Assembly: GCA_013289985.1 (NCBI GenBank)
Contig: JABCYW010000012.1
Location: forward strand, 1-64,000
Length of the DNA: 64,000 nt
Direction: 5' to 3'
DNA from: Betaproteobacteria bacterium
GTDB lineage: Bacteria > Pseudomonadota > Gammaproteobacteria > Burkholderiales > Burkholderiaceae_C
Part shown: in pieces, positions 1 to 64,000 of the stretch
Layout of the letters: each line of letters opens with the position of its first letter
How positions within the stretch are numbered: the first letter of the stretch is position 1
The notes under the pieces: model-generated
What the model was told of the DNA's origin: nothing
The model's input: only the letters and a program-made list of their open reading frames with translations
The model's database searches: none
Position numbers and translations under genes: made by a program

Positions 1-280
1 CCACGCTCTTGCGATGCGTGAAGATCGAATAGAACATGAAGCCGAACACGATGACGAAGATCAGCGTGCAGACGATCAGCATGCCGTAGTGCAGCGTCTT
101 GATCTGGTCGGCGACCTCGGTGACCGCCGGCTGGAAGTCGAGCCCGTTGACGCGGGGGCCGCCCGGAATGTCCGTCACGGACTTGTCACCGAAGGCCAGC
201 GCCGCGCCGGTGCCGATCATTGCGGAAATCGCCAGGGCGGCGCGCGTCGCGTTCGTCCCCAGCTTGCGAATCGTCATCAT
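1..280 (-). CDS. coxB: Cytochrome c oxidase subunit II, N-terminal part (truncated by window edge)
   Basis: Only the first 93 codons are present; the gene runs off the left edge. The product begins with a signal peptide of about 30 residues (hydrophobic stretch ALAISAMIGTGAALA), then QPAVTEVADQIKTLH and a transmembrane helix at about residues 66-86 ending in SIFTHRKS. That layout is the N-terminal hairpin of subunit II of aa3-type cytochrome c oxidase, which carries the CuA centre further on, outside this window. Two ATG codons are adjacent (278-280 and 275-277); I chose the first. The 208-bp leader holds an inverted repeat at 316-333. The family call rests on the TM1 region and signal peptide only. 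Confidence 0.8.
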   Translation of the reverse strand, partial: MMTIRKLGTNATRAALAISAMIGTGAALAFGDKSVTDIPGGPRVNGLDFQPAVTEVADQIKTLHYGMLIVCTLIFVIVFGFMFYSIFTHRKSV

Positions 281-315
281 TGTCGTCACGTAGTTCGATC
301 CTTCTTGTCGGGCCA

Positions 316-333
316 GGACCGCCAGCGCGGTCC
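316..333. repeat. Inverted repeat in the coxB leader
   Basis: GGACCGC, 4-nt loop CAGC, GCGGTCC: a perfect 7-bp stem between the bioC-like stop (489) and the coxB start (280). It has no T-run on either side, so a terminator role is not supported. It could be an RNA structure in the coxB leader. Confidence 0.35.
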
Positions 334-488
334 GGATCGGCTTGATCAGAGGTCGCGTGCAGCCCTTTTTGTGGAGGTCTGCACAGGAGAGGTGCACTTC
401 AGACACAAGACCCAATCGATTCTAGGGCCTGTTCATGCCAAAAAAGCGCCCCCTGGACTCAGCGTAAGCCCTGCCCCACGACGTGTTT

Positions 489-1424
489 CTATCGGGGCTG
501 ACGGCCTCGGCTCAGCATCGCCTTCATGTCGTCCAGGCCCACCTGGGTCTGTTCGGCGACCTTCGCGCGCGGCACCGGCTTGAACGCGTGGCCGTAGACG
601 ATCTCGAACTCGAGCACCACGCGCCCTTGCGCATCGGTCTTCGCGCCGAGCGCCGCCAGCAGCCGATCGCGCCAGCGCGGGGTGCGCAGGCCGGCGAAGC
701 GGGCGGCATCGGTGTTCATGCCCAGCGTGCGCAACTCGTCGAGCGCCGCCTGCGGGCTGCTCCAGGTCAGGCGCAGCGTCTCCTGGTCCATCACCGGATC
801 GGCGAAGCCGGCCTCCACCAGCATGTCGCCCAGGTCGTGCATGTCGGTCCAGGGCGCATACGGCGTGCCCCATCCCTGGGCGCGGTACAGGTCGCGCAGC
901 GTCACCAGCGTGCCGGGGCCCAGCGTCGTGAACATCAGGAAGCCGTCGACCACCAGGGCGCGTTGCCACTCGCGCATCAGCGCGGGCGCGTCGGGCGCCC
1001 AGTGCAGGCCCATGCTGGACCACACGAGCTGCGCCTGCCCCGGCGGCACCGCCGATTGCGCGATCGCGCGCGGCCCGCCGGCGCCCAGGCCCAGCCAGCG
1101 GCGCCAGGCGGGCGTGGCGACGGCCGCGGGCTCGAGCGCGACCGACCCGAGGCCCGGCGCGGACTCGGGCCGCAGGACGCCGGTGACCGTGGCCTTGGGA
1201 TAGGCCTGCGCCAGCAGCGCGGCACCACCGCCGAGCTCGCTCCACCAGTCGAACACGTGCTGCGGCACCAGCTTGACGATGGACAGCCGCTCGCCCAGGC
1301 GCCGCGCCACCTCGCCGTGCAGCCACGGCGGCGCCGGCCGGGCCGCGAGGCGGGCCCAGGCACGATCCAGCGCGCGCGGATCGAGGCGTTCCGGGCGGGA
1401 TTCGGTCGGGGCGGCGGCGGGCAT
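489..1424 (-). CDS. BioC-like SAM-dependent methyltransferase
   Basis: 311 residues. Landmarks match the malonyl-ACP O-methyltransferase (BioC) family: VWSSMGLHW (about 134-142), FTTLGPGTLVTLR (about 165-177) and DMHDLGDMLVEAGFADPVMDQE region (about 194-215). The glycine motif I that binds SAM is degenerate here (ELGGGAALLAQAYP, about 63-76), as often in betaproteobacterial versions. In the family the enzyme methylates malonyl-ACP to disguise it for pimelate (biotin) synthesis; whether this one still does so is inference. The reading frame stays open upstream, but the start at 1424 gives the family length. The start codon lies only 19 bp from the divergent comF start, leaving no room for a normal leader. 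Confidence 0.65.
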   Translation of the reverse strand: MPAAAPTESRPERLDPRALDRAWARLAARPAPPWLHGEVARRLGERLSIVKLVPQHVFDWWSELGGGAALLAQAYPKATVTGVLRPESAPGLGSVALEPAAVATPAWRRWLGLGAGGPRAIAQSAVPPGQAQLVWSSMGLHWAPDAPALMREWQRALVVDGFLMFTTLGPGTLVTLRDLYRAQGWGTPYAPWTDMHDLGDMLVEAGFADPVMDQETLRLTWSSPQAALDELRTLGMNTDAARFAGLRTPRWRDRLLAALGAKTDAQGRVVLEFEIVYGHAFKPVPRAKVAEQTQVGLDDMKAMLSRGRQPR

Positions 1425-1428
1425 GCGG

Positions 1429-1438
1429 CAGTATATTG
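1429..1438. promoter_or_regulatory. Possible overlapping divergent -10 elements between bioC-like gene and comF
   Basis: CAGTATATTG lies in the 19-bp gap between the two start codons. It reads TATATT on the plus strand (1432-1437) and TATACT on the minus strand (1435-1430). If either is a true -10, transcription would begin at or next to the start codon. No good -35 hexamer is visible. Confidence 0.3.
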
Positions 1439-1443
1439 AGCCG

Positions 1444-2244
1444 ATGACTTCGCGGCCCGACGCCTGCCCGATGGCCGCAGGCGATGCCGGGCCAAGCGAG
1501 ACGCGCTTGACGCGGGCCGCGATCGGCACCCGTGCCCTGCTCGCGCGCTGGCGGCGCCAGGCCGGCGGGCGCTGCCTGGTGTGCCGCGGCTGGTGCGTCG
1601 ATGGCCTGTGCGCGTTCTGCGCGGCGCGCTTCATCCCTGCGCGCGACCGCTGCGACGGCTGCGCCCTGCCCCTGGCGCACGCGCCGGGCCTGGCCGGCGA
1701 GCCGCGCTGCCTGCGCTGCCGCCTCGCGCCGCCGGTGTGGTCGCGCGTCGTCACCGGCCTCGACTACGGCTACCCGTGGGATCGGCCCATCGCCGACCTG
1801 AAATTCCACCAGCGCCTCGACCGGGTCGCGGTGCTGCTGCGGCCGCTGCTGGCGCAGCTGGACGACGCGCGGGGCAGCGGCCTGCGCCTGGTGGCCGTAC
1901 CGGTGTCGCGCGAACGGCTGCGCGAGCGAGGCTACAACCAGTCGTGGGAACTGGCGCGCCGGCTCGCGCGCGCCCTCGCGCTGCCCGCGCGCGCCGACGC
2001 GCTGTTCCGCGTGCGCGACACAGGCCACCAGCTGGCCCTGCACCGCACCGAGCGCGCGCGCAACCTGCAGGGCGCGTTCGTCGTCTCGCCGCGCCACGCG
2101 GCCTGGGTGCGCGGCGCGCGCATCGCGCTGGTGGACGACGTGCTCACCACGGGCGCCACCGCGCACGCGGCCACGCGCACGCTGCGCGCCGCGGGGGCGC
2201 GCGACGTGCAGGTGTGGGTGGTGGCGCGCACGCCCGATACGTGA
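1444..2244 (+). CDS. comF: ComF family phosphoribosyltransferase-like protein
   Basis: 266 residues from the ATG at 1444. The N-terminal zinc-finger region has paired cysteines (C44/C47, C51, C56/C59, C70/C73, C89/C92), followed by a type I phosphoribosyltransferase domain with ERGYNQS (161-167) and the PRPP-loop segment ALVDDVLTTGAT (about 228-239). ComF proteins are needed for uptake of single-stranded DNA in naturally competent bacteria and are related to amidophosphoribosyltransferases such as GntX. The frame is open upstream, but that part overlaps the divergent bioC-like gene and is not family sequence. trmL follows after 10 bp and is probably co-transcribed. Confidence 0.85.
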   Translation: MTSRPDACPMAAGDAGPSETRLTRAAIGTRALLARWRRQAGGRCLVCRGWCVDGLCAFCAARFIPARDRCDGCALPLAHAPGLAGEPRCLRCRLAPPVWSRVVTGLDYGYPWDRPIADLKFHQRLDRVAVLLRPLLAQLDDARGSGLRLVAVPVSRERLRERGYNQSWELARRLARALALPARADALFRVRDTGHQLALHRTERARNLQGAFVVSPRHAAWVRGARIALVDDVLTTGATAHAATRTLRAAGARDVQVWVVARTPDT

Positions 2245-2254
2245 CAATTCGCGA

Positions 2255-2719
2255 ATGTTTCGAATCGTCCTCGTCCACCCGGAGATCCCGCCCAACACCG
2301 GCAACGTGATCCGCCTCGCGGCCAACACCGGCTGCGAGCTGCACCTGATCGAGCCGCTCGGCTTCTCGATGGAGGACAAGCTGCTGCGCCGCGCCGGCCT
2401 CGATTACCACGAGTTCGCCGACGTGCGCCGCCATGCGCGCTGGGAGGACTACGCGGCCACGGTCGACGCCTCGCGCTGCTTCGCGTTCTCCACGCGCGGC
2501 ACCGGCACGCTGGCCAGCGTGGACTGGCGCCCGGGCGACAGCCTGGTCTTCGGCAGCGAGTCGGCCGGCCTGCCGTCGGCGCTGCGCGCGTCGTTTCCGC
2601 CTGAACGCCTGGTTCGCCTTCCGCTGCTGCCGAGGCAGCGCAGCCTGAACCTCAGCAATGCCGTGGCGGTGGCGGTGTTCGAGGCGTGGCGCGTGAATGG
2701 CTACGCCGGCGGGGCCTAG
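2255..2719 (+). CDS. trmL: tRNA (cytidine(34)-2'-O)-methyltransferase
   Basis: 154 residues, the family's normal length. It is a small SPOUT (trefoil-knot) methyltransferase: an N-terminal block with [19 protein letters not shown], a central FGSESAGLP and a C-terminal [19 protein letters not shown] knot motif. TrmL methylates the ribose of the wobble base in tRNA-Leu isoacceptors in the cytoplasm. Its stop codon (2717-2719) overlaps the stop codon of the convergent gpsA by 3 bp, so no terminator separates them. Confidence 0.93.
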
Positions 2720-3699
2720 ATTCCCTCGCCGCGCGAATCGCGCCGCATCAGCGACGCCACCGCGTCGCGCGCGGCGATGCGGCGGTGGATCACGGCGGAG
2801 ACCATGTCCGCGATGGGCGTCGCCACGCCGTGGTCGTGCGCGATGCGCGTGACCGTCTCGGCGCAGTAGACGCCCTCGGCCACGTGCCCCAGGCGCTCGA
2901 GGATGCCGCCGAGCGACAGCCCCTGCGCCAGCAGCAGGCCCACCTTGCGGTTGCGCGACAGGTCGCCGGTGGCGGTGAGCACCAGGTCGCCCAGGCCGGA
3001 CAGGCCCATGAACGTGTCGGGCTGCGCGCCGAGCGCCACGCCCAGGCGCGTCATCTCGGCCAGGCCGCGCGTGATCAGCGCGGCGCGCGCGTTCAGGCCC
3101 AGGTTGAGCCCGTCGGCGATGCCGGTGGCGATCGCGAGCACGTTCTTGACGGCGCCGCCCACCTCCACGCCCACCACGTCGGCGGAACGGTAGATGCGGA
3201 TCGATTCGCCGTGCAGCGCGTCGACCGCCAGGTCGCACAGCGCGGCGTCGGCGCTGGCCGCGACCAGCGCCGTCGGGCTGCCGCCGGCCACTTCCTGCGC
3301 GAAGCTGGGGCCCGACAGCACGCCCACCGAGGCGTGCGGCAGCACGCTGGCCGCGATCTGGTGGCCCAGCGCGCCCGTGGCCGACTCGAAGCCCTTGCAC
3401 AGCCAGAACACGCAGGCGTCGTCCGGCAGGGCCGCCAGGCGCTCGCGCAGCGAGGCCATGGGCGTGGCCACGATGATGAGTCCGCGTTCGGCGTGCGCGA
3501 GCGCGGCCGCGTGGTCGGACGTGACCGCGAGCTGGTCGGGCCACGCGGCGTGCGGCAGGTAGCGCTCGTTGCGCCGGTCCACCGCCATCTGCCGGGCTTG
3601 CGCGGCATCGCGCGCCCACAGCAGCACGCGATGGCGCCGCGCCGCGGCGATCGCGATCGCGGTGCCCCAGGCGCCGGCGCCGATGACCGAGATGCGCAT
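2716..3699 (-). CDS. gpsA: NAD(P)-dependent glycerol-3-phosphate dehydrogenase
   Basis: 327 residues. It reduces dihydroxyacetone phosphate to sn-glycerol-3-phosphate, the backbone for phospholipids. The Rossmann glycine motif is at the N-terminus ([12 protein letters not shown], about 5-16), and the catalytic-lysine block [14 protein letters not shown] is at about 177-190. It is the last gene of the rhodanese-grxC-secB-gpsA operon, 27 bp after secB, an arrangement widely kept in Betaproteobacteria. Convergent with trmL. Confidence 0.95.
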
Positions 3700-3726
3700 C
3701 AGGCGGACCTCAGGTGCGGGCCGGCC

Positions 3727-4194
3727 TTAGTTGGGCGCGCCGTTGGCCGAGGCGGTCTGCGCCAGCTGCGCCTGCTGCTGCGCCTCGAACATGGCCTGGA
3801 AGTTGACCTCGGCCAGCAGGATCGGCGGGAAGCCGGCGCGCGTGCACACGTCGGAGACGATCGCGCGCAGGTACGGGTAGAGCATCTGCGGGCAGACGAC
3901 GCCCAGGATGCCCTGCTGCTGGTCGGCGGGCACGTTGCGGATCTCGAAGATGCCGGCCTGCTTGGCTTCCACCAGGAACAGCACCTTGTCGCCCACCTTG
4001 GTGGTGACCGTGCCGGTGACCGTGACCTCGAACAGGCCCGGACCGATCGCCTCGCCGGCCATGCCCAGCTGGATGTCGACCTGCGGCTGCGTCTGCTCCA
4101 GCAGCGCCTGCGGCGAGTTCGGTTGCTCGAGCGACAGATCCTTCAGGTAGATGCGCTGGATCTGGAAAACGGGGGATTGGTCTTGTTCAGCCAT
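3727..4194 (-). CDS. secB: Protein-export chaperone SecB
   Basis: 155 residues from [21 protein letters not shown], the standard SecB opening. SecB is a cytosolic tetramer that keeps preproteins unfolded and hands them to SecA. The conserved segments [10 protein letters not shown] and [17 protein letters not shown] are present, as is the C-terminal [12 protein letters not shown]. An in-frame ATG ten codons upstream (4224) gives a non-family extension and was rejected. The C-terminal tail is rich in Gln and Ala. Middle gene of the rhodanese-grxC-secB-gpsA operon. Confidence 0.95.
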
Positions 4195-4292
4195 GGGGTG
4201 TCTCGAATAAAACGAAGCCCGCAAACCGGGACGGTGCGGGCTGCATCCAGCATTATGTCGCAGGCGATGCGCCCGCCGTGACGGGTTATTCC

Positions 4293-4550
4293 TCAGCCGT
4301 TGAGCAGGGGAACGAGCCCGCCCTTCTGGTCGAGCGCGATCAGGTCGTCGCAGCCGCCCACCCAGGTCTCGCCGATGAAGATCTGCGGCACCGTGCGCCG
4401 GCCCGTCCGGGCGATCATCGCGTCGCGCTGCGACGGATTCAGGTCGACTCGGATCTCCTCGATGGCATCGACGCCGCGCTGCTTGAGCAGCTGCTTGGCG
4501 CGGATGCAGTACGGGCAGACCTGCGTGGTGAACATGCGAACCGGATTCAT
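4293..4550 (-). CDS. grxC: Glutaredoxin 3
   Basis: 85 residues with the dithiol active site CPYC (C12/C15), the cis-proline loop TVPQIFI and the GG motif [10 protein letters not shown] that binds glutathione. It reduces protein disulfides and can supply electrons to ribonucleotide reductase or arsenate reductase (arsC is encoded at 60 kb). An alternative start 13 codons upstream (4589) adds a non-conserved leader. It lies between the rhodanese gene and secB in the same operon. Confidence 0.93.
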
Positions 4551-4665
4551 GCGGGAAGCGCCGCGTGGCGCGGCGTCGAGCTGGGACATGCCCGATTTTC
4601 GTGCAGCCCGTTCAACCTTGCCTGGCCAGGGTGACCCCGCCATGCCGGGCAGCGTGACGGATGCC

Positions 4666-5088
4666 TCAGGTCGGCGCCGCGGCGGTCTCGACCGGCAGGT
4701 TCGCCGTCTTCCAGGCCGCCAGGCCGCCGGCCAGCACCACGGCCTTGGCATAGCCCTTGGCCTCCAGCGCCTTGGCCGCCTTGGCGGCGCGCTTGCCGGT
4801 GGCGCACACCAGCACGACCGGCAGCGACTTGTTCTTGGGCAGTTCCGGCGCCACCTCGAGGCGGCCGATGGGGATGTTGCGCGAGCCCACGATGTGGCCC
4901 GCCGCGTACTCGCCCGGCTCGCTCACGTCGATCACGCTGGCCTTCTCGCGGTTCATCAGGCGTACCACCTCGGCCGGCACGACGCCGCCGCTGCGCGCGC
5001 CGGTGAGCGTCGGCCACAGCAGCAGGCCGCCGGCGACGAGGGCGGCCAGGACGAGGATCCAGACGATGGGGTCGGTGAAGAAGGACAA
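4666..5088 (-). CDS. Membrane-anchored rhodanese-domain protein
   Basis: 140 residues: one N-terminal transmembrane helix (about 8-26), then a single rhodanese domain (about 38-132) with the active-site loop CATGKR, Cys95. Rhodaneses carry sulfane sulfur on this cysteine; the physiological acceptor is unknown. Family members occupy this position upstream of grxC and secB in many Betaproteobacteria. The downstream gap of 115 bp to grxC holds no obvious terminator, so an operon is likely. Confidence 0.85.
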   Translation of the reverse strand: MSFFTDPIVWILVLAALVAGGLLLWPTLTGARSGGVVPAEVVRLMNREKASVIDVSEPGEYAAGHIVGSRNIPIGRLEVAPELPKNKSLPVVLVCATGKRAAKAAKALEAKGYAKAVVLAGGLAAWKTANLPVETAAAPT

Positions 5089-5119
5089 GGCGGGCGTTTC
5101 GAGACGGATGGAGACATTG

Positions 5120-5125
5120 ATTATA
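5120..5125 (-). promoter_or_regulatory. Candidate -10 box of the rhodanese-grxC-secB-gpsA operon
   Basis: TATAAT on the minus strand, 32 bp upstream of the rhodanese start codon. No convincing -35 hexamer at the right distance. Confidence 0.4.
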
Positions 5126-5232
5126 GGAAGCTCGCCGCCCGCGGCCCAGCACCCCTTGCGCGGCGTGGCCGGACACCGCGGGCGGCAACCCCGGCTTGCC
5201 GCGTCGCGTGGCCTCGCGCCGGCCCGGCCGCA

Positions 5233-5238
5233 TAGAAT
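5233..5238 (+). promoter_or_regulatory. Candidate -10 box of gpmA
   Basis: TAGAAT, ending 53 bp before the gpmA start codon, in the divergent region shared with the rhodanese operon. The -35 is not recognisable. Confidence 0.3.
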
Positions 5239-5291
5239 TTGCGCTCCCTCCGATCCTCCCGAAGGCGCCGCACGGCGCGAGGCCCCCGACC

Positions 5292-6038
5292 ATGTACAAG
5301 CTCGTCCTGATCCGCCACGGCGAATCCACCTGGAACCTCGAGAACCGCTTCACCGGCTGGACCGACGTCGAGCTCACCGCCACCGGCGTCGCGCAGGCGC
5401 GCACCGCGGGCGAGCTGCTGAAGGAAGCCGGCTACGAGTTCGACGTGGCCTACACCTCGGTGCTCAAGCGCGCCATCTGGACGCTGTGGCACTGCCTGGA
5501 CACGATGGAGCGCACCTGGCTGCCGGTCAAGCTGGACTGGCGCCTGAACGAGCGCCACTACGGCGGCCTGCAGGGGCTGAACAAGGCCGACATGGCCAGG
5601 CAGTACGGCGACGAGCAGGTGCTGATCTGGCGCCGCAGCTACGACACGCCGCCGCCGGCCCTCGAGGCCGACGACCCGCGCGGCCAGCGCCACGACCCGC
5701 GCTATGCCAGGCTGGACCCCGACCAGATCCCGCTCACAGAGTGCCTGAAGGACACCGTGGCGCGCGTGCTGCCGTGCTGGAACGAGGTGCTGGCGCCGGC
5801 GATCAGGTCGGGCCAGCGCATCGTCGTGGCCGCCCACGGCAACTCGATCCGCGCGCTGGTGAAGTACCTCGACAACATCGGCGACGCCGACATCGTGGGC
5901 GTCAACATCCCCAACGGCATCCCGCTCGTGTATGAACTCGACGCCGACCTGAAGCCGATCAAGAGCTACTACCTGGGCGACGCCGAAGCCGCCGCCAAGG
6001 CCGCTGCCGCAGTGGCGGCGCAGGGCAAGAAGGCCTGA
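5292..6038 (+). CDS. gpmA: 2,3-bisphosphoglycerate-dependent phosphoglycerate mutase
   Basis: 248 residues. It interconverts 3- and 2-phosphoglycerate in glycolysis and gluconeogenesis through a phosphohistidine. The catalytic RHGES motif is at residues 8-12 (His9), followed by [13 protein letters not shown], the [13 protein letters not shown] block and the second histidine in [16 protein letters not shown]. The C-terminus is Ala/Lys rich. The start at 5292 is the family start; the open frame before it is not conserved. Convergent with the LysR gene, with 10 bp between the two stop codons. Confidence 0.95.
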
Positions 6039-6048
6039 AGCGCGGCGG

Positions 6049-6942
6049 TCAATCCGCGCCCGCCATCGCGCTCACCCGCCTGACGAACGCCAGCACCCGC
6101 TCCGACGCCTCGTCCGCGCGCGTGGCCGCCGACATCACCAACACCGCGCCCTCGCCCTCCAGCGGCACGTAGTGCACGCCTTCGATGCGCACGGCCTCCA
6201 GCGGCGCGGGCAGCACCGCGATGCCCAGCCCGGCCGCCACGAGGCCGATCTGCGTGGTGGCCTCGCGGGCCTCCTGCGCGATGCGCGGCTCGAAGCCGGC
6301 CTGCGCGCACAGGCGCTTGAGCAGCGGGCCGGTGCCGGTGCCCGCGTCGCCGGGAAAGCCGATGAAGGCCTCGTCGCGGCAGTCGGCGATGGGCACCGAG
6401 CGGCGGCGCGCGAAGCGGTGACCGGCCGGCACCACCAGGCGCAGCGGATCGCGGCGCAGCAGCTGCAGGCGGATGCCCTCGGGCGCGCGCTCGTTGTAGC
6501 GCACCAGGCCGACGTCCAGCTCGCCCGCGCGCAAGGCCTCGAACTGCAGCGCCGAGTGCATCTCGCGCAGGTGCAGCGCCACGTCGGCATGGGTGCGGCG
6601 CCAGTCGGCCACGACGTCGCGCAGCACCTTGGTGAGCGGCAGCGTGGACGAGAAGCCGATGCGCAGCTGCCCCACCTCGCCGCGCGCGACGCGCTGCAGC
6701 TCCTGCGGCAACGCCTGCGCGGCCGCGAGCAGCTCGCGAGCGCGCACCAGCAGCGCGTGGCCGGCGTCGGTCAGCGCCACGGAGCGCCGCGTGCGCTCGA
6801 ACAGCCGCACGCCCAGCTCGCCCTCCAGCGCGCGGATCTGCTGGCTCAGCGGCGGCTGCGCGATGTGCAGTCGCTCGGCCGCGCGCGTGAAGTGCAGCTC
6901 CTCGGCGACGGCGACGAAATAGCGCAGGTGGCGCAGCTCCAT
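6049..6942 (-). CDS. LysR-type transcriptional regulator
   Basis: 297 residues. The N-terminal winged HTH (MELRHLRYFVAVAEELHFTRAAERLHIAQPPLSQQIRALEG region, residues 1-60) is followed by a periplasmic-binding-like effector domain (about 90-290). The HTH most resembles the BenM/CatM-like branch, but the effector cannot be read from sequence. I chose the ATG at 6942: the alternative at 6954 would put the first codons inside the palindrome described at 6941-6963. It is divergent from the MFS transporter gene, its likely target. Confidence 0.88.
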   Translation of the reverse strand: MELRHLRYFVAVAEELHFTRAAERLHIAQPPLSQQIRALEGELGVRLFERTRRSVALTDAGHALLVRARELLAAAQALPQELQRVARGEVGQLRIGFSSTLPLTKVLRDVVADWRRTHADVALHLREMHSALQFEALRAGELDVGLVRYNERAPEGIRLQLLRRDPLRLVVPAGHRFARRRSVPIADCRDEAFIGFPGDAGTGTGPLLKRLCAQAGFEPRIAQEAREATTQIGLVAAGLGIAVLPAPLEAVRIEGVHYVPLEGEGAVLVMSAATRADEASERVLAFVRRVSAMAGAD

Positions 6943-6963
6943 TGAGTCTTTCAACGTCTCAAT
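6941..6963. promoter_or_regulatory. LysR-type operator (ATTGAG-N11-CTCAAT)
   Basis: A perfect 6-bp inverted repeat with an 11-bp centre, fitting the T-N11-A rule for LysR-type regulators. It overlaps the regulator's own start codon and lies 54 bp upstream of the MFS gene. A second AT-rich element (CAATCATATATTG, 6971-6983) is nearby and may contain a -10. Confidence 0.55.
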
Positions 6964-7016
6964 ACCTGGACAATCATATATTGGACTGACTAAGCGTGGC
7001 TGCCTACGATGGCGCC

Positions 7017-8312
7017 ATGTCCGCTACGCCTGCCAGCCTGGGTTTGCCCGCCGCCATCGCGCCGCGGGCGGATGCCGAGCCGCTGCCGCCGCCCATCGCC
7101 CCCGGCAGCGCCGCCCACCGCGCGGCGCGCTGGGCGCTGTTCGTGGGCGGCTTCGCCACCTTCGGCATGTTCTACGGGCCGCAGCCGCTGCTACCGCTGT
7201 TCGGCAGCGCGTTCGCGCTCGACGCCGCGCAGGCGAGCGGCGTGCTGTCGGCCACGGCCGGCGCGATGGCGCTGGGCCTGATCCCGGCCGGCTTCCTGGC
7301 GCAGCGCTACGGCCCCAAGCCGGTGATGCTCGCCGCCATCGTGCTGGGCGCGCTGTTCAGCCTGCTGTGCGCGGTCGCGCCGAGCTACGGCGCGTTGATC
7401 GCTCTTCGCGCGTTGCTGGGACTGAGCCTGGCCGGGCTGCCGGCGGTGTCGTCCGCGTGGCTCGCCGAGGAGGTGGATCCGCGCGCGTTGGGCCAGTCGG
7501 TGGGCCTGATCATCGCGGGCAACGCGGCGGGCGGCATGTCCAGCCGGCTCGTCTGCGGCCTGCTGGCCGACCACGCCGGCTGGCGCGGCGCATTCGCGGG
7601 GCTGGGCGTGCTGGGCGCGGTCGCCGCGTTCGAGTTCTGGCGCAGCCTGCCGCCGTCGCGCCGGCATCGCCCGCGCCCGCTGCATCCGCGCCACGCGCTG
7701 GCCGACCTGCGCGCCGTGGCGAGCGAGCGCGGTCTCAAGCCGCTGTTCGCGCTGGCGCTGCTGCTGATGGGCAGCTTCGTGAGCTTCTACAACTACCTCG
7801 GCTTCCGCCTGGTGCAGGCGCCGTTCGCCCTGTCGCACGCCACCATCGGCGCGGTGTTCCTGCTGTACGTGGTGGGCATGTTCTCGTCGCCGTGGGCCGG
7901 CCGGCAGGCCGATCGCCAGGGCTCGTCGCGCGTGCTGGCTGCCATGCTGGCCCTGTGCGCCGTCGGCCTCGCGCTGACGCTGTCCAACGCGCTGACGATG
8001 ATCATCGTCGGCGTCGCGCTGTTCACCTTCGGCTTCTTCGCCGCGCACTCGGTGGCCAGCAGCTGGGTGGGCCGGCTGGCGCAGCGCTCCAAGGCGCTGG
8101 CCTCGGCCGCCTACCTCACCGCCTACTACCTGGGCGCGAGCTCGATGGGCTGGTTGGGAGGCCACGCCTGGCAGGCCGGCGCGTGGGTGGGCGTGCTCGC
8201 GTTCCTCGGGCTGCTGTGGCTGGGCGCCGTGGCCATCGCCGCGCGCATGGCGCGTCTGCCGGCGCCGCCCCGCACGCCCGCGCGCGAGATCGATGCCCCC
8301 AGCCGGTTCTAG
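7017..8312 (+). CDS. Major facilitator superfamily transporter (YnfM-like)
   Basis: 431 residues with about 12 hydrophobic helices starting near residue 35 and a central loop near residues 215-240 (SRRHRPRPLHPRHALADL). The opening FVGGFATFGMFYGPQPLLPLF and MALGLIPAGFLAQRYGPKPVM resemble the YnfM/arabinose-efflux group of drug/sugar exporters. The substrate is unknown. An upstream GTG (6996) adds seven residues; the ATG at 7017 fits better. Divergent from, and probably controlled by, the LysR regulator. Confidence 0.85.
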   Translation: MSATPASLGLPAAIAPRADAEPLPPPIAPGSAAHRAARWALFVGGFATFGMFYGPQPLLPLFGSAFALDAAQASGVLSATAGAMALGLIPAGFLAQRYGPKPVMLAAIVLGALFSLLCAVAPSYGALIALRALLGLSLAGLPAVSSAWLAEEVDPRALGQSVGLIIAGNAAGGMSSRLVCGLLADHAGWRGAFAGLGVLGAVAAFEFWRSLPPSRRHRPRPLHPRHALADLRAVASERGLKPLFALALLLMGSFVSFYNYLGFRLVQAPFALSHATIGAVFLLYVVGMFSSPWAGRQADRQGSSRVLAAMLALCAVGLALTLSNALTMIIVGVALFTFGFFAAHSVASSWVGRLAQRSKALASAAYLTAYYLGASSMGWLGGHAWQAGAWVGVLAFLGLLWLGAVAIAARMARLPAPPRTPAREIDAPSRF

Positions 8313-8314
8313 CG

Positions 8315-9064
8315 TCAGGCGGCCTGGTCCAGCGCCGCCAGCTCGGCCGCGACGCGCTCTCGCAGCCGCTCGGCCAGCGCCCGCCGGTCGTGTTCACCGA
8401 CCGGCTCGGGCGCCAGGAAGCGCACATCGACGACGAGGCCGCGCGCCCGGCAGACCTTCATGAGGCTCTCCACCAGCGTCGTGTCGGCGATGTATTGCGC
8501 CGCGACGCTGACGGGAAGGCCCGGCTCGCTGTAGCGCAGGACGACCGGCTGCACGATGGTGGACGTGCTGATGGCGGCCTGCAACAGGTTGGCGTGGAAC
8601 GGCAACACGCCGTAGCCGGCCCCCGTGGTGCCCTCGGGAAACACCGCCACGGCGTCGGCCGCACGCAGCGCGTCGGCCACCTCGTGCACCACGCGCAGCG
8701 CGTCGCGCTTGCGTTCGCGCTCGATGAACAGCGTGCCCCCGGCGCGTGCCAGCGTGCCGAGCAGCGGCCAGTGCGCGATGTCCGACTTGGAGACGAAACG
8801 CACCTGCGGCGCGCTCGCATGCAGCGCGGGGATGTCGAGCCACGACACGTGGTTGGCCACCATCAGCACCGCGCCCGGATGGGCCGCGCCCGCCACGCGC
8901 AGCTCCACGCCGAGGCAGCGCAGCATCTTCACGCTCCAGCGCTGCACGATGGCGTGGCGGCCGGCCGCGGCCAGGCGCGGCATCACGAGGCCGGCGAGCC
9001 ACAAGCCCCGCGCCACCATGCCGATGACGCGCAGGATGCGCCAGAGTGCGACGAGCGTTCTCAA
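8315..9064 (-). CDS. 1-acyl-sn-glycerol-3-phosphate acyltransferase (PlsC family)
   Basis: 249 residues. An N-terminal membrane-associated segment (about 8-35) precedes the acyltransferase domain with the HX4D motif NHVSWLD (His72, Asp77) and the phosphate-binding motif FPEGTT (142-147). The family acylates lysophosphatidic acid at the inner membrane; related members (OlsA) act on lyso-ornithine lipids, which cannot be excluded. Its start overlaps the end of pyrC' by 4 bp, so it is translationally coupled to the pyrimidine operon. Confidence 0.88.
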   Translation of the reverse strand: MRTLVALWRILRVIGMVARGLWLAGLVMPRLAAAGRHAIVQRWSVKMLRCLGVELRVAGAAHPGAVLMVANHVSWLDIPALHASAPQVRFVSKSDIAHWPLLGTLARAGGTLFIERERKRDALRVVHEVADALRAADAVAVFPEGTTGAGYGVLPFHANLLQAAISTSTIVQPVVLRYSEPGLPVSVAAQYIADTTLVESLMKVCRARGLVVDVRFLAPEPVGEHDRRALAERLRERVAAELAALDQAA

Positions 9065-10374
9065 GCGGTGGTCGCGTCCGCCGCGCTATAGGCCAGGGTG
9101 CCGGCGACGAGGGTGTGGCGCACGCGGCCGGGCATGCGGGTGCCGCTGCTGGCGGCGTCGAACGGCGTGTGCTTGCCACGGCTGCGCAGCATCCCGGCGG
9201 TCACCTGCCACTCGGCCTCCAGGTCGAACACGCAGATGTCGGCCACGCCGCCTTCGACGAGCCGGCCCGCGCTCTGGCCCAGCGAGCCGAGCGACTCGCC
9301 CAGCACGCGCACGGGCTCGCTCGTGACGCGCGCGAGCGCCTGCGCGAGCGGCAGCTTCGTCTCCGCGCCCCACTTCAGCGCGAGGCTCAGCAGCAGCTCC
9401 AGGCCGGTGGCGCCGGGCACGGCCTCGCCGAACGGCAGCATCTTGTCGTCGTCGCCGATGGGCGTGTGGTCGGACACCAGCGCGTCGATGGTGCCGTCGG
9501 CCAGGCCGGCGCGCAGCGCGTCGCGATCCTTGCCCTGGCGCAGCGGCGGCGTCAGGCGCATGTCGGCGTTGAAGTAGCCGATGTCCACGTCGGTCAGGTG
9601 CAGCGAGTTGATGCTGACGTCGGCGGTGACGGGCAGGCCCTCGGCCTTGGCGCGGCGCACCAGTTCCACGCCGGCGGCGCTGGACAGCCGGCACAGGTGC
9701 ACGCGGGTGCCGGTCTGGCGCACCAGTTCGATGATGGTGTGCAGCGCGATGGTCTCGGCGGCCACCGGCACGCCCGACAGGCCCAGGCGCGTCGCGACCG
9801 CGCCGCTCGCGGCCACGCCGCCGCCCAGCGAGCGATCCTGCGGCCGCAGCCACACCGCGTAGCCGTGCGTGCTGGCGTACTGCATCGCGCGCATCAGCGT
9901 GAGGTTGTCCTTGATCGGGCGCTCGGCCTGCGAGAAGCCCACGCAGCCGGCCTCGGTGAGGTCGATCATCTCCGTGAGCTCCTCGCCGTCGAGGTGGCGC
10001 GTGAGCGCCCCCAGCGGGAACAGGCGGCAGCGGCTCAGCTTGCGGGCGCGGAACTTGAGCATGTCGACCAGGCCGGGCTCGTCGAGCGGCGGATCGGTGT
10101 CGGGCGGGCACACGAGGCTGGTGACGCCGCCCGCGGCCGCGGCGGCGAGCTCGCTTTCCAGCGCGCCGGGGCCGGCTTCCTTCAGGCGCGCCGCGAGATC
10201 CACCAGGCCCGGCGCGACGACGCAGCCGTCGGCCGCGATCGTGCGCTCCGGCGTGAAGTCGGCGGGCACCTGGCCGATGGCCACGATGCGGCCGGCGGCG
10301 ATGGCGACGTCGGCGGCCTCGTCGCGGCCGCTCGCGGGGTCGACCACGCGACCGTTGCGGATCAGTATCTTCAT
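9061..10374 (-). CDS. pyrC': Inactive dihydroorotase homologue (PyrC'), probable ATCase partner subunit
   Basis: 437 residues, amidohydrolase fold of class I dihydroorotase. Active enzymes have D-x-H-x-H after the first strand; here residues 59-63 read D-L-A-A-R, so both metal-binding histidines are gone, and the usual FSDDG block is FSQAE. The late [11 protein letters not shown] block is partly kept. Such pseudo-dihydroorotases are known in Pseudomonas, where PyrC' is catalytically dead but needed for assembly of the PyrB dodecamer. The gene overlaps pyrB by 4 bp (ATGA), supporting that role. A working PyrC must be encoded elsewhere. Confidence 0.88.
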
Positions 10375-11333
10375 GCGTCGTTCCCGGCAAGAATGGACAT
10401 CACCGCCATGCGCACGGCGATGCCGAACGTGACCTGCGGCAGGATGACGCTGTGCGCGCCATCGGCCACGCGCGAGTCGATCTCCACGCCGCGGTTGATC
10501 GGGCCCGGGTGCATCACGATGGCGTCGGGCTTCGCGCGCGCCAGCACCTCCTCGGTGAGGCCGTAGCTCTTGAAGTACTCGCCGGCGCTCGGCAGCATCG
10601 CGCCGCTCATGCGCTCGTTCTGCAGGCGAAGCATGATGACGACGTCGGCGCCCTTCACGCCTTCCTTCATGTCGTGGCACACGCGCACGTCCATGTCGCG
10701 CAGGTCGCCCGGCACCAGCGTCTTGGGGCCGACGGCGCGGATCTCGGGCACGCCCAGCGTGGTGAGCGCGTGGATGTCGGAACGGGCCACGCGCGAGTGC
10801 ACGATGTCGCCGACGATGGCCACGGTGAGCTCGTTGAACGACTTCTTGTAGTGCCGGATCGTGTACATGTCCAGCAGGCCCTGCGTGGGGTGCGCGTGGC
10901 GGCCGTCGCCCGCGTTGACCACGTGCACGTGCGGGGCGCAGTGCTTCGCGATCAGGTAGGGCGCGCCCGATTCGCTGTGGCGCACCACGAACATGTCGGC
11001 GTGCATGGCCGACAGGTTGGCGATGGTGTCGAGCAGGCTCTCGCCCTTGGACGCGGACGACTTGGCGATGTCCAGGTTGATCACGTCGGCCGACAGGCGC
11101 TTGGCCGCGATCTCGAACGTGGTGCGCGTGCGCGTGGAGTTCTCGAAGAACAGGTTGAACACGCTCTTGCCGCGCAGCAGGGGCACCTTCTTCACGTCGC
11201 GGTCGTTGACCGACAGGAAGGTGCCGGCGGTGTCGAGGATCTGAGTGAGGATCGCGCGCGGCAGGCCCTCGATGGACAACAGGTGGATCAGCTCGCCATG
11301 GGCGTTGAGCTGCGGATTTCGTCGCGCGAGCAT
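10371..11333 (-). CDS. pyrB: Aspartate carbamoyltransferase catalytic subunit
   Basis: 320 residues. It joins carbamoyl phosphate and aspartate, the committed step of pyrimidine synthesis. The carbamoyl-phosphate loop [13 protein letters not shown], the HPTQ motif ([14 protein letters not shown]) and the C-terminal [12 protein letters not shown] are intact. It starts one base before the pyrR stop and overlaps pyrC' by 4 bp. Length and the PyrC' neighbour place it in the PyrB-PyrC' (class A) ATCase type. Confidence 0.96.
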
Positions 11334-11836
11334 CAGGTGGTCTCCTTGACGGCGAAGGTGAAGCGGCCGTCGGGCTCGCGCGCGAGCGACAGCCGCTGGG
11401 TGGCGGGTAGCGTGAGCTTGGCGGCGGCGAACGCGGCGGCCACGGGCAGCTCGCGGCCGCCGCGGTCCACCATCACCGCCAGCTCGACCGAGGCCGGGCG
11501 GCCGTAGTCGAACAGCTCGTTGACGACGGCGCGGATGGTGCGGCCGCTGGCGATGACGTCGTCGATCAGCAGGATGCGCGCGCCGTCGATCTCGAACGGC
11601 AGGCTGGTGGCGGCCTCGACGGCGCCCAGGCCGCGCTCGCCGAAGTCGTCGCGGTGCAGCGTGCTGGAGATGGTGCCCACGGGCCGGCCGGTGGACAGGT
11701 CGGCGTTCAGGCGCTGCGCCAGCCAGGCGCCGCCCGACCAGATGCCCACGAGCACGGTGTCGGGCGTCATCAGGCGCGCGACGCCGAGCTTGAGCTCGCC
11801 GTACAGCGCCTCCGCATCCAGAAGCAGGTTTGTCAT
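11333..11836 (-). CDS. pyrR: PyrR bifunctional pyrimidine regulator / uracil phosphoribosyltransferase-like
   Basis: 167 residues. Type I phosphoribosyltransferase fold with the PRPP loop [18 protein letters not shown]. In Gram-positives PyrR binds pyr mRNA; in Proteobacteria its role next to pyrB is less clear. I saw no classical attenuator in the operon, which has no intergenic space here. It overlaps ruvX by 4 bp and pyrB by 1 bp. Confidence 0.9.
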
Positions 11837-12252
11837 TCGTGTTCCCGGAAAAACTGTTCGAGGATCAGCGCCGCCGCGGCCGAATCGGCATCGCGGGCGC
11901 CCGCGGACTCCACGTCGACGGTGGTGTAGCGCTCGTCGACCTCGTGCACCGGCAGCCGGAAGCGGCCATGCAGCTGGCGGCCGAACTTGCGGGCGCGCGC
12001 CGTATTGTCGTGCTCGGCGCCGTCCGGGTGGAAGGGGACGCCGATCACCAGCGCGTCGGGCGTCCATTCCCGGATGAGGGCCTCGATGGCCTTGAAGCGC
12101 GCGTCGCCCTCCAGCGCGAGCGTGCGCAGCGGCTGCGTGAGCTTCATCAGCGTGTTGCCGGTGGCCACGCCAACGCGCTTGGTACCGTAGTCGAAGGCAA
12201 GGAACGAGCGGACGGCGCGGTTTCCGCTGGGCGCGGTCTCCGGCGAGGTCAT
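11833..12252 (-). CDS. ruvX: Putative pre-16S rRNA nuclease / Holliday junction resolvase YqgF
   Basis: 139 residues, RNase H-like fold with the catalytic opening [15 protein letters not shown], the central [10 protein letters not shown] and the C-terminal [12 protein letters not shown] block. YqgF processes the 5' end of pre-16S rRNA and was first described as a RuvC-like resolvase. It overlaps yqgE by 4 bp and pyrR by 4 bp, the standard betaproteobacterial order. Confidence 0.93.
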
Positions 12253-12824
12253 GCGTGCCCCGCCTCCTGGCTGAGCATGCGCGGATCGATGCCCAGCAGG
12301 CCCAGCGCGCGTTCGTAGCGCTTCTCGATCGGGGTGTCGAAGATGATCTCGGGTGCGGCGTCGACGTTGAGCCAGCCGTTGCGGCCCATCTCGTCTTCCA
12401 GCTGGCCGGTGGCCCAGCCGCTGTAGCCGAGCGTGACCAGCACGCGGCGCGGGCCGTTGCCCACCGCCATGGCCTCGAGCACGTCCTTGCTGGTGGTCAT
12501 CTCGAGGCCGCCGGGCACCGACAGCGTGGAGCTGTACGGCACCGCGCCGTCCACGCGCTCGTGCAGCACGAAGCCGCGCTCGGTCTGCACCGGGCCGCCG
12601 TAGAACACCGGCTGCTCGGCCAGGTCGTCGCTGCTGAGCGTGAGATCGACCTTCTCGAACAGGTTGCGCAGGCGGATGTCCACCGGCTTGTTGATCATCA
12701 GGCCCAGCGCGCCCTTCTCGCTGTGCTCGCACAGGTAGACGACGGCGCCCGCGAACGCCTCGTCCACCATCCCGGGCATCGCGATGAGGAACTGGTTGGT
12801 CAGGTTGATCGGTTCGGAAGCCAT
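12249..12824 (-). CDS. yqgE: YqgE/AlgH family protein
   Basis: 191 residues from MASEPINLTNQFLIAMPGM, the standard start of the family. Conserved blocks are GALGLMINKP, FYGGPVQTERGFVLH, and LGYSGWATGQLEDEMGRNGWL. The molecular function is unknown; AlgH affects alginate expression in Pseudomonas. First gene of the yqgE-ruvX-pyrR-pyrB-pyrC'-plsC overlap chain, so the operon promoter should lie at about 12825-12900. Confidence 0.93.
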   Translation of the reverse strand: MASEPINLTNQFLIAMPGMVDEAFAGAVVYLCEHSEKGALGLMINKPVDIRLRNLFEKVDLTLSSDDLAEQPVFYGGPVQTERGFVLHERVDGAVPYSSTLSVPGGLEMTTSKDVLEAMAVGNGPRRVLVTLGYSGWATGQLEDEMGRNGWLNVDAAPEIIFDTPIEKRYERALGLLGIDPRMLSQEAGHA

Positions 12825-12866
12825 TGCCGCGATTTTAGGACAGCGCCGGGCCCACGACCGGCCGCC

Positions 12867-12968
12867 ATGGAGATCTCTCTCCGCGAATCCGTGCCCCGCG
12901 CGCTGGTCTGGTTCCGCCGCGACCTGCGCGCGGTCGAAAACGTCGCGAAACCCCGCCGAAGTCGCTAG
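12867..12968 (+). pseudogene. 5' stub of a deoxyribodipyrimidine photolyase gene
   Basis: A 33-codon frame contains RALVWFRRDLRAVEN, the invariant N-terminal motif of photolyase/cryptochrome proteins, and then runs into unrelated codons and a stop. Photolyase genes sit divergently beside yqgE in many Burkholderiales, so this looks like a deletion that kept only the first ~15 conserved codons and removed over 400. The diguanylate cyclase gene begins its 3' end at the break (12965). Confidence 0.7.
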
Positions 12969-13993
12969 AACAACTCGACGTCGCTGACCCGCTTGTCGTC
13001 CTCGATGATGCCTCGGCGCATCAGCTCGGCGTGATTGCTGACCTGGTCGCGGCCGTGGTTCTTGGCGTGGTACACGGCGCGGTCGGCGCGCTCGAATGCG
13101 GCGGCGGGGGTGTCGCCGACCTCGATGGCGGTGAAGCCGACGCTGACCGTGATCTTGCCGGCCTGCGGGAACGGGTACTCGCCCACCACGCGTCGGAAGC
13201 GCTCGAAGGCGACGACGGCGTCGGCCTCGTCGTTGCACAGCAGCAGCACGACGAACTCCTCGCCGCCGAAGCGGTAGAGCTGGTCCGAGAAGCGGAACGC
13301 GCCGCGCATGATGCGCGACAGCAGCAGCAGCACCTCGTCGCCGATCAGGTGGCCGAAGCGGTCGTTGACGCTCTTGAAGTGGTCGATGTCCACCACGCCC
13401 AGCCAGTAGCGCGAGCCCGACGCGTGGCGGCGTTCGCCCGCGTCGAGCTTGGCGTCGAGCAGCGGCAGCGAGGACACCTTGTAGAAGCTGTCGTCGAAGA
13501 TCTTGCGGTTGAGCAGCCCCGTGAGGCTGTCGCGTTCGCTGTAGTCGAGCAGCGTCTGCACGTTGCGGTAGATGCGCAGCACGCCGAACACGAGGCGGCG
13601 CGACTTGCTGCCGATTCCGCGGGTGTTCTGGATCTCGATGACGCCCACGGCGCCGGTGTCGGACATCACCGGGAACAGCGTGGTGACGATCTCGTCCTCG
13701 CGCGTCTCGATGATCTTGGCCGTGGTCAGGCACTCGAGCCAGGTCGGGCGCTCGGCGGCGCGCGGCAGCGAGCCCAGGTCCACCCAGGCCGGGTCGGCGG
13801 TGGCCGCCGGCGAGTTGGCCAGCAGGGCCGCCCGGGTCAGCCAGCGCTCCTCGCCCTGGTCACCCACCAGCCGATAGACGGCCACACGCCCTGGCGCGAG
13901 GAAGTCGCGCATGGCATGTGCCAGGCTGACGTCGAGGGTGTCGCGGTCGCGCAACCCGGTCAGCGAGGCAAGGTGATCGATGATTTCCGGCAT
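12965..13993 (-). CDS. Diguanylate cyclase (GGDEF domain)
   Basis: 342 residues. The N-terminal ~155 residues look like a GAF-type sensory domain; the C-terminal GGDEF domain (about 165-335) has the active-site motif RFGGEEF. The inhibitory I-site RFSD lies five residues upstream of GGEEF, so c-di-GMP feedback inhibition is expected. It makes c-di-GMP, a messenger that commonly controls pili and biofilm. It follows chpA on the same strand after 139 bp of hairpin-rich DNA, but direct co-transcription is uncertain. Confidence 0.9.
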   Translation of the reverse strand: MPEIIDHLASLTGLRDRDTLDVSLAHAMRDFLAPGRVAVYRLVGDQGEERWLTRAALLANSPAATADPAWVDLGSLPRAAERPTWLECLTTAKIIETREDEIVTTLFPVMSDTGAVGVIEIQNTRGIGSKSRRLVFGVLRIYRNVQTLLDYSERDSLTGLLNRKIFDDSFYKVSSLPLLDAKLDAGERRHASGSRYWLGVVDIDHFKSVNDRFGHLIGDEVLLLLSRIMRGAFRFSDQLYRFGGEEFVVLLLCNDEADAVVAFERFRRVVGEYPFPQAGKITVSVGFTAIEVGDTPAAAFERADRAVYHAKNHGRDQVSNHAELMRRGIIEDDKRVSDVELF

Positions 13994-14064
13994 GGAATAT
14001 TGAAGCGGTGATCCCTGTTATCGGTCGAGTATCTCCCGACTGAAATCCCGTTTCTCAAGAGGAT

Positions 14065-14116
14065 CCGGCCGGAGGCCGGAAATCCTCGCAAAGCGAGGCG
14101 CCCGGCCCGGGGCCGG
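14065..14116. repeat. Cluster of three hairpins between chpA and the diguanylate cyclase
   Basis: Three short inverted repeats: 14065-14079 (GGCC around GGA), 14084-14098 (CCTCGC-AAA-GCGAGG, perfect) and 14102-14116 (CCGGCCC/GGGCCGG type). The sequence GGCCGGAAATC occurs twice (about 14074 and 14111). No T-run follows in the chpA direction; it could be a transcript end or a REP-like element. Confidence 0.45.
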
Positions 14117-14132
14117 AAATCTTCACGATTGC

Positions 14133-17100
14133 TCAGGCTGGCATCTTCTTCGCAACGTTCTCCTGGATCAGGCCGATGAGCTGTTCTTCGTCATAGGGCT
14201 TGCCGAGATAGTGGTCGGCACCCAGCTGTTCGGCCAGGTCGCGATGCTTCTGGGCGATGCGCGACGTGATCATGATCACCGGCAGACCCTGCCAGCGCGG
14301 ATCGTGACGCACGTTGCGCAACAGGTCGAAGCCGTCCATGCGCGGCATCTCGATGTCGGTGAGCATCACGGCCGGACGCTCGACCTCGAGCTGCTCCAGC
14401 GCATCCAGGCCGTCCTTGGCCACGGTGACGCGGAAGCCTTCGCGGGTGAGCAGGCGCTGCGTGACGCGGCGCACGGTCAGCGAATCGTCCACCACCAGGA
14501 TCAGCGGCGCCTTGACTTCCTGAACCTCCTCCACCACCACCGGCACCTGCGGAGCGCCCGCCTCGGCGGCCACGCGCTGGCCGTACACGGCCGCCAGCGC
14601 CACCGGGTTGTAGATGGGCACCACCTCGCCGGTGGCCAGCAGGGACATGCCCGCCAGGCCCGGCAGGCGCGCCAGCTGCGGCCCCAGGTTCTTGACGACC
14701 ACTTCCTGGTTGCCGACGACCTGGTCGACGTGCAGCGCGACGCGCTGTTCCGCGCTTCGCACCAGCACGACCGAGGTGGTCTTGCCGGCCAGCGTGCCGT
14801 GCGTGCTCGATTGCAGCAGCGCGCCGAGCCAGAAGAACGGCACGTCGTGGGCGCCGTCGCGGTAGTTGCCGCTGAGGTAGGCCTGCTCCACGTCGGTGTT
14901 GTTGGCGCGGCGAACCACCTCCACCAGCGAGGCCGGCATGGCGACGGTGAGGTCGCCGCAGCGCAGCTGGACGACGCGCGTGACGGCGGTGGTCAGCGGC
15001 AGCAGCAGCGTGAAGGCCGTGCCGCGGCCCGGGGCCGAGGCGGTCTCGATGCGGCCGCCGAGCGCGGTGACGTCGGTGCGCACCGCATCCATGCCCACGC
15101 CGCGGCCGGCCAGTTCGGTGACCTCGTCCGTGGTGGTGAAGCCCGGCGTGAAGATCAGGTTGGCCAGTTCGGCGTCGGAAGGCCGGGCGTCGGGCGCGAT
15201 GAGCCCGTTGCGGCGGCCGCGCGCCTCGATGCGTTGCAGGTCGAGGCCGTTGCCGTCGTCACGGATCTGGATCCGCACTTCGTTGCCTTGCTGGGCCAGC
15301 GTGACGTCGATCGTGCCCACCGGATCCTTGTCCTGGGCGCGGCGGATGTCCGGGGCCTCGATGCCGTGCACGACGGCGTTGCGCAGCAAGTGCTCGAAGG
15401 CGCCTGCCATGCGGTCGAGGACGCTTCGATCCAGCTCGATGGACGAGCCCTCGACGTTCAGTCGCACCTGGACGGACGTTTCCTTGGCCGCCTGGCGCAC
15501 CACGCGGTACAGGCGCTCGGACAGGGCGTCGAACGGCACCATGCGGGCGCGCAGCAGGTCTTCGGACAGCGCGCGCGTGAGACGGGCCTGGGCGGCCATC
15601 TCGTCTTCGGCCGATTGCACCGTCTGCGTGATGCTGCGCTGGACGGTGGCCACGTCGTTCACCGACTCGGCCATCATGCGCGTGAGTTCCTGGAAGCGCG
15701 TGAAGCGGTCCATTTCCAGCGGGTCGAACTCGACGGACGAGCTCTTGCTGGCCTCCAGGCGCGACGCGATCTGCGTGTCGGCCTGCAGCTCGATGTCGCG
15801 CAGCTGGCGCCGCAGGCGATCCAGGTTTTCCGTCAGTTCGCGCAGCGACACGCGCATCTGCGTGACGTCGCTCTCGAGGCGCGAGCGCGTGATCGAGACT
15901 TCGCCGGCCTGGTTCACCAGGCGGTCGAGCAGCGGGGCCTTGACGCGCACCGTGGCCGTGGCCGGGTTGCCGGTGGCCGTCTCGACGACGCGTTGCACGC
16001 GCGACGGGTTGGTGGCGCTGAAGCGGGCCCAGTCGATCGTGGCCGGGGCCGCGTCGGACTGGGCCTTGGGCACGACCTGGCGAATCGCCGACTCGGGCGC
16101 GACGGGCGCCGGCACCTCGGCCACGGGCGCGGCGACCGGCGCGGTCTTTTCCTCGACCGGGCTCGCGGCCACCACGGGTTCGGGCCCGGCGACCACCGGC
16201 GCGGCCGCCGGGGCCGGCGCAGCCACCGGTTCGGGCGCGCGCGGTGCGCGTTGCAGGCGCTGGAATTCCTCGTCGAGCGCGTCGACGCCGGTGTGCAGCA
16301 CCGCCATCGTCGGCGGGTTGGCCGAACGGCCGCCCACGCGTTCCTCGAATGCCGATTCCAGGCGGTGCGCCAGCTCGCCCAGGCGCATCGCGCCGGCCAG
16401 GCGGGCGCTGCCCTTGAGCGTGTGCAGCGCGCGCAGCGCGCCGAACGCCTCGGACTGCATCTCCGGCGACACCTCCCACGCGCGCAGGTGCGAGGCGACC
16501 GACGGCAGCAGTTCCTGCGCCTCTTCGGCGAAGATCTCGAACAGCTCGGGATCGATCGCGTCCTGGGCGTCCAGGTCCTGCGCGAAGCCGGTGCCTTCGC
16601 CCTGCGGCGCGGCCACCTCGTGGCGCTCGCCAGTCTCGGTGCGGACGGCGTCGTCCAGCACGCTGAACTTGACCGCGCCCAGGCCGGATTCCGGCACGGC
16701 GGCGGTGGGCTGCGCGTGCTTGTCGACGGGCGCCGCGGCCGCATCGGCGGCGGCGTTGAGGGCCTCGAATTCGTCGGCGCCGATCTCGGTGTCGGGCGAA
16801 TCGATGATTTCCGCCGCGGCGATCGGCGGCTCGGCGAAATGGTGTTCGTCGACCGAGGCGGCGGCTTGCGCAGCGGCGGCGGCGGCAACTTCCGCCGCGG
16901 CCCGCGCCTCGGCTTCGGCGGCGGCTTGCGCTTCGGCAGCCGCTTGCGCTTCGGCAGCCGCTTGCGCTTCGGCCGCGGCCTTGGCTTGCGCGGCGGCGTG
17001 TGCTTCGGCAGCGGCCTTGGCTTCGGCTGCGGCCTTGGCCTGGGCCTCGGCTTGCGCCGCGGCCTCGGCGTCGCGGGCCCGCTGCACGCTCTCGTCGTGC

Positions 17101-20100
17101 GCGGTCTGCGCGGCCTGGGCCTGCACGGAGGCCTGGAACGCATCGAATCGGGCCAGCAGCGGCGCGGCGGGCGACTGCAGGAAGCCGGCGGCGAACTGAT
17201 GCAGCAGGCGGCGGATCTCTTCGGCGACGTCGTTGTAGAGGCGAGCCTCGTCCGGCGTCACCAAGCGCGACTGCGACACCTCGAGCGCATGCTCCAGGCG
17301 GCGCGCCAGCGACGACAGGTCGGCATGGCCCACCGTGGCCGAATTGCCGGCCAGCGAATGCGCGAGCGCCACGGCCTCCTCGCCCACCGGGCGCGGCAGC
17401 TCCAGCACCCACTCGGCGAGCGAGGTGCACAGGCGGCGCGACTGCTCGTCGGCCTCGTTCAGGAAGATGTTGAACAGGCCCAGGCCGATGCGCAGCGGGC
17501 CGATGACCTTGTAGTTCTCGGCGTCGTCGGCCGGCTGGCCGCCGAGGTCGAACGCGTGCGTGCCGGCGACGGCGGCGTCATTGGCGGCCGGCTCGGCGGT
17601 ACGTTCCGAAGACAGCAGGTCGAACGCGGCTTCGTCGCCGAACATGGCCGGCACGGTGTCGGGGCCGTGGTCTTCGGTGCGCGAGGTGACGTGCGTGCGC
17701 TCGGCATCGTCGGCGGCTGGCTTGCTCTTGTCGAGGTCGCCCAGGTCGAATTCGAAATCGGGCGCGGCGGCGCGGGGCAAGCGCTCCAGCGGCTGGACGA
17801 CCGTGGCCTCCTCCATGAGCTCCGAGGTCGCGTGGACGAATTCGGTCGGCGCGTGGACACGAAGATCCGGCGTGTCGGAGTCGCCTGGCAGGTTCAGCGT
17901 GAACCCGTGGTCGGCGGCATGGTCGGCGGGCTTCTCGGCGGACTCGTCGAGGTCGCCGGAGGCGGTCGACGCGAAGTCGTCGAGGATTTCCGTGTCGCCC
18001 GCTTCCTCGGGCGCCGGCTCGAAATCGTCCTGCGGGCCGGGCATGTGCGCGCCGGACGGCGGCAGCACCGCGGTGGATTCCACCGAGGTCGACGCCGGCG
18101 TCCTGGGCTTGACGGGCTCGGCATCCGGGTCGACGCCGTCGCGCAACGCGTTGGCAGCGGCCACGATGGGCGTGCTCGTGAAGCCGGTGGCGTTCCTGGC
18201 GACCAGCGCCTTGACCCAGCCCTCCAGCTCGTCGAGCACGTTCATCGAGAACGTGCGCAGCTCGGGATCGGCCTCGATCACGTGATCGGCCAGGCGCGCG
18301 TTGTACAACTGCTCGCAGGCCCAGGCGGCCTCGCCGAAGTCCTTCAGGCCGACCATGCGCGAACTGCCCTTGAGGGTGTGGAACGCGCGGCGGACGGTGG
18401 AAATGGATTCGAAGTGCTGCGGATCCTCGGCAAGCTTCTCGAGGCTCTCGCGAGCGCCGACGATGACTTCCTCGGCCTCCTCGAAGAAGACGTCGAGCAT
18501 CTCGTCGTCCTCGGCCGTGGCCGTGGCCGACACGGCCGGCGCGGGCGCGATCGGGGCCGGCGCGGGCGGCGCGGCGAAGTCGGACATCGCCTGTGCGATC
18601 TCCTGGCGCACCTCGCCGGCGCCGCTCTCGTCGCTGCGCGCCAGCGCCTTGCTGGCGGCCTTGGCGGCGTCGGCGATGCTCTTCTCGTCGGAGGCGACCG
18701 CCTGCTGGGCCAGCTCGTCGAGCTTGTGGATGATCTCGGCCCTGGAGGCGCCGCCGTCGCCGGCGGCAGCCGCCAGCGACTGCACCTGCACCAGCAGTTC
18801 GCTCTCGTGGGCGGCGGGGGCGTCGACCTCGGTCGGGACGACCTCATCCGTGCGGCCCATCACCGTCTCGAGACGGCCGGAATCGGCGTTGAACTTGAAC
18901 AGCGACTTGGCCAGCTGCGGCTGCACGCCCAGCAGGTCGATCAGGAAGCCCAGCGCGCCGACGTTGGCGGCCAGGCGGCCCACGGCCTGGTCGGACAGCG
19001 CGCGCGACGTGGCATCGACCTCGACGCCCTCGCGCGATTGCGCCAGCACGCTGTCGACCTCGTCGCGCATGCGCACGACGGCGTGGCCTGCCTGGTCCAG
19101 CCCCAGCACGGACAACACGCCGCGCATGGCCGACAGCTTGGCCGGCACCGGAACCAGCAGCTCGTGCTCGGCCGGATTGCGGTTGAACTTGTCGAGCTGG
19201 CCTTCCACGTCGGCCAGCGAGGAGCGCAGTTCCTGCACCACGCTGCCCATCGTCTGGCGGTCGGAGGCGCGGCGGTAGAGGTCTTCCATCCACGGCTCGA
19301 TCGGGCCGGGCGTGCGGCCCTGGCGCGCCAGGTCGATGCGCTCGGCGAGCTGGTGGATGCGGGTGCCGAACGAGGCGTCGGCGATGTCGGCGTCGTCGAG
19401 CGCGGCGTCCAGGCACAGCAGGCTGGTGGCCACTTCCATCGCCAGGTTGGGCGACGGCACGCTGCTGCCCTCGGCCACCTGGGTGACGGCGGCGTCGAGC
19501 GCGCGCGCCATGTGCTCGCCCTCGGGATGGAGCTTGCGCACCGAATCGGCCACCAGCGTGGCCTGCTCGCGCAGGCTGGTCGCGAGGCCCGACTGGCCGG
19601 CGGTGACGGACGACCACGATTCCTTCAGCGCCTCCACGCGGCGGCGCGCCAGCGGGATCAGCGCCGGATCGTAGCGGCCCAGCGCCTCCTGCTCGTAGTC
19701 GACCGGCTCCTGCGCGGACAGCGCGAAGGCCTTGCGCACGGCCACCAGGCGCGGCGCCTTGGCGTCGTCGCCCGGCAGCGCGCGGCTGCAGAAGAAGAGC
19801 AGGTCCTGCGTGAGGCGGTCGGAGACCTCGGCCTGGCCGCGTTCGGCCAGGCGCACCTGGGCCAGCAGGCGCGACGTGAGGCGCTTGCTGTAGACGTCGG
19901 CCGACAGGCGGCCCTGGGCCTGCGCCTCGAAGAAGGCGGCGGCCACGGACCACAGGCCCGAGAGCTTGCCGGAGGTGCCCGCGGCGAGGCCGGCGAACAG
20001 CTGGCTCATCTGCGTGGCGGCCGGGCCCACCGGGCCGCGCAGCAGCGCGAGCATGCACTGCTCCATGCGGCCACGGGTATCGGCGTCGGGCTGCAGCGCC

Positions 20101-20657
20101 ATCACGTGCGAGCCGGCCGAGGCCTTGGCCAGCGCCGGCGCGGCGTCGGCCAGTTGCGAGGCCTGCGACGACGCTTCGGCCGTCCACAGGTCGGCCGGGT
20201 GGATGCGGTCGGCGCCCGCGAGCGTCTGCACCTCGCGGTATTGCGGGAACAGCGCCAGCGGCGACATGTCCTTGCCGGCCAGGCGGCGGCGCAGGAAATC
20301 GAGCAGCGCGAACGACGAGCGTTCGATGGCGGTGGCGGCGTCGCCGTCGAGCTGGCGCACCTTCTGCATCAGCCGCAGCACGGCCTGCTCGCTGGCGCGC
20401 AACATGCGCGCGCCCTCGGCCTGGCCGACCATGTCGAGCGCGCCGGCGCCCTGGTGGAACAGCGCGCGGGCCTGTTGCAGCGCCGCGGACGCGGTGCCGT
20501 CGATCTCGGTGCCTTGCGGCGCAGCCTCGGTCTCGCGCACCTGGCGCCGCAGCGCCTTGTGGGCGTTGTCCAGGGTACGGCGAAGCTCGTCGGCCACCCA
20601 GGCCAACGTGCTCAGGTCTGCAGGCACTGCGTGCACTGTTTGTTCACTCAACGTCAT
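14133..20657 (-). CDS. chpA: ChpA-type hybrid chemotaxis histidine kinase
   Basis: 2174 residues. In order: an N-terminal HPt-like region (FHQGAGALDMVG near 67) and a second without histidine; HPt with HTLKGSSRMVG (about 759); HPt-like with HSLAGNSATVG (about 1098); an Ala-rich linker (about 1195-1265); HPt with HTLKGSARLAG (about 1411); CheA dimerisation segment; HATPase (LLRNAVVHGIE about 1754, GRGVGMDAVR); a CheW-like domain; and a C-terminal receiver (VVDDSLTVRR about 2048, LTDIEMPRMDG about 2097). This matches ChpA/PilL, kinase of the type IV pilus chemosensory system. Last gene of pilGHIJ-chpA; no pilK (CheR) or chpB (CheB) follows. Confidence 0.93.
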   Translation of the reverse strand: MTLSEQTVHAVPADLSTLAWVADELRRTLDNAHKALRRQVRETEAAPQGTEIDGTASAALQQARALFHQGAGALDMVGQAEGARMLRASEQAVLRLMQKVRQLDGDAATAIERSSFALLDFLRRRLAGKDMSPLALFPQYREVQTLAGADRIHPADLWTAEASSQASQLADAAPALAKASAGSHVMALQPDADTRGRMEQCMLALLRGPVGPAATQMSQLFAGLAAGTSGKLSGLWSVAAAFFEAQAQGRLSADVYSKRLTSRLLAQVRLAERGQAEVSDRLTQDLLFFCSRALPGDDAKAPRLVAVRKAFALSAQEPVDYEQEALGRYDPALIPLARRRVEALKESWSSVTAGQSGLATSLREQATLVADSVRKLHPEGEHMARALDAAVTQVAEGSSVPSPNLAMEVATSLLCLDAALDDADIADASFGTRIHQLAERIDLARQGRTPGPIEPWMEDLYRRASDRQTMGSVVQELRSSLADVEGQLDKFNRNPAEHELLVPVPAKLSAMRGVLSVLGLDQAGHAVVRMRDEVDSVLAQSREGVEVDATSRALSDQAVGRLAANVGALGFLIDLLGVQPQLAKSLFKFNADSGRLETVMGRTDEVVPTEVDAPAAHESELLVQVQSLAAAAGDGGASRAEIIHKLDELAQQAVASDEKSIADAAKAASKALARSDESGAGEVRQEIAQAMSDFAAPPAPAPIAPAPAVSATATAEDDEMLDVFFEEAEEVIVGARESLEKLAEDPQHFESISTVRRAFHTLKGSSRMVGLKDFGEAAWACEQLYNARLADHVIEADPELRTFSMNVLDELEGWVKALVARNATGFTSTPIVAAANALRDGVDPDAEPVKPRTPASTSVESTAVLPPSGAHMPGPQDDFEPAPEEAGDTEILDDFASTASGDLDESAEKPADHAADHGFTLNLPGDSDTPDLRVHAPTEFVHATSELMEEATVVQPLERLPRAAAPDFEFDLGDLDKSKPAADDAERTHVTSRTEDHGPDTVPAMFGDEAAFDLLSSERTAEPAANDAAVAGTHAFDLGGQPADDAENYKVIGPLRIGLGLFNIFLNEADEQSRRLCTSLAEWVLELPRPVGEEAVALAHSLAGNSATVGHADLSSLARRLEHALEVSQSRLVTPDEARLYNDVAEEIRRLLHQFAAGFLQSPAAPLLARFDAFQASVQAQAAQTAHDESVQRARDAEAAAQAEAQAKAAAEAKAAAEAHAAAQAKAAAEAQAAAEAQAAAEAQAAAEAEARAAAEVAAAAAAQAAASVDEHHFAEPPIAAAEIIDSPDTEIGADEFEALNAAADAAAAPVDKHAQPTAAVPESGLGAVKFSVLDDAVRTETGERHEVAAPQGEGTGFAQDLDAQDAIDPELFEIFAEEAQELLPSVASHLRAWEVSPEMQSEAFGALRALHTLKGSARLAGAMRLGELAHRLESAFEERVGGRSANPPTMAVLHTGVDALDEEFQRLQRAPRAPEPVAAPAPAAAPVVAGPEPVVAASPVEEKTAPVAAPVAEVPAPVAPESAIRQVVPKAQSDAAPATIDWARFSATNPSRVQRVVETATGNPATATVRVKAPLLDRLVNQAGEVSITRSRLESDVTQMRVSLRELTENLDRLRRQLRDIELQADTQIASRLEASKSSSVEFDPLEMDRFTRFQELTRMMAESVNDVATVQRSITQTVQSAEDEMAAQARLTRALSEDLLRARMVPFDALSERLYRVVRQAAKETSVQVRLNVEGSSIELDRSVLDRMAGAFEHLLRNAVVHGIEAPDIRRAQDKDPVGTIDVTLAQQGNEVRIQIRDDGNGLDLQRIEARGRRNGLIAPDARPSDAELANLIFTPGFTTTDEVTELAGRGVGMDAVRTDVTALGGRIETASAPGRGTAFTLLLPLTTAVTRVVQLRCGDLTVAMPASLVEVVRRANNTDVEQAYLSGNYRDGAHDVPFFWLGALLQSSTHGTLAGKTTSVVLVRSAEQRVALHVDQVVGNQEVVVKNLGPQLARLPGLAGMSLLATGEVVPIYNPVALAAVYGQRVAAEAGAPQVPVVVEEVQEVKAPLILVVDDSLTVRRVTQRLLTREGFRVTVAKDGLDALEQLEVERPAVMLTDIEMPRMDGFDLLRNVRHDPRWQGLPVIMITSRIAQKHRDLAEQLGADHYLGKPYDEEQLIGLIQENVAKKMPA
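16924..16977. repeat. 18-bp tandem repeat inside the chpA alanine-rich linker
   Basis: GCTTGCGCTTCGGCAGCC is present twice exactly (16924-16941, 16942-16959) and a third time with changes at the end (16960-16977). It encodes, on the minus strand, repeats of AAAEAQ. The wider Ala/Glu/Lys-rich stretch runs about 16860-17070. Confidence 0.8.
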
Positions 20658-20756
20658 CTCCAGCGCGCAACCCCTAGGGGTATGCGGGCAAGGGGGGTCT
20701 CAAGTCTTCAACGCAAGAGAGACACGGGAAGCGAGGATCGCATCCGAGCCAATCCG

Positions 20757-20777
20757 TGCTCCCCCAACGGGGGCAGC
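20757..20777. repeat. Hairpin in the pilJ-chpA gap
   Basis: CCCCC-AAC-GGGGG, flanked by imperfect GCT/AGC, in the 147-bp gap between pilJ and chpA. No T-run, so probably not an efficient terminator; it could reduce read-through into chpA. Confidence 0.35.
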
Positions 20778-20804
20778 GACGGGAGGAGCGAGGGGGGCCA
20801 ACAT

Positions 20805-23363
20805 CTAGGCGATCTTGAACCGGGACACCGATTGGCGCAATTCTTCAGCGGTCCGCGACAGCTCGCGAACGATCTGAGCCGTCGAACGCGTGCCGTCGCC
20901 GGTCTGTTCCGTCACGGCGAAGATGTGCTGGATGTTGGAGGCCACGACGTTCGCGGACTGCGCTTCGCTCTGCGCCTGCGTCGAGATGCTTTCCACCAGC
21001 GCCGACAGTTCGCGCGTCACACGGTCGATGTCGACCAGCGCCGCACCGGCCGCGTCGGACAGTTGCGCGCCCTGCACCACGCCCTGCGTGGAACGTTCCA
21101 TGGCGGCCACGGCGTCGCCGGTGTCGGTCTGAATGGCCTTCACCAGGGCCGCGATCTGTCGCGTGGCGTCGCCGGAGCGTTCGGCCAGTCGCTGCACTTC
21201 TTCCGCGACCACCGAGAAGCCGCGACCCGCGTCGCCGGCGGAGGCCGCCTGGATGGCGGCGTTCAGGGCCAGCACGTTCGTCTGCTCGGTAATGTCGGAA
21301 ATCAGCTCGGTGATTTCGCCGATCTCCTGCGACGATTCGCCCAGGCGCTTGATCCGCTTGGAGGTTTCCTGGATCTGGTCGCGGATCGAGTTCATGCCCT
21401 CGATGGCGTCCTGCACCGCGCGGCGGCCGGCCTGCGTCACCGTCAGCGATTGCTGGGCGGCGTGCACCGTTTCCTGGGCGCGTTGCGACACGTCGTTGAT
21501 TCGGCCGGCCATCTGGAGCACCGACTCGCCGGTCTCGCGGATCTCGTGCAGCTGTTCGGTGGAGGCCGCCAGCAGCTCGGTGGACGTCTGCTCCACCTGG
21601 CCGGTGGTGTCCGTCACCCGGTTGGCGGTGCCCTGCACCTGCGCCACCAGGGTTCGCAGCTCTTCCACGGTGTAGTTCACCGAGTCGGCGATGGCGCCCG
21701 TGATGTCCTCGGTCACGGTGGCCTGCTGCGTCAAGTCACCCTCGGCGACCGACTGCAGTTCGTTCATCAGCCGGAGAATGGCGGCCTGGTTGGCGTCGTT
21801 GACGCGCTGGGCCTCGCGCTGGCGGGAGTCGGCCTCGAGGCGCTTGTCGTCGGCGTCCTTGGCTTGCTGCTGCTGGGCGACCACGTACAGGCGCAGGATG
21901 CCGAGGGCGCCGAGCACCAGCAGCGCCAGCGCCGCGCCGATCACGATGTAGGAGCCCACGGACACCGCGCCGATCTGGTCGAGCCGGCCCTGCACGCCTT
22001 CAAGGCCCTTGCGCAGCGGCTCGCTGTCGCCCACGATCTGGGCCTGCGCTTCACGCGCGGCCACCAGGCCCTGCAGGTTGGCCAGGATGGCACTGGACTG
22101 GCTGCGGGTCTGTTCGTACTGGGCGATCAGCTGCTCGAGGCGCTCGCGCGTGGCGGGCTCCTTCGTGCCGGGCAGCCGCAGGTCGGCGTTGCCTTGCAGC
22201 AGGCCGTCGGCGATCTCGCGGAAGGTGTTCAAGTCCTTGCCGAGCAGGAACACGGCCTCGGGGCTCACGCCTTCGTAGGTCAGGAACTCGTTCGCGCTCT
22301 TGCCGATACGCTGCGTCAACATCACGAGCTGGCCGACGGCGGAGATCTCGGCCGCCGAGGCGCCGCCCTGCAGCTTCAGGGACGACACGGTCTCAGCGGT
22401 CTCGAGCAGGTCGGACGACTGGCGATTGATGGTGCGCAGCGCCTGCCCCACCTGGGTCAGCGTCTTCTGCTGCGCCAGCACGATGCCCGCGTTCTTCTCG
22501 GCGCGATCGACCAGCGGCAGCAGCGACTGGACCGTGTCCTGGGCGCCCGAGGGCACCGCGCTCACGATGTCGTTGCCGGCGCTCAGGCCGCGCACGTTGG
22601 TGGCCAGCACCGAGCCGGATTCCTTCACTTCAGGGAAGGCCGCGGGGCTACCGATCATGGCCTGCGAGACCGACTTGGCCAGGCGTTGCGACTGCATCAG
22701 CGCCGCACCGGTGGCCTCCACCTGCTTCGCGTGCGCAGTAGCAGCGGAGATGGCAGCGTAGCCGCCGCCGAGCAGGCCGATGAAGCCGAGGGCCGCCAGC
22801 GTCACCACGAAGCGGCGCTGGTAGTCGAGCGAGCGGCGGCCGATCAGCGGCAGGCCGGTGTTGTCGGCGTCGACCTCGGCGACCTGCTCCGGCGCGGCCT
22901 CTCCCTCGAGCAGGCGCGTGGGGGCGGCCTCGTGGTGGTCGGGCACCAGCGTCGACGCGGCGGTCAGCGTCGAGTCGACGCCTTCCAGCGGCAGGTCGAT
23001 GGACAGGTTGTTCTCGGAGTGCACGATGTGGTCGTCGTCGTGGCCCGGCCCCGCGCCGTCGAGCGGGAAGGCCGAGTGGCCCATCGCGTGGACGTCGAGG
23101 TCGAGCGTGGGCACCGCGCCGCCCGAGGAGATCGTGTGGGTGGGGTGCTCGGCGTGCCCGAGTCCCGGGCCGTCGTGCGAATCGTGCAGCGATTGACGAT
23201 GCGAATCGACGGCGTCGCCGAGGTCGACATCCGCCAGTGCCACGTCACGGGCGCGAGCGCCGGACTCCGAAGCGACGGGAGGATAGACGTTCTCGAGGCC
23301 ACCCTCGGTGTGGGCGCCATGCTGCTTGTGCACGTTGCCGTTGTTCTGGTCTGACAAGTTCAT
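20805..23363 (-). CDS. pilJ: PilJ-type methyl-accepting chemotaxis protein
   Basis: 852 residues. An unusual N-terminal region of ~180 residues, acidic and with 16 histidines, precedes TM1 (about 184-205). A PilJ-type periplasmic region follows (two repeats with QSQRLAKSV and [12 protein letters not shown]), then TM2 (about 468-492), a HAMP-like linker and the MCP signalling domain with the hairpin [21 protein letters not shown]. In P. aeruginosa PilJ detects pilus/surface signals and feeds ChpA. Canonical PilJ is shorter and lacks the His-rich extension. It lies between pilI and chpA. Confidence 0.92.
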
Positions 23364-23475
23364 CTCGCCCTCTTCACGCTAGATTTCGAATCCCAACTAA
23401 TCCCGGACGGTCACTCGACGCACTGCATGCCTTGGCGCCGCTTGCACGGCGCGTCGTCGAGACCGAACCCTCTCT

Positions 23476-24012
23476 TCAGCTCATCACATCGAGGAACGCG
23501 CCGTCCACGGCCAGCGCTCCCAGATCGATTTCCTGCCAGGACGCGCCCTGCGCATCCTTCCAGCGGCCGGCCGCGAACGCGGGCCGGGCGCCGACGCTCT
23601 CGGCCGACTCGGCCTCGCGCGTCAGTTGTTCTTCGCCTCGCAGGCCGGCCAGGCGGTCGACGCGCAACGCGGCGTTGACCTGCAGCGACGGGGCCAGCAT
23701 CACCAACTGGCCATCGAGCGCCGCGGCTTCGCCGGTCTTCGGGGCACGCAGGCCCAGGAAGGCCGCGAGGTCGATCACGGTGTACAGGTCGCCGCGCAGC
23801 TGCGCCACGCCGGTCATCCAGGGCTTGGCGTGCGGCAGCTTCAGCAGCGCGCGCAGCGGGAAGATCTCGCCGGCCTGGGCCAGCGGCAGCAGCAGGCCGA
23901 CGCCGGCGCACTCGACGGCGAGCCAGCCGCGAGCGCGCGGCTGCGTCTTGGCGGCCTGCAGGCGGCTCGCCAGCCGGGTTTGCAGTTCGCGCAGGGCATC
24001 TTTGTTGGCCAT
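23476..24012 (-). CDS. pilI: PilI, CheW-like adaptor
   Basis: 178 residues with one CheW domain (about 30-175): WLAVECAGVGLLLPLAQAGEIFPL, the central TGVAQLRGDLYTVIDLAAFLGL and a C-terminal LGALAVDGAFL. CheW proteins couple the receptor (PilJ) to the kinase (ChpA). It sits between pilH and pilJ with gaps of 40 and 112 bp, consistent with one operon. Confidence 0.88.
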   Translation of the reverse strand: MANKDALRELQTRLASRLQAAKTQPRARGWLAVECAGVGLLLPLAQAGEIFPLRALLKLPHAKPWMTGVAQLRGDLYTVIDLAAFLGLRAPKTGEAAALDGQLVMLAPSLQVNAALRVDRLAGLRGEEQLTREAESAESVGARPAFAAGRWKDAQGASWQEIDLGALAVDGAFLDVMS

Positions 24013-24052
24013 GGGTGTCCGTGCGTGGTGGTCGGGTCAATATCGCCGGGAT

Positions 24053-24418
24053 CTACCCGAGGGATTTGATCTTGGCCATCAGGTCGTCGGTGTCGACGGG
24101 CTTGACCACGTAGTCGCGGGCGCCCTGGCGCATGCCCCAGACGCGGTCGGTTTCCTGGCCCTTGCTGGTGCACATGATCACCGGCACGTCGGAATATCGG
24201 GGATCGCGCGTGATCGAGCGGGTCAGCTGGTAACCATTCGTTCCAGGCATCACGACGTCCATCAGGATCAGGTCGGGCTTTCCTTCCGCCAGGCGCTTCA
24301 TCGCATCTTCGCCATTCTCGGCGGTGCGGACGGTGAAACCCCGCTTGGCGAGCAAGTCGGAGAGATAAGCCAACTCGGTCTTCGAATCATCGACCAGGAG
24401 AATATGCTGGATCGGCAT
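24053..24418 (-). CDS. pilH: PilH, single-domain response regulator
   Basis: 121 residues, a bare receiver domain: acidic pair in VDDSKTE, phospho-acceptor Asp in LILMDVVMPGTNGYQ and Lys in YVVKPVDTDD. CTSKGQETDRVWGMRQGARDY is characteristic of PilH. It receives phosphoryl groups from ChpA and, in Pseudomonas, favours pilus retraction or acts as a phosphate sink. Second gene of the cluster. Confidence 0.92.
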   Translation of the reverse strand: MPIQHILLVDDSKTELAYLSDLLAKRGFTVRTAENGEDAMKRLAEGKPDLILMDVVMPGTNGYQLTRSITRDPRYSDVPVIMCTSKGQETDRVWGMRQGARDYVVKPVDTDDLMAKIKSLG

Positions 24419-24511
24419 GGTGTGTCCTTGGAAACGCGCCTGGGTTGCGCTTTTTGGCCCGGAACCGCAGGTCGTTCGGCACGACCGGAAATACCCGGGA
24501 GGGGGAAGCTC

Positions 24512-24940
24512 TTACTGTTCGGCGGAAAGTCGAGCCGGGTGGTATTGGGCCACCGCGCGCAGGAGCTGTTCCTTCGTGAAAGGCTTGGTCAGGTAGTCCT
24601 CGGAGCCGACCATCCGGCCGCGGGCCTTGTCGAACACACCGTCCTTGGACGACAGCATGATGACCGGCACCGCGACGAAGCGCGGGTTGCGCTTGATGAT
24701 GGCGCAGGTCTGGTAGCCGTCGAGCCGCGGCATCAGGATGTCGCAGAAGATCAGGTCGGGCGTGTGGTCGTTGACCTTGGCCAGCGCATCGAAGCCGTCC
24801 TCGGCCAGGATGACCTCGTGCCCGCCCTGGCGCAGGAAGATCTCCGCGCTGCGCCGGATCGTGTTGCTGTCGTCGATCACGAGCACGCGCACGGCGGGCA
24901 ATGCCGGTGCCGCGGCGGGGGCCGGCGTGGCATCAGCCAT
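24512..24940 (-). CDS. pilG: PilG, single-domain response regulator
   Basis: 142 residues: a short Ala/Pro N-terminus, then a receiver domain with VIDDSNTIRRSAE, Asp in LIFCDILMPRLDGYQTC and Lys in YLTKPFTKEQL. The segments DGFDALAKV and MLSSKDGVFDKARGRMVGS are PilG-specific. PilG promotes pilus extension downstream of ChpA. First gene of pilGHIJ-chpA, 42 bp after rubA. Confidence 0.93.
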   Translation of the reverse strand: MADATPAPAAAPALPAVRVLVIDDSNTIRRSAEIFLRQGGHEVILAEDGFDALAKVNDHTPDLIFCDILMPRLDGYQTCAIIKRNPRFVAVPVIMLSSKDGVFDKARGRMVGSEDYLTKPFTKEQLLRAVAQYHPARLSAEQ

Positions 24941-24982
24941 TGAAGCTCTCGTTCAGAACATTCGCCATCGTGGGTTCTTCCA

Positions 24983-25156
24983 TCAGATGCGGACCATCTC
25001 GAAATCTTCCTTGCGCGCACCGCATTCCGGACACGTCCAGTTCATCGGAACGTCGGCCCAGCGGGTTCCGGGCAGCAAACCAGTTTCAGCGTCTCCCGCA
25101 GCTTCGTCGTAGATCCAGCCGCAGATCAGGCACATCCAGGTTTGAGGTTCGTTCAC
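24983..25156 (-). CDS. rubA: Rubredoxin
   Basis: 57 residues from a GTG start. Two CxxC knuckles (CLICGW and CPECGA) form the single-iron Fe(Cys)4 site; GWIYDEAAGD and GTRWADVPMNWTCPECG are family hallmarks. It is a small cytoplasmic electron carrier. A longer frame from 25246 was rejected because its first 30 residues are not conserved and cover the promoter palindrome. Head of the run leading into pilG and divergent from thiD. Confidence 0.92.
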   Translation of the reverse strand: MNEPQTWMCLICGWIYDEAAGDAETGLLPGTRWADVPMNWTCPECGARKEDFEMVRI

Positions 25157-25178
25157 GGTCGTTTCGCGTTCAGGGTCA

Positions 25179-25199
25179 CTACAATCGTCTGGATTGTAG
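25179..25199. promoter_or_regulatory. Symmetric element with back-to-back TACAAT boxes between rubA and thiD
   Basis: CTACAATC-GTCTG-GATTGTAG is a perfect 8-bp inverted repeat. It provides a -10-like TACAAT on each strand (25180-25185 plus; 25198-25193 minus). The minus-strand box lies 37 bp before the rubA start; the plus-strand box lies about 106 bp before thiD. Confidence 0.45.
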
Positions 25200-25291
25200 C
25201 CACGGCCCCGAGCGGTTAACGACGCGCTAAGGGCCAAACTAATCACATTTTCCGGGCAAGCTTCACAACTTGGCCGGCACCGGACATCTCA

Positions 25292-26239
25292 ATGGACCCC
25301 CAATCCGGCGCGGAAACGCCCGACGAAAACGCTGAAGAAGCCAGCGCACCCGCCTGCATCCTGAGCTTCAACGCGAGCGATGCCAGCGGTGCCGGAGGGG
25401 TCGCGGGCGACGTGGCCACCATCGCCGCGATGGGCGCGCACGCCCTGCCCGTGGTCACTTCGCTGCTCATGCGCGACACCGCCGAGATCTTCGATCAACA
25501 CGTGATCGACTCCGACGCCGTGGTCGAGCAGGCCCGCTGCATCCTGGAGGACATCACCGTCGCCGGCTTCAAGGTGGGCTTCCTCGGCAGCGTGGACAAC
25601 GTCAGCGCGGTGGCCGAGGTGCTGTCCGACTACCCGGAGGTGCCGCTGGTGTCGTACCTGCCGGCGCTGTCGTTCATGGAGGACGACGACCAGAACACCT
25701 ACCTGGACGCCTTCCGCGAGCTGATCCTGCCCGCCACCGAGGTGCTGGTGGGCAACCACAAGACGCTCACCGACTTCCTGCTGCCCGAATGGGATTCCGA
25801 CCGCCCGGCCTCTCCGCGCGAGCTGGCGGTGGCCGCGGCCGAGCACGGCACGCGCTTCGTGCTGGTCACCGGCGTCATGCTGCCCGCCAAGGGCGCCGGC
25901 CAGTTCATCGACAACGTGCTGGCCTCGCCCCAGGGCGCGCTCACCGGCGAGAAGTTCGAGATGTTCGAGGCCACCTTCGTGGGCGCCGGCGACACCCTGT
26001 CGGCCGCGATGGCCGCGCTGCTGGGCGCCGCCTCCGAGCTGCAGGCCGCCGTCGGCGAGGCGCTGCAGTTCCTCGACCAGAGCCTGGACGCCGGTTTCCG
26101 GCCCGGCATGGGCGGCGTCGTGCCCGATCGCTTCTTCTGGGCGCTGCCGCCCGGCGAGGACGAGGAAGGCAACGAGACGATCGAAGAGGCGCTGTCGGAC
26201 GACGCGACCGAAGTCGGAGGCTCGCGCAGTGTCCACTAA
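25292..26239 (+). CDS. thiD: Hydroxymethylpyrimidine/phosphomethylpyrimidine kinase
   Basis: 315 residues, ribokinase fold. It phosphorylates HMP and HMP-P for thiamine synthesis. The family landmarks are [25 protein letters not shown] (about 30-54), the central KVGFLGSV and the C-terminal anion-hole motif [16 protein letters not shown]. The first ~25 residues and the acidic C-terminal tail are extra compared with E. coli ThiD, as common in Burkholderiales. Its end overlaps the hemL start by 11 bp. Confidence 0.88.
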
Positions 26240-27524
26240 TGAAGCGCTGTTCGCGCGGGCGCAGAAGGTCATCCCCGGCGGCGTGAATTCGCCGGTCCGG
26301 GCGTTCCGGGCCGTCGGCGGCACGCCGCGCTTCATCGCGCGGGCCGAGGGCGCGTACATCGAGGACGCCGAAGGCAAGCGCTATGTCGACTACATCGGCT
26401 CCTGGGGCCCGATGATCCTGGGCCATGGCCATCCGGCCGTGCTCGACGCGGTGCTCAAGGCGGCGCGCGACGGCTTCAGCTTCGGCGCGCCCACCGAGCG
26501 CGAGGTGGAGCTGGCCGAGGAGATCATCCGCCACGTGCCCAGCGTCGAGCAGGTGCGCCTGGTCAGCTCGGGCACCGAGGCCTGCATGAGCGCGATCCGC
26601 CTGGCCCGCGCGGCCACGGGCCGCTCGCGCCTGATCAAGTTCGAGGGCTGCTACCACGGCCATGCCGACGCGCTGCTGGTGAAGGCCGGCTCGGGCCTGG
26701 CCACCTTCGGCCATCCCACCTCGGCCGGCGTGCCGCCCGAGGTGGTGCAGCACACCACCGTGCTGGCCTTCAACGACGTCGAGCAGCTCGAGCGGGCCTT
26801 CGCGGCCCACGGCGACGAGCTGGCCTGCGTGATCATCGAGCCCATCGCCGGCAACATGAACTTCGTGCGCACCAGCGTGCCGTTCATGACGCGGCTGCGC
26901 GAGCTGTGCACGAAGCACGGCGCCCTCCTGATCATGGACGAGGTGATGACGGGCTTCCGCGTGGCGCTCGGCGGCGCGCAAAGCCTCTATGCGCGGCAGA
27001 TCCCCGGCTTCGCGCCCGACATCAGCGTGTTCGGCAAGGTCATCGGCGGCGGCATGCCGCTGGCGGCCTTCGGCGCCTCGCGCAAGGTGATGGCGCAGCT
27101 CGCCCCGCTGGGCCCGGCCTACCAGGCGGGCACGCTGTCGGGCAACCCGGTGGCCACCGCGTGCGGCCTGGCCACGCTGCACGAGATCGCCAGGCCCGGC
27201 TTCCACGCGGCGCTCCACGCCCGCACGCGCGAGCTGGTCGACGGCCTCAAGCGCGAGGCCGACGCGGCCCACGTGCCGATGGCGGTCGACTCGGAGGGCG
27301 GCCTGTTCGGCTTCTTCTTCACCGACAGGCTGCCGCACGACTACACCAGCGCCGTCGCCGTCGACAAGGAGCGCTTCAACCGCTTCTTCCACGCGATGCT
27401 GGACGGCGGCGTGTACTTCGCGCCCGCGCTGTACGAGGCCGGCTTCGTGAGTTCCGCGCACAGCCCCGCCGAGATCGAACACACCTTGAAGGCCGCGCGC
27501 GCCGCCTTCGCCGCATCCGCATAA
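26229..27524 (+). CDS. hemL: Glutamate-1-semialdehyde 2,1-aminomutase
   Basis: 431 residues from a GTG start. PLP-dependent enzyme that makes 5-aminolevulinate, the first committed tetrapyrrole precursor. The opening [35 protein letters not shown] and the PLP-lysine block [15 protein letters not shown] are intact. The start overlaps thiD by 11 bp, so translation is probably coupled. Family length. Confidence 0.96.
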
Positions 27525-27528
27525 GACC

Positions 27529-28371
27529 TTGGCCTCCGCAAAACCGACCGAATACGCCGGCCACCCGGCGATCGCGCTGCAATCGTCCGACGGCGCCCGC
27601 GCCACCATCCTGCTGCACGGCGGCCACCTGGTGAGCTGGATCCCGGCCGGCGGCCAGGAGCAGCTCTACGTCTCGCCCACCAGCCGGTTCGGCGAGGGCC
27701 AGGCGGTGCGCGGCGGCGTGCCGGTGATCTTCCCGCAGTTCTCCAGCCGCGGCACGCTGCCCCGGCACGGCCTCCTGCGCAACCGCGGCTGGCGGCACGT
27801 GGAGATGCCCACCCACGGCCAGCACGCCCAGGCGGTGCTGCGCTTCGTGGCCAACGACGCCACGCGCGCGCTCTGGCCGCACGAGTTCGAGGCCGAGATC
27901 ACCGTCAGCATCATCGGCCAGCAGCTGGACATCGAGTTCGCGGTCACCAACACCGGCGAGGCCTCGCTCGAGTTCAGCGTCGCCCTGCACACCTACCTGC
28001 GCACCAATGATGTGCTCAAGGCCCAGCTGGAGGGCCTTCAGGGCGTCAAGTACGAGGACAACAACACCGGCCAGTGGCAGCAGCAATGGGGCGACGTCAC
28101 CCAGGTGGTGGGCGAGGTCGACCGCCTGTACCACGACGCCCCGTCCACGCTGACGCTGCGCGAGCTGGGCCGCAAGCTCGCCATCAGGCACGCGGCCTTC
28201 ACCGACGTCGTCGTCTGGAACCCCGGCCCGCAGAAGGCGGCCCAGCTGGACGACCTGCCCGAGGGCGACTGGCAGAAAATGCTGTGCGTCGAGGCGGCCC
28301 GCGTGATCGACCCGGTCACGCTGCCGCCCGGCGAGGAATGGGCCGGCATGCAGACGCTCATCGCCGGCTGA
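27529..28371 (+). CDS. D-hexose-6-phosphate mutarotase (YeaD family)
   Basis: 280 residues from a TTG start four bases after the hemL stop. Aldose-1-epimerase-like beta-sandwich; landmarks are GGHLVSWIPAGGQEQLYVSP, GGVPVIFPQFS, LPRHGLLRNRGW, LHTYLRTND and a C-terminal VVWNPGPQKAAQLDDLP. The family interconverts anomers of glucose-6-phosphate. The TTG start lacks a strong ribosome-binding site; coupling to hemL is likely. Confidence 0.88.
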   Translation: MASAKPTEYAGHPAIALQSSDGARATILLHGGHLVSWIPAGGQEQLYVSPTSRFGEGQAVRGGVPVIFPQFSSRGTLPRHGLLRNRGWRHVEMPTHGQHAQAVLRFVANDATRALWPHEFEAEITVSIIGQQLDIEFAVTNTGEASLEFSVALHTYLRTNDVLKAQLEGLQGVKYEDNNTGQWQQQWGDVTQVVGEVDRLYHDAPSTLTLRELGRKLAIRHAAFTDVVVWNPGPQKAAQLDDLPEGDWQKMLCVEAARVIDPVTLPPGEEWAGMQTLIAG

Positions 28372-28477
28372 CCCAATTTCCCAGGCCGGGGCGGCGCAAC
28401 CGCCGCCGGCCGAGGCCCAGGAAGCCGGGCGCGAAACGTGCATGGCTTACGCTGGACCGAACAAGAACGATTTCGCC

Positions 28478-29863
28478 ATGCACATCCACATCCTCGGCAT
28501 CTGCGGCACCTTCATGGGAGGTCTCGCCGCCCTGGCGCGCGAGGCCGGCCACAAGGTGACCGGCTGCGACGCCAACGTCTACCCGCCGATGAGCGACCAG
28601 CTGCGCGCGCTCGGCATCGAGCTGATCGACGGCTACGGCACCGACCAGGTGGCGCTGGCGCCCGACCTCTTCGTCATCGGCAACGCCGTCTCGCGCGGCA
28701 ACCAACTGATGGAGGCCATCCTCGACGACGGCCGGCCCTACGTGAGCGGCCCGCAGTGGCTGGCCGAGCACGTGCTGGAGGGCCGCCACGTGCTGGCGGT
28801 GGCCGGCACCCACGGCAAGACCACCACCACGGCGATGCTCGCGTGGATCCTCGACCAGGCCGGCCTCGAGCCGGGCTTCCTCGTGGGCGGCGTGCCGCGC
28901 AACTTCGGCGTGTCCGCGCGCCTGGGCCGCGCCACGGGCGCCGGCGGCGCGCGCACGCCCTTCGTCATCGAGGCCGACGAGTACGACACGGCGTTCTTCG
29001 ACAAGCGCAGCAAGTTCGTCCACTACCGCCCGCGCACGGCGGTGCTGAACAACCTCGAGTTCGACCACGCGGACATCTTCCCCGACCTGGCCGCCATCGA
29101 GACCCAGTTCCACCATCTCGTGCGCACGATGCCGTCCAAGGGCCGCCTCGTGGTCAACGCGCGCGAGGAGTCGCTGCAGCGCGTGCTCGAACGCGGCTGC
29201 TGGAGCGAGGTGCAGCGCTTCGGCGCGCGCAAGGAAGAGCCCGGCGCGCTGCGGGCCCGCGGCGAACCGCATGCGTTCGACGTGCTGCGCGGCTCGATGA
29301 AGATCGCGCGCGTCGAATGGCCCCTGCTGGGCGAGCACAACCAGATGAACGCGCTGGCGGCCATCGCCGCGGCCGAGCACCTCGGCGTGGCCCCGGCCGC
29401 CGCCGCCGCATCGCTGGCGAGCTTCGAGAACGTCGCGCGGCGGCTGGAGCTCAAGGGCGAGGCCAACGGCATCCGCGTCTACGACGACTTCGCCCACCAT
29501 CCCACCGCCATGCGCACCACCATCGACGGCCTGCGCCGCAAGGTGGGCGCGCAACGCATCCTGGCCGTGTTCGAGCCGCGCTCCAACACGATGAAGCAGG
29601 GCGCGATGAAGGCCCAGTTGCCGTGGGCGCTCGAGGAGGCCGATCTGTCGTTCTGCCACTCCGGCGGCCTGTCGTGGGACGCGGCCGAGGCGCTCGCGCC
29701 CATGGGCGAGCAGGCGCAGGTGTGCGACACGATAGCCGGCCTCGTCGCCGCGGTCGCCCGCGTCGCCAGGCCGGGCGACCACGTCCTGTGCATGAGCAAC
29801 GGCGGCTTCGGCGGCATACACGCCAAGCTGCTGGCCGCGCTGGAAACGCCGCACCACACTTGA
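28478..29863 (+). CDS. mpl: UDP-N-acetylmuramate:L-Ala-gamma-D-Glu-meso-DAP ligase
   Basis: 461 residues. Mur-ligase fold that reattaches recycled murein tripeptide to UDP-MurNAc. The N-terminal GICGTFMGGLAALAREAGH, the ATP loop GTHGKTTTTAML (about 121-132), the EADEYDTAFFDKRSKF block and the DDFAHHPTA segment are all Mpl-specific. An upstream in-frame ATG (28442) adds 12 non-conserved residues. Its TGA overlaps the TTG start of the next gene. Confidence 0.95.
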   Translation: MHIHILGICGTFMGGLAALAREAGHKVTGCDANVYPPMSDQLRALGIELIDGYGTDQVALAPDLFVIGNAVSRGNQLMEAILDDGRPYVSGPQWLAEHVLEGRHVLAVAGTHGKTTTTAMLAWILDQAGLEPGFLVGGVPRNFGVSARLGRATGAGGARTPFVIEADEYDTAFFDKRSKFVHYRPRTAVLNNLEFDHADIFPDLAAIETQFHHLVRTMPSKGRLVVNAREESLQRVLERGCWSEVQRFGARKEEPGALRARGEPHAFDVLRGSMKIARVEWPLLGEHNQMNALAAIAAAEHLGVAPAAAAASLASFENVARRLELKGEANGIRVYDDFAHHPTAMRTTIDGLRRKVGAQRILAVFEPRSNTMKQGAMKAQLPWALEEADLSFCHSGGLSWDAAEALAPMGEQAQVCDTIAGLVAAVARVARPGDHVLCMSNGGFGGIHAKLLAALETPHHT

Positions 29864-30441
29864 TCACCCATCTGCTCTACCTGCACGGCTTCCGCTCGTC
29901 GCCGCAGTCGTTCAAGGCCCGCTGGATGGCCGACTGGGTGGCGCGCCACCGGCCCGATCTCGTGTGGGCGTGCCCGCAGCTGCCGCCATCGCCCGCCGCG
30001 GCCCTCGCCGACATCCGGGCCCTCACCGCCGGCTGGCCCGTCGCCGGCATGGGCGTGATCGGCAGCTCGCTGGGCGGCTTCTACGCGACGATCGTCGCCG
30101 AGACGCGGGGCTGCCGCGCCGTGCTGGTGAACCCCGCCGTCGACCCGGCACGCGACCTCGCCGCGCACATCGGCCGCCAGACGATGTACCACGCGGCCGA
30201 CGAGAGCTTCGACTTCAGGCCCGAGTACGTGGACGAGTTGCGCGCGATGACGCCGCCCACGCCGCTGACGCGTCCGCGGGACATCCTCGCCATCATCGCC
30301 AAGGGCGACGAGGTGCTGGACTGGCGCGAGATGACGGCGCGCTACTCGAACGGTCCGCTCAAGCTGATCGCCGGCAGCGACCACGGCCTGTCGGATTTCG
30401 AGTCGCACGTGCCCGATCTGCTGCGCCACCTGTCGCTCTGA
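29860..30441 (+). CDS. YqiA/YcfP family alpha/beta hydrolase
   Basis: 193 residues from a TTG start that overlaps the mpl stop (TTGA). The opening LLYLHGFRSSPQSFKARW and the nucleophile elbow GSSLGG, followed by acid KGDEVLDW and histidine GSDHGLSDF, give a full catalytic triad. E. coli YqiA is an esterase with short acyl substrates. The physiological substrate is unknown; the position after mpl is shared with many Betaproteobacteria. Confidence 0.87.
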   Translation: MITHLLYLHGFRSSPQSFKARWMADWVARHRPDLVWACPQLPPSPAAALADIRALTAGWPVAGMGVIGSSLGGFYATIVAETRGCRAVLVNPAVDPARDLAAHIGRQTMYHAADESFDFRPEYVDELRAMTPPTPLTRPRDILAIIAKGDEVLDWREMTARYSNGPLKLIAGSDHGLSDFESHVPDLLRHLSL

Positions 30442-30454
30442 GCCAGACCGCGCC

Positions 30455-30470
30455 ATACCACCTGGCGTAT
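30455..30470. promoter_or_regulatory. 16-bp palindrome ATAC-N8-GTAT (copy 1)
   Basis: ATACCACCTGGCGTAT, containing CCACCTGG. A related copy on the other orientation lies at 40849-40864. Here it sits 226 bp before the PEP-CTERM-like gene, just after yqiA. Confidence 0.4.
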
Positions 30471-30680
30471 TCGTCGAACCGCCCCGCTCAGCGGCGAATC
30501 GGGGGCGCATCGCGCTTTTCGTGACATCGATCACATCCAGACTGCCCTCATTTTGGGGAGAGTCATTTCCCGCCCGAGGTGTTACCGTACGTTACGCATC
30601 GTCGCGCATGACGGGCGATCGCCTCGCCTCTCGCAAAGGGCGGCGGGCGCACAACTATCAGATCCATCCAAGGGGTTTCC

Positions 30681-31286
30681 ATGAAGAAGTTTGCGGCAGC
30701 GGCTTCGCTGGCCATCGTCGCGGGCGTTGCCGGCGCCAGCGGCATCACCATCCAGACGGGCAACGGCTACGAGTCCAACCTGGCCTCCGCCGATGCCTAC
30801 CGTACGGCTGTCGACGCCATCGTCGGCGCTCCGGTCGTTCTCTCCAGCTACGACAATCTCGCCCTGAACCTGAACGGCAAAGGCCTGGAGGCCACGATCA
30901 CGTTCGACGTGACGTCCCCCACGAGCTACGACTTCCGTGCGGGCGTCGACTTCGGCGGCGGCGGCGCGCTGTTCCTGGACGGCTCCGCGCTGAGCTTCAA
31001 GGGCAACGACATGTGGTGGGCCGGCAGCTACACCAACGCGTCGCAGTTCCTGGCCGGCACGGCGAACCTGGGCGTCGGCGTCCACACGCTGACCCTCTAC
31101 GGCTTCGAGAACTGCTGCTCCGGCAACTCGCAGGTGCAGTTCAGCGTGAACGGCGGCGAGTCGTTCAGGTCCTTCGGCGCCAACGACGGCCTGCCCGCCG
31201 TCCCGGAAGCCCAGAACGCCGCCATGCTGCTGGCCGGACTGGCCCTCGTGGCCACGCTCGCGCGACGCCGCAACAAGCAAGCCTGA
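30681..31286 (+). CDS. PEP-CTERM-like secreted protein (CCxG type)
   Basis: 201 residues. An N-terminal signal peptide (MKKFAAAASLAIVAGVAGAS), a beta-rich body and a C-terminal sorting-like tail: VPEAQN, a hydrophobic helix (about 173-193) and a basic end ARRRNKQA. PEP-CTERM proteins carry VPEP there; this has VPEA. The motif ENCCSGN matches the description of a CCxG group of PEP-CTERM proteins. Such proteins are thought to be cut and anchored by an exosortase, which is not in this window. It has its own leader of 239 bp and its own terminator, so it is monocistronic. Function unknown. Confidence 0.72.
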   Translation: MKKFAAAASLAIVAGVAGASGITIQTGNGYESNLASADAYRTAVDAIVGAPVVLSSYDNLALNLNGKGLEATITFDVTSPTSYDFRAGVDFGGGGALFLDGSALSFKGNDMWWAGSYTNASQFLAGTANLGVGVHTLTLYGFENCCSGNSQVQFSVNGGESFRSFGANDGLPAVPEAQNAAMLLAGLALVATLARRRNKQA

Positions 31287-31310
31287 TCGGCCCTTCAGGC
31301 CTTGCAACGA

Positions 31311-31334
31311 ACGGGAGTCTCGGCTCCCGTTTTT
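31311..31334 (+). terminator. Rho-independent terminator after the PEP-CTERM-like gene
   Basis: ACGGGAG, loop TCTCGG, CTCCCGT then TTTT: a 7-bp stem directly followed by a T-run. Confidence 0.85.
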
Positions 31335-31499
31335 CGTTTCAGCTCACGGTGCACCCGTTGGCCGTGCGCTTGATCAAGCCGCTGCAGATCGCGCCCGCGC
31401 GATGCGCCCGGCGCCGCATTCCGCGTAACAGCCGCAACCCCCGTCGCATTCCGGCCGTTCCGTCCCGGGGGCGCATCCGAACTCGGCGACAATCGCCGG

Positions 31500-33563
31500 G
31501 TGAATTACGCCCTCTTTGATGACGCCGGCAAGTTCCTCGCCGGGCGGGTGATGTCCGAGGCGGACAGCTCGATCCAGGTGGAACTCGACTCCGGCAAGCG
31601 TGTGAAGGTCAAGTCCTCGCACGTGCTCCTGCGCTTCGACAAGCCGCTGCCCGCCGAACTCATCGCGCAGGGGCAGGCCCTGGCGCGCGAGATCGACCTC
31701 GACCTCGCCTGGGAGTTCGCCGGCGAGGCCGAGTTCGGCTTCGCCGACCTGGCCCGCGACTACTTCGACAAGTCGGCCGGCCCGGTGCAGCAGGCCGCCG
31801 CGCTGTTCCGCCTGTTCGAGGCGCCGCACTACTTCCGCCGCATGACCAAGGGCGTGTTCCGCAAGGCGCCGGAGGAGACGGTCAAGGCCGCGCTGCTGGG
31901 CATCGAGCGCAAGCGCCTGCAGGCCCTGCAGATCCAGGAGTGGGCCACCGAGCTGGTGGCCGGCCAGACGCCGCAGCCGATCCGCGACCAGCTCTACAAG
32001 ATCCTGTTCCGCCCCGACAAGAACGCCGCCGAGTACAAGGCCGTGGTCGAGGCGTCGCGGCGCGCGCAGCGCTCGCCGCTGGACCTGCTCAAGGCCGCCG
32101 GCGCCATCTCCAGCCCGTACCAGTTCCACTGGCGCCGCTTCCTGTTCGAGGAGCTCGCCAAGGGCACCGGCTTCCCGCCGCTGGAGGCGCCGCCCATCAA
32201 GGACGAACTGCCGCGCGCCGACGTGGCCGCGTTCTCCATCGACGACTCGCAGACCACCGAGATCGACGACGCGCTGTCCGTGCGCGGCCTGGGCACCGGC
32301 ACCGTCGTCTTCGGCGTGCACATCGCCGCCCCGGGGCTGGCCATCCTGCCCGACGGCCCGATCGACAGGGTCGCCCGCGACCGCCTGTCCACCGTCTACA
32401 TGCCGGGCTGGAAGGTCACGATGCTGCCCGACGCCATCGTCGAGAAGTACACGCTGGCCGAGGGCCGCGATTGCCCCGCGCTGAGCCTGTACGTCACGTT
32501 CGACGAGGCCACGCTCGAGATCAGGGGCACCGAGACGAAGCTGGAGGCCGTGCCCATCGCGGCCAACCTGCGCCACGACAAGCTCGACGCGGTCGTCACC
32601 GAGGAATCGCTCACCGGCGCCGCCCCGGCCGACTACCCGTTCGCCACCGAGCTGGCGTTCACGTTCCGCCTCGCGCGCCACCTGAAGGCGCTGCGCGAGG
32701 TGGCGCGCGGCAAGCCGGAGAACTTCAACCGGCCCGACTACAACTTCCGCCTCGAGACCGCCGACGGTACCTCGCCCACCAGCGAGCCCAAGGGCGACGA
32801 GAAGGTCATCATCAGCGAGCGCCGGCGCGGCGCGCCGCTGGACCTCATCGTCTCCGAGGCCATGATCCTGGCCAACAGCACCTGGGGCGGCTGGATCGCC
32901 GAGATGGGCGTGCCCGGCATCTACCGCAGCCAGGCCAGCATGGCGCCGGGCGTCAAGGTGCGCATGGGCATCAGGCCCGCGCCGCACGCCGGCATGGGCG
33001 TGGCGCAGTACACCTGGTCCACGTCGCCGCTGCGCCGCTACGTCGACCTCGTCAACCAGTGGCAGATCATCTCGTGCGTGCGCAACGGCCGCATGGCGCC
33101 GCTGTCGGCGCCGTTCAAGCCCAAGGACGCCACGCTGTTCTCCATCATCTCGGGCTTCGACACCGCCTACGCCGCGTACAACGGCTTCCAGAACGGCATC
33201 GAGCGCTTCTGGACGCTGCGCTGGCTGCAGCAGAACGACGTCACCGAGCTCGACGCCGCGGTGCTGAAGGACGGCCTGGTGCGCGCCGACACGCTGCCGC
33301 TGGTCTTCAAGGCCGCCGGCTGCGACGGCCTGGCGCGCGGCGCGCACGTGCGCGTGCGGGTGGACGGCGTCGACCTGCTCACGCTGGACCTGCACGCCCG
33401 CCTGGTGGCGCGACTCGACGACGAGCCGGCCGGCGCGGACGCGGCCTCCGAAGGCGGCGACGACGCGGAGGAAGCCGAGGACCTGGGCGGAGGCCCGCTG
33501 ACGCTGGCCATCGACGTCGACGAAGAGACCCCGCCCGCCGAGGGCGCCGCGACGCCGGCCTGA
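31500..33563 (+). CDS. RNase II/RNR family 3'-5' exoribonuclease
   Basis: 687 residues from a GTG start. The catalytic RNB domain (about 240-560) has the metal-binding aspartates in FSIDDSQTTEIDDALSV and later SEAMILANSTWGG and YTWSTSPLRRYVDLVNQ. The N-terminus (GKFLAGRVMSEADSSIQVE) differs from E. coli Rnb cold-shock domains, as in the shorter betaproteobacterial group; the C-terminus is acidic. It degrades RNA in the cytoplasm. First gene of a four-gene run with the TonB-like gene, aroE and mtgA (gaps 21 and 2 bp, then a 4-bp overlap). Confidence 0.88.
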   Translation: MNYALFDDAGKFLAGRVMSEADSSIQVELDSGKRVKVKSSHVLLRFDKPLPAELIAQGQALAREIDLDLAWEFAGEAEFGFADLARDYFDKSAGPVQQAAALFRLFEAPHYFRRMTKGVFRKAPEETVKAALLGIERKRLQALQIQEWATELVAGQTPQPIRDQLYKILFRPDKNAAEYKAVVEASRRAQRSPLDLLKAAGAISSPYQFHWRRFLFEELAKGTGFPPLEAPPIKDELPRADVAAFSIDDSQTTEIDDALSVRGLGTGTVVFGVHIAAPGLAILPDGPIDRVARDRLSTVYMPGWKVTMLPDAIVEKYTLAEGRDCPALSLYVTFDEATLEIRGTETKLEAVPIAANLRHDKLDAVVTEESLTGAAPADYPFATELAFTFRLARHLKALREVARGKPENFNRPDYNFRLETADGTSPTSEPKGDEKVIISERRRGAPLDLIVSEAMILANSTWGGWIAEMGVPGIYRSQASMAPGVKVRMGIRPAPHAGMGVAQYTWSTSPLRRYVDLVNQWQIISCVRNGRMAPLSAPFKPKDATLFSIISGFDTAYAAYNGFQNGIERFWTLRWLQQNDVTELDAAVLKDGLVRADTLPLVFKAAGCDGLARGAHVRVRVDGVDLLTLDLHARLVARLDDEPAGADAASEGGDDAEEAEDLGGGPLTLAIDVDEETPPAEGAATPA

Positions 33564-33584
33564 GAGAACCTCCCCCGCTCCCGC

Positions 33585-34511
33585 ATGGACAAGACCTTCA
33601 CGCCTCCGCCGCCCCGCAAGATGTTCGCCCCCGAGCCGCTGTCGGTGCGCATTCGCGCCTGGCGGCCGAGCGTGATGCAGCTCGCGCTGGCCATCTCGAT
33701 CTCGCTGCATGCCGCGGTGCTGGGCGTGCGCATCGTGGATCCGGAAGACTTCAACCGCGTGTTCCAGGACACGCCGCTGGAGGTGGTGCTGGTCAACGCG
33801 CGCTCCACCGAGGCGCCCACCAAGGCCCAGGCCATCGCCCAGGCCAACCTGGCCGGCGGCGGCGAGGCCGAGGCCGGCATCGCCACGTCGCCGCTGCCGC
33901 CCTCGCCCAGCCAGATCATCGGCGACGACCAGACCGACTCCACCCGCGCGATCCAGGAGCAGCAGCAGGAGCAGCAGCTGCTGCTCGCGCAGATCCGCCG
34001 CGACATCGCCGCGATGCCCGTGCCCGATCCGCGCAAGCCCACGATGACGCAGGCCGAGCGCGCGACCGAGGAGTCGCGCCAGCACAAGCTGCAGTTGCTC
34101 GCGATGATCGAGAAGCGCATCAACGAGGAGAACTCGCGGCCGCGCCGGCGCTACATCAGCCCGGCCACGCGCGAGGAGGTCTACGCCGTCTACTACGACA
34201 AGCTGCGCCACAGGATCGAGGACAAGGGAACGGCCAACTTCCCGACGCTCAACGGCCGCAAGCTGTACGGCGAGCTCACCGTCAACCTGACGATCGACGC
34301 GCGCGGCCACATCGTGGAGTCCGAGATCGTGCGCAGCTCGAACTCGCGCTTCCTCGACCAGCGCGCGCTGGCCATCGCGCACGCCGCCGCGCCCTTCGGC
34401 AGCTTCTCCGACGACATGAAGCGCAAGGCCGACCAGATCGTGGTCACCTCGCGCTTCCGTTTCACCAAGTCCGATGGCATGCAGGCCACGATGACCAACT
34501 CCGGAGGCTGA
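33585..34511 (+). CDS. TonB C-terminal domain protein
   Basis: 308 residues. A short cytoplasmic N-terminus, one transmembrane helix (about 30-50), a Gln/Ala-rich periplasmic region with coiled-coil character (EQQQEQQLLLAQIRRDI) and a TonB-like C-terminus (GRKLYGELTVNLTIDARGHIVESEIVRSS). It lacks the proline-rich spacer of classic TonB, and no exbBD genes are adjacent, so it may link the inner membrane to an envelope partner other than a siderophore receptor. In the rnb-aroE-mtgA run. Confidence 0.8.
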   Translation: MDKTFTPPPPRKMFAPEPLSVRIRAWRPSVMQLALAISISLHAAVLGVRIVDPEDFNRVFQDTPLEVVLVNARSTEAPTKAQAIAQANLAGGGEAEAGIATSPLPPSPSQIIGDDQTDSTRAIQEQQQEQQLLLAQIRRDIAAMPVPDPRKPTMTQAERATEESRQHKLQLLAMIEKRINEENSRPRRRYISPATREEVYAVYYDKLRHRIEDKGTANFPTLNGRKLYGELTVNLTIDARGHIVESEIVRSSNSRFLDQRALAIAHAAAPFGSFSDDMKRKADQIVVTSRFRFTKSDGMQATMTNSGG

Positions 34512-34513
34512 TC

Positions 34514-35401
34514 TTGAGCACCGCCCCCATCACCCGGCTCGCCGTCGTCGGCAACCCCGTCAAGCACAGCCGCTCGCCGCAGATCCACGCGCGCTTCGCC
34601 GCGGCCACGGGCCACGCGGTCGACTACACGCGCATCGAGTCGCCGCTGGACCAGTTCGTCGCCACCGTGCGCGCGTTCGCCGACGGCGGCGCGCGCGGCT
34701 GCAACGTCACCACGCCGTTCAAGGGCGAGGCCTTCGCCGCGTGCACGCGGCTGTCCGATCGCGCGCGCCGCGCGGAGGCCGTCAACACCATCGCCTTCGA
34801 GGCCGACGGCTGGTTCGGCGACAACACCGACGGCGCCGGCCTGGTGCGCGACATCGAACTCAACGCCGGCGTGCCGCTGCAGGGCAAGCGCGTGCTGGTG
34901 CTGGGCGCCGGCGGCGCCGCGGCCGGCGCCCTCGGCCCGCTGCTGGCCGCGCGGCCGGCCGCGCTGGTGGTGGCCAACCGCACGCCGGCCAGGGCGCAGG
35001 CGATGATCGAGCGCTTCGCCGCCGGCGCCGCGCGCCTGGACGCGCCGCTGTCGGCCACGGCGCTGGAGACGCCGGGAGCCGGCTTCGACGTGCTGATCAA
35101 CGCCACCGCCGCCAGCCTGCAGGCCGCCGTGCCGCCGCTGCCGGCCGGCACGCTGAAGGCCGGCGCGCTGGCGCTCGACATGATGTACGGCGCCGCGACG
35201 CTGCCCTTCCTGCGCTGGGCGCGCGCGCAGGGCGCGGTCGCTCGCGACGGCCTGGGCATGCTGGTGGAACAGGCGTCGGAGGCGTACTTCGTCTGGCTGG
35301 GCGTGCGCCCGGGCACGTTCCAGGTGCTCACCGAGATGCGCCGCGAGGTGGATGCACAAGTGAGCGCGCAGGTTGCCGAGGCGGCCCGGGCGACGTCGTG
35401 A
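34514..35401 (+). CDS. aroE: Shikimate 5-dehydrogenase
   Basis: 295 residues from a TTG start two bases after the previous stop. It reduces 3-dehydroshikimate with NADPH in aromatic amino acid synthesis. Substrate motifs VGNPVKHSRSPQIH, NVTTPFKG (catalytic Lys) and DNTDGAGLVRD are present, with the nucleotide loop VLVLGAGGAAAGAL. No ATG gives family length, supporting the TTG. Its end overlaps mtgA by 4 bp. Confidence 0.93.
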   Translation: MSTAPITRLAVVGNPVKHSRSPQIHARFAAATGHAVDYTRIESPLDQFVATVRAFADGGARGCNVTTPFKGEAFAACTRLSDRARRAEAVNTIAFEADGWFGDNTDGAGLVRDIELNAGVPLQGKRVLVLGAGGAAAGALGPLLAARPAALVVANRTPARAQAMIERFAAGAARLDAPLSATALETPGAGFDVLINATAASLQAAVPPLPAGTLKAGALALDMMYGAATLPFLRWARAQGAVARDGLGMLVEQASEAYFVWLGVRPGTFQVLTEMRREVDAQVSAQVAEAARATS

Positions 35402-36168
35402 GCCCGGGCCTGCGCAGCGTCGGGCGGCTGGTGGGCATGCTGGCCGTCGCCCTGCTCGCGCTGCAGCTCTTCTTCCTGCTGCGCATCGCGCTGATGCTGG
35501 TGACCGCGCCCCAGTCCACCACCTTCCAGCGCAGCGAGATCTGGCGCATCGTCGCCGAGAAGCACCAGCTTCCGTGGTCGCAGGAATCGGTGCCGGGCGC
35601 GCGCATCTCCGACAACCTTCGCCGGGCGGTGATCGCCAGCGAGGACGCGGGCTTCGTCGAGCACCACGGCGTGCAATGGGACGCTGTGGAGAAGGCCTGG
35701 AACCGGAACGAGAAGGCGCAGGCGCGCGCCGACGCGCAACAGGTGCGCGCCACCACGCGCCGCGGCGCCGACGGCAAGCCGCGCCAGGTGGTCGCCAAGG
35801 TGGTCGGCGGCTCCACGATCACGCAGCAACTGGCCAAGAACCTGTTCCTGTCCGGCGAGCGCAACATCCTGCGCAAGGGCCAGGAGCTGGCGATCACGAT
35901 GATGCTGGAGGTGGTGCTGGGCAAGCAGCGCATCCTCGACGTCTACCTGAACAACGTCGAGTGGGGCGAGGGCGTGTTCGGCGCGCAGGCCGCGTCCGAG
36001 CACTATTTCCGCAGCAGCGCCGCCACGCTCGGTCCGGCCCAGGCCGCGCGGCTGGCGGTGATGCTGCCGGCGCCCAAGCGCTTCGAGAAGTCGCCGTCGT
36101 CGCCCTACGTGCTGGGCCGTTCGGCCACCATCGTTGCCCGCATGGGCGGCGTGGATTTGCCAAACTGA
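35398..36168 (+). CDS. mtgA: Monofunctional biosynthetic peptidoglycan transglycosylase
   Basis: 256 residues from a GTG start (GTGA overlap with aroE). One N-terminal transmembrane helix (about 11-33) anchors a GT51 domain; the catalytic Glu lies in ASEDAGFVEHHGV and the second block is GGSTITQQLAKNLFLSGERN. It polymerises lipid II glycan strands on the periplasmic side. Family length and order after aroE are typical. Confidence 0.94.
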   Translation: MSPGLRSVGRLVGMLAVALLALQLFFLLRIALMLVTAPQSTTFQRSEIWRIVAEKHQLPWSQESVPGARISDNLRRAVIASEDAGFVEHHGVQWDAVEKAWNRNEKAQARADAQQVRATTRRGADGKPRQVVAKVVGGSTITQQLAKNLFLSGERNILRKGQELAITMMLEVVLGKQRILDVYLNNVEWGEGVFGAQAASEHYFRSSAATLGPAQAARLAVMLPAPKRFEKSPSSPYVLGRSATIVARMGGVDLPN

Positions 36169-36172
36169 CGGC

Positions 36173-36778
36173 ATGACTGAACTGAATCAAGAACAACAGG
36201 AGATCGCCCAGACGGCGGCCCGCCTGATCGTCGAGGACGGCCTCGACTACGCCAGCGCGCGCCGCAAGGCGATGCAGGAGCACGGCGGTGGCCGGCGGCT
36301 GCGCGAGGCGCCCGGCAACGAGGCGATCGAGGACGAAGTCCGCGCCCACATCGCCCTCTTCTGCGCCGACACCCAGCCGGTGGAGCTGCGCGCCCTGCGC
36401 GAGGCGGCGCTGCGCTGGATGCTGCGCCTGGCCGAGTTCCGGCCGCACGTGGGCGGCGCCGTCTGGCGCGGCACGGCCACGCGCCAGTCGGTCGTGCGCC
36501 TCGATCTCTACTGCGACGACATCAAGGCGCCCGAGATCGCGCTGTTGAACAAGGGCGTCGCCTACGAGACAGTCAGCGAGCCGCTGGGCAAGGGCGAGCA
36601 CGCGCTGACGCTGGTGGTGGGCGAGCACGACCGGTCGCTGGACGACTGGATCACCATCCACCTGAACATCCTGGACCTGGACGACCTGCGCGGCGCGCTC
36701 AAGCCCGACTCGCGCGGGCAGACCTGGCGCGGCGACGCCGCCGGCCTGCGCCGGCTGCTGGAAGAGGAGACCGCATGA
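36173..36778 (+). CDS. Conserved hypothetical protein
   Basis: 201 residues from the ATG at 36173, four bases after the mtgA stop. I do not recognise a named domain. The N-terminus (EQQEIAQTAARLIVEDGLDYASARRKAMQ) is helical; the middle has a patterned segment FRPHVGGAVWRGTATRQSVVRLDLYCDDIKAPEIALLNKGV that could belong to a nucleotide-handling fold, and the end is acidic. No signal peptide or membrane helix. Its stop overlaps the start of the thioredoxin-like gene by 4 bp, so the two are translationally coupled. Confidence 0.75.
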   Translation: MTELNQEQQEIAQTAARLIVEDGLDYASARRKAMQEHGGGRRLREAPGNEAIEDEVRAHIALFCADTQPVELRALREAALRWMLRLAEFRPHVGGAVWRGTATRQSVVRLDLYCDDIKAPEIALLNKGVAYETVSEPLGKGEHALTLVVGEHDRSLDDWITIHLNILDLDDLRGALKPDSRGQTWRGDAAGLRRLLEEETA

Positions 36779-37350
36779 CGTCGCCATTGACGCGCCGCGA
36801 GGTCGTGGTCGGCCTGGCGCTCGGTTCCGTGGGCCTGGGCGCCGGCGCCTGGCTGCGCCACCGCCATCAGCCCCCGGTGATCGTCGGCGACACCGCCGCC
36901 GCCGCGGCCTCGGCCGCCGGCATCGCGCTGCCGCCGCTGACGCCGCTCCCGTCGCCCATCGTCACCACCGACGGCCGCACGCTGAGCAATGCCGACATCG
37001 CCGGCCGCGTCGTGGTGCTCAATTTCTGGGCACCCTGGTGTCCGCCCTGCGTGCGCGAGATGCCGGAACTGGACCGGTTCGCCCGGTCGGAGGCCGGCAA
37101 GGACGCGCTGGTGATCGGCCTGGCGATCGACGAGCAGCCGGCCGTGGACAAGTTCATCGCGGCTCATCCGGTCTCATTCCCGATCTCCATCCTCGGGTAT
37201 GCCGGACTTGCCTGGGCCCGCCGCCTCAGCAATGATCCGAACGTCGCCCTGCCCTTCACGGCCGTGTTCGACCGCTCCCAACGACTCGCGCAACACAAGT
37301 TCGGCGCGACCAACGCGGCGGAACTGACGGGTTGGGTGCGCGGATCCTGA
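36775..37350 (+). CDS. TlpA-like periplasmic thioredoxin
   Basis: 191 residues. The N-terminus reads LTRREVVVGLALGSVGLGAGAW: a twin-arginine pair before a hydrophobic stretch, so Tat export or a membrane anchor is possible. The thioredoxin domain (about 60-188) has the redox motif WCPPC and a later cis-proline region (ALPFTAVFD). TlpA/ResA proteins reduce periplasmic thiols, for example in cytochrome maturation. Coupled to the upstream hypothetical gene. Confidence 0.85.
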   Translation: MTSPLTRREVVVGLALGSVGLGAGAWLRHRHQPPVIVGDTAAAAASAAGIALPPLTPLPSPIVTTDGRTLSNADIAGRVVVLNFWAPWCPPCVREMPELDRFARSEAGKDALVIGLAIDEQPAVDKFIAAHPVSFPISILGYAGLAWARRLSNDPNVALPFTAVFDRSQRLAQHKFGATNAAELTGWVRGS

Positions 37351-37352
37351 TC

Positions 37353-37366
37353 GATCTTGCAAGATC
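37353..37366. repeat. Perfect 14-bp palindrome after the TlpA-like gene
   Basis: GATCTTGCAAGATC, two bases after the stop codon. No T-run; a possible protein-binding site or weak transcript end. The rest of the 211-bp gap up to aroQ holds the promoter at 37442. Confidence 0.35.
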
Positions 37367-37441
37367 CGGCGCGACGGTCGCTCCTGGCGGGTGCGAAAGA
37401 GCGGCTTGTGACCGCATCTGCGTGGTCAAGCGCGACAAGAG

Positions 37442-37469
37442 TTGTCAAGCACTCTTTTTAGGGTAAATT
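37442..37469 (+). promoter_or_regulatory. Sigma-70-like promoter upstream of aroQ-accBC-prmA
   Basis: TTGTCA (37442-37447), 16-bp spacer, TAAATT (37464-37469), in an AT-richer patch 93 bp before aroQ. Confidence 0.55.
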
Positions 37470-37561
37470 CTCGCTTAGTGGCGCGAACAGCAGTCAACCC
37501 GGCGTAAAGTCCGCTTCTTTCGAATTGAACCATCGGCCTCCGCGGCCGGCTTGCGCATCGC

Positions 37562-38005
37562 ATGAACGTCCTCGTGCTTCACGGTCCCAACCTGAACCTG
37601 CTCGGTACTCGCGAGCCGGCAGTGTATGGAAGTACCACGTTGGCCAATATTGACCGCGATTTGCTGCAGATGGCTCAAGAAGCCGGCTCCACGCTGCAAA
37701 GCCTGCAGAGCAACCATGAAGGCGTGCTGATCGACCGCGTCCACGCGGCCCGTGCCGACGGCACCGACTTCATCGTGATCAATCCGGGCGCGTTCACGCA
37801 CACCAGCGTGGCGCTGCGCGATGCAATCGCGGGCGTGGCCATCCCGTTCGTCGAGGTGCACCTGTCGAACGTGCATCGCCGCGAGCCGTTCCGGCACCAT
37901 TCCTATTTCTCAGACCTGGCCGAAGGCGTGATCGTCGGCCTCGGCGCCCAGGGCTACTCCCTGGCGCTGAGGTTCGCCCTCTCTCGCGCCCCCGTGCGCA
38001 AGTAG
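37562..38005 (+). CDS. aroQ: Type II 3-dehydroquinate dehydratase
   Basis: 147 residues, the dodecameric class II enzyme of the shikimate pathway. [17 protein letters not shown] at the N-terminus, [12 protein letters not shown], the catalytic [15 protein letters not shown] and [13 protein letters not shown] are all present. Betaproteobacteria commonly place aroQ before accB. First gene of aroQ-accB-accC-prmA. Confidence 0.96.
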
Positions 38006-38071
38006 CGCGCCCAGCGGCCCGGCGCCACGAGCGCCGTCCACAAGCCAATTTTTCCAGGAGACTGTTCCATC

Positions 38072-38542
38072 ATGGACATGCGCAAGCTCAAGACCTTGGT
38101 CGACCTCGTTTCGGAGTCCAACATCTCGGAACTCGAAATCACCGAAGCCGAGGGCAAGGTTCGCATCGTCAAGGCCGGCTACGGCGTCCCGACGACGATG
38201 ATGATGCAGCCCGCCGGGCAGATGATGATGCAGCCGGCGCCCCAGCAGGCCGCCCCGGCCGGCGCCGACGCCGCGCCCGCCCCGGTGGCCGAGGCCGTCG
38301 CGCCGACGGGCCACGTGGTCAAGTCGCCCATGGTCGGCACCTTCTACCGCTCGGCCAGCCCGGGCTCCAAGCCATTCGCCGAGGTGGGGGCCGCGATCAA
38401 GGAAGGCGAGCCGATCTGCATCATCGAGGCGATGAAGATCATGAACGAGATCGAGGCCGACATGTCCGGCACGATCAGCAAGATCCTGGTCGAGAACGGC
38501 CAGGCGGTGGAATTCGGTCAGCCGCTGTTCATCGTCGAATAA
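38072..38542 (+). CDS. accB: Biotin carboxyl carrier protein of acetyl-CoA carboxylase
   Basis: 156 residues: an N-terminal helical part ([23 protein letters not shown]), a Met/Gln/Ala/Pro-rich linker and the biotinyl domain with EAMKIMNEI, Lys122 being the biotinylated residue. It carries CO2 from AccC to the carboxyltransferase. 66 bp after aroQ and 13 bp before accC. Confidence 0.97.
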
Positions 38543-38555
38543 GCGGACCGCTGTC

Positions 38556-39904
<1,349 letters not shown>

Positions 39905-39905
<1 letters not shown>

Positions 39906-40813
39906 TGTTCGAGCTGGTGCTGCAGGCCCCCGAATCCCTCGTGGAATCGGTGTCCGACGCGTTGATGGAGGAACTGGACGCGCTGTCGGTCTCGGTGGAG
40001 GATTCCGACGCCGATACCGACGCCGAGAAGGCGTTGTTCGGCGAGCCCGGCATGCCGGCACCGAGCGCGGGCTGGCAACGCTCCACGCTGAAGGCCCTGT
40101 TCGAGACGGAGCAGGCCGCCAGCGAGGCGGCCACGCTGCTGCTGGCGCAGGACTGGGCCACGCAGCCGGGCGCGAGCGTCAGCATGACGGCGATGCACAA
40201 GGTGGAAGAGCAGGACTGGGTGCGCCTGACACAGTCGCAGTTCGATCCGGTCGAGATCACACCCACGTTCTGGATCGTGCCCACGTGGCACGAGCCGCCG
40301 GCCGCCGCCACGCGCCTGATCCGGCTCGACCCGGGCATGGCCTTCGGCACCGGCACGCACCCGACCACGCGCATGTGCCTGGGCTGGATCGCGGCGCACG
40401 AGGCCGACATCCGCGGCCGGCGCGTGCTGGACTACGGCTGCGGCTCGGGCATCCTGGCCATCGGCGCCGCGCTGCACGGCGGCGCGCCGATCGACGCCGT
40501 CGACATCGACCCCGCGGCCATCACCACCGCCGCGCAGAACGCCGCCGACAACGGCGTGACGCTGCGCTCCGGCGCGCCCGACATGGCCTCGGGCCAGTAC
40601 CCGCTGGTGCTGGCCAACATCCTCGCCACGCCGCTGAAGATGCTCGCTCCGCTGCTGTGCGGCCACGTCGCCGCCGGCGGCCACCTGGTGCTGGCCGGCA
40701 TCCTCGACCGCCAGGCCGACGAGCTCAAGGCCGCCTACGCGCCCTGGATCGCGCTGGAGGTGAGCAACACGGTGGACGGCTGGATCCTCATGACGGGACG
40801 CAAGGCCGCCTGA
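39905..40813 (+). CDS. prmA: Ribosomal protein L11 methyltransferase
   Basis: 302 residues. N-terminal L11-binding domain (about 1-80), linker, then a SAM-binding domain with DPGMAFGTGTHPTTRMCL and motif I VLDYGCGSGILAIGAA; the NILATPL segment contains the post-III site. It trimethylates L11 lysines. Translation is coupled to accC by the 1-bp overlap. Confidence 0.95.
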
Positions 40814-40848
40814 GCCTCGCCGCCTCCGTTACGGCGCGTGACGATCAC

Positions 40849-40864
40849 ATACCAGGTGGGGTAT
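40849..40864. promoter_or_regulatory. 16-bp palindrome ATAC-N8-GTAT (copy 2)
   Basis: ATACCAGGTGGGGTAT in the 106-bp gap between prmA and the DUF3426 gene, 55 bp before its start. It shares the outer ATAC/GTAT arms and the CCAGGTGG core with the reverse complement of the copy at 30455-30470. A -10-like TATGAT follows at about 40908. Confidence 0.4.
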
Positions 40865-40919
40865 CCGATCCTGGTTCGCCCGGCGGGGAATCCCCCTGCC
40901 CGCGTCGTATGATTCGGGC

Positions 40920-42554
40920 ATGAGCCTCGCCACCCGCTGCCCCGCCTGCGGCACGATCTTTCGTGTCGTGCAGGACCAGCTCAAGGTGTCCGAAGGCTGG
41001 GTGCGCTGCGGCCAGTGCCACGAGGTCTTCCACGGCATCGAGGCCTTGTTCGACCTCGACAGCGACCCGGCCGTCGCCGCCCGTCGCGCCGCCGCGCGTG
41101 CCACGTCCACGTCCACGGCGCCGGCCACGCGCGCGTTCGCCGAGCAGCGCGCGAGCGCGCCGATTCCCTTCCCGACGCCAAGCTCGCCGCCACCCGCGCC
41201 ATCGCCCATCGCGATCCCGGCCCGGCCGGCCGTCTCGCCGCCGCCGGCGGGCGCGCAAGGCCTCTCCACGTTCGGCGCGCCGGACCATCCGCCCGCGGCG
41301 CCCGCCACGCGGCCCGGCTACACCGGCTTCACGCCGGCCACCCGGCCCTTGCCGCCGGCTCCGCAGGCACCGGCCCCCCAGGCATCGCAGCCGGCCCCGG
41401 CGCCCACCTCCTTCTCGCCCGTCGCCACACGCGGCACCATCGCGCCGCGTTTCGCAGCGCGACTGGCCGAGGAGGCGGCGCGCGCGCAATCCCTCACGCC
41501 CGGGGCCATCCCCGCGGCCTTCCCGCCGCCGGCCGCACCGCAGGCGCCCGCGCCCTTCGGCGGCGCGCTGGGCCTGCCGAGCGCAACGGGTTGGCAACCG
41601 GCCGCGGCCCCCGCTGCGGTGGTCGTGCCCGAGCCGGCCGCGCCGCCCGAGCCCGCACCCGAGCCGCCGGCGATGTACATCCCGCCATCGCTGCTCGCGC
41701 GCCGCCCGGTCGTGGAGCCGCCGCCCGAGCCCGCGCCCGCGGAGACGCCGTCCACACCCCGGACGACGAGCACCGCGGCCGACCTCGCCGACGAATTCGC
41801 CGCACCGGCTCCCGAATCGGTGCCGGCCTTCGCGGTCGCGCCCAAGCCCGCGCCCGACATCGGCGGCCCGACCACGCCCAGCCAGCCAGCCGACGCCGAT
41901 GCCGACGACGCACGCGCCGGACCGCCGACGCTCGCGTCGATGCTGCCCGAGGACGCCGGCGACTGGCCGCCCAGGAAGAAGAAGGCAGGCAAGGGCACCG
42001 ACACGCCCGGCACCGAGGTGGCGCTGGTCGACAAGACCAAGGATCCACGCTTCCTGCGCGAGGCCCGCAGTGGCGCGCGCTGGCGCAAGCCGTGGGTGCG
42101 CGCCGTGCTGAGCGTCGCGCTGCTGCTGCTCGTCGTGGCCGCGGCGGGCCAGGTGGCCTGGCCCCAGCGCGACACGCTCGCCGCGCGCTGGCCCGCCACC
42201 CTGCCCGCCTGGCAATGGCTTTGCGAGCAGGCCGACTGCAGGATCGAGGCACCGCGCGCGATCGCCAGCCTCGCGCTGGACGGCAGCTCGCTCACCCGCA
42301 CCGACACCGAGCACGTGCTGCTGTTCGCCGCCGACCTGCACAACCGCGCCGAGCACGCGGTGCGCATGCCGTCCTTCGACGTGACGTTCATGGACCTGAA
42401 CGGCGAGATCGTCTCGCGCAAGGTGCTCACGCCGGAACAACTGGGCATCCACCAGGACGCGCTGCCGGCCGAAGGCGAGCTGCACGTGCACGCCCGGCTG
42501 CAGGTGGGCACGCTGGCGGCCAGCGGCTTCCAGGCCGACCTGTTCTATCCCTGA
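40920..42554 (+). CDS. DUF3426 protein with N-terminal zinc ribbon
   Basis: 544 residues. An MJ0042-type zinc finger at the N-terminus (C7/C10 and C30/C33), a long low-complexity Pro/Ala region (about 55-345), one transmembrane helix (about 391-413) and a C-terminal DUF3426 domain with RLQVGTLAASGFQADLFYP. Function unknown; its place after prmA is conserved in Burkholderiales. The Pro/Ala region probably varies in length between strains. Confidence 0.88.
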   Translation: MSLATRCPACGTIFRVVQDQLKVSEGWVRCGQCHEVFHGIEALFDLDSDPAVAARRAAARATSTSTAPATRAFAEQRASAPIPFPTPSSPPPAPSPIAIPARPAVSPPPAGAQGLSTFGAPDHPPAAPATRPGYTGFTPATRPLPPAPQAPAPQASQPAPAPTSFSPVATRGTIAPRFAARLAEEAARAQSLTPGAIPAAFPPPAAPQAPAPFGGALGLPSATGWQPAAAPAAVVVPEPAAPPEPAPEPPAMYIPPSLLARRPVVEPPPEPAPAETPSTPRTTSTAADLADEFAAPAPESVPAFAVAPKPAPDIGGPTTPSQPADADADDARAGPPTLASMLPEDAGDWPPRKKKAGKGTDTPGTEVALVDKTKDPRFLREARSGARWRKPWVRAVLSVALLLLVVAAAGQVAWPQRDTLAARWPATLPAWQWLCEQADCRIEAPRAIASLALDGSSLTRTDTEHVLLFAADLHNRAEHAVRMPSFDVTFMDLNGEIVSRKVLTPEQLGIHQDALPAEGELHVHARLQVGTLAASGFQADLFYP

Positions 42555-42615
42555 GCTCGCGCGCGCTCCTGTCGCGCTGGCTTTCCTCGTTCACCCGTCT
42601 CCTGAAAGCTCCCCC

Positions 42616-43521
42616 ATGGCCAGCCTCGTCTGCGGATCCCTCGCGTTCGACACGATCACCGTCTTCCCGGGCCGCTTCGCCGACCAGATCATGCCGGAGC
42701 AGCTGCACATCCTGAACGTGTCGTTCCTGGTGCCCACGCTGCGCCGCGAGTACGGCGGCTGCGCCGGCAACATCGCCTACACGCTCAAGCTGCTGGGCGG
42801 CGAGCCGGTGGTGCTGGCCGCGCTCGGCAACGACGGCGCGAGCTACCTCGAGCACCTGAAGAAGCTGGGCATCTCCACCGACAGCGTGCACGTGGCCGCC
42901 GACAACTACACGGCGCAGGCGATCATCATCACCGACGCCGCCAACAACCAGATCACCGCGTTCCATCCGGGCGCGATGATGCAGGCGCACGAGGCCGGGC
43001 TGCCGGCGCGCGGCGACATCAAGCTGGCCATCATCGGTCCGGACGGGCGCGACGCGATGATCCGCCGCGCCGCCGACCTCGCCGCCGCGAAGATCCCGTT
43101 CGTCTTCGATCCGGGCCAGGGCCTGCCGATGTTCGACGGCGCCGACCTGCGCGCCTTCATCGCCCAGGCCACCTGGGTCACCGTCAACGACTACGAGGCG
43201 AAGATGCTCAGCGAGCGCACCGGCCTCGGCCTGGCGGAACTGTCGACCTCGCACCTGAAGGGCGTGATCGTGACGCTGGGCGACCAGGGCTGCGAGGTGT
43301 GGGAGCAAGGCGTGCGCACGCACGTGCCGGGCGTGGCCGCCGCCGAGGTGCTCGACCCGACCGGCTGCGGCGACGCCTTCCGCGGCGCGCTGCTGTACGG
43401 CCTCGAGAAGGGCTGGCCGCTGATCGATTGCGTCAAGCTGGGCAACCGGATCGGCGCCGTGAAGATCGCCTACCGCGGCGGGCAGAACCACCCGGTGGAC
43501 AGGGCGGCGCTGGGCGCCTGA
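42616..43521 (+). CDS. PfkB family carbohydrate (adenosine-type) kinase
   Basis: 301 residues, ribokinase fold. The substrate end has CGSLAFDTITVFPGRF and YGGCAGNIAYTLKLLGG; the catalytic anion hole is LDPTGCGDAFRGALL, with the base Asp at about 252. In Burkholderiales this group is often annotated as adenosine kinase; sugar kinase activity is also possible. Preceded by 61 bp with no clear promoter, and convergent with yggU (7 bp apart). Confidence 0.85.
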   Translation: MASLVCGSLAFDTITVFPGRFADQIMPEQLHILNVSFLVPTLRREYGGCAGNIAYTLKLLGGEPVVLAALGNDGASYLEHLKKLGISTDSVHVAADNYTAQAIIITDAANNQITAFHPGAMMQAHEAGLPARGDIKLAIIGPDGRDAMIRRAADLAAAKIPFVFDPGQGLPMFDGADLRAFIAQATWVTVNDYEAKMLSERTGLGLAELSTSHLKGVIVTLGDQGCEVWEQGVRTHVPGVAAAEVLDPTGCGDAFRGALLYGLEKGWPLIDCVKLGNRIGAVKIAYRGGQNHPVDRAALGA

Positions 43522-43528
43522 GCGCGCT

Positions 43529-43834
43529 TCAGGGCGGCGGCGACAGCACGTCGGCCAGCCAGCGCGCGGCGACATCGTGCGCCACGGCGATCGCCACCTG
43601 CTTGCGCCGGCTCGACTCGCCGCGCAGCACCTCGACATTGCGCCGCGGCACGCCCAGCGACTTCGCCAGCCACGCCACCAGCGCCTCGTTCGCTCGCCCG
43701 TCGATCGGCGGCGCCGCCAGCCGCACGCGCAGCGCGCCATCGTGCAGGCCATCGACCTCGGTGCGCTTCGCGTTGGGCATCACGCTCAACTGCAGCAGCA
43801 CGCCGTCGCCGCGGCGCGAGAGTGGCGAGGTCAT
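43529..43834 (-). CDS. DUF167/YggU family protein
   Basis: 101 residues. The family signature is LQLSVMPNAKRTEVDGLHDGALRVRLAAPPIDGRANEALVAWLAKSLGV, followed by VEVLRGESSRRKQVAI. Fold is known, function is not. An upstream ATG at 43852 overlaps the terminator hairpin and was rejected. It lies downstream of the histone-like gene but is separated from it by that terminator. Confidence 0.85.
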   Translation of the reverse strand: MTSPLSRRGDGVLLQLSVMPNAKRTEVDGLHDGALRVRLAAPPIDGRANEALVAWLAKSLGVPRRNVEVLRGESSRRKQVAIAVAHDVAARWLADVLSPPP

Positions 43835-43853
43835 AGCTCCAGCTTTCCCCAAG

Positions 43854-43878
43854 AAAAAGCCCGGCCGAGGCCGGGCTT
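43854..43878 (-). terminator. Rho-independent terminator of the histone H1-like gene
   Basis: On the minus strand a 10-bp perfect stem (AAGCCCGGCC / GGCCGGGCTT, 43857-43878) with a 2-nt loop is followed by a run of T. It lies 23 bp after the histone-like stop codon. Confidence 0.88.
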
Positions 43879-43901
43879 CCAGTCAAGCGAGAACGCTTTC
43901 C

Positions 43902-44408
43902 TCAGGGCTTGTTGCCCGTGGGGAACGGCCAGGCGGCTGCCGGGCTCAGAGCGGTCTTCGCAGCAGGCGCAGGAGCCGTTGCAGGCGCAGCGGGCGCCGC
44001 GGGCGCCGCCTTCTTTGCAGCGGGCTTCTTGGCGGCAGCCTTCTTCGCAGGCGCCTTGGCGGCCGCCTTCTTCGCAGGCGCCTTCGCAGCGGCCTTCTTC
44101 GCAGGCGCCTTGGCGGCCGCCTTCTTCGCAGGCGCGGCCTTCTTCGCCGGGGCCTTCTTGGCAGCAGCCTTCTTGGCGACCGGCTTCTTCGCCGCAGCCT
44201 TCTTGGCGACCGGCTTCTTCGCAGCCGGCTTCTTCGCCGCTACGGCCTTCTTCGCCGGAGCCTTCTTGGCCGGAGCCTTCTTGGCCGGAGCCGCCTTCTT
44301 GGCCGGAGCCTTCTTCGCCGCCGCCTTCTTGGCCGGGGCTGCCTTCTTGGCCGGAGCCTTCTTTGCCGGAGCCGCCTTCTTCGCGACCGGTTTCTTCGCA
44401 GTTGCCAT
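43902..44408 (-). CDS. Histone H1-like / AlgP-type lysine-rich DNA-binding protein
   Basis: 168 residues, almost all built of repeats of the type AKKAPAKKAAPAKK, KKPVAKKAA and KKAAAKAPA. The last ~30 residues (SPAAAWPFPTGNKP end) are non-repetitive and conserved in Burkholderiales. Such proteins resemble the eukaryotic H1 tail and AlgP and bind nucleic acid by charge. The start codon at 44408 is set by a strong AAGGAG six bases upstream (44415-44420). The repeats should make length variable between strains. Confidence 0.9.
   Translation of the reverse strand: MATAKKPVAKKAAPAKKAPAKKAAPAKKAAAKKAPAKKAAPAKKAPAKKAPAKKAVAAKKPAAKKPVAKKAAAKKPVAKKAAAKKAPAKKAAPAKKAAAKAPAKKAAAKAPAKKAAAKAPAKKAAAKKPAAKKAAPAAPAAPATAPAPAAKTALSPAAAWPFPTGNKP
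43965..44402. repeat. Degenerate short tandem repeats encoding Lys/Ala/Pro
   Basis: Repeated units around GCCTTCTTGGCCGGAGCC and GCCTTCTTCGCAGGCGCC, read on the minus strand as AKKAPAKKA. The units are imperfect and in frame, so slippage would change protein length by whole units. Confidence 0.8.
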
Positions 44409-44607
44409 TTCAATCTCCTTGATCAAGTTGCATGAAACGCCGCCCCAAAAACCGGTGCGGCATTCATCGCCTGCTTGCCTTGCCCACCGCACGAAGTGGC
44501 GGGTGGTTTGCATGACGATGAACTGGGTTGCAGTGCCAGCGAATCACATCTGACGATGATTCTTCTGGCGCCGCGGATCTTGATCTCTCTACAACGCCCT
44601 GATGACC

Positions 44608-44642
44608 GATCGTGTCCGCCTCGTGCGGACCTCGGAACGATC
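44608..44642. repeat. Composite hairpin at the nrdB 3' end
   Basis: Outer arms GATCGT/ACGATC and inner arms GTCCGC/GCGGAC around CTCGT, ending within the nrdB stop codon. No T-run. It may protect the nrdB mRNA end. The rest of the 232-bp gap up to the histone start holds no gene. Confidence 0.4.
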
Positions 44643-45876
44643 AGTCCCAGGACAGTGCGCCACCGGATTGGTACTCGATGACGCGGGTTTCAAAAAAGTT
44701 GCGTTCCTTCTTCAGGTCGATCATCTCGCTCATCCAGGGGAACGGGTTTTCCTCGTTCGGGAAGAGCGCCTCCAGGCCGATCTGCTGTGCACGCCGGTTG
44801 GCGATGTAGCGCAGGTAGCCCTTGAACATCGACGCGTTCAGACCCAGCACGCCACGCGGCATGGTGTCCTCGGCGTAGCGGTACTCGAGCTCGACCGCCT
44901 TCATGAACAGGCCCTTGATCTCCTGCTTGAACTCGGCCGTCCACAGGTGCGGATTCTCCAGCTTGACCTGGTTGATCAGGTCGATGCCGAAGTTGCAGTG
45001 CATGGACTCGTCGCGCAGGATGTACTGGTACTGCTCGGCGGCACCGGTCATCTTGTTCTGGCGGCCCATCGACAGGATCTGCGTGAAGCCGACGTAGAAG
45101 AACATGCCCTCCATCAGGCAGGCGAACACGATCAGGCTGCGCAGCAGCGTCTGGTCGTTTTCCGGCGTGCCGGTGTGGAAGTGCGGATCCATGATCGCTT
45201 CGATGAACGGGATCAGGAACTGGTCCTTGTCACGGATCGAGGCGACTTCGTTGTACGCGTTGAAGATCTCGCTCTCGTCGAGGCCGAGCGACTCGACGAT
45301 GTACTGGTACGCGTGCGTGTGGATCGCTTCCTCGAACGCCTGGCGCAGCAGGAACTGGCGGCACTCGGGGGCGGTGATGTGGCGATACGTGCCCAGCACG
45401 ATGTTGTTGGCGGCCAGCGAATCGGCCGTCACGAAGAAGCCGAGGTTGCGCTTGATGATGCGGCGCTCGTCTTCGGTCAGACCGTTCGGGTCCTTCCAAA
45501 GCGCGATGTCGCGCGACATGTTCACCTCTTGCGGCATCCAGTGGTTCGCGCACGTGGCGAGGTACTTCTCCCACGCCCACTTGTACTTGAACGGCACCAG
45601 CTGGTTGACGTCGGTCTGGCCGTTGATGATGCGCTTCTCGGCGGCCGTGACGCGGCGCGCGGACTTCGTGGCGTGCGTGGCGGCGATGGAGATCGCGGGC
45701 GAGACCTGCGGCTCGGAGTGCGGCACGGCGCGCGAGTCGACGGCTTGCGTCAGCACCGGCGCGGACTGCACATCGCGGAGCGACGGAGAGGCCGTCCGTC
45801 CGTCGTTGTTGAACGCGGTGGACGTCGTCGGCAGAGAACTTTGTGGAGACCGGAGGTCGTCTTCCCAGACCAGCAT
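44641..45876 (-). CDS. nrdB: Class I ribonucleotide reductase beta (radical) subunit
   Basis: 411 residues. Metal ligands are Asp152, Glu183, His186, Glu256, Glu290 and His293, with radical Tyr190 in [11 protein letters not shown]. These positions align without gaps, at a constant offset of 63, to the published residues of the Chlamydia class Ic subunit (E89, E120, H123, F127, E193, E227, H230), but here the first ligand is Asp and the radical site is Tyr. So this should be a tyrosyl-radical enzyme despite the close likeness. The first ~75 residues are a non-conserved extension. It works with NrdA and is expressed 314 bp downstream of it. Confidence 0.95.
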
Positions 45877-46190
45877 GTGTGTGCTTCCTATGGCTCTGAA
45901 TTATCGGAGTGTTGTGTTGAAACACCAAGCACTTATTGACAGCGAAGCACTCTCGTTGTTGCTGCCTCGCATCGAAGCAGCGTCATTCGTCTCATGTGCT
46001 TCGCAGCATTTCGACTGATCGTGATCGCGCTCGTCATGCATGCGGCACGCGCTCGAGACTCGAGTGCGTGCGCATACGTGTGAGCGTGTCGGCATCGTCG
46101 TGAGAAGGTCGGTGCTTCGTGATGCTCAGCTCGAAACATACGTACATAACATCGGTATTACGTGCGTACGCAACGAGCTGACTTTCTGTC
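45877..46190. other. 314-bp nrdA-nrdB intergenic spacer, no gene
   Basis: Composition is visibly less GC-rich than the flanking genes, with many TACGTA/GTACG words. It contains the hairpin at 46045-46071. The short open frames here have no ribosome-binding site or known homology. Whether it holds an nrdB promoter or an RNA processing site cannot be read directly. Confidence 0.6.
46045..46071. repeat. 13-bp inverted repeat in the nrdA-nrdB spacer
   Basis: GCACGCGCTCGAG, one base, CTCGAGTGCGTGC: twelve Watson-Crick pairs and one G-T wobble. No T-run, so it could attenuate or protect the mRNA rather than terminate. Confidence 0.5.
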
Positions 46191-49109
46191 TTACTGACAG
46201 GCCTCGCAGGTCGGGTCGTCGACACCGCAGAACTTGATGTCGGTGGCCGGAGATTCACTGAGCATGGCTTGTGCCTGCGCCGCGATGGCGTCCATCGCGG
46301 ACAGTCCGCCGGACGACTGCGACGACGGCACCGAGTTGAGCTGCTTGCGGTCGACCGTGCTCTTCTCCGCGTGCGTCGCGCCCATCGTGCGCAGGTAGTA
46401 CGTGGTCTTCAGGCCGCGCAGCCACGCCAGCTTGTAGGTCTCGTCGAGCTTCTTGCCCGACGCGCCCGACAGGTAGATGTTGAGCGACTGCGCCTGGTCG
46501 ATCCACTTCTGGCGGCGCGAGCCGGCTTCCACCAGCCACGTGGCGTCGACCTCGAACGCGGTGGCGTACAGCGACTTCAGTTCCTCGGGCACGCGATCGA
46601 CGGCGCGCAGCGAGCCGTTGTAGTGCTTCAGGTCCATCAGCATCACGGAGTCCCACAGGCCCAGGCGCTTCAGGTCGCGCACCAGGTACTCGTTGACCAC
46701 CGTGAACTCGCCCGACAGGTTGGACTTCACCGACAGGTTGCCGAACGCCGGCTCGATCGACGCATCGACGCCGATGATGTTGGAGATGGTCGCGGTGGGG
46801 GCGATGGCCACGCAGTTGGAGTTGCGCATGCCGTGCTGGGCGATCCTGGCGCGCAGCGCGTCCCAGTCCAGCGTCATCGACCGATCCACTTCCACGTAGC
46901 CGCCGCGGTGCTTGGCGAGCAGGTCGATGGAGTCGAACGGCAGGATGCCCTTGTCCCACAGCGAGCCCTTGAACGACGAGTAGCGGCCGCGTTCGGCGGC
47001 GAGTTCGGTGGACGCCGAGTACGCGTAGTAGCAGACCGCCTCCATCGACCGATCGGCGAATTCGACGGCAGCTTCGCTGGCGTACGGCGTGCGCAGCTGG
47101 TACAGGCAATCCTGGAAGCCCATGATGCCCAGGCCCACCGGGCGATGGCGCAGGTTGGAGTCGCGCGCCTTCTTGACCGCGTAGTAATTGATGTCGATGA
47201 CGTTGTCGAGCATGCGCATCGCGGTGCGCACGGTCTTCTGCAGCTTCGAGTGGTCGATGGTCATCGCGCCGTCGGCCGTGGCCACCAGGTGCTGGGCCAG
47301 GTTGACGGAGCCGAGGTTGCAGACCGCGATCTCGGTGTCGCTGGTGTTGAGCGTGATCTCGGTGCACAGGTTGGACGAGTGCACCACGCCCACGTGCTGC
47401 TGCGGCGAGCGCACGTTGCAGGCGTCCTTGAAGGTGATCCAGGGATGGCCGGTCTCGAACAGCATCGACAGCATGCGGCGCCACAGGTCCTTGGCCGGGA
47501 GGCGCTTGAACAGCTTGATCTCGCCGCGGTCGGCCTTGGCCTCGTAGGCCGTGTAGGCCTCCTCGAACTTCAGGCCGATCAGGTCGTGCAGGTCGGGGCA
47601 GGTGGACGGCGAGAACAGCGTCCAGTCGCCGCCTTCCATCACGCGGCGCATGAACAGGTCGGGAATCCAGTTCGCCGTGTTCATGTCGTGGGTGCGGCGG
47701 CGGTCGTCGCCGGTGTTCTTGCGCAGCTCCAGGAACTCCTCGATGTCCAGGTGCCACGTCTCCAGGTACGCGCAGACCGCGCCCTTGCGCTTGCCGCCCT
47801 GGTTGACGGCGACGGCCGTGTCGTTGACGACCTTGAGGAAGGGCACGACGCCCTGGCTCTTGCCGTTGGTGCCCTTGATATAGGAGCCGAGCGCGCGGAC
47901 GTTGGTCCAGTCGTTGCCCAGGCCGCCGGCGAACTTCGACAGCAGCGCGTTCTCCTTCAGCGCCTCGTAGATGCCGTCGAGGTCGTCGGCCACGGTCGTC
48001 AGGTAGCAGCTGGACAGCTGCGAACGGCGCGTGCCGGCGTTGAACAGCGTGGGCGTGCTGGACATGAAGTCGAACGTCGACAGCACGTTGTAGAACTCGA
48101 TGGCGCGCGCCTCGCGGTCGATCTCGCCCAGCGACAGGCCCATGGCCACGCGCATGAAGAACGCCTGCGGCAGCTCGATGCGCTCGTCGTTGTCGTGCAG
48201 GAAGTAGCGGTCGTAGAGGGTCTGCAGGCCGAGGTAGTCGAACTGCATGTCGCGCGACGCGTCGAGCGCGGCGCCCAGCTTGGCCAGGTCGTACTGCGCC
48301 AGCTTCTCGTCCAGCAGCTCGGCCTTGATGCCGCGCTTGATGAACTTGGGGAAGTACTCGGCGTAGCGCTCGGACATCTGCTCCTGCGACACCTCCTCGC
48401 CCAGGATCTCGCGACGGATCGTGTGCATCAGCAGGCGCGCGGTGGCGCGCGTGTAGCCGGGTTCCTTCTCGATCAGCGTGCGCGAGGCCAGGATGGCGGC
48501 CTTGTAGACCTCGTCCATCGGGACGCCGTCGTACAGGTTGCGGCGGGTCTCGGCGAACACCGGCTCGGCGGTGACGTCCGGGCCGAGGTCGGCGCACGCG
48601 GCGACGATCAGCGAATGCAGGTGCGCGACATCGAGCGGCACGCGCTCGCCCTTGTCGGTGACGAACAGCTCGGGCTCGGCGACCTTCGCCTCGACCTGGC
48701 CGGACTTCTGGCGATCCTGCGCACGGCGCTCGCGGTACAGCACGTAGGCGCGGGCGACCTCATGGTGGCTGCCGCGCATCAGGCCCAGTTCGACCTGGTC
48801 CTGGATGTCCTCGATGTGGAAGGTGCCGCCGGCCGGGCGCGAGCGCAGCAGGGCGCGCACCACGCTCTCGGTGAGGCCGTCGACGGTCTCGCGCACGCTG
48901 GCCGAGGCCGCGCCCTGCGTGCCATGGACGGCCAGGAAGGCCTTCATCAGCGCGACGGCGATCTTGCTGGGTTCGAACGAGACCACGGCGCCGTTGCGGC
49001 GCAGGATCTGGTAGCCCTGGTAGGCGGAGTGCGTGCCGGCGCCCGTCTGGGCAGGCGCGACGCGCGCCGCGACTCCGGTCTCGTTGATGGTGGATGCGAT
49101 TCCCTGCAT
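46191..49109 (-). CDS. nrdA: Class I ribonucleotide reductase alpha (catalytic) subunit
   Basis: 972 residues. An N-terminal ATP cone (about 34-115, QILRRNGAVVSFEPSKIAVALMKAF), a second cone-like region, then the catalytic barrel with SSCYLTT, NLCTEITLNTSD (radical Cys and Glu) and AVCNLGSVNL. The C-terminal redox pair is CEAC. It makes dNDPs from NDPs. The ATP cone implies dATP feedback control. It is read from a long leader with two NrdR-like boxes about 300 bp upstream; nrdB follows 314 bp downstream. Confidence 0.96.
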   Translation of the reverse strand: MQGIASTINETGVAARVAPAQTGAGTHSAYQGYQILRRNGAVVSFEPSKIAVALMKAFLAVHGTQGAASASVRETVDGLTESVVRALLRSRPAGGTFHIEDIQDQVELGLMRGSHHEVARAYVLYRERRAQDRQKSGQVEAKVAEPELFVTDKGERVPLDVAHLHSLIVAACADLGPDVTAEPVFAETRRNLYDGVPMDEVYKAAILASRTLIEKEPGYTRATARLLMHTIRREILGEEVSQEQMSERYAEYFPKFIKRGIKAELLDEKLAQYDLAKLGAALDASRDMQFDYLGLQTLYDRYFLHDNDERIELPQAFFMRVAMGLSLGEIDREARAIEFYNVLSTFDFMSSTPTLFNAGTRRSQLSSCYLTTVADDLDGIYEALKENALLSKFAGGLGNDWTNVRALGSYIKGTNGKSQGVVPFLKVVNDTAVAVNQGGKRKGAVCAYLETWHLDIEEFLELRKNTGDDRRRTHDMNTANWIPDLFMRRVMEGGDWTLFSPSTCPDLHDLIGLKFEEAYTAYEAKADRGEIKLFKRLPAKDLWRRMLSMLFETGHPWITFKDACNVRSPQQHVGVVHSSNLCTEITLNTSDTEIAVCNLGSVNLAQHLVATADGAMTIDHSKLQKTVRTAMRMLDNVIDINYYAVKKARDSNLRHRPVGLGIMGFQDCLYQLRTPYASEAAVEFADRSMEAVCYYAYSASTELAAERGRYSSFKGSLWDKGILPFDSIDLLAKHRGGYVEVDRSMTLDWDALRARIAQHGMRNSNCVAIAPTATISNIIGVDASIEPAFGNLSVKSNLSGEFTVVNEYLVRDLKRLGLWDSVMLMDLKHYNGSLRAVDRVPEELKSLYATAFEVDATWLVEAGSRRQKWIDQAQSLNIYLSGASGKKLDETYKLAWLRGLKTTYYLRTMGATHAEKSTVDRKQLNSVPSSQSSGGLSAMDAIAAQAQAMLSESPATDIKFCGVDDPTCEACQ

Positions 49110-49406
49110 GGCGACCCCTTCTTGCTTTATCTGAAAACGGAAAAACCTGTGGATGACTTGTGCGTACCGTGTGCAGAACTCTCAGTACCGACACACAAAG
49201 CCGCGGCCGGCCTCGCTTGAAAACGAGGCGTGCGCGACGACGTGTGGAGGAACTACCCGCTCGGCGAGACCGAGGACATCACTCCGGATTGCTGCGGTGG
49301 TCGGCCAGTGCCGGCAGGTACCGCGCGGAGTGCGTCGTGAGGGGTAGTCATTGAGCGAATTGCTTCGGTTGACCGATGTTTTACTTTAGCAGGTAAGGGG
49401 AAGACA
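49110..49406 (-). promoter_or_regulatory. Long leader region of nrdA
   Basis: About 300 bp between the NrdR-like boxes and the nrdA start. It includes a DnaA-box-like TCATCCACA (minus strand, 49156-49148, one mismatch to TTATCCACA) and a possible 32-codon leader frame (49351-49253) with no clear ribosome-binding site. No riboswitch consensus was recognised. Confidence 0.45.
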
Positions 49407-49422
49407 ACGCTATAGCTAGTGA
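49407..49422. promoter_or_regulatory. NrdR box 1
   Basis: ACGCTATAGCTAGTGA matches 12 of 16 positions of the NrdR consensus ACACTATATATAGTGT as I know it. Its centre is 31 bp from the centre of box 2. Confidence 0.6.
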
Positions 49423-49437
49423 AAAAAAACAGCCTAG

Positions 49438-49453
49438 GCACTACCCGTAGTGC
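49438..49453. promoter_or_regulatory. NrdR box 2
   Basis: GCACTACCCGTAGTGC has both half-sites CACTA and TAGTG and lies inside a perfect palindrome (GGCACTAC-CC-GTAGTGCC, 49437-49454). It lies exactly three helical turns upstream of box 1 relative to nrdA. Confidence 0.6.
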
Positions 49454-49639
49454 CACACAGGGCTTCAAGAAATCTTGATGACAGGCCTTTCGAAGGCCGG
49501 CTTCGACGCGTTCGGGCAAGCGACGCGCCGCCAACCCGCGCCGTTGCGCGCTCGTCCTGGTCGAACCCGCATGGCTGCTCGCGCCACGCCGCATCGTCCG
49601 CGAACAAGCCGCATGCCGCCGTGTTCCGGCGCGCCGTGT

Positions 49640-50221
49640 TCAGGCCCCGTGCGGCCCCGCGGGCGGGATGCGGTCCGCGTCCCAGTGCAGCCGGGCGGCG
49701 AGCTCGCGCCAGTCGAAGCCGGGCCCCGGATCGATCTTGCGGCCGGGCGCCACGTGCTCGTGCCCGACGACGTGGCGAACGGCACGAACGCGGTCGATGG
49801 CCGGCAGCAGCCGCTCGAGCGCCGCGTACTGCGCGGGCTCGAAGGCGTCGCCCTCGAGACCCTCCAGCTCGATGCCGATCGACCAGTCGTTGGCCGCCTC
49901 GCGGCCGTCCCACGACGAACGGCCGGCATGCCAGGCGCGGTCGGCGATGGACACGAACTGCAGCACCGACCCGTCGCGCCGCACCACGAAGTGCGCGGAA
50001 ACCTCGAGGCCGCGGATGGTCTCGAAATAGGGATGGGCCGACCAGTCGAGCGTGTTGGTGAACAGCCGCCGGATGCCATCGCCGCCGTACTCGCCGGGCG
50101 GCAGGCTGATGGAGTGCAGCACCACGGTGTCCACGCGCGCGCCGGCGGGCCGCGCGGAGAAGTTGGGCGACGGCACGCGCGCCGCGTCGCGCCACCAGCC
50201 GTCGTCCCACTCGGCGCTCAC
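49640..50221 (-). CDS. ampD: 1,6-anhydro-N-acetylmuramoyl-L-alanine amidase
   Basis: 193 residues, amidase_2 fold. Zinc ligands His36 (VVLHSIS), His154 and Asp164 (GHEHVAPGRKIDPGPGFDW); the last two have the same numbers as in E. coli AmpD. It cleaves anhydro-muropeptides in cell-wall recycling and, through them, sets AmpC beta-lactamase induction. No signal peptide, consistent with a cytoplasmic enzyme. Convergent with nothing; 76 bp after pilR on the same strand. Confidence 0.94.
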   Translation of the reverse strand: MSAEWDDGWWRDAARVPSPNFSARPAGARVDTVVLHSISLPPGEYGGDGIRRLFTNTLDWSAHPYFETIRGLEVSAHFVVRRDGSVLQFVSIADRAWHAGRSSWDGREAANDWSIGIELEGLEGDAFEPAQYAALERLLPAIDRVRAVRHVVGHEHVAPGRKIDPGPGFDWRELAARLHWDADRIPPAGPHGA

Positions 50222-50297
50222 AAGGCTACCCTCCGCCTATCGGCTGCGGTGTGACCGACTTCGGAGGGAACGCCTTCGGGCGGCCGGGCGGCGCTCA

Positions 50298-51841
<1,544 letters not shown>

Positions 51842-51845
<4 letters not shown>

Positions 51846-53686
51846 AGGACCAGCCTGCCTTCGACCGAGGTCAGCGATTCACGCGGCATCATCACCTCGA
51901 ACACATTGCAGTGGCGATCGTCGTGGCGCCGGAAGTCGATCCGGGCGCCGTGGCGTTCACAGAGTTCCCGGCAAATGTACAACCCGAGGCCCGTGCCGCG
52001 GCTGCGCGTGGAATGGAAGGGCTCGAACAGGTAGGGCTCCACGTCGAGCGGGATCGGCTCGCCGTCGCTGGCCACCGACAGGCGCGCCCAGGCGCCGTCC
52101 TCGCCCGGCTCGAGCTCGATGCGCACGCCGCCGGGCGCGGGGCTGGCGTGGCGGATCGCGTTGTCCAGCAGGTTCACCAGCACGCGGCGCAGGTGGTCGG
52201 AATCGAAGACCACGCCCACCGGGGCGGGCGGCAGCAGCACCTGCAGCCGGCTCGCGCTGCCCAGCGTCAGGCCCACGGTGCGCGCCCATTCGCTGCAGAT
52301 GCTGGCGATCTCGGCCGTGACGTCCAGCGTGCGCGACGGCGACAGCGACCCTGGCGCCGCCTCCATCACGTCGTCGACGATGCGGCGCAGGCGCTCGATG
52401 TTGTCGGTCATGATGCGGATCAGCCGGCGCTGGTCGGGCCGCAACTCGTCTTCCTCCAGCAGCGCGTTGGCCTGCGAGATCGCGGCCAGCGGATTGCGGA
52501 TCTCGTGCGCCACGCCGGCCGAGATGCGGCCCATCGCGGCCAGCCGTTCCTGGCGCAGGCGCGCCTGCACCGCGCGCAGCTCCTCGATGAACAGCACGCA
52601 CAGCGGCTCGTCGGCCGGGGCGGTGTCGTTGCCGTCGGAGCGGCTGCGCGTGAAGCGCCCGCGGATGTGCAGCGCGCGGCGCGTGCCGTCCTCCAGCTGG
52701 ATGTTGAGGTCCACCGGCGCGGGCGGCCAGTTGCCGGCGCCGAACGCGTGCTCGACCGCGTCGGCCAGCACCAGCCAGCCCGGATGCAGCCGCAGCGAGA
52801 ACGGCGGCGACGGGCAGCGCGAGGCCTGCGCCACCAGCAGCCGGCGCGCCGACGGATTGGCGGCGCGCACGCGCAGCTGGCGGTCGATCACGATCACGCC
52901 GTCGGCCATGTCCTCGATGACCAGCCGGCTCAGCTGGGCCTGCTGGCGCGCGCGCTCGCGGCTGTCGCGCGCCGTGCGTTCCTCGTGCGCGAGGCGCATC
53001 GACAGCTCGCCCGCCAGCAGCGCCACCACGAACAGGCCGATGCCGCTGAGGCCGGCCTGCGACATCAGCGCCGCCGAGTCGGGCACGGAGCCGGCGACGC
53101 GCGCGGCCGCGCCCAGCAGCATCAGCGCGACGCCGGCGGCCGTCGCCAGCGCGGGCAGCCGCGGTGTGAGGATGCCGGCCATCAGCACCGGCAGCACCAG
53201 CAGCGCGGTGAAGTTCAGGCTGGAGGTGGGATCGATCCAGTGGATGGCGCCGAAGCACAGCAGGTCGACGCCGATCGTCATCCACCACTGCCAGCGCGCG
53301 GACTGCAGTGTCCGCAACACGCGCAGCTGGTCGGTGAGCCACCAGATCGAGGCCTGCACCACGTAGGCACCGCACAGGATCAGCGGCGCGCTGATGAAGT
53401 AGTGGTTGGTGGCCGCGCCCATCAAGGCGATGGCCAGCACGAGCGCCACGCCGAGCGCCGCGCGCGCCGCAACGTAGGTGCCGAAGATGCGCCGCAGCGC
53501 ATGGCCGGCCAGCGGCCGCAGCACCGGGTTGGGCACGCTCCAGCGGCCGCCGTCGGCCCCGGCCGCCGGCGCCTGGTCGAGCGAGCCTTCCAGCGCGCTG
53601 AACCACGACTCCTCGGGCAGCCCCGCGTTCGCGCCCTCGCGCGACTTGGCCGCGCGGGCCGCCTTGCGCTGGCGGCTACCCCACAT
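51842..53686 (-). CDS. pilS: PilS, membrane histidine kinase
   Basis: 614 residues. A cytoplasmic N-terminus, about six transmembrane helices (about 72-230), a PAS-like domain (about 265-385), then DHp with phospho-His in GVAHEIRNPLAAIS (about 393) and HATPase with LLDNAIRHA and RGTGLGLYICREL. In Pseudomonas PilS senses PilA in the membrane and phosphorylates PilR. It overlaps pilR by 4 bp and follows a small zinc-ribbon gene after 14 bp. Confidence 0.92.
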
Positions 53687-53700
53687 GGACGGCTCGGCGT

Positions 53701-53940
53701 CTATTCACGCGGCCCCGCGTCGCGATGCGCGGTGCAGCAGTACAGGCGCGCACCATCGCGGACAGCCTCCGACGCGGGAAAGTGCAGGCCGCAGCGGGCG
53801 CAATCGACCATCGCCTCCGGCGCCGGGGGCGGCGCGCCGTACGGCGCCCGCGAGCGCGGCGGCGCCGCGCGTTGCTTCGGCCGCAGCATCAGCCAGGCGA
53901 CGACGCCCAGCGCCACCCACAGCAGCAGGCGAAAGATCAT
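53701..53940 (-). CDS. PP0621-type small membrane protein with zinc-ribbon
   Basis: 79 residues: one N-terminal transmembrane helix (MIFRLLLWVALGVVAWLML), a Pro/Arg linker and a short zinc-binding knuckle with CARCGLHFPASEA and CCTAHRD. Function unknown; family members occupy this position between the CcsA-like gene and pilS. Its start overlaps the upstream stop by one base (TGATG). Confidence 0.8.
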   Translation of the reverse strand: MIFRLLLWVALGVVAWLMLRPKQRAAPPRSRAPYGAPPPAPEAMVDCARCGLHFPASEAVRDGARLYCCTAHRDAGPRE

Positions 53941-54740
53941 CAGCTTCCCAATCCGGTGGGCGCACGCTGCAGCACCACCTCGAACACGAAGCGCGAGCCC
54001 GCGTAGGCCAGCAGCACGAGCACGGCGCCGGCGTAGACCCAGCGCGTGGCCTGGCGGCCGCGCCAGCCGCGCGTGCGGCGCCCCACGATGAGCGCCGCGA
54101 ACGTGGCCCAGCTGGCCAGCGACAGCACCGTCTTGTGGTCGGCCCAGTGCCAGTGCACCACCGTCGCCAGGCCGATGAGGATGGCCAGCGTCAACACGAC
54201 GAAGCCGGCCTCGACGAACAGGAAGGTGAGCCGCTCCAGCGACAGCAGCGGCATGCCCAGCAGCCCGGCGCCGTCCTTCTGGCGCATCTGGCGTTCGGCC
54301 GCGTCCAGCATCGCGGCGTGCACCACGGCCACGCCGAACAGCGCGTAGGCGGCGATGCCGAGAGTCCAGTGCAGCGGCGCGTAGACCGAGTTGGCCATCC
54401 TCACGACGTCGCCCGGGAAGGCGAGCGCCAGCAGCACGCTGGCCGCGCCGATGAGCGCGAAGATGCGGCGCAGCCCGGAGATGGGCACGAGCCGCGTCTC
54501 GGTGAAATGCACGGCCAGCACGAGCCACGCGGTGAGCGACAGCACGGGCGCGAAGCCCCAGCGGATGCCCTGGCCCGCCTCGGCCTCGCCCACGAAGGTG
54601 GCCACCGCCCACAGGCCGTGCAGCACCAGCGCGAGCACCTGCGCCCGCGCTCCCCACGCGGGGCGGCCGACGGCCGACAGCGCATAGGCGCAGACGGCGG
54701 CCCAGGCGAGCGCATGGACGGGGGCGGACGATAGAATCAT
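53940..54740 (-). CDS. CcsA/HemX-type cytochrome assembly protein
   Basis: 266 residues with about eight hydrophobic helices. Histidines in HWHWADHKTVLSLASW and HWTLGIAAYALFGVAVVHAA fit the heme-handling CcsA/CcmC-like fold (YpjD group). It may take part in cytochrome c maturation or tetrapyrrole handling; the partner is unknown. Divergent from ffh, 35 bp apart, and upstream of the zinc-ribbon gene and pilSR. Confidence 0.82.
   Translation of the reverse strand: MILSSAPVHALAWAAVCAYALSAVGRPAWGARAQVLALVLHGLWAVATFVGEAEAGQGIRWGFAPVLSLTAWLVLAVHFTETRLVPISGLRRIFALIGAASVLLALAFPGDVVRMANSVYAPLHWTLGIAAYALFGVAVVHAAMLDAAERQMRQKDGAGLLGMPLLSLERLTFLFVEAGFVVLTLAILIGLATVVHWHWADHKTVLSLASWATFAALIVGRRTRGWRGRQATRWVYAGAVLVLLAYAGSRFVFEVVLQRAPTGLGS
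54732..54737 (+). promoter_or_regulatory. Candidate -10 box of ffh
   Basis: TAGAAT, 38 bp before the ffh start, inside the first codons of the divergent CcsA-like gene. The -35 would lie within that gene; no strong hexamer seen. Confidence 0.4.
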
Positions 54741-54775
54741 CCCTGCAGTTTACCGGGGCGCGACGCGCTCATCAC

Positions 54776-56146
54776 ATGGCCTCCACCCTCACCGACCGCC
54801 TGTCACGCCTCGTCAAGACGATGCGCGGCCAGGCCCGCATCACCGAATCCAACGTCCAGGACATGCTGCGCGAAGTGCGCATGGCCCTGCTGGAAGCCGA
54901 CGTGGCGCTGCCCGTCGTGCGCGACTTCATCGCCCGCGTGAAGGACAAGGCGCTGGGCCAGGAAGTGGTGGCCTCGCTCACGCCGGGCCAGGTGCTCGTC
55001 AGCATCGTGCAGAAGGAACTCGCCGCCACGATGGGCGAGGGCATCTCCGACATCAACCTCGCGGTGCAGCCGCCCGCCGTCATCCTGATGGCCGGCCTGC
55101 AGGGCGCCGGCAAGACCACCACCACCGCCAAGCTCGCCAAGCACCTCATCGAGAAGCGCAAGAAGAAGGTGCTCACGGTGTCGGGCGACGTCTACCGCCC
55201 GGCCGCCATCGAGCAGCTGAAGACGGTCACGAAGCAGGCCGGCGCCGAGTGGTTCCCGTCTACACCCGACCAGAAGCCGCACGACATCGCAGTAGCCGCC
55301 ATCGACTACGCGAAGCGCCACTACTTCGACGTGCTGCTGGTCGACACGGCCGGCCGCCTGGCCATCGACGAGCTGTTGATGGCCGAGATCAAGGACCTGC
55401 ACGCGCTGCTGAACCCCGTCGAGACGCTGTTCGTCGTCGACGCGATGCAGGGCCAGGACGCCATCAACACCGCCAAGGCCTTCAAGGAGGCGCTGCCGCT
55501 CACCGGCATCGTGCTCACCAAGCTCGACGGCGATTCCCGCGGCGGCGCGGCACTGTCGGTGCGGCAGATCACCGGCGCGCCCATCAAGTTCGCCGGCACG
55601 TCCGAGAAGATCGACGGCCTCGAGGTGTTCGACGCCGACCGCCACGCCGGCCGCGTGCTGGGCATGGGCGACATCGTCGCGCTGGTCGAGGGCGTCACCA
55701 AGGGTCTCGACATCGAGGCCGCGCAGAAGCTCGCCGACAAGGTGCGCTCGGGCAGCGACTTCGACCTGAACGACTTCCTGGCCCAGCTGAGCCAGATGAA
55801 GAAGATGGGCGGCCTCGCCGGCCTGATGGACAAGCTGCCCACCGAGATGACCGCCAAGGCCGGCCAGCCCGACATGGACAAGGCCGAGCGCGACATGCGC
55901 CGCATGGAGGGCATCATCAACTCGATGACCCCGCTGGAACGCCGCAAGCCCGAGCTGCTCAAGGCCAAGCGCAAGTTCCGCGTGGCCAAGGGCGCCGGCG
56001 TGCAGGTGCAGGACGTCAACCGAATGCTCAATCAATATGAGCAAATGCGCGACATGATGAAGAAGATGAAGGGCGGCGGCCTCATGAAGATGATGAAGAA
56101 GATGGGCGGCATGAAGGGAATGATGGGCGGCATGCCCAAGATGTGA
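54776..56146 (+). CDS. ffh: Signal recognition particle protein Ffh
   Basis: 456 residues. N domain (1-90), GTPase with GLQGAGKTTTTAKL (about 109-122), DTAGRLAIDE and TKLDGDSRGGAAL, then a Met-rich M domain (MKKMGGLAGLMDKLP and the C-terminal MMKKMKGGGLMKMM). With 4.5S RNA and FtsY it targets inner-membrane proteins. FtsY is encoded 0.7 kb downstream on the opposite strand. Confidence 0.97.
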   Translation: MASTLTDRLSRLVKTMRGQARITESNVQDMLREVRMALLEADVALPVVRDFIARVKDKALGQEVVASLTPGQVLVSIVQKELAATMGEGISDINLAVQPPAVILMAGLQGAGKTTTTAKLAKHLIEKRKKKVLTVSGDVYRPAAIEQLKTVTKQAGAEWFPSTPDQKPHDIAVAAIDYAKRHYFDVLLVDTAGRLAIDELLMAEIKDLHALLNPVETLFVVDAMQGQDAINTAKAFKEALPLTGIVLTKLDGDSRGGAALSVRQITGAPIKFAGTSEKIDGLEVFDADRHAGRVLGMGDIVALVEGVTKGLDIEAAQKLADKVRSGSDFDLNDFLAQLSQMKKMGGLAGLMDKLPTEMTAKAGQPDMDKAERDMRRMEGIINSMTPLERRKPELLKAKRKFRVAKGAGVQVQDVNRMLNQYEQMRDMMKKMKGGGLMKMMKKMGGMKGMMGGMPKM

Positions 56147-56262
56147 GCCGTGCGCGGGCATTCCTCCCGCGCGCCCGTCGGTTCAATTCGCGTCGCCAGC
56201 AGGGTTCAGTTCCAGCGGATAGGATCGCGGCCTCGTTCGAACGATCCTCGTTGGAGACCGCC

Positions 56263-56808
56263 ATGCTTCGTCGCCTGACCCCGCTGCTCGCCGCGACCGC
56301 CCTGCTCGGGCTCGCCACCACCGCCCACGCCGCGCTCAAGCCCGGCGACGCCGCGCCGCTGTTCACCACCGAGGCCGCGGTCGGCGGCAAGCAGTCGCCG
56401 CTGGTGCTGGCGGACGCGCTCAAGAAGGGGCCGGTGGTGCTGTACTTCTTCCCGAAGTCGTTCACCAGCGGCTGCACGCTGGAGGCACACCTGTTCGCCG
56501 ACGCCACCGGGAAGTTCGCCGCGCTGGGCGCCACCGTCGTGGGCGTCTCGCACGACGACATCGCCACGCAGATCAAGTTCTCCAAGGAGGAGTGCCGCGA
56601 CAAGTTCGCCGTGGCCGCCGACCCCGAGTCGGCCATCATCAAGTCGTACGACGCGAAGATGGCGATGCTGCCGATGTCGGGCCGCATCTCCTACGTGATC
56701 TCGCCGGACGCCAGGATCCTCTACGAGTACTCGAGCATGGATCCGGCCGATCACGTGAAGAACACGATGAAGGCCGTGGAAGACTGGCGCTCCACGCACA
56801 AGCAATGA
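56263..56808 (+). CDS. Periplasmic peroxiredoxin (AhpC/TSA-Bcp type)
   Basis: 181 residues with a Sec signal peptide (MLRRLTPLLAATALLGLATTAHA). The thioredoxin-fold domain has the peroxidatic cysteine in FFPKSFTSGCTLEAHLF and conserved KFAVAADPESAIIKSYD. It reduces peroxides, probably in the periplasm; the reductant is unknown. The ATG at 56263 follows AACGATCCTCGTTGGAGA-type leader; the upstream open frame is not conserved. It ends within a bidirectional terminator shared with ftsY. Confidence 0.87.
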   Translation: MLRRLTPLLAATALLGLATTAHAALKPGDAAPLFTTEAAVGGKQSPLVLADALKKGPVVLYFFPKSFTSGCTLEAHLFADATGKFAALGATVVGVSHDDIATQIKFSKEECRDKFAVAADPESAIIKSYDAKMAMLPMSGRISYVISPDARILYEYSSMDPADHVKNTMKAVEDWRSTHKQ

Positions 56809-56840
56809 AGAACGGGGCCGCGGGCCCCGTTCTTCATTGC
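56802..56840. terminator. Bidirectional terminator between the peroxiredoxin gene and ftsY
   Basis: A perfect 18-bp inverted repeat around GCG: left arm 56802-56819, right arm 56823-56840. The arms contain GAAGAAC and GTTCTTC, so each direction ends in a short T-rich stretch. The left arm covers the peroxiredoxin stop codon. Confidence 0.75.
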
Positions 56841-56850
56841 GCGGCGCGGC

Positions 56851-58020
<1,170 letters not shown>

Positions 58021-58186
58021 GGAGGGAATGGATCTCTCGAAGCGGGCCGGCGACCGCGGCCGCCGGGTCGTCCCGCAGGGGGACGCACGAGGCTCTATGG
58101 TCGGGGCAGACGGGCGCACTGCAAGCCCGAAAGGCCTTTTTCGACATTGTGCCGGCAACCTCTTCCCTATCGGCCGAAAAGTTGCA

Positions 58187-58192
58187 TATAAT
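58187..58192 (+). promoter_or_regulatory. -10 box of the tRNA gene
   Basis: Perfect TATAAT, 9 bp before the mature tRNA 5' end. No strong -35 hexamer. Confidence 0.5.
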
Positions 58193-58201
58193 GGCAGGCT
58201 T

Positions 58202-58278
<77 letters not shown>

Positions 58279-58287
58279 GAACGTCCG

Positions 58288-58322
58288 AAAGCCTTGCGAG
58301 TCACCGACTTGCAAGGCTTTTT
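58288..58322 (+). terminator. Rho-independent terminator of the tRNA gene
   Basis: Stem AAAGCCTTGC / GCAAGGCTTT extended by GAGTC / GACTT around ACC, about 15 bp in total, followed by five T. Confidence 0.9.
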
Positions 58323-58463
58323 CCATTTCTGGCGCCATCTCGCTGATCGAGCATCGCGGCCACGTCGAGGTCGCGAAGCTCACCGGGAACGGCAAGCTCG
58401 CGTCCGATGGCGTCGATTCCAGGAAGTCTCCACAGAGTCCAGGAGTTCCATGCAGGGCAGCCG
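58323..58463. other. Non-coding stretch between the tRNA and arsR
   Basis: No gene. A frame on each strand stays open for some 35-45 codons without a start or a recognised motif, so it may hold a decayed gene end left by insertion. No copy of the tRNA 3' end was seen here. Confidence 0.4.
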
Positions 58464-58491
58464 TTCAATAATTCCATTATTCTGGTATTAT
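58464..58491 (+). promoter_or_regulatory. Promoter/operator of the ars operon
   Basis: TTCAAT (58464-58469), 16 bp, TATTAT (58486-58491). The spacer region holds the inverted repeat AATAAT-TCC-ATTATT (58467-58481), a fitting ArsR operator. The predicted start of transcription is at the arsR ATG, so the message could be leaderless. Confidence 0.55.
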
Positions 58492-58497
58492 GGATAG

Positions 58498-58821
58498 ATG
58501 AACGAAGACCAGGTCATCAGGGCGCTCGCGGCCCTGGCCCATCCGGTGCGGCTCAAGGCCTTCCGCGCGCTCGTTGTCTCCGGGCCGCAAGGCCTGACGC
58601 CCGGCGTCATGCAGGAGGGCCTGGGCATCCCGGCCACCACGCTGTCCTTCCACCTGAAGGAGCTCGCGTCGGCCGGGCTCGTGACCCAGGAGCGCGCCAG
58701 CCGCAACCTGCTCTACCGGGCCGCCTACGACCAGATGAACGGCCTGCTCGGCTACCTCACCGAGAACTGTTGCGCCGGCACGGCCTGCGCCCTGCCTTCG
58801 TCGCCGGCCGCCTGCTGCTGA
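58498..58821 (+). CDS. arsR: ArsR family arsenic-responsive repressor
   Basis: 107 residues, winged-helix HTH (about 5-85; LAHPVRLKAFRAL and TTLSFHLKELASAGLV). Cysteines are at the C-terminal end: Cys91, Cys92 and Cys97 (ENCCAGTAC), plus Cys106/107. This places the As(III) site away from the classical CxC of the E. coli protein, as in the ArsR type found with arsI or aqpS operons. It likely represses its own operon from the AT-rich palindrome just upstream. First gene of arsR-arsI-aqpS-arsC. Confidence 0.88.
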   Translation: MNEDQVIRALAALAHPVRLKAFRALVVSGPQGLTPGVMQEGLGIPATTLSFHLKELASAGLVTQERASRNLLYRAAYDQMNGLLGYLTENCCAGTACALPSSPAACC

Positions 58822-58846
58822 CTCTTCCACCGCCAAGGAGATCGCC

Positions 58847-59332
58847 ATGAAACGCTTCCACATCCACGCCCACGTCGCCGACCTCGAGGCAAGCATCGCC
58901 TTCTACTCGAGGATGTTCGCGACCGAGCCGACCCGCATCGAAGTCGACTACGCGAAATGGATGCTCGACGACCCGCGCATCAACTTCGCGATCTCCACCC
59001 GCGGCAGCAAGCTCGGCGTCGACCATCTCGGCATCCAGACGGACACCGAGGCGGAACTGGTCGCCTTGAAGGCGCAGGCCGAAGCCGCGGATCTGACGCT
59101 GGCGGACGTGGGCGAGGCCAGCTGCTGCTATGCCCGCAGCGACAAGTACTGGGTCACCGACCCGCAAGGCATCGCCTGGGAGCAGTTCCACACGCTGGGC
59201 AACATTCCGGTGTTCAGCGAGGCCTCGCCTGCAGGCCAGGAGGCCGAGGCTGCCTGCTGCGCGGGCAGCACGCCGCGCGGCAAGGCCATCGGCATCCCGG
59301 TCAAGGGCGCGGCCGGCACCTCGTGCTGCTGA
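58847..59332 (+). CDS. arsI: ArsI/CadI-type VOC protein, putative C-As lyase
   Basis: 161 residues, vicinal-oxygen-chelate fold. Candidate iron ligands are His5 (or His7), His60 and Glu112; the vicinal cysteines Cys93-Cys94 in ASCCYARSDKYWVTDPQG correspond to those that bind organoarsenicals in ArsI. The tail has three more cysteines pairs/ends (AACCAG, TSCC). ArsI splits methyl-arsenite or aromatic arsenicals with O2. CadI-type metal protection is the alternative. Second gene of the ars operon. Confidence 0.8.
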   Translation: MKRFHIHAHVADLEASIAFYSRMFATEPTRIEVDYAKWMLDDPRINFAISTRGSKLGVDHLGIQTDTEAELVALKAQAEAADLTLADVGEASCCYARSDKYWVTDPQGIAWEQFHTLGNIPVFSEASPAGQEAEAACCAGSTPRGKAIGIPVKGAAGTSCC

Positions 59333-59337
59333 GCCGC

Positions 59338-60003
59338 ATGGACGCCGACTTTCCGACGTCACGCCGGCTGATCGCCGAAGGGCTGGGGACGGCCCTGCTG
59401 CTCGCGATCGTCATCGGCTCGGGCATCATGGCCCAGCGCCTGGCCGGCGGCAACGTCGCCCTCGCGCTGCTGGCCAACACGCTGGCCACCGTCGGCGGCC
59501 TGCTGGTGCTCATCGAGGTGTTCGGCCCGGTCAGCGGCGCGCACTTCAATCCGGCGGTGTCGCTCGTGATGGCCAGCCGCGGCCAGCTGGCGTGGGCGCT
59601 GCTGCTGCCCTACGTCGCGGTGCAACTGCTGGGCGCGGTATCGGGCGCCTGGCTGGCGCACGCCATGTTCGACATGCCCATCGTGCAGTTGTCGACCAGG
59701 CTGCGCAGCGGCACGGGTCAATGGATCGCGGAAGGCGTCGCCAGCTTCGGCCTCGTGATGGTCATCCTGCGCGCGCCCGCGACGCGCGTCTCCGCCCTGG
59801 TCGCGGCCTGGATCGGCGCCGCCTACTGGTTCACGGCGTCGACGTCCTTCGCCAATCCGGCCGCGGTCTTCGGCCGGATGTTCAGCGACAGCTTCGCGGG
59901 CATAGCGCCGTCCAGCGCCCTCGGCTTCGTCGCGGCGGAGCTGGCGGGCGCGGCGCTCGCCGTGGCGGCGCACGGCTATTTCACGGAGACGATCCATGCC
60001 TGA
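59338..60003 (+). CDS. aqpS: Aquaglyceroporin (AqpS type)
   Basis: 221 residues, about six transmembrane helices with two half-helices: NPA at 71-73 (HFNPAVSL) and NPA at 173-175 (FANPAAVFGRMF). In ars operons such channels let As(III) made by ArsC leak out down its gradient, replacing an ArsB/Acr3 pump. Neither arsB nor acr3 is present here, which supports that role. The ATG at 59338 lies 5 bp after arsI; its end overlaps arsC by 8 bp. Confidence 0.85.
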   Translation: MDADFPTSRRLIAEGLGTALLLAIVIGSGIMAQRLAGGNVALALLANTLATVGGLLVLIEVFGPVSGAHFNPAVSLVMASRGQLAWALLLPYVAVQLLGAVSGAWLAHAMFDMPIVQLSTRLRSGTGQWIAEGVASFGLVMVILRAPATRVSALVAAWIGAAYWFTASTSFANPAAVFGRMFSDSFAGIAPSSALGFVAAELAGAALAVAAHGYFTETIHA

Positions 60004-60418
60004 AGTCACGATCTTCCACAACCCGGCGTGCGGCACCTCGCGCAACGTGCTGGGCCTCATCCGCCATGCCGGCATCGAGCCGCTGGTCATCGAGTACCTG
60101 AAGACCCCGCCGACCCGGGAACGGCTCCGCGCGCTCGTGGCGGCGATGGGCATCGGCGTTCGCGAGCTGCTCCGCGAGAAGGGCACGCCCTACGCGGAGC
60201 TCGATCTCGGCAACCCGAAATGGAGCGACGAGGATCTTCTCGACTTCATCGTGCGGCACCCCCTCCTCATGAATCGCCCGGTCGTCGAGACGAGCCTCGG
60301 AACCAGGCTCTGCCGGCCGTCAGAGGCCGTGCTCGAGCTGCTGCCGGTCGGCAAGCTGCCGCCGTTCACGAAGGAGGACGGCGAGATCGTCGAGGACAAC
60401 GGCGCACGGCGCGCCTGA
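59996..60418 (+). CDS. arsC: Arsenate reductase (glutaredoxin-dependent)
   Basis: 140 residues, thioredoxin-like ArsC fold. The catalytic Cys12 lies in HNPACGTSRN, and Arg60, Arg94 and Arg107 have the same numbers as the substrate arginines of the E. coli plasmid ArsC. It reduces As(V) to As(III) with glutathione and glutaredoxin. Overlaps aqpS by 8 bp; last gene of the operon. Confidence 0.93.
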   Translation: MPEVTIFHNPACGTSRNVLGLIRHAGIEPLVIEYLKTPPTRERLRALVAAMGIGVRELLREKGTPYAELDLGNPKWSDEDLLDFIVRHPLLMNRPVVETSLGTRLCRPSEAVLELLPVGKLPPFTKEDGEIVEDNGARRA

Positions 60419-60527
60419 TCCTCGCTGGTGGCGCGCCGCGGGCGGGAAAACCGGGGCCGGGCCGAGTGCCGCGCGATGGCATGATCGCGCCACTGTCGAG
60501 CAAGCTCCGGGCATCACCCTCCCTTCC

Positions 60528-63104
60528 GTGCGACCGTCCTCCCCGCCCTCCCGCGCCGCGGCGCTCCGGCTCAGCCTGGGCGTTGCGGCCATGCTGCTGG
60601 TCGCCGCGCTCGCCGACCCGTCGGGCATCTTCGCCTGGGTCGGATGGACCGGCTCGCCGGTCGCGGCCACGTGGTGGTGGGCGCCCTACGTCGTGCAGGT
60701 GCCGGCGATCCTGGCGATCGTCCACGTGGGCGCGCTCTGGAGCGCCTCGGGGTCCGCGGCGCTCTCCCGATCGCGCACGTTCTTCGGTGGCTGGGCGCTG
60801 GCCACGCTCGCCGCGGGCATCGGCGCGGTGCTGCACGCGCTGTGCGTGCTGCTGCCCCTGGCCTGGCACGGCGTCTACGTGATCGGCTGGGGCCCCACCT
60901 GGGGCTTCGTGCTCTGGAGCAGCGGGTACGCCGCGCTGAAGATGGCACTGGTGGGATGGCTTCCCGCGCTGCTGGCGAGCGTGGGGCGGCGCGAGCCGGC
61001 GGGCGTCGTCTCCGCGCGCCCGCGGCCGGACGGCGCGACGCGCGAGCGCCTGGGCACGGGCCTCGCGGCGCTGGCCATCGCGCTGCTCGCGCCCTGGCTC
61101 GCCGCGCATTGGTGGCAAGGCGCGCCGCTGGGCTTCACCCGCGACGCGGGCGCCCCGCTGCTGGCACCGACGCCGGCGAGCGGCGCGGGCCTCGCGGCGC
61201 TCGCCCTCGTGGTGCTCGCCGCCCTGCTGCGCCGGGGCCTCGCGCGCCGCCTCGCCGACGCGCCGCTGGACGATGCGCGCGCGACCTTCGCCGCCGGCGC
61301 GATCGCGGGCGTCGGCGCCGTCGCGGGGCTGTGGCTCGTCCAGGCGCTCGCGCTGCTCCCGTCGCTGCGGGCCCACGCCGTGCATCCGGACTCGTGGTGG
61401 ATGCCCACGCTGTTCGTCCGCGCCGTGGACGCCGCGTCGTTCGCGCTGGTCGTGGCCTTCGTCGCGGGCGCCGGCGCCGTGGCGGCGGGCGCTGTGCAGC
61501 GCGCGTGCCCGCGGCGCGCCGAGGGTGCGCTCCGCATCGCCGGCGTCGTGGCCTTCCTGGCGGCGGTGGGCCTCGAATACGGCGCGCCCGCCCCGCCGGC
61601 GTCCGCGCCGATTCCGGCCATCGCGCAACCCTCGTCCGCGGATGCCGGCGCGCCGTCGCCCCTGTCCGTGCGCACCGGTCCCGCCGGCCCGCAGATCGTC
61701 GACGCGAGCGGCGCGCGCATCACGCTGCGCGGCGTCAACATCAACCAGCTGGGCGAGTACTTCCGGCGCGACCCGGCGCTGCCCGCGGTGCAGCCGCTCG
61801 CCGAGCAGGACTTAACGGACATCGCCGCGCTGGGCATGAACGTGGTGCGCCTGACGCTGTCGTGGTCGCTGCTGGAGCCCGAGCGCGGCCAGGTCTCGCG
61901 GCCCTACCTGGCGCGCATCCGCCAGGCGCTCGCGTGGGCCAGGGCGCATCGCGTCCGCGTGCTGCTGGACATGCACCAGGACGGCTGGGGCGCGCACGTG
62001 GCGGCCGCGCCCGGCACGCGCTGCCGCGCGGGCACCGAGCCCATGACCGGCTGGGACGGCGCGCCGGCCTGGGCCACGCTCGCCGACGCCACGCCGCCCT
62101 GCATGGTGACGGGCCGCGACCTCGCGCCCAACGTCTCGCGCGCCTTCCAGTCGTTCTACGTCGACCGCGACGGCATCCAGTCGCACCTGGTGCACTGCTG
62201 GCAGGTGCTGGCCGCCGAGTTCGGCGACGACGCCACCGTGGCCGGCTACGACCTGCTCAACGAGCCCAACTTCGGCGAATCGCCGCCGCTCGCCTCGACC
62301 CTGCTGCTGGCCAACTACCACGCGCGCAGCATCGCCGCGATCCGCGCGGGCGAGGCGCAGCGCCCCGGCGGCTTCGCCCACCTGGTGCTGATCGAGCCCA
62401 GCATCATCTGGAGCGGCTTCGGCATCGACAACCTGCCGCCGCGCGGCTTCACCGGCGACACGCAGCTGGTGTTCTCGCCGCACCTGTACAACGAGTCCAT
62501 CACCGCCGACCAGGATCTCGGCCTGACGCTGGTGTCGGTGGAGCGCGGCGTCGCGCTGGCCCAGGCCGCCGCGGCGCAGCTCGGCGCGCCGCTCTGGATC
62601 GGCGAATGGGGCTACTTCCGGGCGCCGGTGCTCGACGCGCCGCTGATGCTGCGATCGGCCGACGCCGAGGACACGTCGACGATGGGCTCCACGTTCTGGG
62701 TCTGGAAGCAGGGCTGCAGCGACCCGCACGTCTGGCCCGGCGCGGTGGCGGGCAACGTGCGGCTATTGTCCTGCCCGCAGGGCGCCGACATCGGCACCGC
62801 CACCGCGCTCACGCGCGTGCTGGCGCGTCCGTACGTGCGCCTGTCCGCCGACGCCGGCGCGCGCCTGCTCGCGAGCGCCGACCGGCTGGTGCTGGAGGGC
62901 GACGGCGCCGGCGCGGGCCACGGCTGCGCGCTGCAGCTGTGGGTGCCGGGCGATGCGGCGCCTCAGGTGACGGCGGTCGCCGGCATGAGCGCGCCGCAGC
63001 TCACGCGCCAGGCACCCGGCGGCGCCACGCTGGGCGCGAGCGGCGGCTGGCTGGTCGATGCCTGCCTGGCCGGCGGCGCGTGGCGCCTGCAACTGCGACG
63101 TTGA
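60528..63104 (+). CDS. Polytopic membrane protein fused to an endoglycoceramidase-like GH5 domain
   Basis: 858 residues from a GTG start. The first ~345 residues contain about eight to nine hydrophobic helices; a Pro/Ala linker leads to a GH5 domain (about 380-760). Its landmarks are LRGVNINQLGEYF, VRLTLSWSLLEPERG, LLDMHQDGWG, the acid/base Glu in YDLLNEPNFG (about 580) and the nucleophile Glu in IGEWGYF (693). These match endoglycoceramidase-like enzymes, which cleave glycans from sphingolipid head groups. Secreted relatives have a signal peptide; this one has a membrane module. Substrate unknown. It stands alone, 109 bp after arsC. Confidence 0.78.
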   Translation: MRPSSPPSRAAALRLSLGVAAMLLVAALADPSGIFAWVGWTGSPVAATWWWAPYVVQVPAILAIVHVGALWSASGSAALSRSRTFFGGWALATLAAGIGAVLHALCVLLPLAWHGVYVIGWGPTWGFVLWSSGYAALKMALVGWLPALLASVGRREPAGVVSARPRPDGATRERLGTGLAALAIALLAPWLAAHWWQGAPLGFTRDAGAPLLAPTPASGAGLAALALVVLAALLRRGLARRLADAPLDDARATFAAGAIAGVGAVAGLWLVQALALLPSLRAHAVHPDSWWMPTLFVRAVDAASFALVVAFVAGAGAVAAGAVQRACPRRAEGALRIAGVVAFLAAVGLEYGAPAPPASAPIPAIAQPSSADAGAPSPLSVRTGPAGPQIVDASGARITLRGVNINQLGEYFRRDPALPAVQPLAEQDLTDIAALGMNVVRLTLSWSLLEPERGQVSRPYLARIRQALAWARAHRVRVLLDMHQDGWGAHVAAAPGTRCRAGTEPMTGWDGAPAWATLADATPPCMVTGRDLAPNVSRAFQSFYVDRDGIQSHLVHCWQVLAAEFGDDATVAGYDLLNEPNFGESPPLASTLLLANYHARSIAAIRAGEAQRPGGFAHLVLIEPSIIWSGFGIDNLPPRGFTGDTQLVFSPHLYNESITADQDLGLTLVSVERGVALAQAAAAQLGAPLWIGEWGYFRAPVLDAPLMLRSADAEDTSTMGSTFWVWKQGCSDPHVWPGAVAGNVRLLSCPQGADIGTATALTRVLARPYVRLSADAGARLLASADRLVLEGDGAGAGHGCALQLWVPGDAAPQVTAVAGMSAPQLTRQAPGGATLGASGGWLVDACLAGGAWRLQLRR

Positions 63105-63147
63105 GATGCCGGCGCCGCACTTCGGCCCGACGCGCCGAATGCGCTCG

Positions 63148-63747
63148 TCAGGCGCCGTCCAGCGCGGTATTGACCGTCTCGACGAACAGCCCTGGCTCCA
63201 CCGGCTTGGACAGCAGCGTCACGCCGGGCGGGAGCCCGCCCAGCCTGTCGACATGGGCGGCCGAATGCGCGGACACCGCCACGATGGCCGGCGGCCGCGC
63301 GGCGCCCTGGCCGGACAGGTGGCGGATCATCTCGACGCCGTCCATGTGGGGCATCGTGATGTCGGTGACGATCAGGTCGGGCATGGCCTTGCCCACCTCG
63401 ATCAGCGCGTCGAAGCCGTTGGGGGCCACGACGATGCGCGCGCCCGGCGCGGCCATCTCCACCAGCGCGCACAACAGGTCGCGGTCGTCGGCGTTGTCGT
63501 CCACCACCAGCACCGAGAACGGCACCACCGCCTCGGTGGCCTCGCCCCCGCGCTGCTGCATCTGGGCGCGGATGAAGGCCTCGGCGCTGTCGGCGTCGAT
63601 GCGGCGATGGCCGCCCACGGTCTTCCAGGCCTTCAGGTGCCCGAGATCGACCCAGCGCTGGACGGTGGGCACCGACACGCCGAGCCGGCGCGCCAGGTCG
63701 GCCGTGGAATAGGAAGGCGGACCCTGCGGGCGACGGGAGGTGGGCAT
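63148..63747 (-). CDS. HTH (MerR/BldC-like)-receiver fusion protein
   Basis: 199 residues. An N-terminal HTH of the excisionase/BldC type (about 12-60: YSTADLARRLGVSVPTVQRWVDLGHLKAWKTVGGHRRI) is joined to a receiver domain (about 78-195) with VVDDNADDRD, phospho-acceptor Asp129 (VTDITMPHMDG) and Lys in LLSKPVEP. Response regulators usually carry the receiver first; here the DNA-binding domain is N-terminal. The partner kinase may be the HPt protein beginning at 63795. Confidence 0.82.
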   Translation of the reverse strand: MPTSRRPQGPPSYSTADLARRLGVSVPTVQRWVDLGHLKAWKTVGGHRRIDADSAEAFIRAQMQQRGGEATEAVVPFSVLVVDDNADDRDLLCALVEMAAPGARIVVAPNGFDALIEVGKAMPDLIVTDITMPHMDGVEMIRHLSGQGAARPPAIVAVSAHSAAHVDRLGGLPPGVTLLSKPVEPGLFVETVNTALDGA

Positions 63748-63794
63748 CGGGCCAGTTTAGCCAGAACGCCGCAGCCAACGCACGATTTCGTGCC

Positions 63795-64000
63795 TCAGGG
63801 CGTCGCGCGTTCAGGGGAGGCCATGTACCCGGCCACCGCGGCGTCCACCTCGAGCTGCATCGCCTCCATGCGGTCGAGCAGGGCGCGCCAGCGCTCCGGG
63901 GCGCCGAGATCGATCGCGTCGTGCAGCTCGCGCGCCAGCTCGGCCAGCGCCGGCGCGCCGACCATCGACGCGGTGGACACGAGCGTGTGGGCGGCGCGCG
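63795..64000 (-). CDS. HPt-domain protein, C-terminal part (truncated by window edge)
   Basis: Only the last 68 codons are visible; the frame remains open to the window edge. The sequence RAAHTLVSTASMVGAPALAELARELHDAI is an HPt phosphotransfer motif with the phospho-histidine in AAHTL. It is probably the tail of a hybrid histidine kinase. Being upstream of the HTH-receiver gene (47 bp apart, same strand), it is a plausible phosphate donor to it. Confidence 0.75.
   Translation of the reverse strand, partial: RAAHTLVSTASMVGAPALAELARELHDAIDLGAPERWRALLDRMEAMQLEVDAAVAGYMASPERATP

Follow-up and report, generated by a model that had tools for sequence, protein, structure and literature searches.

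The gene at positions 60528–63104 (+) of the window, i.e. of the whole 64,000-nucleotide stretch of DNA analysed here, encodes an endoglycoceramidase-type GH5 enzyme carried on a nine-helix membrane domain without recognised relative, a conserved combination that is common to Burkholderiales and Actinomycetota. The evidence, all of it computational, consists of the architecture, the catalytic residues, the nearest solved structure, the predicted topology and a gene neighbourhood common to four relatives. Somewhat short of an even chance, in our estimate, is the reading that the protein is a periplasm-facing inner-membrane GH5 enzyme cutting a beta-galactosyl head group from a lipid, with sphingoid-base catabolism downstream in relatives. 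The features are as follows:

60528..63104, + strand: whole gene, 858 aa (membrane domain, linker, GH5, C-terminal beta domain)
60528..61571, + strand: N-terminal membrane domain, aa 1–348, from AlphaFold models and loop charges, without Pfam or PDB match; nine predicted TM helices at aa 7–29, 44–74, 81–113, 121–151, 167–196, 220–242, 250–282, 291–326 and 331–348, predicted N-in/C-out
61572..61682, + strand: low-confidence linker, aa 349–385, from AlphaFold pLDDT; lowest identity among the four segments
61683..62732, + strand: GH5 catalytic barrel, aa 386–735, from PF00150 (aa 391–727), the 6jyz match (aa 389–840) and Foldseek
62259..62267, + strand: N578-E579-P580, acid/base glutamate motif, from sequence and conservation
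62601..62609, + strand: G692-E693-W694, nucleophile motif, from alignment to 6jyz and EGC II and from conservation
62733..63104, + strand: C-terminal beta domain, aa 736–858, from DSSP on the AlphaFold model, partly covered by the 6jyz match
58498..60418, + strand: arsenic set (HTH_20 regulator, ArsI/CadI-type, MIP channel, ArsC), ending 109 bp upstream of the fusion

The gene is a single open reading frame with a GTG start, and its extent is that given in a preliminary description made from the sequence. Upstream of helix 1, this GTG is the sole ATG, GTG or TTG codon in the open frame of the fusion; by eye, no clear ribosome-binding site was seen ahead of it, and the exact N-terminus is therefore uncertain by a few residues. 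A scan of 58200–63400 returned neither promoters nor terminators (0 and 0 found, 0.2 and 1.3 expected).

AlphaFold models of the full protein and of aa 1–350 (pLDDT 77.5 for the latter) place nine long helices ahead of the barrel, in agreement with the eight or more anticipated in the preliminary description. In the full-protein model, block pLDDT falls to 58, 34 and 30 over aa 341–370. Averaged over 13 sequences, K+R in the successive loops alternates as 2.5/0.5/2.4/0.5/3.2/0.8/2.5/0.5/3.8, followed by 1.2 after helix 9; the predicted topology is thus N-in and C-out with a periplasmic GH5 domain, which supports the membrane tethering proposed earlier. In actinomycete members, some inner loops are also rich in acidic residues (loop 152–166), which counts against this main reading. 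Assignment of the membrane domain to a known family was abandoned: Pfam gave no match on the window's domain and, across the membrane domains of the 14 members, only three families in one member each (E 0.063, 0.4 and 0.72); PDB sequences gave no match (best E 0.77), and no Foldseek row fell under E 0.001 (best E 0.037, TM 0.14). VIA, run on the membrane domain model, reached a best Z of 5.8 (rmsd 5.3, 110 aligned), in a Z range common for helical bundles, so the fold may yet be a known one. A ceramidase-type (CREST) fold was considered and fits poorly: no histidine occurs among the membrane positions kept in at least 11 of the 13 sequences, at odds with what we take to be features of that family. 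Likewise, an internal repeat (aa 1–158 against 159–330; hhalign probability 3.4, E 0.013) was not accepted. In the literature searched, which lay mostly outside the subscription journals, no glycoside hydrolase fused to multiple transmembrane helices was found.

The GH5 half is complete, as had been claimed, with both catalytic glutamates (E579 and E693) in place. Pfam Cellulase/GH5 (PF00150) matches aa 391–727 at E 1.3e-20 and 74.4 bits, well above the cut-off of 23.5, and the residues that we take to be canonical for GH5 (the NEP and GE(W/F)G glutamates and others) are present as R441, H483, N578, E579, H652, Y654, E693 and W724. The EGC II position aligned with E693 carries Glu in 2osw; in the sequence deposited as 2osx it carries Ser. 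The earlier label ‘endoglycoceramidase-like’ can be sharpened: by sequence and fold, this half is closest to the endogalactoceramidase (EGALC) 6JYZ. Among solved structures, 6jyz matches at E 2.7e-99 (336.8 bits), EGC II at 4.8e-21 (77.8 bits) and EGC I at 1e-11 (47.0 bits); 6jyz also ranks first in Foldseek (39% identity, target TM 0.88), with the catalytic motifs aligned over a match spanning aa 389–840. Its title, ‘endogalactoceramidase’, indicates that it is probably a GH5_29 enzyme, and galactosyl lipids are a better substrate guess than ganglioside-type ones because this is the closest solved relative. Neither ‘endogalactoceramidase’ nor ‘6JYZ’ had a match in the same largely non-subscription literature. 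The crystallised molecule, named ‘putative secreted endoglycosylceramidase’, is a chain of 476 residues with only ~30 before the match, so that the nine-helix domain is absent from it. Endoglycoceramidase II (PDB 2OSX/2OSW; GH5_28) and I (PDB 5CCU/5J14) share the barrel and the catalytic pair but are more distant by score, and at 69.3 bits on the NCBIfam EGC I model NF051847 (cut-off 700) the protein falls outside EGC I. The known endoglycoceramidase subfamilies are called exclusively extracellular in PMC3526467, which bears out the contrast drawn in the preliminary description with enzymes that are secreted. The window's protein departs from the ‘extracellular, secreted’ character of EGALC in its nine predicted TM helices, though its catalytic domain is still predicted to lie outside the cytoplasm.

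When the two-part architecture was searched for elsewhere, it proved real: fourteen fused proteins, including that of the window, were found in two phyla, and all 13 other proteins with the membrane domain are also fused to GH5, whereas the membrane domain alone was never met in this limited sampling. These 14 fused open frames rule out a local fusion of genes that are separate in relatives. Full-length identity is 52–67% in four other Burkholderiales genomes. Both catalytic glutamates are kept in 13 of the 14, the exception being the actinomycete Herbidospora, where both are lost. GH5-only relatives exist at a distance: three unfused endoglycoceramidase-like proteins of the same order (L006, L007 and L008) are 28–33% identical across part of GH5 and have, in place of the membrane domain, a signal-type leader, which in L007 and L008 closes with a lipobox-like GGC/TSC. 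The genome searches covered 399, 399 and 396 genomes with at most 2, 2 and 5 candidates scored per genome, and prevalence is accordingly a lower bound; with at most two candidates per genome, the full-length fusion was found in 5 of 399 family genomes and, in the order search of 399, in its own genome only. Plasmids yielded 12 records with partial matches only, all under 30% identity and none covering 80% of the query.

In all four Burkholderiales fusion loci outside the window's genus, tblastn places MFS, AraC, the fusion, an FGGY kinase, a FucA-type aldolase and a class III aminotransferase together within 6.5–15 kb; these loci are related to one another and not independent. A GH27 alpha-galactosidase and a TonB receptor are found in two of the four and a GH2 in one; a ceramidase was not among the genes found in these clusters. 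In the Oxalobacteraceae locus, the kinase gene lies on the strand of the fusion and begins 19 bp beyond its end. In L011, the fusion and GH2 share 4 bases, provided that the GTG start assigned to the fusion is correct. Among five fusion-bearing actinomycetes examined, the aminotransferase is absent in four and lies on another contig in the fifth (Rhizocola), and ten neighbouring proteins from six actinomycete loci had no catabolic theme. The frequency of the kinase-aldolase-aminotransferase set without fusion was looked at on plasmids only; there, the two nearest aminotransferases (73% and 60%) each belong to such a set, and no fusion is listed within ~12 kb on either side. In a single case, the set of Burkholderia ambifaria, an Mpo1-like gene adjoins; it has four bases in common with an IS5 gene and may be truncated.

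The protein could act in the following manner: The periplasmic GH5 domain would sever a beta-galactosyl head group from the lipid that bears it, through the usual retaining mechanism with two glutamates; most likely the target would be the Gal-ceramide bond of 6-gala/neogala-type glycosphingolipids of fungi or invertebrates. The title of one reference names zygomycete lipids built on a Gal-alpha-6-Gal-beta-6-Gal-beta core, which fit the combination of GH27, GH2 and endogalactoceramidase; since the entries for Mortierella alpina in a review table (PMC12942302) are for the most part ceramides and glucosylceramide, not every zygomycete need make neogala lipids. The architecture suggests a specific role of the membrane part in handling the lipid; the nine-helix domain would be more than a signal anchor, keeping the enzyme at the bilayer and probably receiving or positioning the lipid part. 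In relatives, co-encoded galactosidases may process the released sugar, and the sphingoid base would pass to the kinase-aldolase-aminotransferase module. In a bolder and more doubtful version, the fusion opens an as yet undescribed pathway by which bacteria feed on fungal or plant glycosylphytoceramides, and in which the membrane domain hands the lipid on and the base is dismantled in a sugar-like way in several relatives. The aminotransferase would convert phytosphingosine to the 1,3,4-trihydroxy-2-ketone, the FGGY kinase would then phosphorylate C1 of the ketone, and the FucA-type aldolase would split C3–C4 into DHAP and a fatty aldehyde, replacing the known phosphate-lyase route. The same reaction logic is seen in 5-deoxyribose salvage (kinase, isomerase, FucA-type aldolase), where, according to PMC6079011, a class II aldolase cuts a ketone 1-phosphate into DHAP and an aldehyde; in the proposed module, an FGGY kinase and a class III aminotransferase replace its kinase and isomerase. 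Among the matches listed from the literature covered, again mostly outside subscription journals, none brought phytosphingosine together with FGGY, fuculose or a class II aldolase. From the partner genes of relatives, a class of substrate and a definite succession of enzymes for sphingoid-base breakdown can be predicted, and bacteria feeding on such glycolipids would be a source of new endogalactoceramidases for the analysis and synthesis of glycolipids.

GH27, GH2 and TonB would be compatible with plant galactolipids or galactans too, which counts against the galactosylceramide reading. The enzyme might cut beta-galactosyl diacylglycerols (plant MGDG and DGDG) and not ceramide glycolipids, with the alpha-galactosidase trimming DGDG first; the GH27 and GH2 genes adjoining the fusion in relatives and the far greater abundance of plant galactolipids over neogala lipids speak for this. 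We nevertheless consider it rather unlikely: the aminotransferase in all four clusters points to an amino-containing aglycone, absent from diacylglycerol, and ceramide lipids are the substrates of the closest enzymes that have been characterised (PMC3526467, PMC10476572). An improbable alternative is a hydrolase of galacto-oligosaccharides or galactan whose membrane domain is a sugar transporter, coupling cutting and uptake. Nine helices with a predicted periplasmic catalytic domain, the TonB, MFS, GH27 and GH2 neighbours and the many MFS transporters that we presume among the best 50 Foldseek rows are in line with it, but those rows fall short of significance, all four loci already have an MFS gene apart from the fusion, and the aminotransferase is left without explanation.

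Remodelling of the cell's own envelope glycolipid or glycan, put forward in the preliminary description, would suit a membrane tether with a predicted periplasmic catalytic domain, as well as the setting of the gene on the window's contig, outside the catabolic cluster of its relatives. The patchy occurrence of the fusion, with at most two candidates scored per genome, and the catabolic-looking neighbours in all four relatives, which point to an outside food source, leave action on own glycolipids less supported, and we regard it with considerable doubt. Two adjacent genes misread as one, or a one-off fusion, are scarcely credible: nothing favours chance apart from parts without known joint function, and it is contradicted by fourteen uninterrupted open frames that keep one order of parts across two phyla.

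For the galactosyl-lipid enzyme proposed here, the organism of the window may use the same substrate despite the absence of the downstream module from its contig. No GH27, GH2, TonB, MFS, AraC, kinase or aldolase relative was found at E 1e-8 on that contig (72 kb), which has a 37% aminotransferase match only; at E 1e-60 the aminotransferase is missing from the two genomes of the genus that carry the fusion, and the FGGY matches in these genomes are 25–29% identical. The arsenic set is probably unrelated in function to the fusion gene. The preliminary description had placed the gene beside an apparently acquired segment: it does follow the arsenic-resistance set, whose acquisition was looked at by GC only, with 69.7% for the set, 70.5% for the window and 76.7% for the fusion gene.

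The enzyme under study is encoded by a single open reading frame:

60528-63104, forward strand: fusion gene, GTG start, 858 residues

The Pfam GH5 model matches aa 391-727 (E 1.3e-20), and at E 0.1 the only other Pfam match in the whole protein is a GH42 model, below its cut-off and on the same barrel. In a full-length AlphaFold2 model based on an alignment of 13 sequences (mean pLDDT 76.1, pTM 0.82), nine long helices (aa 7-348) lead through a linker of low confidence into a beta/alpha barrel, and a beta domain forms the C-terminus; pLDDT falls below 50 at aa 31-46, at aa 350-373 and in some barrel loops, including aa 580-586 and 655-667. Separate modelling of aa 1-350 with a 14-sequence alignment recovered the nine long helices (pLDDT 77.5, pTM 0.79). 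Both models bear out the preliminary description, in which at least eight helices preceded the GH5 domain.

The two catalytic glutamates of that description are likewise present, as E579 and E693 in the motifs N578-E579-P580 and G692-E693-W694; phmmer aligned E693 to a Glu of 2osw (endoglycoceramidase II) and to a Ser of the deposited 2osx sequence. At the canonical GH5 positions, R441, H483, N578 and W724 are kept in 13/13 aligned sequences, and E579, H652, Y654 and E693 in 12/13; in the exception, Herbidospora sakaeratensis (locus L020), the latter four are replaced by S, K, A and A, respectively. A fourteenth fusion, from an actinomycete (L029), contains NEP and GEWG, and both glutamates are retained in 13 of the 14 fusions. 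The Herbidospora fusion (L020:7797-10016), with S and A in place of the glutamates, is by its sequence likely a dead enzyme. Its membrane domain is ~50 residues shorter than that of the window protein (297 vs 350 to the same alignment column). Since this probably inactive protein still has its membrane domain, the membrane part may matter by itself.

The enzyme half of the fusion belongs to a known kind. Among solved chains, the nearest by sequence is 6jyz (E 2.7e-99, 336.8 bits, aa 389-840), followed by endoglycoceramidase II (E 4.8e-21) and endoglycoceramidase I (E 1e-11); the nearest by fold is also 6jyz (E 5.5e-32, 39% identity, TM 0.88 on target). With a score of 69.3, the match to the NCBIfam model for endoglycoceramidase I stays below the cut-off of 700. 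The 6jyz entry is titled “Crystal structure of endogalactoceramidase”, and on that ground it is presumably the one GH5_29 enzyme studied, which is described as acting on 6-gala lipids (PMC3526467). GH5_27, 28 and 29 are described as holding exclusively extracellular endo-glycosylceramidases (PMC3526467), whereas the GH5 enzyme of the window is attached to a nine-helix membrane domain. No published union of this enzyme type with a nine-helix domain was found in the limited literature covered.

The orientation of the membrane domain can be predicted from its loop charges. From the N-terminus to the linker, the mean Lys+Arg counts of 13 sequences, with four residues of each helix included, are 2.5, 0.5, 2.4, 0.5, 3.2, 0.8, 2.5, 0.5, 3.8 and 1.2; because these counts alternate between inside and outside, an N-in, C-out topology is predicted, with the GH5 domain in the periplasm (outside, in actinomycetes). 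Individual sequences deviate: the N-terminal count is zero in two and the linker count five in one, and in actinomycete members as many as nine acidic residues are also present in loop 152-166. Of the most conserved membrane residues, several (D30, P31, G33, G42, W195, W196, P200, G202, A213, P214 and W290) are located in or at the loops that face outward, as the enzyme does. The membrane part is conserved, although less so than the GH5 part: between six Burkholderiales and six Rhizocola/Catellatospora sequences, identity is 27% for the former and 53% for the latter. Pfam matched no family to the window's membrane domain, and over the 14 members' membrane domains three families matched one member each (E 0.063, 0.4 and 0.72). 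The best sequence match in the PDB had E 0.77, and Foldseek returned no row under E 0.001 (best 0.037, TM 0.14); the best VIA match (Z 5.8, rmsd 5.3, 110 residues) lies in a range that the VIA notes call common. The membrane domain is treated as one with no recognised relative, which falls short of a proven new fold.

A local fusion of genes that are separate in all relatives, considered in the preliminary description, is contradicted by 14 fused open frames, including that of the window, in Burkholderiales and actinomycetes. The family search (399 genomes, E 1e-10) gave six matches, five full-length (own genome included) and one GH5-only; the order search (399 genomes) gave the own genome and two GH5-only proteins. 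None of the three GH5-only proteins has the membrane domain, and each opens with a signal-type leader. These endoglycoceramidase-like proteins of other Burkholderiales (L006, L007, L008) continue past the GH5 domain into long C-terminal extensions. A contig scan yielded 12 loci with the fusion, four of which belong to genomes already counted in the family search (three by flanking DNA, one identical over the gene); the new ones came from one Oxalobacteraceae MAG and from seven actinomycetes, five of them Catellatospora species and the others Rhizocola and Herbidospora. Across the actinomycete phylum (396 genomes), the membrane profile had two matches, one of them a new fusion with a GH5 match. 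These counts are lower bounds, as at most two (family), two (order) or five (actinomycete phylum) candidates were scored per genome. In five genomes checked, the membrane profile matched once per genome, always within the fusion; in the own genome, the fusion protein has a single match, and the one further profile match reached only E 0.277.

The surroundings of the fusion differ between genomes. In the window, the gene begins 109 bp past arsC, with these neighbours:

58498-60418, forward strand: arsenic set (regulator, ArsI/CadI-type protein, MIP channel, ArsC), upstream of the fusion
63148-63747, reverse strand: response-regulator receiver domain behind an N-terminal excisionase/MerR-type helix-turn-helix, an uncommon arrangement

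The ArsI/CadI-type protein scores above its NCBIfam cut-off, and the MIP-channel frame overlaps arsC by eight bases. The congener G293 has different neighbours, including two M4 peptidases and a LuxR-type regulator (five genes upstream and one downstream scanned). The only fusion-bearing Burkholderiales found outside the window's genus are four (genome G067, locus L050; G084, L051; Roseateles violae, G034, L052; G786, L053), and tblastn located at all four loci, which share kinship and are not four independent events, a transporter (MFS), a regulator (AraC with an arabinose-binding domain) and three enzymes: FGGY kinase, class II aldolase and class III aminotransferase. A GH27 alpha-galactosidase and a TonB receptor occur in two of the four, a GH2 enzyme in one. 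Neighbour families were named by Pfam/NCBIfam on one to three copies each, other copies by similarity (≥55%) and clusters. The distance from fusion to aminotransferase is ~6.5 to 15 kb; in G786, AraC, fusion, kinase, aldolase, aminotransferase and an aldolase-like gene follow each other on one strand with gaps below 50 bases. At locus L011, provided that the GTG start is correct, the GH2 gene shares four bases with the fusion. Ten neighbour proteins at six actinomycete loci showed no such theme.

At E 1e-60, the aminotransferase was found in five of 13 genomes examined, the four Burkholderiales and Rhizocola, and not in the window's genome, three congeners (one with the fusion), two Catellatospora, Herbidospora or G972; four of five fusion-bearing actinomycetes examined are without it. 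In Rhizocola, aldolase (PF00596, aa 8-187) and aminotransferase (PF00202, aa 329-691) are naturally fused in one open frame, which ties both enzymes to one pathway; frame and kinase are on a contig other than that of the fusion. Among plasmids, the two closest aminotransferases are those of Burkholderia ambifaria (73%) and Butyrivibrio fibrisolvens (60%):

L054:1595-3811, reverse strand: aldolase-aminotransferase frame, 738 residues, Rhizocola hellebori genome, beside an FGGY kinase
L058:9685-16760: FGGY kinase, aldolase, aminotransferase, second conserved protein, SDR, aldehyde dehydrogenase, Mpo1-like; Burkholderia ambifaria plasmid NZ_CP152372.1
L059:8882-20181: the same kinase, aldolase and aminotransferase set, enclosing a GtrA-family gene; aldehyde dehydrogenase nearby; plasmid pNP243 of the rumen bacterium Butyrivibrio fibrisolvens

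Each plasmid aminotransferase has an FGGY kinase and a class II aldolase for neighbours, together with an aldehyde dehydrogenase whose best match is the MdlD model, below cut-off. The Burkholderia set is flanked on both sides by IS5 genes, and its plasmid is typed conjugative. The Mpo1-like gene near it matches PF06127 (E 2.8e-23), named 2-hydroxy-palmitic acid dioxygenase in Pfam; Mpo1 is part of yeast phytosphingosine breakdown. In the aldolases, Glu and the HTH motif are kept in 7/7 sequences and NHG in 6/7.

These genes could act together in the following manner: In relatives having a TonB receptor, a glycolipid, or only its glycan, would enter the periplasm through it, and GH27 and GH2 would remove galactose. 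The membrane-bound GH5 enzyme would cut the galactose-lipid bond at the bilayer, leaving the lipid part in the membrane. If this lipid is phytoceramide, amide cleavage would release phytosphingosine; no ceramidase was identified in these clusters. Transamination at C2 would yield a ketose-like ketone, hydroxylated at C1, C3 and C4; once phosphorylated at C1, it would be split by FucA-type cleavage into DHAP and a fatty aldehyde. Among FucA-type products, 5-deoxyribulose 1-phosphate is configured 3R,4R at C3 and C4 (PMC6079011). The D-ribo arrangement of phytosphingosine matches the configuration of such products at these carbons. This phytosphingosine-type pathway is a tentative reading, and a rather doubtful one. 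Since the window's genome and three congeners are without the aminotransferase, and the window contig (72 kb) without cluster partners, it cannot be read into the window's genome. A zygomycete lipid core fits the combination of GH27, GH2 and endogalactoceramidase; plant galactolipids and galactans contain such galactose linkages too. For zygomycetes, lipids built on a Gal-alpha-6-Gal-beta-6-Gal-beta core have been reported (Aoki 2004, as cited in PMC4174763 and PMC12942302), and alpha-hydroxy phytoceramides are described as abundant in Rhizopus delemar (PMC11595932).

Directly 3' of the aminotransferase, two loci encode homologues of each other (L013:14469-15128 and L058:13444-14091; 43% identity). 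The latter matches no Pfam family at E 0.001 and the former matches Aldolase_II (42.5 bits vs cut-off 22.2); the pair possibly represents a second, altered aldolase subunit.
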